From a bacterium (GTDB taxonomy: Bacteria; Patescibacteriota; Minisyncoccia; Moranbacterales; UBA2206): 33,053 bases of DNA. Position numbers and translations under genes: made by a program. This document shows, one piece after another, positions 1 to 33,053 of this stretch (positions within the stretch are counted from its first letter, which is position 1; the number at the start of each line of letters is the position of its first letter). The notes under the pieces are model-generated. The model saw only the letters and a program-made list of their open reading frames with translations, had not been told where the DNA came from and did not search any database. The DNA lies in the NCBI GenBank assembly GCA_021785125.1, contig JAJYGF010000024.1:1-33053 (forward strand), in the 5' to 3' direction.

Positions 1-1
1 T

Positions 2-580
2 TTAATACTCCGTTTTTTTCAATCCTCCCTTTTCGATGAAAGTGGTTAATATTTGAACATCCAGCAGATATGATTTCTGCCGGCGCGAATCTTCTTTCCC
101 CTCTTTTTGAAACTGGAATATGCACCCCACTTCCTTATTCTTGAAAAAGTCCCCTTCGATGAAATGACTCATCACTTCGGGTATCCAGGAAACGACGTCG
201 ATGATGGAGTGTCCGTATTTATCGGCCTTGCCGCAAGGAGCATGAAAGCCGACATAGAGATGTTGAAGCTTTTTGAGCTCCATCCCATCTACTATGTTTC
301 CATACACGAAATCCATATCGGATGTCCTATGCTCCCGGTAATTCTTTGCGAATATGAGCGGCCCGCCATAAAAATCGACGGGATGAAGGACATTGCAGCC
401 CAAGACTTTTCTGAGATGGGCTATCGTGTCCGCGTGTCTGTCAGAGCAGAAGAAGCCCTGAACCTCCTCGGGTCTGCCAAACACCTCCTTAGCTTCCGGG
501 CTTTCCATATTAATAAGAATACCCGCCTCCTTTAGGCTCTCAACAACGCTGCATTCCTTCTTTGTCAAAACCCTTGGCAT
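2..580 (-). CDS. Beta-carbonic-anhydrase-like protein
   Basis: A 192-residue protein of uncertain function. It carries the two signature pieces of a beta-carbonic-anhydrase zinc site: a C-x-D motif (Cys45, Asp47, followed by Arg48 and His49) and an H-x-x-C-G motif (His113, Cys116, Gly117), with a Gly-Gly-Pro segment (72-74) between them. Beta-class enzymes bind zinc through Cys-His-Cys and pair Asp with Arg in C-x-D-x-R; here that Arg position is His49, so catalysis is uncertain. No signal peptide or membrane segment is visible, so it is probably cytoplasmic. The ATG is preceded by AAAGGGGG at SD distance and by a well-formed promoter (652-680), so it can be expressed apart from the Hyf-like operon upstream. 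The carbonic anhydrase relation rests on motifs only; it could be a non-catalytic relative. Confidence 0.6.
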   Translation of the reverse strand: MPRVLTKKECSVVESLKEAGILINMESPEAKEVFGRPEEVQGFFCSDRHADTIAHLRKVLGCNVLHPVDFYGGPLIFAKNYREHRTSDMDFVYGNIVDGMELKKLQHLYVGFHAPCGKADKYGHSIIDVVSWIPEVMSHFIEGDFFKNKEVGCIFQFQKEGKEDSRRQKSYLLDVQILTTFIEKGGLKKTEY

Positions 581-630
581 CTTAATGATATCCCCCTTTC
601 TGTTTGTGCAAGGTACTGAAAACTAAAACG

Positions 631-647
631 AGTTCGCAAAACGAACT
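631..647. repeat. Inverted repeat at predicted transcription start
   Basis: AGTTCG, a 5-nt spacer, then CGAACT: a perfect 6-bp inverted repeat. It lies where transcription from the promoter at 652-680 should begin (about 645). It could be an operator for the carbonic-anhydrase-like gene. It could also be a weak terminator for the Hyf-like operon, because a T-rich stretch follows on the minus strand. The sequence does not decide between the two. Confidence 0.45.
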
Positions 648-651
648 TGCT

Positions 652-680
652 ACTATATCGCAAAAACTATCATATGTCAA
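652..680 (-). promoter_or_regulatory. Sigma70-type promoter of the carbonic-anhydrase-like gene
   Basis: On the minus strand: TTGACA (675-680), a 17-nt spacer, then TATAGT (652-657). The -35 is perfect, the spacer optimal and the -10 matches 5 of 6. Transcription would start near 645 and give a leader of about 65 nt before the ATG at 580. Confidence 0.8.
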
Positions 681-695
681 TATCCTAATTCCGAA

Positions 696-2255
696 CTACA
701 TATCTGTCCCAGAATAGCTCAGATTGAGCGATTTGTTGCAAATCGGAAAATCCGGAACGATGTTGCCGGGTCCCAAAATTCCAAACAATGCCCAATTACA
801 GAACGACGGATCGCGTGGAAAACATCTCTCGATCACTCCGTCCTTGATTTCCAAAGCGTACAAAATTTCTCCCCGCCATGATTCCACCGCCCCGATCGCA
901 AAACCATCTTTGATCTCGATCGCCGTCATGATCTCGCCATCCGCCATCTCGGAAACCATCTTCTCGATGAATCCCATCGTCTGTTCCAATTCATCCAGGC
1001 GCGCCTTGTATCTCGCATACACATCGCCAGTATTCTTCGTTACGACCGGCATCGGATATTCGCCATAGGCCGCGTACGGATAATCCCGCCTGACATCGCG
1101 ATCCACTCCGGAAGCGCGCGCCGACAATCCGACTGCACCGAAAGCTAGAGCCGCTTCTTTCGGCAGGACTCCGGTCGTCTGCAGACGGTCCAAAAATCCA
1201 TCCGAAGCCAAAGCCAGCTCAACCACTTCTCTCATTTCCCAATAGGCTTCTTTGGCTGTTTCCAAAATATCCTGCAATTGCTCTTTTGTGAAATCTTGGC
1301 TCAATCCGCCCGGCACGATCATCCCGCGCCAAAAACGATTGCCTAGGACGCGCGCGGAAAGCCGCATTATCCTTTCCTTGATGCGGAAGCCGTTGGCCGC
1401 CACAAAACTGTATCCGGTTCCCATGCCGCCGATGTTGGCCAAATCATGGACGTGCATCGTCATCCGCTCCAATTCATTCAGAAGAGAGCGCAGCATCTTG
1501 GCGCGCTTCGGAATTTCGATTCCCGCGATCGCTTCGACGGCCTGGCAATATGCCAAAGCGTTGGCCGCCGCCATGTCGCCGGATAATCTTTCGATGAATG
1601 GCAGTCCTTCTCCGACAGTTTTGCCTTCCAAGATCTTTTCAACTCCTTTATGCGTGAAAAATAATTTACCTTCCAAGTTGATAATCCTTTCGCCGGCCAC
1701 GTTGAAGCGGAAATGGCCCGGCTCGATGACCCCGGCATGAATCGGTCCGACCGGAATCTCATATATCCCCTCACCTTCCACATGCTGCATCGGATATGGC
1801 ACATCGGCATGCTCCATCTTCGCGTTCCAAGCAAAATCCTTGCGGAGCGGGAAAGTCCCTTCCGGCACATTTTCATGATGGATCAATCTCCTAAGATCCG
1901 GATGGCCTTTCGGCTCAATGCCGAACATGTCATGCAGATATCTCTCATACCAATGCGCCGCCGCCACAGTTGCCGTGATCGACGAATACCAAGCATCCTG
2001 TTCCGGCACTTCCGCCGACAGCACCAATCTTTCATGCGCCGCATCATTGGAGAAAACCGCATGCAATTCAAACGCATGTTTCTCCTGCCGGTTGTCAGCG
2101 GCAAAAAGAAGCGAAAGCGCCAATCCATGTCTTCCGACCAATGCCGCCGCTATTCTGGACAGATCGTTGCGCGAAACTTCCGCGCGGACGATGCCCGGAG
2201 CTTCATAAGTCGTTCTTGCCTCTTGGAATTCGGCGATAATTTCTACAGATTTCAT
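696..2255 (-). CDS. HyfG/HycE-like (NuoC-NuoD fusion) subunit lacking NiFe ligands
   Basis: A 519-residue peripheral subunit of a hydrogenase-4/complex-I-type complex. Residues about 1-135 resemble the 30-kDa NuoC domain. From about 165 on it is a NuoD/HyfG-type large subunit, beginning with the conserved PVGPIHAGVIEPGHF stretch. In true group 4 hydrogenases one CxxC lies near the start of the large-subunit domain and one near its C-terminus. Here the first region reads SGDMAAANALAYC (225-237) and the C-terminus ends DFPICNKSLNLSYSGTDM (502-519), with only a lone Cys506. The NiFe centre therefore cannot be ligated in the known way, and hydrogenase activity is not expected. The pattern fits Ehr-type complexes and NuoD-like relatives. 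The start shares one base with the upstream stop (TAATG), implying translational coupling. It is the last gene of the five-gene operon. Confidence 0.85.
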   Translation of the reverse strand: MKSVEIIAEFQEARTTYEAPGIVRAEVSRNDLSRIAAALVGRHGLALSLLFAADNRQEKHAFELHAVFSNDAAHERLVLSAEVPEQDAWYSSITATVAAAHWYERYLHDMFGIEPKGHPDLRRLIHHENVPEGTFPLRKDFAWNAKMEHADVPYPMQHVEGEGIYEIPVGPIHAGVIEPGHFRFNVAGERIINLEGKLFFTHKGVEKILEGKTVGEGLPFIERLSGDMAAANALAYCQAVEAIAGIEIPKRAKMLRSLLNELERMTMHVHDLANIGGMGTGYSFVAANGFRIKERIMRLSARVLGNRFWRGMIVPGGLSQDFTKEQLQDILETAKEAYWEMREVVELALASDGFLDRLQTTGVLPKEAALAFGAVGLSARASGVDRDVRRDYPYAAYGEYPMPVVTKNTGDVYARYKARLDELEQTMGFIEKMVSEMADGEIMTAIEIKDGFAIGAVESWRGEILYALEIKDGVIERCFPRDPSFCNWALFGILGPGNIVPDFPICNKSLNLSYSGTDM

Positions 2256-3721
2256 TAGCTTATGGTTTTAACGATTTCGTTTATAAACTCGGTGCCGGAA
2301 TGGCTCGTCAGGACGAATGACAGGACGACCGCGGCCGCCAACTGAATAGCAATGATGGTGTGGGTCATGTTCCAGCCTTCTTTTTCCATATGCTCCTTGA
2401 TTTCCGCATGCTCTCCGTCTTCAAACAGCAGTCTGAAAGTCAATCCGAGCATGGCGAAAGCGATCAGGCTCAAAAAAATCATGACTGCGACAGCCAACAG
2501 CCAATGCTGGATGAATATCTGGGAAAACATGGCGTACTCGCTCACAAACAGAAGGGACGGCGGCACGGCGACGATGGACAATATCCCCAGCAGGAAAAGT
2601 ATGCCTGTGTACGGCGCGAATTTCATGAGCTTGCCGATCCGATCGATCTTGGTTGTCTGCCACTTCATCAAAATTTCACCCGCTCCGAAGAACAGGGAAG
2701 ATTTGACCAGCGTGTGTCCGATCATATGCATCACGGCCGCCATGATTCCGATCGGCCCGAACGCCATTGCCAAGGCCAGAAGGCCCATATGCTCAATGCT
2801 GGAATAGGCCAACATACGCTTGTAGTTGTTTTGGATGAAAAGCGCCATGGCCGGCAGGATGACCGACAATGTTCCGAAGACGATGAAAAGCCCGTCGGTC
2901 CAACCCGATCCCCCGAGAGCCATATCCGTGATGTGCTTGAAGCGTATGACCACCATCAAGGCCACGTTCAGCAAGATGCCGGAGAAAAGCGCGGAGATTG
3001 GAGTCGGAGCCTTGCTATGCGCATCCGGCAACCAGGCGTGCATCGGCACCAAGCCGACTTTCGTGCCAAAACCGATGAAGATGAAGATGAACGCCCATTT
3101 TATGATCTCAGGCGAAAGCTTGGCGGCCGGATGCGCCAGATAGGTCAAAGAGAAAAGATCCGCGGCGGGATTGGAGAGATGCGCGGCATAATTGGTCAGA
3201 AGCACTCCCACCAAGCCGAGCGTGATACCGGTCGAACACAAGATGATATATTTCCAAGCGGCTTCCATCGATTTTCTCCGGCCGTAGAGCCCCACCAAGA
3301 AAGTCGAGGATAAAGTGGTGCTTTCCAGGGCCAGCCAAACCAGGACGCTGTTGTTAGTCATGGCCGCAACGATCATAGACAGGACGAAAACCGGCAGGAG
3401 GGAATAGTACAGCTTGACCTGCGCCAAAGACAGCGCGCCCTCGCGATACTCATATTCGATATATCGGAAACTTACAAGAGAAGCTGAGACATAGACCAAT
3501 GCGATCAAGGAAACGATCAGGGCTGAAAAGCGATCCATCAGCCACCAGTCATTCGCCCACTCGGCCGATTGCGCAAAAAGTGCCGGCAAAGACATGGCCA
3601 GAACCATCGCGCCTCCGATGAGCGATGCGGCCAGCGCGCCGTTGCGGACATGTTTATCTTTCTTCAACAGATAAGGCAAGGCGGCCGAAGCCAAAAAAAT
3701 TATGATGATTGCTATGGTCAT
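2255..3721 (-). CDS. HyfF/NuoN-like antiporter-type membrane subunit
   Basis: A 488-residue polytopic membrane protein of the Mrp-antiporter/NuoL-M-N family, closest in type to HyfF. The family's ion-path residues are present: Glu133 in WLALEST (TM5 Glu), Lys221 in GFGTKVGLVPMHAWLPDAH (TM7 Lys) and a further Lys in GHTLVKSSLFF. The broken-helix region after the TM7 Lys (APTPISALFSG) is intact. At the position where the longer HyfB-like subunit has Lys252, this one has Asn252. It should form one ion-conducting module in the membrane arm. It follows the HyfC-HyfE fusion by 4 bp and its stop overlaps the next ATG. Confidence 0.88.
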   Translation of the reverse strand: MTIAIIIIFLASAALPYLLKKDKHVRNGALAASLIGGAMVLAMSLPALFAQSAEWANDWWLMDRFSALIVSLIALVYVSASLVSFRYIEYEYREGALSLAQVKLYYSLLPVFVLSMIVAAMTNNSVLVWLALESTTLSSTFLVGLYGRRKSMEAAWKYIILCSTGITLGLVGVLLTNYAAHLSNPAADLFSLTYLAHPAAKLSPEIIKWAFIFIFIGFGTKVGLVPMHAWLPDAHSKAPTPISALFSGILLNVALMVVIRFKHITDMALGGSGWTDGLFIVFGTLSVILPAMALFIQNNYKRMLAYSSIEHMGLLALAMAFGPIGIMAAVMHMIGHTLVKSSLFFGAGEILMKWQTTKIDRIGKLMKFAPYTGILFLLGILSIVAVPPSLLFVSEYAMFSQIFIQHWLLAVAVMIFLSLIAFAMLGLTFRLLFEDGEHAEIKEHMEKEGWNMTHTIIAIQLAAAVVLSFVLTSHSGTEFINEIVKTIS

Positions 3722-3725
3722 ATGT

Positions 3726-5312
3726 TTAGTCCGTTAAATTGCGCAGTTCTTCCGTGTCCAAAGTGCCGTGCAATTGGCGTATGCTGGCGCTCAATTTGGA
3801 CAAGATGAAGACGCTTATCAAAGTTATGATGAAAATTCCCATCTCGATCAGGATCGGAAAAGTTTTGACAGTGACTAAAGTGAAAAGAGCTAATCCGTTC
3901 TCCAAGACCAGAAGTCCGATGATCTGGCTCAGCACGTTGCGGTTGACCACCATCTTCATGACGCCGAGCATGACCAGAGCAATCGCGGCATACAGCACGC
4001 TGACCAGCGGTATGCTATGCAAAAAAGCGATGTTCTTTATGACGAAAAATGTCACTGCCAGAATGATGGCCGCCAGGAAATATGTCGAGGCCGGACGCAG
4101 GAAGCTCTGCAACTGACCGATCGAAGAACGTTTGTGGCGGATGATGAATGAAAACAGGATCGGCACCAGAATCACCTTCACCAGGATCGTTCCTCCCGCA
4201 AAAAAGAAAAGATGCCATGTTCCTTCTTCGATGCCCAGTGATGCCGCCACGCCAGCGATGGCCAAGGATGTGAGGATATAATAGCGCATGGCTGATCTGA
4301 TCCGCACGCTTCCAAAAAGAAAAACGGACAGAAAGACCGCCAAAGCGGCGAAGAAAATATAATATTCAAATTTCAATCCCGCGTAACGCATGATCACGAC
4401 GGACGCCAAGCCGAAAATAGCCGTGAAAAAAGCGGCTGAGGCATATTCACTCATGCGATAGAAACGCATCTTCACGATGGTCGATTCCAGAAGCGCCAAA
4501 AGAAACATGACAATCAGGATTTTTACCAGCCCGATCAGCAAACCGACAACTATGCCTCCCAGGCCCGAAACGGCCGGCATCAGGCTGGCCGGCAGGATAA
4601 AATTGCCGATCAAGAAAGCAAAAACGGTCATCTTGATGGCTGATGCATATTCCATCATTGCCAGATACGGTCCGGAATATTCCAAAATCATGGCTTCATT
4701 CGTTATGGTCAATTCCAAATGGGTGGCCGGATTGTCCACCGGATAGCGCGCATTTTCGCCCAGCGCCAAAAATACCAGCGCGGAAATCGCGATCCACAAC
4801 AGCGGATTTGCCGAAATCAATGAGGAAGATAGCATGCCATTGACAGTGTATGCCCTTGAAACGAACGCGAAAGTCGCAAAAACGACGATGAGCGTCGGCT
4901 CCAAGATAGCCGCCATGGTCATTTCCCGGCTGGAACCCATGCCGCCGAACGCACTGCCCGGATCAAGCCCGCTCAGAACCAGGAAGACAGAGCCGATCAT
5001 CAAGATTCCGGCGATGAGGAAAAAGTCGCTCATGCCAGCCAAAGCCGCGCCATGAAAGATCGTCGGCACCAGAAACGCAAAGCCCAAGGCGCTCGCGAGA
5101 ACCGCAAACGGAGATGTTCTGAACACCCAGGAAACCGCTTTCGAAAAAACCATCTCTTTCTTCAGAAGAGTTGCCAAAGTATAGTATGGCAAGAATGGCG
5201 AAGCTCCCTTCCTGCCCTGGAAGCGCGCCTTGAAAAAATGCACCAGCCCTGAAGCCAATGGCGCCGCCAGAAGGACGAAGGCAAATTGTATCAACGCGTT
5301 TAAAATGGTCAT
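3726..5312 (-). CDS. HyfC-HyfE fusion (NuoH-like plus NuoK/MrpC-like) membrane subunit
   Basis: A 528-residue polytopic protein that appears to join two subunits separate in E. coli hydrogenase-4. Residues 1 to about 310 are HyfC/NuoH-like, with SSREMTMAAILEP (127-139) and ENARYPVDNPATHLELT (186-202), the conserved loops facing the peripheral arm. Residues from about 313 to 528 are HyfE-like, including VNRNVLSQIIGLLVLENG and a C-terminus ending HGTLDTEELRNLTD. The reading frame is continuous through the junction with no internal stop. NuoH-type subunits link the antiporter modules to the catalytic arm, so a fusion would fix the stoichiometry of the two membrane parts. The ATG overlaps the preceding stop (ATGA). 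Confidence 0.85.
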   Translation of the reverse strand: MTILNALIQFAFVLLAAPLASGLVHFFKARFQGRKGASPFLPYYTLATLLKKEMVFSKAVSWVFRTSPFAVLASALGFAFLVPTIFHGAALAGMSDFFLIAGILMIGSVFLVLSGLDPGSAFGGMGSSREMTMAAILEPTLIVVFATFAFVSRAYTVNGMLSSSLISANPLLWIAISALVFLALGENARYPVDNPATHLELTITNEAMILEYSGPYLAMMEYASAIKMTVFAFLIGNFILPASLMPAVSGLGGIVVGLLIGLVKILIVMFLLALLESTIVKMRFYRMSEYASAAFFTAIFGLASVVIMRYAGLKFEYYIFFAALAVFLSVFLFGSVRIRSAMRYYILTSLAIAGVAASLGIEEGTWHLFFFAGGTILVKVILVPILFSFIIRHKRSSIGQLQSFLRPASTYFLAAIILAVTFFVIKNIAFLHSIPLVSVLYAAIALVMLGVMKMVVNRNVLSQIIGLLVLENGLALFTLVTVKTFPILIEMGIFIITLISVFILSKLSASIRQLHGTLDTEELRNLTD

Positions 5313-7315
5313 ATCGCTATCAATAAAGTTATGATTATCGTCGCCAGGATCAGAAGCAGATAATACTGGATGCGTCCGGTGTGGATCAGCCTGACTTTTT
5401 TAGCCATCCACAAGACAGCTTTGTAGGCCGGATCATACACCCGCGCCTGCCAGTTCGAAACCACTTCCAATGCGAACGTTTTTTTTACAAACCACGGATT
5501 GGTTTTCACTATCGGCTCGGCCGTAATCTGCTTGAAGCGCCGCAGATACAGCAGGAAGAAAAATCTGATCGGAGAAGCGAAGGCCGTAGCCGTATACTCC
5601 ATGCCGGCATCGATCGGCTGTCCGCAATCCCAAGTATGATATTCTCTTTCTTTTTCTTTCTTATCTCGTCCGGCCAGGATCTTGTATGCCAAAACGGCAA
5701 TCATAGAAAACAGGACAAAAAAGAGAAAGACCCGCAACGAAGATATGGCGATGCTCGGAGCGATCTTTGTTTGGACGGCAGACATTTGGCGCACACCTTC
5801 CGTCAAAGCATTTAAAATATTCTTGGCGAACACGCCCATCAGAATCATCAGCCCCCCCAGAACCGCAATCGGCGCTACCATCCGCTTGTCATTTTCCTTG
5901 TCCGCTTCATCTTCATGCCAGTGGGTCCGCGGCAAGCCCAGCATGGAAATGCCGAAGATCTTGACCATCGCAAAAATCGCCAAGCCGCTGACCAGCGCGA
6001 ACATCGGCAGTATCATCATAAAAACAATCAGCGAAGCCGCATCGGAATTAAAAGACCAGATCGACTGGATGAGTGAACGGATGAATCCCCACTCGCCATA
6101 GAAAGTTCCCAGCGGCGGCAAAGCGGCGGAACCTAGGATTATCACCAGGAAGACGAAAGAGAAAAACGGCATCGCCTTGGCAAATCCGCCCATGGCTTCC
6201 AAACTCTTGGAATGGACCTTGCTGATTATGACGCCGCTGGAAAGGAAAAGCCCGGTCTTGAAGATGGCATGGTTAATGGCATGGAATATCGCATACGCAA
6301 ACAAAAGTGTCGCCAAGATCATGGCTTCATGCGAAGAATTCCTGGCCAAAATATACAGCGCCACGCCCAGCATCGTGAATATGATGCCCATATTTTCGAT
6401 GCTGGAATAAGCGAAAGCTTTTTTGATATCTTTTTCCACAGCCGCATGCAGGGCACCGAAAAAAGCGGAGACGATGCCCAATGCGACCACTAGGATGGCG
6501 AACCAAGCCGGAATGCCAGAAATCGCCAAAATGATCCGCAAAAATCCGTAGACCGCAACCTTCAGCATCAGCCCGGACATCAACGCCGAGATATTGGTCG
6601 GGGCTTGCGGATGCGCCTCCGGCAGCCAGATGTGGAACGGAATGAGTCCCGCTTTGGAGCCGAAGCCGAAGAAGAAAAGCAGAAGAGAAACGGCCAGCAT
6701 TTCCGGCGAAAGCGTCTTGGCGGCAACCCCGATGCTTCCCAGGCCGAAATTCAAAGCTCCGCCGCCCAAGATCAGAAATCCGCCAAGGATGGCCGCGGCG
6801 CCCAGATGGGTCATGATAAAATACAAGAAAGCCGCACGGGCGGATTCCTTCGTCTTGTCAGACATAACCAGAAGAAAAGAGGCCACGGACATCATTTCCC
6901 AAAAGAGCAGGAAGCTGATCACATTGCCGGCCAACAGGACGCCGGCCATGCCCAAGATGAAAAATCCAGATAGGAATCGGACCATTTCGATCGGATACGT
7001 CTTCCGGTAACGCCTCAGGTATTCTACGCCATAGATCAGGACCAGGCTGGAAATTCCGGAAACTAACGCAAAAAATATGGCCGATAAAAAATTCAAAGAG
7101 AAGCTGATCCCGAACAAGGTGCCGGTTTGAAAGATAACCAGCTCTCGCCCGGAAAAGCCGGATAAATATGCGACAGACGCCAGAAAACCGACCACGCCGG
7201 ATCCGATCATTAAGACATTGCCGGCTTTGGCAGACTTCTTCAGAAACGACAAAAGGATCGAGGCGGCCATGCCTGCGAAAAATATATAGATGCCGTAAAC
7301 GATGAGATTTGCCAT
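5309..7315 (-). CDS. HyfB/NuoL-like antiporter-type membrane subunit
   Basis: A 668-residue polytopic membrane protein of the HyfB/HycC/NuoL family. Ion-path residues are retained: Glu140 (LLFWEMMSVASF), Lys221 (GFGSKAGLIPFHIWLPEAH), Lys252 (LMLKVAVYGF) and a Lys in HAIFKTGLFLSSG. The C-terminal part has the HyfB-type segment EYHTWDCGQPIDAG followed by MEYTATAFASPI, and a final helix after HTGRIQYYLLL. It is longer than the HyfF-like partner, as is usual for HyfB. It starts 4 bp after the small-subunit stop and overlaps the next gene by 4 bp. It is the likely principal ion translocator of the complex. Confidence 0.9.
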   Translation of the reverse strand: MANLIVYGIYIFFAGMAASILLSFLKKSAKAGNVLMIGSGVVGFLASVAYLSGFSGRELVIFQTGTLFGISFSLNFLSAIFFALVSGISSLVLIYGVEYLRRYRKTYPIEMVRFLSGFFILGMAGVLLAGNVISFLLFWEMMSVASFLLVMSDKTKESARAAFLYFIMTHLGAAAILGGFLILGGGALNFGLGSIGVAAKTLSPEMLAVSLLLFFFGFGSKAGLIPFHIWLPEAHPQAPTNISALMSGLMLKVAVYGFLRIILAISGIPAWFAILVVALGIVSAFFGALHAAVEKDIKKAFAYSSIENMGIIFTMLGVALYILARNSSHEAMILATLLFAYAIFHAINHAIFKTGLFLSSGVIISKVHSKSLEAMGGFAKAMPFFSFVFLVIILGSAALPPLGTFYGEWGFIRSLIQSIWSFNSDAASLIVFMMILPMFALVSGLAIFAMVKIFGISMLGLPRTHWHEDEADKENDKRMVAPIAVLGGLMILMGVFAKNILNALTEGVRQMSAVQTKIAPSIAISSLRVFLFFVLFSMIAVLAYKILAGRDKKEKEREYHTWDCGQPIDAGMEYTATAFASPIRFFFLLYLRRFKQITAEPIVKTNPWFVKKTFALEVVSNWQARVYDPAYKAVLWMAKKVRLIHTGRIQYYLLLILATIIITLLIAI

Positions 7316-7319
7316 ATGA

Positions 7320-7847
7320 TTATTTCTTCGCTGATCTTAATGCGGCTAAGATACCTTTCAAAATTTCTGTCGGGGTCGGCGGATCGCCGGGAATTCTGAC
7401 ATGCACCGGAATGACTTTGTCCACCGCGCCGACGACCGCATATGAATCTTTCCAGATGCCGCCGATGCAAGCGCCGTCTCCGATTGCCACCACAATACAT
7501 GGCTGAGGCGCCGCTTCATAGGTCGTCTTCACGGCTCTTTCTAGATTGCGAGTCACCGGACCGGTCACAAACAGCATGTCCGCATGTCTCGGCGAAGCCA
7601 CGAAGCTCAGGCCGAAGCGGTCGATGTCATAATATGCGTTTCCCAAAGCGGTCAGTTCGATCTCTTCCGCATTGGTCGAGCCGCCATCTACGGCACGGAT
7701 ACGCAAAGAGCGCCCACCATAAAGACGCCTGATCTCTTTTTTGATATCCGCTCCGATTTTTTCAAATTCTTGGTCTTCGAAAGATTTTTTCGGTTCGGTG
7801 ACGCGTGGCCCGAAGAAAAGCATCTTCAATAGTTTCAGCAAAGACAT
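7320..7847 (-). CDS. HyfI/NuoB-like small subunit lacking Fe-S cysteines
   Basis: A 175-residue relative of the small subunit of group 4 hydrogenases and of NuoB, which normally binds the [4Fe-4S] cluster next to the catalytic subunit. The fold markers are clear: YYDIDRFGLSFVASPRHAD, TGPVTRNLE, a GG(I)W segment and IPGDPPTPTEIL. All four ligand positions differ. The CxxC is replaced by Thr58 and Glu61 (VDGGSTNAEEIE), the third Cys aligns with Gly125 (a Cys127 lies two residues on), and the PGC cysteine is Asp155. This subunit should therefore be cluster-free. I chose the ATG at 7847, because MSLLKLL matches the usual start of these proteins; a TTG four codons upstream is possible. No SD is visible. 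First gene of the operon. Confidence 0.82.
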   Translation of the reverse strand: MSLLKLLKMLFFGPRVTEPKKSFEDQEFEKIGADIKKEIRRLYGGRSLRIRAVDGGSTNAEEIELTALGNAYYDIDRFGLSFVASPRHADMLFVTGPVTRNLERAVKTTYEAAPQPCIVVAIGDGACIGGIWKDSYAVVGAVDKVIPVHVRIPGDPPTPTEILKGILAALRSAKK

Positions 7848-7926
7848 ATGCCGGCACAAATTAAAAAACCGTCAGGGTTCTTTAATCATTTTTTATGGAA
7901 ATTTTAGAAGTTTCTAGTACAAAAAC

Positions 7927-7955
7927 ATCCTACACCCGCCTTTTATTTTTGGCAA
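7927..7955 (-). promoter_or_regulatory. Possible promoter of the Hyf-like operon
   Basis: Minus strand: TTGCCA (7950-7955), 17-nt spacer, TAGGAT (7927-7932). The -35 matches 5 of 6 and the -10 matches 4 of 6. It lies in the 160-bp gap between atpC and the small-subunit gene. A short hairpin (about 7861-7880, AACC/GGTT core running into T) sits in the resulting leader. I see no clear terminator after atpC, so read-through from the atp operon is also possible. Confidence 0.5.
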
Positions 7956-8009
7956 GAGTGACGGATAATTTCTAACCCACCGGAAGAAGGAGTCTTAATG
8001 CTGCAGGCC

Positions 8010-8408
8010 TTAGTTTATTTTTATCCCATACCTGGTCCGGTGCTTCATGGCTACACTGATGCGTGCGGATTCTTTTTTGATAGCGGCGACAAGCTTGAGT
8101 TCTTCCGCTCTTTCTCTGGCTTCTTCGGCACGTTCAAGATCGATATCCTCCGCACGCTCGGCAGTATCCGCCAGAATTGTCAATTTATTCTTTTCAAGTT
8201 CAATAAATCCGCCCGAAACCGCCAAGCTAGTTTCTTTGCCATCTTTCTTGACAATCATCTCTCCCGCCCTTAGCGTCGCAATATACGGTTCGTGGTTCGG
8301 CAAAATCGTAACCTCCCCGTCCATGACCGGAAGAGTCGCTTGATCAATCGTGTCTTCAAAGACAGTGCGTTCGGGAGTTACAATCTTAAATTTTATTCGC
8401 AAACTCAT
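8010..8408 (-). CDS. atpC: ATP synthase epsilon subunit
   Basis: A 132-residue F1 epsilon subunit. The N-terminal beta-sandwich is recognisable (FKIVTPERTVFEDTIDQATL, then GEVTILPNHEPYIATL and GEMIV), followed by the two-helix C-terminal domain with RAEDIDLERAEEARERAEEL. Epsilon couples the gamma rotor to the c-ring and can inhibit ATP hydrolysis. Length is normal. It is the last atp gene. The space to atpD is filled exactly by an AT-rich repeat, and no SD precedes the ATG. Confidence 0.95.
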   Translation of the reverse strand: MSLRIKFKIVTPERTVFEDTIDQATLPVMDGEVTILPNHEPYIATLRAGEMIVKKDGKETSLAVSGGFIELEKNKLTILADTAERAEDIDLERAEEARERAEELKLVAAIKKESARISVAMKHRTRYGIKIN

Positions 8409-8410
8409 AA

Positions 8411-8525
8411 AATTAATTTTAAATTTTCAATTTTAAATTTAAAATGAAATCTAAATGTCTAAATTTTAAAACTTATGCATTTAGTAATTTAAAATTGATT
8501 TAAAATTTCAAACTTAGACTTTAAA
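8411..8525. repeat. AT-rich dispersed repeat, copy 1 (between atpC and atpD)
   Basis: A spacer of about 115 bp made almost only of A and T, with a self-complementary core (AATTTTAAATTTTCAATTTT and what follows). It aligns almost base for base with 11567-11677, in the same orientation. Differences are a 7-nt insertion (CTTATGC-like) and about a dozen substitutions. It fills the whole gap from the atpD stop to the atpC start. Confidence 0.85.
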
Positions 8526-8526
8526 A

Positions 8527-9909
<1,383 letters not shown>

Positions 9910-9920
9910 TTATTAGTTAC

Positions 9921-9991
9921 AAGTTTATAAAGTTTTTAAAGTTTATAAAGAAATTTCTTACCTTTATGAACTTTATGGACTTTACGAACTT
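9921..9991. repeat. Hairpin of inverted 9-nt tandem repeats upstream of atpD
   Basis: Left arm 9921-9950 is three tandem 9-nt units (TTTATAAAG, TTTTTAAAG, TTTATAAAG). Right arm 9962-9991 is three units of the complementary type (CTTTATGAA, CTTTATGGA, CTTTACGAA). The arms pair over 30 positions with about six mismatches, several of which can be G-U pairs in RNA. The loop is 11 nt. In the atpD transcript this would be a structured 5' leader. Confidence 0.8.
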
Positions 9992-10035
9992 ATTTTGGCT
10001 TATTTAGGCAATATTTACTGATTATGGCTTAAACC

Positions 10036-10064
10036 TTGACTTTTCCCATTATTTGGAGTACAAT
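10036..10064 (+). promoter_or_regulatory. Sigma70-type promoter of the 47-aa gene
   Basis: Plus strand: TTGACT (10036-10041), 17-nt spacer, TACAAT (10059-10064). Each element matches the consensus at 5 of 6. Predicted start is near 10071, giving a leader of about 40 nt that ends in a strong SD (AGAAAGGAG). Confidence 0.8.
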
Positions 10065-10111
10065 TTAAAGTTAGCCTGAACAACGTTTCAATTAACAGAA
10101 AGGAGTATCCA

Positions 10112-10255
10112 TTGAAAAGCATACTAGTTACTTGTTTGACAGCTGCTCTTGTAGCATTGCTAGGAAATTATTTCTTCCACCTGCCCCTCACTCCAGTCGC
10201 AGTTATATATATGATTGGCTATGCCGGCGGTCGGATAGCGGGAATAGTTAAATAG
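10112..10255 (+). CDS. 47-aa hydrophobic membrane peptide inside the atp operon
   Basis: I do not recognise this small protein. It begins with TTG, 6 nt after an AGAAAGGAG SD, and ends with TAG. The peptide starts MKSILVTCLTAALVALLG, continues NYFFHLPLTPVAV and ends IYMIGYAGGRIAGIVK. It has a basic N-terminus (Lys2), a hydrophobic stretch 4-18, a polar turn with His23, Pro25 and Pro28, and a second hydrophobic stretch 29-38. A glycine-rich segment (Gly36, 39, 40, 44) and basic residues (Arg41, Lys47) follow. One or two membrane spans are possible. It has its own promoter and terminator and runs opposite to the atp genes on either side. A small membrane regulator or a type I toxin-like peptide are both conceivable; neither is shown. 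Confidence 0.7.
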   Translation: MKSILVTCLTAALVALLGNYFFHLPLTPVAVIYMIGYAGGRIAGIVK

Positions 10256-10268
10256 CACAGATGCTCGC

Positions 10269-10306
10269 AAGACCCATTTCTTATTGATTTGGGTCTTTTT
10301 TATTTT
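10269..10306 (+). terminator. Rho-independent terminator of the 47-aa gene
   Basis: AAGACCCA (10269-10276) pairs perfectly with TGGGTCTT (10290-10297) and is followed by TTTTTTATTTT. It starts 14 nt after the stop codon. Read from the minus strand it has no U tract, so it should not stop atp transcription. Confidence 0.85.
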
Positions 10307-10604
10307 CCAAACTTTTAAAACTACTATCAAAACTCAAAATGTTTTTAAGCTTTGAATAATATTTTCAAAAAAGATCCCGCACATAACGAGTGCGTTTCTT
10401 AAAATTAATTCTGCCTTAACAAAATATCCACAAAAATCCAAGCGTATGAGCGTTAAGAAAATTTTAGGTCTTCGGACAACGACAGTTGGACGGAGGGCAA
10501 CCAAAATTTTTAGCGAAGGAGCGCCGGATTTGTTTGGATTTTTGTTCGGCAGAGAGTTCTTTTGTAACTTTTCTTGCGGAAAGAAAAGTTAGAATTGTAA
10601 TGAA
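10307..10604. other. Gene-poor stretch with hairpin-ended repeat-like element
   Basis: This space between the small gene's terminator and atpG has no convincing gene. A 48-codon plus-strand ORF (10446-10592, beginning MSVKKILGLRTTTVGRR) lacks an SD, is rich in Phe/Cys/Ser at its end, and terminates inside a perfect 11-bp inverted repeat (TAACTTTTCTT, 5-nt loop, AAGAAAAGTTA; 10565-10591). From memory, similar hairpin-plus-junk-ORF stretches recur in unrelated bacterial genomes, which suggests a non-coding dispersed element. I cannot confirm this here. The hairpin has no U tract on either strand. Confidence 0.5.
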
Positions 10605-11564
10605 CTAGTTTTCAAGGGCTGCTCGCCCCGCTGATATTTCAGCTATCTCCTGCGTGATCTTCATCTGTCTGATCTGGTTATATACAAACGTCAGATCATT
10701 CTTCATTTCTCCGGCCGCATCCGTCGCATTGCGCATCGCCATCATCCGCGCAGACTCTTTCGAAGCGTTCGATTCCAAGATCGCGTGATAGATCTGCATC
10801 TCCAAAAGGCGCGGCAGGATATATTCCAAAACTTCCTGCGGTTCCGGTTCGACCTTATATTCCAATTTGGCTTCTTCCAGTCCGTATTCTTTCGCTAAAA
10901 TATCCATCTCGGCGATCTCTTTTTCCAGCTCGATCTTAGAAATTGGCAGAAGCTGTCGCACTTTCGTCTCCTGAGTAATGGCTGAAATATAATCGGTATA
11001 AAAAATCACCACTTTGTCATATTTTTTCGCAAGATAGTCATTGATCACGATTTTGCCCACGGAACGCACATCTTCCACTTTCGGCAAATAGGTCAGTCCC
11101 GGAAAAGAGGCCACAATTTTCTTGCCCATGCCCATTATATGACCTTCTCCCTTGCGTCCGATCGTTACAAAGTCTATCCTCAAATCTTCATCAGCTACAT
11201 TCGATCTTATCTCCTTTCCTCTCTCATAATTGATCTTCAGCTTGGCCGGATTTCTAATTTCCTCGCGGATCTTTCTGATCATCTGAGCGTTGAAGGGACC
11301 GCACAAACCTTTGTTGGAAGTTATGGCGATAGCCAGGACGTTTTTGACTTCGCGTACTTCCAAAAGCCCGCTGTGCGTCGCGGCAAACGCCCGCGACAGA
11401 TTGGTCAGCACGCTCCAAGCAGTATGGGCATACGGCCGCACCGCCAAAAGACCGGCCACCGCTTTCCTCATCTTGGCAGCCGAAACCATCTCCATGGCAC
11501 GCGTAATCTTCTGCGTGTTGCCGATGGATTTTATTCGTCTTCTAATGTCTCTTGTGCTAGCCAT
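10605..11564 (-). CDS. atpG: ATP synthase gamma subunit
   Basis: The central rotor shaft of F1, 319 residues, slightly longer than the common 285-300. The N-terminal helix MASTRDIRRRIKSIGNTQKI and the TRAMEMVSAAKMRKA segment are canonical. The C-terminal helix contains ARMMAMRNATDAAGEMKNDL and QIRQMKITQEIAEISAGRAA. The extra length lies in the central alpha/beta domain (about 125-215). No SD precedes the ATG; the second AT-rich repeat abuts it. Downstream transcription would have to cross the 700-bp insertion to reach atpD. Confidence 0.96.
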   Translation of the reverse strand: MASTRDIRRRIKSIGNTQKITRAMEMVSAAKMRKAVAGLLAVRPYAHTAWSVLTNLSRAFAATHSGLLEVREVKNVLAIAITSNKGLCGPFNAQMIRKIREEIRNPAKLKINYERGKEIRSNVADEDLRIDFVTIGRKGEGHIMGMGKKIVASFPGLTYLPKVEDVRSVGKIVINDYLAKKYDKVVIFYTDYISAITQETKVRQLLPISKIELEKEIAEMDILAKEYGLEEAKLEYKVEPEPQEVLEYILPRLLEMQIYHAILESNASKESARMMAMRNATDAAGEMKNDLTFVYNQIRQMKITQEIAEISAGRAALEN

Positions 11565-11566
11565 AA

Positions 11567-11677
11567 TTTTAATTTTAAATTTTCAATTTTAAATTTAAAA
11601 TGAATTTCTAAATGTTTAAATTTTAAAATTTAGTAATTTGATCTTGATTTAAAATTTTAAATTTAGAATTTAAAATT
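11567..11677. repeat. AT-rich dispersed repeat, copy 2 (between atpG and atpA)
   Basis: Same element and orientation as 8411-8525. Both contain AATTTTAAATTTTCAATTTT, TAAATTTAAAATGAA, TCTAAATGT, TAAATTTTAAAA, TTTAGTAATTT and CTTGATTTAAAATTT or close variants in the same order. Like copy 1, it occupies nearly the whole space from stop to start. Confidence 0.85.
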
Positions 11678-11681
11678 CCGA

Positions 11682-13217
11682 TTACTGTCCGTTTTGATAA
11701 ACCTCCTTAAATTCCTTGATTGCTTTTTCTAATCCTGCCACCACCTCATCCGTCAATTCTTTCTTCTCAGCAATCAGATCCAAAACTTCTTTTTGCGAAG
11801 ATTTCATATACTTGTGAAAATCATTTTCCCAAGTTTTCACTTTTTCCACCGCCACATCATCCAAAAATCCATTGATGAGCGCATAGATGATCGCGACTTG
11901 ATGCTCAACCGGCATCGGTTCATATTGGTCCTGTTTCAAAACTTCCACCGTCCGCTTTCCTCTTTCAATCTGTTTTCTCGTCGCTTCATCCAGATCGGAC
12001 CCGAATTGCGCGAACGCTTCCAATTCGCGGAACTGCGCCAAATCCAAGCGCAATTTTCCGGCCACTTTCTTCATGGCTTTCGTCTGAGCGGAAGATCCCA
12101 CGCGGGAAACCGACAGACCGACGTTCAAAGCCGGCCGGATGCCTTTGTAGAAAAGATCTGTTTCCAGATAGATCTGACCGTCTGTGATAGAAATCACATT
12201 GGTCGGAATGTAGGCCGACACGTCGCCGGCTTGCGTCTCAATGACCGGCAAAGCCGTGATCGATCCGCCGCCATAATTTTCATTAAGACGAGCTGACCTT
12301 TCCAAAAGTCGAGAATGCAAATAGAAAATATCTCCCGGATATGCCTCACGTCCCGGCGGTCTTCGCAAAATCAATGAGATCTGGCGATAGGCCCAAGCGT
12401 GTTTCGACAAATCATCATACACAATCAAAACATCCTTGCCTTTGTCCATAAAATATTCACCCATCGCGCATCCGGCATATGGAGCGATGAATGACAGAGC
12501 GGATGGATCAGAAGCGCCGGCCACTACGATGATCGTGTGTTCCATCGCGCCATGTTTTTCCAACTCGCCCATGATTCTCGCAATCTTGGATTCTTTCTGA
12601 CCGATGGCGACATAAATACAAATCAATTCCTTGCCTTTCTGATTGATGATCGTGTCGATTGCAATCGCGGTCTTTCCGGTCTGGCGGTCCCCAATGATAA
12701 GTTCGCGCTGTCCGCGTCCGACCGGAATCATCGCATCGATCGCTTTGATGCCGGTCTGCACCGGCACAGAAACACCTTTTCGAGTGATGACACCCGGCGC
12801 GATCTTTTCGACCGGATAGAAAGTTTCTGATTTGATTTCGCCTTTGCCATCAATCGCTTCACCTAGCGGATTTACCACGCGGCCAACCATCATGTCGCCT
12901 ACTGGCACAGAAAGGATCTTGCCGGTCGATTTCACGGTGTCGCCTTCCTTGATGCCCTCATACGCGCCCAAAATCATCGCGCCGACATTGCCTTCTTCCA
13001 AGTTCAACGCCACGCCATATAAAGGTGCCGGGCCCGCCTTCGAGGCCTCGGCGGGTAAAAATTCAAGCATTTCGGACACCATGGCATCCGATAGGCCGGA
13101 AATTTTGGCCACACCATCCCCGATCTCAGTGACAGTGCCGACTTTTTCAGTCTGCGTCGTCGCCTGGAAATTTTCTAATTGCTTCTTCAGTTCATCAATG
13201 ATGTAATCTTTGTTCAT
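11682..13217 (-). CDS. atpA: ATP synthase alpha subunit
   Basis: The non-catalytic nucleotide-binding F1 alpha subunit, 511 residues. Walker A GDRQTGKT is at 176-183. [19 protein letters not shown] and [24 protein letters not shown] are canonical. The N-terminal beta-barrel is unusual: most alpha subunits read roughly EF-x-x-G-V-x-G-x-ALNLE, whereas here EF (52-53) is followed by [13 protein letters not shown] (54-66) before YGVALNLEE. That is about nine extra residues, encoded by a GC-rich palindrome (13033-13055). The rest is normal, so the gene is probably functional. The gap to atpH is 18 bp, with no SD. Confidence 0.97.
13033..13055. repeat. In-frame palindromic insertion in atpA
   Basis: CCCGCC (13033-13038) pairs with GGCGGG (13050-13055), and the interior contains the 10-bp palindrome CGAGGCCTCG (13041-13050). 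It encodes the extra residues PAEASKAG of AtpA and stands out as GC-rich against its surroundings. Confidence 0.7.
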
Positions 13218-13235
13218 ATAAAATATGTGAATAAT

Positions 13236-13637
13236 TTATTTGATAAAATTTAATTTCAAGTTTTTTAATCGCCTAACTATACTTGCATCCAGCAATTCAT
13301 CTCCGACTTTTATAATAATTCCGCCTTTTATCTTTTGATCGATCTTATTATTTAAAACTATCTCTTTTGCTCCGTACTTTTCTTTCAAAAAATCTTCCAA
13401 TTGTTTGGTCATTGTATCTTGTAACTTGTATCTTGTAGTCACTACCGCTTCCACAATCCCTTCTTCTTTGTTCCAGATTTCAGAAAATTTCGAAATGACA
13501 TTTGAAATCAGCTTGAGCTGATTATTTTTTTTCAAAACATTGATGAGATTCGAAATAACCTCGTCAATTTCAGATTGCGATTTATCTTTCGTCGCTTCGT
13601 ATAATGATTTGGCGTATTGTGTCGATGTTATTTTCAT
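13236..13637 (-). CDS. atpH: ATP synthase delta subunit (short)
   Basis: A 133-residue stator subunit (OSCP/delta), shorter than the usual ~175-180. The N-terminal helical domain begins MKITSTQYAKSLYEAT. The C-terminal conserved piece is present as KIDQKIKGGIIIKVGDELLDASI, equivalent to the family's GGxxIxxGDxxxDxS. The shortening lies in the linker between the two. The role is joining F1 to the b subunit. Position between atpF and atpA is canonical. A double palindrome fills the space before it, and no SD is seen. Confidence 0.9.
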   Translation of the reverse strand: MKITSTQYAKSLYEATKDKSQSEIDEVISNLINVLKKNNQLKLISNVISKFSEIWNKEEGIVEAVVTTRYKLQDTMTKQLEDFLKEKYGAKEIVLNNKIDQKIKGGIIIKVGDELLDASIVRRLKNLKLNFIK

Positions 13638-13643
13638 CTATTT

Positions 13644-13697
13644 GTAGGGAACGCATATATGCGTTCCTTTTTCGGAATGCACATGTGCATTCCCTAC
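13644..13697. repeat. Tandem pair of 20-bp palindromes between atpH and atpF
   Basis: GGAACGCATATATGCGTTCC (13648-13667) and GGAATGCACATGTGCATTCC (13674-13693) are both perfect palindromes. They are enclosed by GTAG (13644-13647) and CTAC (13694-13697), so the two halves are also inverted copies of each other with four differences over 24 bp. The unit can fold as two small hairpins or one long one. It resembles a REP- or MITE-like dispersed element. Confidence 0.9.
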
Positions 13698-13699
13698 GA

Positions 13700-14185
13700 T
13701 TATTTAATCACACTATTTATCAACTCTCTGTCTTTATTCTCATCTAATTTTTCCCCGATAATTTTCTCCGTGGCAACCATCACTAGATTAGCAATCTCTG
13801 ATTTCGCTTCCGCCAAAATTTTTTCTTTTTCTTTTTCAATCTGGCGCTTGGCCTGATCCAACATCTTTTCCGACTGATCCTTGGCTTCCGCAATTATTCT
13901 TTCCGCGTCTTTCACGGACACCGCCTCGGCCTTTTCAATTATGTCTTTTGCTTCCAGCCGGGCCTGATGCAACACGTTTTTTTCCTTCTTTTCCATCTCA
14001 ATCAATTTTTTCTTTGCCTCTTCAGCGTCCTTTAATCCTTTCTCAATTTTCTTGGTCCTGTCATTCAGCATTTTCAAAACCGGACCGTACGCGAACTTAT
14101 ACAGCACAGCTAACAAAATCACAAAATTGATGATTTGCGCCAATAATAATTTTCCGTTTATGCCCAGGTTATTTAATAATTCCAT
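13700..14185 (-). CDS. atpF: ATP synthase b subunit
   Basis: The F0 stator b subunit. From the ATG at 14185 the protein is 161 residues: MELLNNLGINGKLLLAQI, a membrane helix (about 14-32), then a long charged coiled-coil (RTKKIEKGLKDAEEAKKKL to the C-terminus). An in-frame ATG at 14221 would add 12 residues (MKVELPNNLLNY). That start lies in the loop of a 13-bp hairpin that looks like an inserted element, and b subunits normally begin just before the membrane helix, so I prefer 14185. Neither start has a convincing SD. It forms the peripheral stalk with AtpH. Confidence 0.9.
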   Translation of the reverse strand: MELLNNLGINGKLLLAQIINFVILLAVLYKFAYGPVLKMLNDRTKKIEKGLKDAEEAKKKLIEMEKKEKNVLHQARLEAKDIIEKAEAVSVKDAERIIAEAKDQSEKMLDQAKRQIEKEKEKILAEAKSEIANLVMVATEKIIGEKLDENKDRELINSVIK

Positions 14186-14204
14186 ATAATTTAATAGATT
14201 ATTT

Positions 14205-14236
14205 GGAAGCTCAACTTTCATGGAAGTTGAGCTTCC
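14205..14236. repeat. 13-bp hairpin around an apparent atpF start
   Basis: GGAAGCTCAACTT (14205-14217) pairs perfectly with AAGTTGAGCTTCC (14224-14236). The 6-nt loop contains CAT, i.e. the ATG at 14221 on the minus strand. If that ATG were used, it would be presented in a hairpin loop. Confidence 0.9.
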
Positions 14237-14245
14237 TACAAAACA

Positions 14246-14503
<258 letters not shown>

Positions 14504-14569
14504 TCACGTATTTGCTTCATGATCCTTGAATAATAAAAGCTTTAAAAAAATTATTTATATAAATTAACA

Positions 14570-15322
14570 TCAATGACCCGCTTCAACAGTCGCCATCTTT
14601 AAAAACACCAGTGTCAGCATCGCAAAAACCAAAGCCTGGATAAAGCCGACGAACAATTCCAAAAACAAAAACGGCAATGGCACGAAATACGGCACCAAAT
14701 TGAGCATCACGATCAAAAGAACTTCACCGGCAAAAATATTCCCGAAAAGACGGAAGGAGAAGGAAATTATTTTGGCGATTTCACTGATAAGCTCGAGGAT
14801 TCCCACGAACGTGCCGATGAAATACGGCTTATGGAACGGATTGACGAAAAATTTCTTGCTATACCTAACTGCTCCGATCGCCGCGATGCCCATAAATTGA
14901 GTAGCGAAAACAGAAATCAGAGCGATCGCCAAAGTCACATTCAGGTCGGCCGAATTGCTCCGGATAAACGGCACGAGTGCGACACGGCCACCCCTGATCT
15001 GATTCACGCCGATCGTGCCCAAGCCCGGCCACAATTCTATCCAATTGGACAGGATAACGAACAAGAAAATCGTCATGACGAGCGGAAAAAATTTTTTTGT
15101 CTGTTTTCTGTCCTGTGTCACGCCGTCGATCAGATTCAAAAAGGCTTCCACGACATATTCGAATATATTTTGAAAGCCTTTGGGGATCAAACTCAGCCGC
15201 TTGCGCAAAACAAGCGAAGCGATAATGATGATCGCGCTTATGACAAGCGTCATCAATAAAGTATTCGTGATCGGAAAACCCGCAATTGTCGTGATTGTTT
15301 CAGGCGTAAGTGAAATCTCCAT
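14570..15322 (-). CDS. atpB: ATP synthase a subunit
   Basis: The 250-residue F0 a subunit, which provides the half-channels for protons. The essential arginine is Arg191 in SFRLFGNIFAGE. The upstream helix contains FVGILELISEIAKIISF, and the C-terminal helix reads LELFVGFIQALVFAMLTLVFL. The ATG shares a base with the stop of the small upstream gene (TAATG), so the two are translationally coupled. Confidence 0.96.
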   Translation of the reverse strand: MEISLTPETITTIAGFPITNTLLMTLVISAIIIIASLVLRKRLSLIPKGFQNIFEYVVEAFLNLIDGVTQDRKQTKKFFPLVMTIFLFVILSNWIELWPGLGTIGVNQIRGGRVALVPFIRSNSADLNVTLAIALISVFATQFMGIAAIGAVRYSKKFFVNPFHKPYFIGTFVGILELISEIAKIISFSFRLFGNIFAGEVLLIVMLNLVPYFVPLPFLFLELFVGFIQALVFAMLTLVFLKMATVEAGH

Positions 15323-15561
15323 TATTTTTTATTCATTATATCAGTTGTTTTTTTATAGATGATATAAGTGGAAGATATGATCGCCAGCAAGATACCGACC
15401 AGAAGCAGCCACGGCGAAGTTCCGAATTTCTTGTCCAAAAATCTGCCGACGAGAGCGCTTAGGACCAGCGGAATCGCGATCGAAGATCCCATTTCCCAGG
15501 CTAAAGACATTGCCGACCATGCCTGATCTTCCGAATTATTTTTTTTCTTCTTATCCTCCAT
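15322..15561 (-). CDS. atpI: AtpI/AtpZ-like small membrane protein
   Basis: A 79-residue protein with two membrane segments (roughly 25-42 and 50-68 from the chosen start) linked by GRFLDKKFGTSPW, the usual layout of the AtpI/AtpZ family. These proteins assist c-ring assembly or Mg2+ handling in F-type ATP synthase operons. I chose the ATG at 15561 because AAAGGA lies six bases upstream; a longer ORF adds eight unlikely residues. It is the first gene of the atp operon and the one with the clearest SD. Confidence 0.85.
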   Translation of the reverse strand: MEDKKKKNNSEDQAWSAMSLAWEMGSSIAIPLVLSALVGRFLDKKFGTSPWLLLVGILLAIISSTYIIYKKTTDIMNKK

Positions 15562-15609
15562 GAATATTCCTTTAAAACAACACAAAATCGCTTGTTTACA
15601 TCGTTTTTA

Positions 15610-15638
15610 ATTGTCTCTTAAAATATTGAAAAAGTCAA
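15610..15638 (-). promoter_or_regulatory. Promoter of the atp operon
   Basis: Minus strand: TTGACT (15633-15638), 17-nt spacer, GACAAT (15610-15615). Transcription would start near 15603, about 40 nt before the atpI ATG. Confidence 0.7.
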
Positions 15639-15656
15639 CCGCGTAAAAAATTTTAC

Positions 15657-15686
15657 CTGCCAGTCCTGAAACTGCCAGTCCTGAGA
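15657..15686. repeat. Short direct repeat downstream of tatD
   Basis: CTGCCAGTCCTGAAA followed directly by CTGCCAGTCCTGAGA: a 15-bp tandem duplication with one difference, between the tatD stop and the atp promoter. No role is evident. Confidence 0.7.
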
Positions 15687-15700
15687 CTCGGTTTTAGGTT

Positions 15701-16492
15701 TTAGAATCCAAAGAAACTTTTGGCATTTTCCGTCGTAATTTCCTCCACCTTTTTAGCCGAAATTTCCTTTATTTCAGCGATTTTTTCAGAGACTAGATGA
15801 ACATAAGCCGGCTCATTGCGCTTGCCGCGATATGGCACCGGCGCCAGATACGGACAATCGGTTTCCAACATGATTCTCTCCAGCGGAATCGATTTGACGA
15901 CATCAAAGATTTCTGAACCGAGCTTGGCATAAGTGATGTTGCCAGTGAATGAAAAATTGATATTCTTTCGATTCAATAACTTTTTTGTGAACTCCATACT
16001 TCCGCCATAGCAGTGAAAGACGAACTTTTGATCCGGATAATTTTTAATTATTTCAAAACACTCGTCATAAGCGTCGCGGCAATGGATAATGACAGGAAGA
16101 TTTGATTCTTTCGCAATTTTTATCTGATCGATAAATCCTTTTTTCTGACTTTCTTTCTGATCATCACTTATCGCTTCTCCGGTATGGCTGAAATAGTCCA
16201 ATCCGATCTCCCCAATGGCGACAACTTTCTTGTTTTTAACCAATTCATAAATATCGCTAAAAATTTTTGAAATTGGAAATTCACCCACATCATTAAAAAC
16301 ATGTGGATGTAGTCCGATAGAAGCGTATATGTTTTCATAATTTTCAGCTAACTCAACCGACCCGATACTGCCCTCCATATCGGCTCCCACATTAATGATC
16401 TTTTCCACGCCATTATCGAAAGCACGACGGATGGTTTCCTCGCGATCATGATCATATTGCTTGGAATCTATATGCGCATGGGTATCAATCAT
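15701..16492 (-). CDS. tatD: TatD-family metal-dependent hydrolase/DNase
   Basis: A 263-residue TIM-barrel hydrolase of the TatD family. Metal-site residues are in place: HxH in MIDTHAHID, Glu in VAIGEIGLDYF, His in PVIIHCRDA, His in FVFHCYGG and Asp in LETDCPYLAP. Family members act as 3'-5' DNases or related phosphoesterases in the cytoplasm. The ORF is open for 34 more codons upstream, but the ATG at 16492 is preceded by GAGG six bases away and starts the conserved strand, so it is the better start. It overlaps the preceding gene by 8 bp. Confidence 0.93.
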   Translation of the reverse strand: MIDTHAHIDSKQYDHDREETIRRAFDNGVEKIINVGADMEGSIGSVELAENYENIYASIGLHPHVFNDVGEFPISKIFSDIYELVKNKKVVAIGEIGLDYFSHTGEAISDDQKESQKKGFIDQIKIAKESNLPVIIHCRDAYDECFEIIKNYPDQKFVFHCYGGSMEFTKKLLNRKNINFSFTGNITYAKLGSEIFDVVKSIPLERIMLETDCPYLAPVPYRGKRNEPAYVHLVSEKIAEIKEISAKKVEEITTENAKSFFGF

Positions 16493-17153
16493 AATTTTCC
16501 TCGCCGGACTTTTCGGCCCGATCTTTTTTCTTGTAGAAGTAATATCCGACGGCCGCGGCCGCGGCGATGACGAAGACAAGGATGATAAGAACATACTGCG
16601 TCGTCATGTCTACCGGAATTATGACATTAGTAAAAATCAATTTGCTCCTTTTGGAAGCAGCTTGGCCGGCACCCATATTGAATTCGGCCAATTTGTTATT
16701 GTAATTATCCACTTCGGACAGGCCGGTATTTTCTCCGCGCGGGCCCATGAAGCTTGCGCTATCGGCCGCAGCATTGGAAGAATTTCCCGAATTCTGGCTT
16801 GTCAGATCATTTCCATTCTGAACATCGAAAAAAGAGCCGGGAGACAATGTTGGCGTTCCGGCATTGTCCGCCAATCCTCCGAAAAAAGAAGCCACGTCAT
16901 TTATCGCTTGCTTGAATGGATTGTTGCTTGAATCGGAACCGGAATTTTTATTTTTAGATCCGCGTCCTCCGCCGGAACCCGCTCCGCTGTCGATGATCGG
17001 CGGATTGGCCGAAGGAGCTGAAGCATCCGATTGGCCGGCGAAATAAGTGGTGGTTCCGTAATTCGGATTCAAAACTTCAGCCGAAGAGAAACTCATCCAA
17101 AACACAAAGGACAAAACGGCAGCCGGGATTAAAATTAAATTTTTATTTTTCAT
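16485..17153 (-). CDS. Secreted/anchored Ser-Gly-Asn-rich protein, unknown function
   Basis: No family recognised. The 222 residues begin with a typical signal peptide (MKNKN, hydrophobic 6-20, likely cleavage after SSA25). A long low-complexity region rich in Ser, Gly, Asn and Ala follows (about 45-180, including GSGGGRGSKNKNSGSDSS). A single membrane helix (about 187-207) and a basic tail (KKKDRAEKSGEENYD) end the protein. The topology predicts an extracellular disordered region held by a C-terminal anchor; there is no LPxTG motif. It lies between metG and tatD with near-zero spacing, so it is co-transcribed with housekeeping genes, which tells little about function. Confidence 0.75.
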   Translation of the reverse strand: MKNKNLILIPAAVLSFVFWMSFSSAEVLNPNYGTTTYFAGQSDASAPSANPPIIDSGAGSGGGRGSKNKNSGSDSSNNPFKQAINDVASFFGGLADNAGTPTLSPGSFFDVQNGNDLTSQNSGNSSNAAADSASFMGPRGENTGLSEVDNYNNKLAEFNMGAGQAASKRSKLIFTNVIIPVDMTTQYVLIILVFVIAAAAAVGYYFYKKKDRAEKSGEENYD

Positions 17154-17154
17154 T

Positions 17155-18600
17155 TCATCTGATACGCTGGAACAAGATTCCAGCTTTTTTTGTTTCCAAG
17201 GCTGTTTTTATTTTTTCGGCCGTTTCAGGCATGAAAGGCGCGAGGAATTCGGAAATCAAATTTAAGTCTGAAAGTAATTTTGACATCACTTCTTTAAATT
17301 TACCTTCATCAGTTCTTTTCAACTCCCAAGGTTTTGTATCATTGATGAATTTGTTGTCCTCTTCAATAATAACCCATACATGTTCTAACCCGAGATTAAT
17401 AGCTACGGATTCCATTATTCCTTTTAAAAAATAAGAATTATTTTTTTCTATTTTTTTCTCGATTGCCTTATTGAAATTTATTTTTTCAAATTTTATTTCC
17501 GCATCTTCTGATAATTTTATAATTCTAGAGACAAGATTTCCTAATCCATTTGCCAGATCCGCATTGTATTTCTCAATCATTCTTTCCATGGTCACATCGA
17601 TATCATATCCGAAAGGGCCCGCTGACAACAAAAGATATCTTGTTCCATCAACTCCGAATTTTTCAATCATCTCATCGATGCCGATCACATTTCCCAGAGT
17701 TTTGCTCATTTTCTTTCCGCCTGAAAGTATATGCCCATGGGTAAAAAGTAATTTTGGCAGTTTTTCAATACCGAGATTCAAAAGGATCGCCGGCCAGATA
17801 GTGGCATGCACGCGCAAGATATCCTTCCCGATCAATTGCACATCGACCGGCCATTTTTCCGGCAGATTATTTTCATCGCCATCCCATCCAAGTCCGGTCA
17901 AGTAATTCAAAAAGGCATCGATCCAGACATAGGTAGTTTGCTCAGGCTCAAAAGGCAGAGGTATCCCCCACTTCACATTTTTCCTGGAAATCGAAACGTC
18001 TTTCAAAGGCTGATTCTTCAAAAAAGACAGTATTTCATTCTTATATCTGGCAGGCGCGATTTCAAATTCATCGCTTTCAATTTTTTCGATCAATTTGTCT
18101 TGCACGCCGGATAGGTTCAAAAGCCAGCATTCTTCTTCCATCTTTTCTGGCACTAGGTTATGGTCTGGACATTTGCCGTCTATCAATTCATTTTCACTTT
18201 TAAATTGTTCGCATCCGACACAATATAATCCAGAATAAGTGCCTTTATATATAGCGCCCTTATTTTTCAATGTTTGCAAGACTTTCTGCACGGCTTTTAT
18301 ATGATTTTCATCAGTAGTCCGAATAAAATTTGTGTAATCTATATTCAAATCTTTCCAGAGCATTTTAAATCCTACTGAAACATCATCCACAAACTGTTGT
18401 GGATCCTTGCCTTCTTTTTCTGCCTGTTTCTGAATCTTCAAGCCATGCTCATCCGTCCCGGTCAAAAAGAAAACTTCCTTGCCTTGAAGTTTTTGAAAGC
18501 GCGCCAAAACATCCGCCGCAATAGTCGTGTATGCATGGCCGATATGAGGCTTGGCATTCACATAATATATAGGGGTGGTAATGTAAAATTTATTTTGCAT
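17155..18600 (-). CDS. metG: Methionyl-tRNA synthetase
   Basis: A class I synthetase, 481 residues, charging tRNA-Met. The HIGH motif is 19-22 (AKPHIGHAYTT) and the KMSKS motif is KMSKT (297-301). A zinc knuckle is formed by Cys127, Cys130, Cys144 and a possible fourth ligand His147. It ends after the anticodon-binding helical domain and lacks the C-terminal tRNA-binding (EMAP-like) domain found in dimeric enzymes. It overlaps the NUDIX gene by 11 bp. Stop codon is TGA. Confidence 0.97.
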   Translation of the reverse strand: MQNKFYITTPIYYVNAKPHIGHAYTTIAADVLARFQKLQGKEVFFLTGTDEHGLKIQKQAEKEGKDPQQFVDDVSVGFKMLWKDLNIDYTNFIRTTDENHIKAVQKVLQTLKNKGAIYKGTYSGLYCVGCEQFKSENELIDGKCPDHNLVPEKMEEECWLLNLSGVQDKLIEKIESDEFEIAPARYKNEILSFLKNQPLKDVSISRKNVKWGIPLPFEPEQTTYVWIDAFLNYLTGLGWDGDENNLPEKWPVDVQLIGKDILRVHATIWPAILLNLGIEKLPKLLFTHGHILSGGKKMSKTLGNVIGIDEMIEKFGVDGTRYLLLSAGPFGYDIDVTMERMIEKYNADLANGLGNLVSRIIKLSEDAEIKFEKINFNKAIEKKIEKNNSYFLKGIMESVAINLGLEHVWVIIEEDNKFINDTKPWELKRTDEGKFKEVMSKLLSDLNLISEFLAPFMPETAEKIKTALETKKAGILFQRIR

Positions 18601-18994
18601 ATTTATTATAATAACTCTCGATTTCTTTTTTTAGCGAAGGAAGTGATTTTAATTTTTTAAAATCTTGCGGATCAATCCATTTGAAATCACTGTGCTCATG
18701 GCTCAATTTAACCTCTCCAGAAACATAATCACAAACAAAGGTTATACCTACTTTGTATTCTCCCGTATCTTTTTTAAAAGTAAAAATATTGAACGGTTCC
18801 AAAATTTTTACTTTTAAATCAACTTCTTCTCTTATTTCTTTTTCCAAGGCTTTTTGAGGCGATGTTTGTCTGTCCATGCCTCCACCCGGAGTTTCCCACA
18901 CGCCCGGTTTATGATCATCAATATCGCTTCTTTTAACAACTAGAATTTTTCCGTCTTTCCTGATTATTCCTTTTACGGCTAAATTAAATTTCAT
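18590..18994 (-). CDS. NUDIX-domain hydrolase
   Basis: A 134-residue NUDIX protein: PGVWETPGGGMDRQTSPQKA is followed by EKEIREEVDL, matching the core of the Nudix box. Two consensus positions differ: the first Glu of the box is Thr and the Arg of REUxEE is Lys, although the metal-binding EExx glutamates remain. The family hydrolyses nucleoside diphosphate derivatives such as 8-oxo-dGTP or dinucleoside polyphosphates; the substrate cannot be told. I chose the ATG at 18994 (MKFNLAVKG), just after the rsmI stop. A TTG at 19009 would overlap rsmI. Confidence 0.85.
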   Translation of the reverse strand: MKFNLAVKGIIRKDGKILVVKRSDIDDHKPGVWETPGGGMDRQTSPQKALEKEIREEVDLKVKILEPFNIFTFKKDTGEYKVGITFVCDYVSGEVKLSHEHSDFKWIDPQDFKKLKSLPSLKKEIESYYNKYAK

Positions 18995-18998
18995 CCAT

Positions 18999-19691
18999 TT
19001 AATAAACAATAATTACAAATTCTCCTTTAACTTTTCCTGGATTTTTTTGGAAATAATCCAAAACTTCTGCCACCGTTCCGCGAACGGTCTCTTCAAACAT
19101 CTTAGTCAGTTCGCGACCAAGAATGATCCGTTTTTCCATCCCTAATTTCTGCAAAAGTTCCAGATTTTTGATGACACGATACGGCGATTCGTAATATATC
19201 ACCGGCAGACCAAATTCAATCACCTCCTTGAAAAAAGTTTCCCTCCCCTTTTTATGCGGCGGAAATCCCAAAAAAACAAACTTGCTCAAATCTATTCCGG
19301 ACACACTGGCCAAGGCCGTAAGAGCTGAAGCTCCCGGAACCGGAATCACAGAGATTTGTTCAGTCACGGCCGCTTCGACCAATTGATTGCCCGGATCTGA
19401 GATGCCCGGCGTGCCGGCATCCGTCACCAAGGCGATATTTTTTCCTTGTTTGAGATTGGCTATCAGATAGCCGATCTTGGGAACCGGCTTGGTCGCCGAA
19501 ACTTTTCTTTGCAAGTTATAAAACGAAGCTGTCGGAGTGACGATATTGTAATGCTCAAGCAATTTCTTCGTCACCCGCGTATCTTCGCAGACCACCATGT
19601 CAACCTCCGAAAGAACCTTGATCGCCCTGAAAGTGATGTCTTCCAAGTTGCCTATCGGAGTCGCCACGATGTATAATGATCCAGTATCCAT
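18999..19691 (-). CDS. rsmI: 16S rRNA (cytidine-1402-2'-O)-methyltransferase
   Basis: A 230-residue tetrapyrrole-methylase-fold enzyme that 2'-O-methylates C1402 of 16S rRNA using SAM. The N-terminus SLYIVATPIGNLEDITFRA, then CEDTR (35-39), ALVTDAGTPGISDPG (87-101) and VIPVPGASALTALASVSG are diagnostic. It lacks the small C-terminal domain of longer homologues. It is the first gene of the rsmI-NUDIX-metG-hypothetical-tatD cluster. The ATG lies only 6 nt from a good -10 element, so the message is probably leaderless. Confidence 0.95.
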   Translation of the reverse strand: MDTGSLYIVATPIGNLEDITFRAIKVLSEVDMVVCEDTRVTKKLLEHYNIVTPTASFYNLQRKVSATKPVPKIGYLIANLKQGKNIALVTDAGTPGISDPGNQLVEAAVTEQISVIPVPGASALTALASVSGIDLSKFVFLGFPPHKKGRETFFKEVIEFGLPVIYYESPYRVIKNLELLQKLGMEKRIILGRELTKMFEETVRGTVAEVLDYFQKNPGKVKGEFVIIVY

Positions 19692-19697
19692 ATACGC

Positions 19698-19726
19698 ATT
19701 CTAGCTTACTTATAAGTATTTTTCAA
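19698..19726 (-). promoter_or_regulatory. Promoter of rsmI, predicted leaderless
   Basis: Minus strand: TTGAAA (19721-19726), 17-nt spacer, TAGAAT (19698-19703); both elements match 5 of 6. Only six bases separate the -10 from the ATG at 19691, so transcription should start at or next to the start codon. Confidence 0.7.
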
Positions 19727-19733
19727 TCCAGTT

Positions 19734-20204
19734 ATGATACTAACGACGCACGCCCTGGTTGGAGCCGCCTTGGGCAAAAACATCAGAAATCCCTGGATCC
19801 TGATTCCGGTTTCCATAATAATACATTTCATCCTGGACACTTTTCGCCATGGGGAATACATCGAGACTCAAGACAAGAAGATGACCTTCGCGAACACCTG
19901 GTGGAAGGTCGGCCTGGACATTTCCAGCGCGATTATTTTTTTATCGTTATTCATATCTTTCGGAAAACTTGATGCCGTCCAGATCCGAAACGTTCTGATC
20001 GGAAGCTTCTTTTCGGCCTTTCCCGATCTTTTGACCGTGATTTTTTGGAAATTCAAATTCAAGCTCTTAGTGCCTGTTTATCATCTCCATTCCAGAATCC
20101 ATAAATACGCGCCTGGCGCCGGAGAGAGGGAATGGAATCTGCGAAACGCCTGGAACGATATATTTTTTTCCTTGGCCGCTATTGTGATTTTTATTTTTTT
20201 CTAA
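19734..20204 (+). CDS. Polytopic membrane protein with conserved-looking His/Asp residues
   Basis: One of only two plus-strand genes. The 156 residues contain four or five hydrophobic segments (about 22-36, 60-77, 85-105, 140-156). Polar residues cluster near them: His6, His31, Asp35, His39, Asp98, His117, His119 and His123. The early HxxxD..RH layout (31-39) recalls membrane-bound metal-dependent hydrolases of the YdjM/DUF457 kind, but I am not sure of the match. It starts 42 bp from rsmI, divergently, with no SD and only weak promoter elements (TATAAG at 19711). It is convergent with the AI-2E-like gene. Function unknown. Confidence 0.65.
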   Translation: MILTTHALVGAALGKNIRNPWILIPVSIIIHFILDTFRHGEYIETQDKKMTFANTWWKVGLDISSAIIFLSLFISFGKLDAVQIRNVLIGSFFSAFPDLLTVIFWKFKFKLLVPVYHLHSRIHKYAPGAGEREWNLRNAWNDIFFSLAAIVIFIFF

Positions 20205-20239
20205 GATAAAAATATTCATCGCAAGCAAAATTTATCACC

Positions 20240-21241
20240 TTAAATGTTATTCTTCATAAGATCTCCAATAAAAACACTCGCCATCGTTGCCAGCGGAACA
20301 GCCAGAATCGCTCCCAAAACTCCGCTCAGCTGGAAACCGACAAGCAACGCCAATATCACCGTGACGGGATTCAATCCGACCGCTTTCTTCATCACCTGCG
20401 GAACGATTATATGCGCTTCGATTTCCTGCGCCAAAAAGTAGACGAGAAGCGCCAGCATTCCAGCCAACGGCGAGATTAGAAATCCCAAGATTATTCCGGG
20501 GATGGCGGAAATTATCGGTCCTACATACGGAATGATCTCCATCAATCCGGCGAAAAGGGCCAGCGCAAGGGCGTACGGAATTCCGATTGCCGCAAGTCCC
20601 ACAAAATCCAAAACAAAAATTATGAGCATCAGAAAAAGTTGTCCCTGCACCCATTTGCCGATCTTGTACTCGATCCGCTCGGTCAGCGAAGCAGCATATT
20701 TTTTGTGCTTTTCCGGCGTGACAGAAACGATGAACCTTTTTATCCCGTCTTCTTTGACAGCCATATAGAATACCGTGACCAGAATCACAAAAATAGAAAT
20801 GATGGAAGAGAAAATTCCGATCGTCTGCGAAAACAATGTTTCAGACAAATTCGACAATCTCGAATCACTGATATTGAAAAAACCAAAATTCATATTATGG
20901 GCTTCGAGATAGACCTTCAGACTGTCGAGTTCCCGCGAGTATGTGGCGGAATTTCTGGAAAATTCCCTGGATTGGCTGACGAGCGGCGGAATAAGCAGGG
21001 ATATCGACAACCCTATCGCGGAAAACAGGATTGCATATATCAAGATCACTCCGGCAGAACGCGGGATTTTCTTACGTTGCATCCAATCCACCGCCGGATC
21101 GATCGCAGCTGTAAGCAAGATAGCAATGAAAAACAACGCCAGAATATCCCGAATCAAGTACACCAGCCAGATCGCCAGAATCAAAAGCGCCGCGCGAAAA
21201 ATCACGCCCATTGAAATGTCAATTTCTTTTTTCCCTTCCAT
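20240..21241 (-). CDS. AI-2E family (PerM/YdiK-like) membrane permease
   Basis: A 333-residue membrane protein of the AI-2E transporter superfamily. The N-terminal helices include a GVILIYAILFSAIGLSISLL segment, a soluble-like central region spans about 85-145, and the C-terminal family signature is EIIPYVGPIISAIPGIILGF followed by GLNPVTVILALLVGFQLSG. Members export small molecules or act as cation/H+ antiporters; the substrate here is unknown. It is the last gene of the T-box-led glyS cluster, 6 bp after the M16 peptidase. Confidence 0.88.
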   Translation of the reverse strand: MEGKKEIDISMGVIFRAALLILAIWLVYLIRDILALFFIAILLTAAIDPAVDWMQRKKIPRSAGVILIYAILFSAIGLSISLLIPPLVSQSREFSRNSATYSRELDSLKVYLEAHNMNFGFFNISDSRLSNLSETLFSQTIGIFSSIISIFVILVTVFYMAVKEDGIKRFIVSVTPEKHKKYAASLTERIEYKIGKWVQGQLFLMLIIFVLDFVGLAAIGIPYALALALFAGLMEIIPYVGPIISAIPGIILGFLISPLAGMLALLVYFLAQEIEAHIIVPQVMKKAVGLNPVTVILALLVGFQLSGVLGAILAVPLATMASVFIGDLMKNNI

Positions 21242-21247
21242 TTGCGT

Positions 21248-22528
21248 TTATTTATAAGAATTCAATTTGAGCAGCGCCTGCAATTCCGCCTTATTCTTAT
21301 GCGGCCCGATTATCGCCAAGTTAAGCTTCGAATCCACGAAAATATTCTTGGCCACTCTTACTATGTCATTAGGGGTCACCTTGTCAATTTTATCGAAAAT
21401 CTCTTCCTGTGTCATTATCTTTTTTCTCTTGATTTCCTGCGTTATAAAAAAGCTTGCAACAGCATCGGATGATTCAAGGTGCATGACAGCCGTGCCCTTG
21501 ATATATTCCTTGGCTTTTTTCAACTCTTTTTCGCCGACTTTCTCGATGGATATTTTTTTATATTCGCCCAGTATCGTTTGGATGGCCAAATTGACATTCT
21601 TATGTTCGACTCCAACTGAAGTTTCTATGTATCCGCAGTCGCTATACGCTTCAACATTGGTATGCACATAATATGCCAGACCTCTTTTTTCTCGGATTTC
21701 AGAAAACATGCGGCTGCTCATATTGCCTCCTAAAATCACAGACATAACTTTTAAGATATATCTGTCCTTATGATCCTCCGGATAGGCTCGCACACCCAGA
21801 ACCAGATGCGTCTGGTCAGTTTTTTTGAATTTGATTTTCATACTCGGTTTTTCCTGCCTCTCTTCAACATTTTTTGCTTCCGGCTTATCGCCTTTTTCCA
21901 TGCTCGAAAAATATTTTTCAACTTTACGGATTACGGATTTATCATTAAATTTGCCGGCAACACAGACAACTGTATCATTGGCCAGATAAAAACGGCTGAC
22001 ATAGTTGATGAAATTTTTTCTTTTCAGTGAAGCTACTGTCTTTTTGCTTCCGGCGATATATCTGCCTAAAGGATTGTCCCAATACAGCAAACCTTCAAAT
22101 AATTCTCCAACATTCCTCATCGGCACATCTTCATACATATTTATCTCTTGAATGATGGCTCCGCTTTCTTTTTTTATTTCATCCTCATCAAATTTTGAAT
22201 TTAAAAAAATATCTGAAATCACATCCAAAGCCGTATCAATATGCTTGGCATCGACTTTCGCATAATAAGCCGTCCTGTCTTTCCCTGTATAAGCGTTCGA
22301 TTCTCCCCCGACAGAATCCAGCTCTTCCGCAATATCCAAATAATTTGGACGCTTCTGCGTACCTTTGAACATCATATGCTCGATAAAATGAGAAATTCCG
22401 GCTTCCTTTTCTGTCTCAAATCTGGATCCGACGCCAACCATAACCATGACGGTCACGGTTTCCGTCCCTTTCATCGGAACCGTGATGATGCGAAGGCCGT
22501 TTTTGAGTTTGGTTTTTTTGTAATTCAT
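21248..22528 (-). CDS. M16 family zinc metallopeptidase
   Basis: A 426-residue peptidase of the pitrilysin/processing-peptidase family. The inverted zinc motif HxxEH is at 47-51 (ISHFIEHMMFKGT), with the downstream Glu region in GAIIQEINMYEDVP. The second, non-catalytic half contains SSRMFSEIREKRGLAYYV, typical of the R/Y motif. There is no signal peptide, so it is likely cytoplasmic. It follows the NIF3-like gene by one base, placing it under the same T-box-controlled transcript as glyS. Confidence 0.93.
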   Translation of the reverse strand: MNYKKTKLKNGLRIITVPMKGTETVTVMVMVGVGSRFETEKEAGISHFIEHMMFKGTQKRPNYLDIAEELDSVGGESNAYTGKDRTAYYAKVDAKHIDTALDVISDIFLNSKFDEDEIKKESGAIIQEINMYEDVPMRNVGELFEGLLYWDNPLGRYIAGSKKTVASLKRKNFINYVSRFYLANDTVVCVAGKFNDKSVIRKVEKYFSSMEKGDKPEAKNVEERQEKPSMKIKFKKTDQTHLVLGVRAYPEDHKDRYILKVMSVILGGNMSSRMFSEIREKRGLAYYVHTNVEAYSDCGYIETSVGVEHKNVNLAIQTILGEYKKISIEKVGEKELKKAKEYIKGTAVMHLESSDAVASFFITQEIKRKKIMTQEEIFDKIDKVTPNDIVRVAKNIFVDSKLNLAIIGPHKNKAELQALLKLNSYK

Positions 22529-22529
22529 G

Positions 22530-23504
22530 TTATTTATTTTTCTTATTTCTACTCACACGAATTAGTCCAGAACAAGGCACAATTTCAATGCCTCGTTTTT
22601 CCAATTCATCCAAAAACAAATTCATTCCGATTGAATCAGACGAGATGTGTCCAGCAATTACCACATTCATATGCGCCTTTTCTGCTTCTTTCCTATGCTC
22701 CTCGCTTTGATGCATGGCAATTATAGTGCCGATTCCAGCTTGAGACATTTTCTCATAAATTTTTGGACTGCCTTCGGTTCCTCCAGTAATTTCCGTAAAA
22801 GCAATTTTACCGACACGATTTTCTTTTGATCCAACAAAAAGGACCGGCCCAAATCCTCGTTTTTCAGCTTCGCGATATTCCGGAATTTCCAAAAGCGATT
22901 TCAAAATATCTTCTACATACTCCGGTTTATCTTGTATAACCTTTTTCTCAACAAACTTAGCTACCATATTATCTGCTGGCGTGTGTACATTCATTAAATT
23001 CATGTCGAGTGATTTTGCAGCATCTACTGTTTTATAATGATTAGCAGGATTAATTGCCCGGCTAATTTCACTTATTTTCGGCCTCAAAACACTTTCGGCA
23101 ATATTGATTGGCACGCCATATAACGCTAACACATCGGCCTGCAAATGCATCACCTCGCTAAGATCGGCTAATCCCTTGCCTAATGGATGATGTCCGATAA
23201 CCAAATCCGTCTTTTTCCTGGGATTATGGTTGTTCAAATATTGAGCAATCATAAGTTCCCCCGCATCAATATCAATTCCTGCACGCACTCTTTTAACGGA
23301 TTTGACTCCATTATTGTTTTGCACGCGACTATCCGGATACGGATTTGTTAGAGAGTCGACATCGAAAAGTTCTTTTTCTTTTTTATCCAGCTTGTCATAT
23401 TTTTCTTTTTTCCTTTTCAAAATACGATCAATCTGCGCTTTCGTACGAAAATCATTCTTGATTCCCAAATCAATTGCTAATTTATATATTTCTTGTATAT
23501 TCAT
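22530..23504 (-). CDS. NIF3/DUF34-like protein
   Basis: A 324-residue protein of the NIF3 (DUF34) family, metal-binding proteins once annotated as GTP cyclohydrolase-like. Metal-site motifs are VIGHHPLGKG (His105, His106), NVHTPADN (His174, Asp178) and VVIAGHISSDSIGMN (His286). At the final site many homologues have GHxxSE, whereas Asp290 replaces Glu here. Residues 1-60 are a charged, helical N-terminal extension (DRILKRKKEKYDKLDKKEKE) not part of the core. The biochemical function of the family is unsettled. It starts 4 bp after glyS. Confidence 0.82.
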   Translation of the reverse strand: MNIQEIYKLAIDLGIKNDFRTKAQIDRILKRKKEKYDKLDKKEKELFDVDSLTNPYPDSRVQNNNGVKSVKRVRAGIDIDAGELMIAQYLNNHNPRKKTDLVIGHHPLGKGLADLSEVMHLQADVLALYGVPINIAESVLRPKISEISRAINPANHYKTVDAAKSLDMNLMNVHTPADNMVAKFVEKKVIQDKPEYVEDILKSLLEIPEYREAEKRGFGPVLFVGSKENRVGKIAFTEITGGTEGSPKIYEKMSQAGIGTIIAMHQSEEHRKEAEKAHMNVVIAGHISSDSIGMNLFLDELEKRGIEIVPCSGLIRVSRNKKNK

Positions 23505-23508
23505 ATTT

Positions 23509-24888
23509 TTATTCGCTTAATTTTTTAGCCAAATAATTCTCCAACTCGGCGATCTTGATCCTTTCCTGCTTCATCGTATCACGGTCGCGCACCGTCACCG
23601 CATCATCATCCAAGCTTTCGAAATCCACCGTGACGCAATAGGGCGTACCGATCTCGTCCTGCCGGCGATATCTCTTGCCGACATTGCCGTTATCATCAAA
23701 TTCGCACATGAAATTTTCACTCAGATTCTCAAAAATTTCTTTCGCTTTGTCCACTAATTCAGGTTTATTTTTCATAAGTGGAAAAACTGCTACCTTGATC
23801 GGTGCCACCGCTTTTGGAAATCTCAACACGATTCTTTCTTCCCCGTTTTCCAATTTTTCTTCAGCATACCCTGCGCAAATAGCTGTCAGAATTAGCCTAT
23901 CCAGCCCAACTGTCGGTTCCAAGACATGCGGAACGTACCATTGGTTTTTTACCGGATCAAAATATTCCAATTTTTGCCCGGAAAATTTCGAATGCTGCAT
24001 CAGATCAAAATCGCCCCGATGCGCCAAGCCGAACAATTCTCCAAATCCGAATGGAAAGTTGTATTCTATGTCGATAGTTTTTTTAGAATAATGCGAAAGC
24101 TTTGCTTTGGGATGTTCGTAGCGTCGCAAATCTTCTTCTTTCGCCCCGATCGAAAGTGCGAATTCTTCCTGATCCTGCAGCCATTTTTCAAATATTGGCT
24201 CCCATTCGGTTTCCGGCTCGATGAAATACTCGATCTCCATCTGTTCAAATTCTCTGATCCGAAATATGAAATTTCTGGCCACAATTTCGTTGCGGAAAGC
24301 TTTGCCGATCTGGGCGATTCCAAAAGGAACTTTCACCCGCACGGAATCAACGATATTTTTAAAATCAGAAAATATCGCTCCGGCTGTTTCCGGCCGCAGA
24401 TACACCGATCCGTCAAAACCGTTCATCTCGGTCTTGAACATCTGGCTCATTTTCCTGACTTCCGTCCAATCAGATTTTCCACATTCGGGGCATTTCAAGC
24501 CGCTCTGCAAAGTTTTGGTCATCCTTTCCAGTTCCCCTTCCATGTCTTCTTCGGTCAATTCTTTCACCAGATGATCGGCCCGATATCTTCTCTTGCAGTT
24601 CTTGCAATCCACCATCGCATCATTAAATCCTTCAGTATGGCCCGACGCTTCCCAAGTTTTAGGGTTCAGCAAGATCGGTCCGTCCATGCCGACAATATCC
24701 GGCCTCTTTTGGACAAACTTCTTCCACCACATCTTTTTGATGTTGTTCTTCAGCTCAGTTCCATATGGACCATAGCTGTATGAATTGGCAAATCCGCCAT
24801 AAATTTCCGAAGTCGGAAACACGAACCCGCGCCGCTTGCAGAGCGAGACGATTTTTTCCATCATATTTTCTTTGTTTTGTTCTGCCAT
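23509..24888 (-). CDS. glyS: Glycyl-tRNA synthetase, alpha2 type
   Basis: A 459-residue class II synthetase of the homodimeric (archaeal/eukaryotic and Gram-positive) type, not the bacterial alpha2beta2 form. The start MEKIVSLCKRRGFVFPTSEI and GFANSYSYGPYG, the motif-2 region FRNEIVARNFIFRIREFEQM and VEPT-like LEPTVGLDRLI support this. A zinc-ribbon-like CKNCKRR and CPECGKSDW pair lies in the insertion. The anticodon-binding domain ends the protein. It is preceded by a T-box leader whose acceptor-recognition bases fit tRNA-Gly, giving control by uncharged tRNA-Gly. Confidence 0.97.
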   Translation of the reverse strand: MAEQNKENMMEKIVSLCKRRGFVFPTSEIYGGFANSYSYGPYGTELKNNIKKMWWKKFVQKRPDIVGMDGPILLNPKTWEASGHTEGFNDAMVDCKNCKRRYRADHLVKELTEEDMEGELERMTKTLQSGLKCPECGKSDWTEVRKMSQMFKTEMNGFDGSVYLRPETAGAIFSDFKNIVDSVRVKVPFGIAQIGKAFRNEIVARNFIFRIREFEQMEIEYFIEPETEWEPIFEKWLQDQEEFALSIGAKEEDLRRYEHPKAKLSHYSKKTIDIEYNFPFGFGELFGLAHRGDFDLMQHSKFSGQKLEYFDPVKNQWYVPHVLEPTVGLDRLILTAICAGYAEEKLENGEERIVLRFPKAVAPIKVAVFPLMKNKPELVDKAKEIFENLSENFMCEFDDNGNVGKRYRRQDEIGTPYCVTVDFESLDDDAVTVRDRDTMKQERIKIAELENYLAKKLSE

Positions 24889-24928
24889 TTTTTTAAAATT
24901 ATATGATTTTATTACTTAATTATTAATT

Positions 24929-24978
24929 AAAAAACCTCGTTCCGAACAATCCAAAAAATTGAATTGCTAGAACGAGGT
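24929..24978 (-). terminator. Attenuator terminator of the glyS leader
   Basis: On the minus strand ACCTCGTTC (24970-24978) pairs with GAACGAGGT (24934-24942), extended after a small internal loop by CAATTC with GGATTG. TTTTTT (24929-24934) follows. The left arm is shared with the T-box antiterminator, so the two structures exclude each other. Confidence 0.88.
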
Positions 24979-25071
24979 TTCCTCGCGGTTCCATCTAGCT
25001 TCCCCGGCAAATGCCAGAGCGCCTTTATTGCCTTTCAACTCCGGGGAGCCAAACCCCCATCATCGCTGATC
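24963..25071 (-). ncRNA. T-box riboswitch (glycine type) controlling glyS
   Basis: The leader RNA contains UGGAACCGCG (24984-24993), a full match to the T-box core UGGNACCGCG. The antiterminator is clear: GCUAG pairs with CUAGC, and GCGAGG with CCUCGU, leaving the UGGAACC bulge. UGGA is complementary to UCCA, the 3' end expected for bacterial tRNA-Gly (discriminator U), which fits the gene downstream. From the predicted start (about 25071) to the T-box is only about 78 nt, much shorter than a usual stem I. GGC triplets occur in it, one (25048-25050) in the loop of a GGGG/CCCC hairpin, but I could not assign a specifier loop with certainty. A competing hairpin CCGGAG/CUCUGG is also possible. 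Confidence 0.8.
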
Positions 25072-25077
25072 AATTAA

Positions 25078-25105
25078 ATTATACCAGAAATCAAACTTTG
25101 GTCAA
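25078..25105 (-). promoter_or_regulatory. Promoter of the T-box-glyS operon
   Basis: Minus strand: TTGACC (25100-25105), 16-nt spacer, then a perfect TATAAT (25078-25083) preceded by TGG, i.e. an extended -10. It overlaps the last codons of the upstream U32 gene. Confidence 0.85.
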
Positions 25106-26401
25106 TTTTCTCCTTATTAATGCTTTTTCCGACAATGCCTTATCAAACCGCACGAAAAAGCGCTTGTCGTGTCCGCCGTGGGCTTCTTTAACTTCCTCCA
25201 TTTTGTGATTCAGAATTTTTTCGATCTTTATTTTTTCTGTCTTTTTCGGCGATACCGCCTCCAGCTTGTCTTTGACAAACATCTCGTTATGCATAAAGAC
25301 AATATTAAAAATTTTGCCGTTGATTTTCTTTTTGCCTTCGATCTGCGCCGCGAATTTATATTCCGTATCGCTCAGCTTCCCTTCAAAATTATGCTCCGGT
25401 TCGTTGCCCAGCAAAAAGCCTTTGGTGTAACCGCGATTGACCAAGTTGTCCAATTCTTTCTGCTGCTCTTTGATGATTTTTTGTAAAGACGCATTGCGAT
25501 GCGTCTCTATCGCGTCTACAATCTTGCGATACGCCCGCACGACGACCGAAAGATAATACACGCTCTTGGCGCGGCCTTCAATTTTCAAAGAATCCACGCC
25601 CGCCTCAATCAGATCTTTGATATGTGCTGACAGATTCAGATCATGACTGTTGAAAAAATATGTGCCGTGCCGATCCTCTTCCAGATCTATTTCAAATCGC
25701 TCTATATCATCTTTGACAGATGTTTCGTAAATCTTATCGGTCTGTAAATACTTCCAGCGGCAAGGTTGCGTGCAATCCCCCAAATTGGCGCTGCGACCGG
25801 TCATCCATTTGCTCAAGATGCAACGGCCGGAATAACTCATGCACATCGCCCCGTGGATGAAATATTCCAATTCCATCCTCGGCACAGCTTTCTTGATTTC
25901 GCGGATCTCTTCCAAAGTAACTTCGCGCGCCAAAACGATCCGCGAAACTCCCTGCTTAGCCCAAAATTTCACCGCTTCAATATTGGTAGCATTAGCCTGG
26001 GTAGAAAGATGGATCTCGACTTTCGGCAAGTATTTTTTGACGAGCATGATGATGCCCGGATCCGCCACAATCACGCCGTCGATATTCAAAGTATTCAAAA
26101 ATTTCAAGTGCTCTTTGATCTCATTCAAATGGATGTTATGTGCATATATATTCAAAGTGATATAAATTTTTTTCCTGTGCTTGTGCGCGTATTCCACCGC
26201 TTCCTGCAGAGTCTCTTTTGTAAAGTTGTTGATCCTGACGCGCAAGGAAAAATCAGGAATGCCGGCATACACCGCATCCGCTCCATAATGAATCGCGTAT
26301 TTAAGTTTTTCCAAGTTGCCCGCCGGCGCAAGAAGTTCGATCGTCTTCTTTTTGCTTTGGCGAGGCAAGCCCGCCGGAGCCAGCAGTTCTATCTTATTCA
26401 T
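25091..26401 (-). CDS. U32 family protein, likely tRNA uridine hydroxylation (TrhP-like)
   Basis: A 436-residue member of the U32 'peptidase' family; characterised members (TrhP, RlhA) hydroxylate RNA. The core begins TIELLAPAGNLEKLKYAIHY with GADAVYAG, and four cysteines lie in HGAMCMSYSGRC and GDCTQPC, the expected Fe-S ligands. The N-terminus is odd. The first 19 residues contain an extra IELLAPAG copy (residues 4-11), separated from the true one by LPRQSKKKT; the usual start of the family is the second copy. The ATG overlaps the tgt stop by 4 bp (ATGA), which supports the longer start. It is the last gene of the recO-tgt cluster. Confidence 0.88.
   Translation of the reverse strand: MNKIELLAPAGLPRQSKKKTIELLAPAGNLEKLKYAIHYGADAVYAGIPDFSLRVRINNFTKETLQEAVEYAHKHRKKIYITLNIYAHNIHLNEIKEHLKFLNTLNIDGVIVADPGIIMLVKKYLPKVEIHLSTQANATNIEAVKFWAKQGVSRIVLAREVTLEEIREIKKAVPRMELEYFIHGAMCMSYSGRCILSKWMTGRSANLGDCTQPCRWKYLQTDKIYETSVKDDIERFEIDLEEDRHGTYFFNSHDLNLSAHIKDLIEAGVDSLKIEGRAKSVYYLSVVVRAYRKIVDAIETHRNASLQKIIKEQQKELDNLVNRGYTKGFLLGNEPEHNFEGKLSDTEYKFAAQIEGKKKINGKIFNIVFMHNEMFVKDKLEAVSPKKTEKIKIEKILNHKMEEVKEAHGGHDKRFFVRFDKALSEKALIRRKLTKV
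26318..26392. repeat. Coding duplication with palindrome at U32 gene start
   Basis: Two 24-bp copies (26369-26392 and 26318-26341) both encode IELLAPAG and differ at four positions, all synonymous third codon bases. Between them lies a GC-rich inverted repeat, GGCG/CGCC with inner GGC/GCC (26359-26375). Confidence 0.75.
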
Positions 26402-27522
26402 AACTGACTATTATTCCGCAATTTCTGCATCAAGTCAAGATAGAATTTCAAGTTATGGACAGCCGCCAGACGCATGCCCAAAGGATCTTTGGATACGAAA
26501 AGATGGCGAAGATATGCCCGCGTGTGATTCTGGCACAGCTCGCAATCACAATTTGGATCAATCGGCGAAAAATCTTCCTGATAAATTTTATTGTTGATGT
26601 TTATCGTTTCATAGAAACCCTCTTCCAAATCGTCTCTCTTCCATAAAAATAACCTTCCGTGCCTTCCCTCCCTTGTGGGAATCACGCAATCAAACATGTC
26701 CCAGCCCAGCTCGGAAAACTTCACAATATCGCTTGGCGTGCCGACTCCCAGAGCGAAGCGCAGTTTGTCCTCCGGAATCATTTCCGCCGTTTCCCGGACC
26801 ATGTCTTCCATCAGATTCCCATGTTCATCGACGTGGCGCGCGCCGAAACCATAGCCGTCAAAATCCAGCTTAACCAATTCTTCGGCGCAATACCTCCTCA
26901 ATTTTTCATTTTTTCCGCCCTGGATAACTCCGAAGATCAACGGCCGCTCTTTATTTTTTATATTTCTAGATTTAATTTGTTTTTCATATTCAACCTTGCA
27001 GCGCTTAGCCCATCTGATCGTCCTTTTAACCGCATCCTTGGTCTTTGCTTCGGAATATGTGACCGGCGGCACATCATCTAAGACGACCATCATATCCACG
27101 CCCAGATCAAACTGGATTTGGATGGATTTTTCCGGCGTAAGCTCATGCATTCTTCCGTCCAGTGACGATTTGAAGATCGCTTTTTCATCGGTGATCTTAC
27201 CCATTTTGGGATTTTTGTGGATCAAAGAAAAAATCTGGTAACCGCCCGAATCCGACAGAAGCGGCTTCGGCCAATTCATGAACCTATGGATGCCGCCGCT
27301 CTGTTTGATAAGTTCTGTTCCCGGCTGGAGGTATAGATGATAGGTGTTCACGACCATTGGTCCCATTCCTATTTTCTTCAGGTCGTCTTTACTCAAAAAT
27401 TTCACAAATCCGCGCGTGGCGTCAGGCATAAAAAACGGAGTGTCGTTTTCTCCGTTTTTTGTTCTAAGTCTGCCAATCCGCAAATTATGATTCTTGCCGA
27501 TAATTTTGAATTTTTTCTCCAT
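26398..27522 (-). CDS. tgt: tRNA-guanine transglycosylase
   Basis: A 374-residue TIM-barrel enzyme exchanging the wobble guanine of GUN tRNAs for a queuine-type base. Asp91 (DSGGYQIFSL) and Asp278 (FDCVIPTR) match the two catalytic aspartates. Tyr95 and Gln201 (GVIQGG) are kept. The zinc site is Cys325, Cys327, Cys330 and His356. The base pocket differs: where bacterial enzymes read GGLAVGE (preQ1 contacts at the second Gly and Leu) this one has GARHVDE (227-233), and PTRNAR is PTREGR. The preferred base may thus differ from preQ1. No queuosine synthesis gene is in the window. It starts 2 bp after the surface-protein gene. Confidence 0.93.
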   Translation of the reverse strand: MEKKFKIIGKNHNLRIGRLRTKNGENDTPFFMPDATRGFVKFLSKDDLKKIGMGPMVVNTYHLYLQPGTELIKQSGGIHRFMNWPKPLLSDSGGYQIFSLIHKNPKMGKITDEKAIFKSSLDGRMHELTPEKSIQIQFDLGVDMMVVLDDVPPVTYSEAKTKDAVKRTIRWAKRCKVEYEKQIKSRNIKNKERPLIFGVIQGGKNEKLRRYCAEELVKLDFDGYGFGARHVDEHGNLMEDMVRETAEMIPEDKLRFALGVGTPSDIVKFSELGWDMFDCVIPTREGRHGRLFLWKRDDLEEGFYETININNKIYQEDFSPIDPNCDCELCQNHTRAYLRHLFVSKDPLGMRLAAVHNLKFYLDLMQKLRNNSQL

Positions 27523-27524
27523 TG

Positions 27525-29435
27525 CTATTGGACTTTTCCCCCGTTTATTCCGACCGTGCTATCTTCGGTAAGCATGGTAGTTTTTTTGCCTCCTTGCGCG
27601 GCCAGGTTTTCGCCGGTAAATGAATCCTTCGCCGTAAAGACGGCTGAATCCAAAAGATCGACGGCACTGCCGGACTGATTAGCTGATGGCGTGATACTTA
27701 TCTGGAAAGCCGTCTCACGCGGCGGATTCAAAATGCCGTCACCGGCCTTCATGTCGCCGATATTCCAGACCACCGTATTCGTCCTGTCGTTGTAGGTCAA
27801 GCTGGAATTATCGGCCGGATAGGTTTTTCCGGTAAAAGTTACGCCGGTCGGCAAAGTAATGACTGCTTGTCCTCCCGTCACATCATTGGAAACATTGGAC
27901 ACTTTCAGATGGATGGTATAGGAAGTTGTCTGGCCGACCGTCGGCGGGATCGGTCCGGAATTTGATATGAGCGGATCCGTATAATATCCTTTGACATCCA
28001 GCGCTATTTGGGAATTCAAGCGCAGATCCATCTCGTTGCCGGAAATAACCTTATCGGATGCCAGGGTCGATTGTATGTCCGGACTGTCGATCTTGGCCAC
28101 GCTTGAGATAATAAAATTTTTGTCGTTAATAGATTGCACCGGAATAGAATCTTTGACTTTTATGGAAAATTTTATAGTTCCGCCTTGGCCGGGGTCAAGA
28201 TTGGCCAGATTGGGATAATCGGACGCTTTCCAAGTTATCGTGTTGGTGCTTTGATCGAAAGCTCCGCCGCTATCCGTCGCCAGCGTAGAATAATCCAAAA
28301 CCGGACTGTCCAATTTTTCGGTTACAATAGCGTCGGTCACCCCGCTGACACTTTGATTTTTATAATTTATCTCGAACCGCAAAGTATCTCCGGCATTGAC
28401 ATCCAGATTGGCCAACCCATTCACCGTTTGGCCGATAGCCAACGGCGGCAAAATTATCTTGGTGGAAGTCGATTCATCGTTATAGCTCACAAATTGTCCT
28501 TGATTGACAGCACCGACATAAACTTTGATATTTTTAACCTGATTCACATCTCCTTCCAACTTGCCGCTCACCACGATTTTACCCTCCGCCCCGGCAGACA
28601 AGCGACCGACATACCAGACATTGTTGTTCTCCGAAACCGGAGGATCGGAATGTGAAAAAGTAAATCCAGCCGGATAATCGGCTTTTATTTCCAAATTGTC
28701 AAAATCCGATTCGCCTTCGTTTTTGTAGCTGATCTGATAATCCAGAGAGTCGCCGCTCGACAAATTTTGCGGTCCCATCACTTCGATCGAAACCGGAGTA
28801 GAAACGACGTTGACCCCCAGCTGCCCTGCCGCTTGGAACTGGCTGTTGAAATCGGAAGGGGTGTAGGTCAGATTCGCTTTGATATACATGAGCGTTCCTT
28901 GCGGACTGTATTCTCTTCCGCTGAAGACGATCTTGCCGGTGCCATGTCCCGCCACTTGATTCAGATCGGCGACACTGACTGTCGGACTTTCGTCATGGTA
29001 ATCCTTGCTGTCGTCCGGCTTGAAACTGTCCGGATGGGTTATGCGCAGGACCGCGCCGTTAAGCGAAGCGTTGTTATTGTTGTCATAGATTATCGTGTAA
29101 GTCAGAAGCTTTCCGCTAGCCGCTTGAGTCGAACCATCTACTGAAACCGTCACGCGATTTTCATTAAAAGACGCTTTGCGGACCTGATATATGGCGACAA
29201 GGATCAAGACTATGACTACAATAATGCCTACGGCTATCCCGCCGATTTTCAGCATTTTCTTCTTCTCCTCGGTCAGCCACGTCTTTTTTTCTTCCCAAGC
29301 ATCCGGCCGGACCGGATTTTCATCCTCTCTGCCGGCCGAATCGATCCGCGCGTCAAATTCGCTGGCTTCATGCCTGGTTATATCCTCATCCAATTCTTTC
29401 TTGTATAATTTGTTCTTTATGTCAAAAAGAGACAT
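27525..29435 (-). CDS. Membrane-anchored surface protein with DUF11-like repeats
   Basis: A 636-residue protein: a charged cytoplasmic N-terminus (1-60), one membrane helix (about 64-84) and a large extracellular part. The latter contains about four beta-sandwich repeats of the DUF11/isopeptide-adhesin kind. Each has a strand motif such as LTYTIIYDNN, LDYQISYKNEG, LRFEINYKNQ or TSYTIHLKVSN, followed by 'ITHP', 'ADYPAGF', 'EKLDSP' or 'LPTGVTF'. Composition is rich in Ser, Asn, Asp and Gly, and the topology is type II. Such proteins form surface stalks or bind other cells; that role is inference. It has its own candidate promoter after recO and lies 2 bp before tgt. Confidence 0.8.
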   Translation of the reverse strand: MSLFDIKNKLYKKELDEDITRHEASEFDARIDSAGREDENPVRPDAWEEKKTWLTEEKKKMLKIGGIAVGIIVVIVLILVAIYQVRKASFNENRVTVSVDGSTQAASGKLLTYTIIYDNNNNASLNGAVLRITHPDSFKPDDSKDYHDESPTVSVADLNQVAGHGTGKIVFSGREYSPQGTLMYIKANLTYTPSDFNSQFQAAGQLGVNVVSTPVSIEVMGPQNLSSGDSLDYQISYKNEGESDFDNLEIKADYPAGFTFSHSDPPVSENNNVWYVGRLSAGAEGKIVVSGKLEGDVNQVKNIKVYVGAVNQGQFVSYNDESTSTKIILPPLAIGQTVNGLANLDVNAGDTLRFEINYKNQSVSGVTDAIVTEKLDSPVLDYSTLATDSGGAFDQSTNTITWKASDYPNLANLDPGQGGTIKFSIKVKDSIPVQSINDKNFIISSVAKIDSPDIQSTLASDKVISGNEMDLRLNSQIALDVKGYYTDPLISNSGPIPPTVGQTTSYTIHLKVSNVSNDVTGGQAVITLPTGVTFTGKTYPADNSSLTYNDRTNTVVWNIGDMKAGDGILNPPRETAFQISITPSANQSGSAVDLLDSAVFTAKDSFTGENLAAQGGKKTTMLTEDSTVGINGGKVQ

Positions 29436-29471
29436 GGCTAATATCGATAATTTATTTATGTTTATAACGGA

Positions 29472-29500
29472 ATAATATCAAAAATAAAATTTTTAATCAA
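29472..29500 (-). promoter_or_regulatory. Possible promoter of the DUF11-like gene
   Basis: Minus strand: TTGATT (29495-29500), 17-nt spacer, TATTAT (29472-29477). It lies in the 91-bp gap after recO; the leader would be about 30 nt, without an SD. Confidence 0.5.
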
Positions 29501-29526
29501 TTGCCGCCGCAGCAACTTTCAAGCCT

Positions 29527-30234
29527 CTATGCCATCCAATTTATCGTCTCCTGGACGATAATTTTCAAATTGTTCACATCTCTCTTGTCCACTCTCAATT
29601 TGATCAGGCTTTCCAACTTGTTTTTCAAAAAGATACGGAGCAATTTTATGGATTCGTTGCTGATCGCCGTCTTATCATTTTCCGCCGGCTGGCATTTCCG
29701 GCACAATATTCCTCCACGCGAAGCACTGAAGCAATTTTTTTCCAGCGCCAGTTTTTTTCCGCAACGCACGCATCTTTCAACTTCGATTCGATACCCCATT
29801 TCATCCAGCACTTTGAAGACCAGGCCGAGAGTTACAATATCCGCTCCGTTTTCATCTTTCGCCAAATTTATAGTCTCAAGATATTTCTTCAACAAATCGA
29901 ACGTTACCTGATCTTTTTCCTCCTCGGATATGATCTTACCCAGGATTCTGAAGGCATAAAAGACACGGCCCGTGAGGACAAGATCGGACTTTATGTTGGA
30001 AAAATTATTGACGGCGATGGCTCCGGTAATCTTGCCCATCCCTCTGCTTTTCGCGGCAAAAATTTCAGCGAGGGTTACAGACTCCAGATTGCCGGCCAAT
30101 TTGGCGTTCGGCTTCCTGACGCCTTTGCCCAAGATGCGGATCTTGCCCGCTTCAAAGGTATAGATAGTATATATCCGGTCGGTTTCACCAACATCTTTCT
30201 TGCTCAAAATTATTCCTTGATATTTGTAGTCCAT
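29527..30234 (-). CDS. recO: DNA repair protein RecO
   Basis: A 235-residue RecO, the recombination mediator that loads RecA with RecR and anneals SSB-coated strands. The N-terminal OB fold begins YQGIILSKKDVGETDRIYTI, with GKIRILGKGVRKPNAKLAG. The C-terminal helical domain carries a zinc finger CVRCGKK and GGILCRKC. Length is normal. It is the first gene after the terminator at 30257-30298. Its ATG is 6 nt from a TAGAAT box, so the mRNA may be leaderless. Confidence 0.93.
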   Translation of the reverse strand: MDYKYQGIILSKKDVGETDRIYTIYTFEAGKIRILGKGVRKPNAKLAGNLESVTLAEIFAAKSRGMGKITGAIAVNNFSNIKSDLVLTGRVFYAFRILGKIISEEEKDQVTFDLLKKYLETINLAKDENGADIVTLGLVFKVLDEMGYRIEVERCVRCGKKLALEKNCFSASRGGILCRKCQPAENDKTAISNESIKLLRIFLKNKLESLIKLRVDKRDVNNLKIIVQETINWMA

Positions 30235-30240
30235 GCAATA

Positions 30241-30246
30241 ATTCTA
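30241..30246 (-). promoter_or_regulatory. -10 element of recO, predicted leaderless
   Basis: TAGAAT on the minus strand, six bases before the recO ATG, the same distance and box as at rsmI. The -35 region is poor (TTTTCT at 17 nt), so the promoter is less certain. Confidence 0.5.
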
Positions 30247-30256
30247 ACTTAATCCA

Positions 30257-30298
30257 AAGGAAAAGAAAAAGGCCGATCGTATTACGATTACGACGGCC
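30257..30298 (-). terminator. Rho-independent terminator of the ileS operon
   Basis: On the minus strand GGCCGTCGTA pairs with TACGATCGGCC (one bulged base, about 10 bp, 7-nt loop), followed by TTTTTCTTTT. It separates the ileS operon from recO. Confidence 0.9.
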
Positions 30299-30322
30299 GA
30301 ATTAATTCGGAACAATCGCGAT

Positions 30323-30559
30323 TCAACCGGCCCTTTTAAAACGCCTTTTCTCTATTTTCTCTTTTATGACGCCCGCTATCTGCCAGAGCAAATAGACGAA
30401 GACGGGCGCTATGGCCGCGACGATACTCACGGAAAAGCTATTTATCAGAATAAGCGTTTCCTTCTTCGGATTATATAGAAAAATATAATCCAAAATTCCC
30501 GCGCCGAGTCCCAGCGTCAAGGAAAATAAACCGAAAATTATTTCATTGAACTTCCTCAT
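30323..30559 (-). CDS. Small two-helix membrane protein, unknown function
   Basis: 78 residues with two hydrophobic segments (about 8-28 and 38-62) and a basic C-terminal tail (KEKIEKRRFKRAG). No family recognised. The ATG at 30559 lies inside the 3' end of ileS, with GGAG five bases upstream, so it overlaps ileS by 17 bp and is co-expressed. A terminator follows closely. The clear SD argues that it is a real gene. Confidence 0.7.
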   Translation of the reverse strand: MRKFNEIIFGLFSLTLGLGAGILDYIFLYNPKKETLILINSFSVSIVAAIAPVFVYLLWQIAGVIKEKIEKRRFKRAG

Positions 30560-33053
30560 TCTTTCTCCTCCTTTTTATGGAAATGGAAACTCTGAATATT
30601 TTTCCCTCGACGTTTAAATCTTTCACGAGATCCGCTCCGTCCAAAAGTTCCGGAGACAACTTTGTTGCCAGAACTTCTTTCTGGATAAGATTTTTAAGGT
30701 TCTCGTCATTGAAAACCTCTTGGAGACCATCATATCCCACTTCGATACGGTTGTCCACTTCGTAGCCGGCTTCTTTTCTCATCTCCTGGATGCTGCGGAT
30801 GATCTCGCGGGCATGGCCTTCGAGTTTCAAGTCTTTGGTGACATTTATATCTAGACTTATTTCTTTATCAGAAGTGTCATTTGGATCTCCAAAAACAACT
30901 TCTTTTATGTTAAGTTCGTCTTTCATTATTTCTATGTAATGATCACTTTCGATTGATGGTGCATATTTTCCTGGAATATGGATTGAGTGTAATGGCTGCC
31001 TAACTTTAATTTTATCATTGGCTCTTTGTTGCAAACCATCACTAATGACTTGTCTTAATATTGACATGTCGAAATTTAATTTGTGATCAATCAATGTTTC
31101 ATCCGCCAACGGAAAATCCGTCAAATGCACAGATTCTTTGCCGGTTAAATTTTTATATATCTCATCCGCCATAAACGGAGCAAATGGTGCCATGAGTTTG
31201 GACAATTCAACCAAAACAAAGTGCAAAGTCTGATAGGCCTCTTCTTTATCTGCATCGTCCTCGCTCTTCCAAAATCTCTTCCGGCTTCTTCGGATATACC
31301 AATTGGAAAGATTGTCGATAAATTTCGGGAACAATCGCGCGGCATGATTCAATTCATATGCTTCCATATGCTTATTGAAATCGCGGATCAGAACATTGAG
31401 TTCTGACACGATCCATTTATCCAACAATCCCTTTGGCGCTTTGAATTCTTTCGGCTCCCATTTATCAATATCCGCATACAATACGAAGAAAGAATACGAA
31501 TTCCAAAGCATACGGAACATTCCACGCACCAAATCAGCCACATCCGCTTCTTTGAAATTCAAATTTTCCGCCGCCACGACCGGCGAGCTCATCAGATAGA
31601 ATCGGACGGCATCAGCGCCATACTTGTGGAACATTTCCATCGGGTCAGGATAATTCTGCAAGCGCTTCGCCATCTTTTTGCCGTCTTCCGCCAGAACAAT
31701 TCCGTTCACAATGACATTATTATACGCGCGGGAATCTTTAATGGCGGTCGCGATGACATGGAGATAATAAAACCACGCCCGGGTCTGATCCTGCCCTTCC
31801 GCGATAAATTCCGCCGGAAAGTTGGTCTCAAATTTTTCCCTATTCTCGAACGGATAGTGCATCTGCGCATATGGCATGGAGCCGGAATCGAACCACGTGT
31901 CCAAAACATCCGGTATGCGGCGCATTTCACCATCACATTTTGCGCACTTGAAAGTTATTTTATCAACAATATGTTTGTGCAAGTCAGTGACTTTTGTTCC
32001 CGATCTTTCTTCCAAGGATGCGATCGAGCCGAAAACTTCCGTCTCACCGCACTTGTCGCATTTCCAGATCGGCATCACCGATGCCCAAAAGCGCTGTCTT
32101 GAAATCGACCAATCACGCGCGCCTTCCAGCCATTTACCGAAGCGCCCTTCTTTGATGTGTTTCGGCGTCCAATTGATGTCTTTCGCCAGTTTCAAAGCTT
32201 CTTCTTTGACCTTGGTCACGTTCACAAACCAGGAAGATGTTGCGTAATTGATGAGCGGCGTATCGCATCTCCAGCAATGCGGATAACTGTGCGTATATTT
32301 TTCTGAAGAAAATATTTTTCCTTGCTTGTCCAAAAATTTTACAATATGCAGGTCAAGTTCTCTGATTTCTTCCGGTTTATCTTTTGCTCGCGGTTTCACG
32401 CTTGCTCCGGCAAAATCAACTGCTTCTGGTTTGATCAATCCATCCAAGCCAACGTGTTGTATGAACGGCAGATTATATTTTTGAGATAGCTTGAAGTCAT
32501 CATCGCCGAAAGCCGGCGCGATATGCACGACACCCGTTCCTTCATCAGTCGTCACAAAATCACCGGCATAGATCTTCCAGCCATTCTCTTCATTCTGTAA
32601 ACCGGATCCGACATAATAATCAAATAAAGGTTTATATTCTTTGCCGACCAGATCCTGTCCTTTGAATTCTTCAATAATTTCAACTTCTTTATCCTTAAAA
32701 ACTTTTTCAATCAAATTTTTAGCTAAAATATAAACCTCAGTGGAATCATGTGCGCTCAGGTGCGAATCAGTGGTTCTGACTTTCACATAATCAATATCCT
32801 CTCCCACCGCCAAGGCCACATTGCCGATCAATGTCCACGGTGTTGTTGTCCAAGCCAGTATAAATGTCTTTTCCATATTTTCCTCCCCTTTATAAGGGGA
32901 GGTGGCCATCAGGCCGGAGGGGTTAATCAATTCAAATTTAGCGATTGCGGACAAATCCTTGATATCTTTGTATCCTTCCGAGACCTCCTGTTGCGATAAA
33001 GTGGTTTCGCATCGGGTGCAGATATGCATAGAACGGTAGCCTTCATAGATCAA
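30543..33053 (-). CDS. ileS: Isoleucyl-tRNA synthetase (5' end outside window)
   Basis: The C-terminal 836 residues of IleRS; the HIGH motif and true start lie beyond the window. LAWTTTPWTL and GVVHIAPAFGDDDF belong to the editing domain. SWFVNVT, the tract GKWLEGARDWSISRQRFWA and the zinc-type pairs WKCDKCG/FKCAKCDG are typical. The class I signature reads KMAKR (DGKKMAKRLQNYPDP), where the eukaryote-like type has KMSKR, so the usual Ser is Ala. The editing domain also has an extra stretch, NPSGLMATSPYKGEEN (visible residues 44-59), encoded by a palindromic element. The ORF is uninterrupted, so the gene is probably active. Confidence 0.95.
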   Translation of the reverse strand: MIYEGYRSMHICTRCETTLSQQEVSEGYKDIKDLSAIAKFELINPSGLMATSPYKGEENMEKTFILAWTTTPWTLIGNVALAVGEDIDYVKVRTTDSHLSAHDSTEVYILAKNLIEKVFKDKEVEIIEEFKGQDLVGKEYKPLFDYYVGSGLQNEENGWKIYAGDFVTTDEGTGVVHIAPAFGDDDFKLSQKYNLPFIQHVGLDGLIKPEAVDFAGASVKPRAKDKPEEIRELDLHIVKFLDKQGKIFSSEKYTHSYPHCWRCDTPLINYATSSWFVNVTKVKEEALKLAKDINWTPKHIKEGRFGKWLEGARDWSISRQRFWASVMPIWKCDKCGETEVFGSIASLEERSGTKVTDLHKHIVDKITFKCAKCDGEMRRIPDVLDTWFDSGSMPYAQMHYPFENREKFETNFPAEFIAEGQDQTRAWFYYLHVIATAIKDSRAYNNVIVNGIVLAEDGKKMAKRLQNYPDPMEMFHKYGADAVRFYLMSSPVVAAENLNFKEADVADLVRGMFRMLWNSYSFFVLYADIDKWEPKEFKAPKGLLDKWIVSELNVLIRDFNKHMEAYELNHAARLFPKFIDNLSNWYIRRSRKRFWKSEDDADKEEAYQTLHFVLVELSKLMAPFAPFMADEIYKNLTGKESVHLTDFPLADETLIDHKLNFDMSILRQVISDGLQQRANDKIKVRQPLHSIHIPGKYAPSIESDHYIEIMKDELNIKEVVFGDPNDTSDKEISLDINVTKDLKLEGHAREIIRSIQEMRKEAGYEVDNRIEVGYDGLQEVFNDENLKNLIQKEVLATKLSPELLDGADLVKDLNVEGKIFRVSISIKRRRKNEEVQ
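32882..32927. repeat. In-frame palindromic insertion in ileS
   Basis: CCTCCCCTT (32882-32890), TAT, AAGGGGAGG (32894-32902) is a perfect 9-bp hairpin. It is followed by GGCC-ATCA-GGCC and then GGAGGGGTT, whose GGAGGGG can also pair with the first CCTCCCC. The element is read through in frame as part of IleRS. Confidence 0.8.

Follow-up and report, generated by a model that had tools for sequence, protein, structure and literature searches.

An Ehr-type membrane complex lacking all known redox ligands and its linkage to carbonic anhydrase and ATP synthase genes in Patescibacteria

A redox drive is generally assumed for complex I, for hydrogenases and for Ehr complexes. Ehr complexes consist of HyfB, C, E, F, G and I subunits with a HyfG devoid of the NiFe CxxC motifs, and those of the CPR have monophyletic large subunits without metal-binding cysteines, as described in the main text of Jaffe et al. 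2020 (PMC7304191), which mentions neither small-subunit cluster loss nor carbonic anhydrase (CA) nor ATP synthase. CO2 hydration is joined to complex-I-type proton subunits in DAB2 (PMC13144422) and in NDH-1MS (PMC6981117). In Acidithiobacillus caldus, a hyf cluster lies immediately beside a beta-CA gene and is read by its authors as an H2-evolving hydrogenase (PMC3826726); the feature it has in common with the locus described here is the adjacency of hyf and CA genes.

The window analysed here, i.e. the whole stretch of 33,053 nucleotides of contig JAJYGF010000024.1 (assembly GCA_021785125.1, Patescibacteriota), carries a complex that probably belongs to the same lineage as the CPR Ehr proteins, as far as the main text of Jaffe et al. 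2020 (PMC7304191) describes them. It shares with Ehr complexes the subunit set, the absence of the NiFe CxxC pairs and the motifs SGD and NKSxNxSYSG, and differs from the non-CPR Ehr relatives examined in the small subunit. While the loss of the NiFe ligands in Patescibacteria is already published in that main text, the loss of the HyfI cluster, of which no published report was found, and the linkage to CA, of which the open-access literature yielded no report for Patescibacteria at either Ehr or ATP synthase operons, are added here.

Organisation of the operon and its closest counterparts

The features of the window relevant to the analysis are the following.

2..580, minus strand: CAL, beta-carbonic-anhydrase-like protein of 192 aa, C45-x-D47 ... 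H113-x-x-C116 (ligand residues, predicted structure)
696..2255, minus strand: HyfG-like large subunit (NuoC+NuoD type) without NiFe ligands (ORF, domain matches, alignment)
2255..3721, minus strand: HyfF-like antiporter subunit; E133 and K221 conserved, TM8 Lys replaced by Asn252
3726..5312, minus strand: HyfC-HyfE fusion (NuoH-like and NuoK-like)
5309..7315, minus strand: HyfB-like antiporter subunit; E140, K221 and K252 conserved
7320..7847, minus strand: HyfI-like small subunit of 175 aa without the proximal Fe-S cluster
8010..15322, minus strand: F1Fo ATP synthase operon (AtpC, D, G, A, H, F, E, B)

The genes of the complex follow the order HyfI-HyfB-HyfCE-HyfF-HyfG (window 696-7847, minus strand) with all frames intact, and the distances between them from HyfI to HyfG are +4, -4, +4 and -1 bp; they therefore form a single operon, in which the group-4-type set of HyfB, C/E, F, G and I is complete. 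The Pfam/NCBIfam matches are Complex1_49kDa (1e-41), Complex1_30kDa (1e-22), Proton_antipo_M in two proteins (1e-49 and 7e-52), NADHdh (9e-24) and Oxidored_q6 (1e-23). The ATP synthase operon precedes that of the complex by 162 bp. Inspection of its c-subunit gene (14246-14473) against the known Na+ motif revealed no Na+ signature, and the enzyme is therefore considered to be of the H+ type. Thus, both the five-gene set and its position directly behind an H+-ATP synthase, proposed earlier in a sequence-only reading of this DNA, are confirmed by the ORFs, the spacing and the domain matches. The CAL ORF lies downstream of HyfG. HyfC and HyfE are two separate genes in Uhrbacteria.

The subunits are homologous to those of the group 4 [NiFe] hydrogenases (Hyc/Hyf, Mbh), with E-values of 5e-65 for HycE and 2e-28 for MbhJ; however, the NiFe and Fe-S ligands and HyfA/HyfH of those enzymes are lacking. 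Like DAB/DAC (DabAB, MpsAB), the locus combines complex-I-type proton subunits and a beta-CA-type protein in the probable absence of electron transfer; it differs in that the complex is of the full Hyf type and the accompanying CAs are free-standing and exchangeable. DabA (PF10070) had no Pfam match in the operon or CAL, and where DAB has the NuoL-type DabB, the operon encodes two Proton_antipo_M proteins, which are Hyf-type and may or may not correspond to it. Cyanobacterial NDH-1MS with CupA/CupS likewise combines complex-I-type antiporter modules and CO2 hydration; it is, however, driven by ferredoxin/plastoquinone redox, and the window complex has no Cup protein. Small subunits of the MrpA-G antiporter set were not matched in the operon by ORFs or Pfam.

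Loss of the redox ligands and conservation of their replacements

Every known redox ligand of the complex is absent and replaced by conserved residues. Alignment of HyfG to HycE of E. coli and MbhL of Pyrococcus shows that both CxxC pairs that hold NiFe in group 4 hydrogenases are missing, RVCGIC/DPCYSC being replaced by RLSGDM/NLSYSG, such that S225-G226-D227 stands where CGxC was and N-L-S-Y-S-G where DPCxxC was. In HyfI, the four proximal Fe-S cysteine columns are occupied by T58, E61, G125 and D155. The role of the Tyr in the NuoD quinone-site motif is known from complex I; the Asp-Tyr of this motif is Ser-Gly in HyfG, and the N2 cysteines of NuoB are also absent in the alignment. No alternative conserved Cys/His set was found at the NiFe or Fe-S ligand sites in the clade alignments. 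The largely conserved HyfI Cys127, two residues past a ligand column, was rejected as a substitute ligand, since Ile takes its place in some clade members as well as in every deep member. No ferredoxin-type HyfA/HyfH is encoded by the operon ORFs, nor is there a HyfH-like gene in the organism's own complete genome (917 kb), where Fer4 matches above the cut-off are confined to the PFOR operon and a diaphorase-type gene beside HypD. The genome is not hydrogen-free, since HypD and a HoxFU-like soluble enzyme are encoded away from the operon.

The sequence-only reading had thus correctly recognised the loss of both CxxC pairs, of all four HyfI cysteines and of HyfA/HyfH, and the alignments support its view of an Ehr-type complex from which the proximal cluster is also gone. 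As for the missing NiFe ligands themselves, the claim holds with the qualification that cysteine-less CPR Ehr large subunits are already published (main text of PMC7304191). Its designation of Cys506 as the lone HyfG cysteine was wrong, as other cysteines are present and position 506 varies (C/I).

The cluster-free clade which the same reading suggested looking for exists, 42 HyfG homologues distributed over several phyla forming one clade with a support of 100. Across it, residues of other kinds are conserved at the ligand columns (S225-G-D227 and NLSYSG in HyfG; T58/E61/G125/D155 in HyfI), and HyfI D124 is invariant in the main clade. The proximal 4-Cys site is present in all the non-CPR Ehr relatives examined, namely a Nitrospirota locus (L058) and proteobacterial and actinobacterial loci (L112-L117), whereas no HyfI of the window clade retains it. 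Two independent cluster losses, in the main and the deep clade, need not be assumed (AU p 0.67 for one clade). A gain of D227 together with cluster loss was rejected, since D227 also occurs in the 4-Cys Ehr of Proteobacteria and Actinobacteria; Val occupies this column only in L058.

The ion path is intact: as proposed earlier, the Glu/Lys residues of the antiporter-like subunits (HyfB E140, K221, K252; HyfF E133, K221) are kept, in 37-40 of 38-40 clade members. Mean identities are higher for HyfI (69%) and HyfG (60%) than for HyfF (47%) and HyfB (46%), which indicates that the redox-dead module is under selection.

Carbonic anhydrase genes at the operon

CAL has no Pfam match. It carries the Cys-His-Cys zinc ligands of the beta-CAs and the Asp two residues after the first Cys; C45, H113 and C116 are invariant across nine homologues with 17-24% identity to the window protein, and D47 was present in 9/9 by eye. 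The Arg of the Asp-Arg dyad, four residues after the first Cys, is missing in CAL and present in the CsoSCA-like and Pro_CA_2 families. With the AF2 model (pLDDT 85), nearly all top Foldseek matches are beta-CAs at probabilities of 0.9-1.0, with TM-scores of only 0.3-0.5, and for the CAL homologue at L052 all of the top 50 are beta-CAs (best E 4e-4).

A CA gene is found at an end of the operon in 26 of 35 readable relatives; an adjacent CA is absent from the other nine main-clade loci, from most deep-clade loci and from plasmid-borne Ehr loci with annotated neighbours. These operon-end CAs belong to four families, one of which is represented by a true gamma-CA at L020 and L027 (PDB 3kwc, E 4e-36; 1thj, 1e-32) with the three metal His and similarity to Cam/CcmM. 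The CA type changes at least 15 times on the HyfG tree, and at least eight times if the downstream slot is counted by itself; different CAs accompany the 99.2% identical HyfG proteins of L024 and L026. CsoSCA-like CA occurs in 7/14 genomes with the complex versus 2/41 without it (Fisher p 4.6e-4), and CA adjoins the complex with no ATP synthase gene near at L053/G036 (on both sides), L070/G024 and L073. As a control, Pro_CA_2 genes directly follow AtpC in roughly a dozen complex-free relatives, and one genome (G009) has CAL in the absence of the complex. Linkage of CA to the complex alone was therefore rejected, and CA is considered to be tied to the ATP synthase/complex island. The CA-like neighbour and its recurrent linkage lie outside the region covered by the sequence-only reading and were missed there.

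Possible role of the complex and competing explanations

CA, complex and ATP synthase are genetically linked, and with CA there is for the first time a concrete candidate for a non-redox reaction partnered with the complex. In most of the close relatives, interchangeable CA genes and the ATP synthase adjoin the complex, which suggests ion movement within CO2/bicarbonate chemistry and not electron transfer. It is tentatively proposed that a redox-dead, Ehr-derived and complex-I-shaped assembly, having given up electron transport, translocates ions in a CO2/bicarbonate-linked proton circuit with CA and the H+-ATP synthase. HyfB, HyfF and HyfC would most likely provide the path for protons, or for H+ exchanged for another cation; on the cytoplasmic side, CA would interconvert CO2 + H2O and HCO3- + H+, and the complex would move the protons so generated across the membrane, driven by a PMF shared with the ATP synthase/ATPase. 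CO2 hydration may thereby be pulled one way, retaining bicarbonate and controlling pH in the manner of DAB and NDH-1MS. By analogy, the best reading is that the complex would work like these systems, yet it belongs to neither. The identity of the ion, the energetic direction, any physical contact with CA and the CA activity of CAL are inferences. The ligand replacement across the clade, the conservation of HyfI/HyfG, the CA genes at operon ends and their swaps, the CsoSCA-like enrichment, the CAs beside complexes with no ATP synthase gene near and the PFOR encoded in the own genome as a CO2 source argue for such a circuit, and DAB2, NDH-1MS and the A. caldus cluster serve as precedents; the CA genes of complex-free relatives, the loci lacking CA, the lack of a bicarbonate consumer among the enzymes looked for, and the missing dyad Arg and TM-scores below 0.5 of CAL, count against it. 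That beta and gamma folds replace one another argues against a docking site of the dedicated kind found in DabAB. A bicarbonate supply to carboxylases is unsupported in the own genome, where no carbamoyl-phosphate synthase, biotin carboxylase or archaeal-type PEPC was found; in one distant relative, L078, a gene that by sequence encodes an archaeal-type PEPC lies about 3 kb downstream of the operon. More speculatively, and with rather low probability, the old NiFe/Fe-S pocket (HyfG S225-G-D227; HyfI E61, D124, D155) may have been rebuilt to sense or handle protons, bicarbonate or a redox-inert cation, coupling CO2 hydration by an exchangeable CA to electron-free ion translocation.

Since Pro_CA_2 behind AtpC and the CAL of G009 occur without the complex, the role of CA may lie with the ATP synthase or in pH control at large. 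A possible, if rather unlikely, explanation is that the complex acts as a secondary antiporter of the Mrp kind, for H+/Na+ or H+/K+, whose cytosolic cap is structural, CA belonging to an ATP synthase/pH-homeostasis island with no mechanistic tie to the complex. The intact antiporter residues, the CA genes behind AtpC in complex-free relatives and the complexes with no CA beside them fit this explanation, but conservation is higher in the cytosolic HyfI/HyfG module, CsoSCA-like CA is found more often in complex-bearing genomes and CA flanks complexes with no ATP synthase gene nearby. The complex might also run in the energy-conserving direction, in which CO2 from fermentation would be hydrated and thereby drive an export of protons to supply the ATP synthase, as the gene order ATP synthase-complex-CA and PFOR as a CO2 source would allow; this is quite improbable, since CO2 is quickly lost from a tiny cell and hydration near neutral pH yields by our own estimate only a few kJ/mol, small compared with a normal PMF.

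Continued redox function, with an unrecognised cofactor or a partner encoded elsewhere feeding electrons to HyfG/HyfI through new ligands (E61/D124/D155/D227), appears improbable. The replacement residues are highly conserved and the genome encodes ferredoxin-type proteins, PFOR and the soluble HoxFU-like enzyme; however, all four Fe-S and all NiFe cysteines are lost, Asp/Glu/Thr/Gly constitute no known Fe-S site, no HyfH-type gene is present and the quinone-motif Asp-Tyr is Ser-Gly. Loss of all the catalytic ligands could mark a degenerating hydrogenase relic without function, which is scarcely credible given the intact frames, the tight operon and replacement residues that are invariant among 42 homologues from several phyla, a conservation that already contradicts it.

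The conserved clade without a known cofactor site would represent a natural experiment on the E-channel and antiporter modules without incoming electrons. The recurrent non-orthologous CA neighbours provide a testable candidate partner for the Ehr complexes, whose function the literature calls unknown. In the Patescibacteria studied here, CA genes cluster at the ATP synthase operons, and the linkage points to the CO2/bicarbonate side of energy metabolism in these ultra-small fermenting organisms.

Operon organisation and loss of the cofactor ligands

The genome that carries the window is complete (917 kb); position 1 of the window is also position 1 of contig 9. The genes concerned are:

15322-8010, minus strand: ATP synthase operon, from AtpB (15322) down to AtpC (8010)
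7847-696, minus strand: HyfI, HyfB, HyfC-HyfE fusion, HyfF and HyfG, in this order, starting 162 bp past the ATP synthase operon, with intergenic gaps of +4, -4, +4 and -1 bp
580-2, minus strand: ORF for a protein (hereafter CAL) with a beta-carbonic-anhydrase residue pattern, 115 bp after HyfG

Window positions 1-105 match the end region of contig 24 (13306-13410) over 105 bp, with CAL residues 158-192 identical. The match lies near a LeuRS gene, and as LeuRS is also found downstream of the complex at three related loci (L019, L022, L049), contig 24 is probably the continuation of the window's contig.

Profiles and solved structures agree in relating HyfG to E. coli HycE (E 5e-65) and Pyrococcus MbhL (E 3e-43), and HyfI to MbhJ (E 2e-28) and HycG (E 4e-27); the closest named relative by HyfG is a Moraniibacteriota MAG (72% identity). 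In the alignment with HycE and MbhL, the NiFe motifs RxCGxC and DPCxxC are replaced by RLSGDM and NLSYSG in the window HyfG, and in HyfI the columns of the four Fe-S cysteines are occupied by T58, E61, G125 and D155. Among 38 HyfI sequences of the main clade, these columns hold T or S (36/38), E (38/38), G (38/38) and D (34/38, with N or E in four), and D124 is present in all 38. The deeper Patescibacteria clade retains one cysteine of the four, the usual pattern being T, C, D, D. All four are retained in four reference complexes, one from Nitrospirota (L058) and three Patescibacteria hydrogenase/complex-I homologues (L081, L082, L084), and in the plasmid-borne energy-converting hydrogenase-related (Ehr) complexes of Methylocalor, Rhodococcus, Methylovirgula, Rhizobium, Azospirillum and Paraburkholderia. 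The latter share the HyfG motifs SGD and NKSxNxSYSG, where read, with the window clade but alone of the two keep the HyfI cysteines. Since these four-cysteine Ehr complexes have NiFe-less HyfG motifs in common with the window clade, the NiFe loss is old and common to Ehr, and the loss of the HyfI cluster is the mark of the window's lineage. On the Methylovirgula plasmid pHY1 (L114), the Ehr operon adjoins a second ATP synthase operon of N-ATPase-like order (beta-epsilon-AtpI-A-C-delta-alpha).

In a HyfG tree of 66 rows, all 42 main-clade sequences fall on a single branch (SH-aLRT 100); their hosts are Moran-, Uhr-, Falkow- and Peregrinibacteria, together with a small number of MAGs under the label Acidobacteriota. 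The members in the latter (L042, L044, L047) lack carbonic anhydrase (CA) neighbours and reflect either transfer or mis-binning. One clade of main and deep members is not rejected (AU p 0.67), and a single loss of the HyfI cluster is therefore possible. Mean identity is higher for HyfI (69%) and HyfG (60%) than for HyfF (47%) and HyfB (46%), so the cytosolic module, although redox-dead, is no relic. Also conserved are E140, K221 and K252 of HyfB, E133 and K221 of HyfF, and acidic positions in the HyfC part. Of 55 sampled relatives, largely from the same family and order, 14 have the complex; 17 of 380 genomes drawn evenly across the phylum have matches, which include ordinary hydrogenase or complex-I subunits.

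Exchangeable carbonic anhydrases at the operon ends

A Pfam search with the CAL ORF gave no match. Its pattern C45-x-D47, H113-x-x-C116 is invariant in nine homologues of 17-24% identity to CAL; the Arg of the Asp-Arg dyad is absent. PDB matches of the AF2 model (pLDDT 85) are nearly all beta-CAs (best E 1.7e-3, probability 0.99), and the top 50 matches of the modelled L052 homologue are all beta-CAs (best E 4e-4). As the TM-scores to beta-CAs are low (0.3-0.5), a beta-CA fold is probable for CAL, not proven. In one relative (G003; L004/L019/L086), the CAL homologue behind HyfG carries an internal TGA, being a pseudogene or an assembly error; that genome has a CsoSCA-like CA elsewhere, on its C21. 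At L039, L041 and L052, a second, degenerate CAL-like protein (~200 aa) is encoded at the other operon end, downstream of HyfG; the CAL profile scored only that of L052 (2e-7).

Reading the flanks of related loci revealed four CA families at the operon ends. Besides CAL, these are a beta-CA of CsoSCA-like type (Pfam CsoSCA_cat at best 6e-9, passing the cut-off in several members; PDB 2fgy, E 9e-4), a tandem Pro_CA_2 protein (Pfam at best 2e-19; motifs C-x-D/E-x-R and HHxDC) and a true gamma-CA (PDB 3kwc, E 4e-36), of which L020 and L027 have the metal histidines. A CA stands at one or both ends in 26 of the 35 main-clade loci with judgeable flanks, two of these genes being on the opposite strand, and the chance of a nearby CA at a random locus is ~0.002 (31 CA genes in 55 genomes, shared ancestry ignored). 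By parsimony, the CA type changed at least 15 times on the tree; for the downstream slot among Moran- and Falkowbacteria the minimum is eight. The CAs differ between L024 and L026, whose HyfG are 99.2% identical, and between L027 and L028 (89%).

Linkage to the ATP synthase

Relatives that lack the complex often have a single-domain Pro_CA_2 gene directly behind AtpC (L087-L104; G001, G002, G005, G008, G009, G013, G022, G028, G033, G049, G054), accompanied once by a gamma-CA and once by CAL. For the three profiled families in the 55 genomes, 26 of 31 CA genes are no more than 2 kb from AtpC or an end of the complex (Pro_CA_2 18/19, by AtpC or HyfG; CAL 3/3; CsoSCA-like 5/9). The CA linkage is thus to the ATP synthase/complex island, and that with the ATP synthase stands in its own right. 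Evidence linking CA to the complex itself comes from the CsoSCA-like CA, which 7 of the 14 complex-bearing genomes have vs 2 of 41 without (p 4.6e-4, relatedness ignored), and from complexes that have CAs on their flanks but no ATP synthase gene in the vicinity (L053/G036, CAs on both sides; L070/G024; L073).

A possible CO2/bicarbonate-linked proton circuit

A complex without an electron path can use only ion gradients or non-redox chemistry. In the preferred model, it would translocate protons (or H+/cation) in a CO2/bicarbonate-linked circuit with the CA and the ATP synthase, predicted to be of H+ type as its c-subunit lacks the Na+ motif. Its working mode may resemble that of DAB, in which PMF drives CO2 hydration (PMC13144422), or NDH-1MS, in which antiporter subunits take over protons from CO2 hydration (PMC6981117). 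DabAB has dedicated docking, whereas the CAs here are exchangeable; the swapping involves two unrelated folds, which argues for coupling via the reaction and not via one dedicated docking site. PFOR, encoded in an operon on contig 8 (L107), is a CO2 source in the same genome. No bicarbonate-needing carboxylase was found there among those tested; a role in pH or proton handling is thereby favoured over one in supplying carbon. An archaeal-type PEP carboxylase-like gene (502 aa, assigned by eye from sequence) lies ~3 kb downstream of the complex at L078 and L085 (G363, G280). On contig 2 (L108) of the window's genome a HoxFU-like diaphorase adjoins HypD, and a separate soluble hydrogenase therefore probably exists.

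CPR Ehr large subunits lacking the metal-binding cysteines have been known since 2020 (PMC7304191); Ehr function has been stated as unknown (PMC10284858) and suspected to be redox-coupled (PMC6349859). In Acidithiobacillus caldus, a beta-CA adjoins a hyf cluster that its authors read as an H2-evolving hydrogenase (PMC3826726). The main texts of open-access papers yielded nothing on the loss of the HyfI cluster, on the exchange of CAs or on CA genes beside ATP synthase operons in Patescibacteria. The CA neighbours provide a testable functional lead for the complex.
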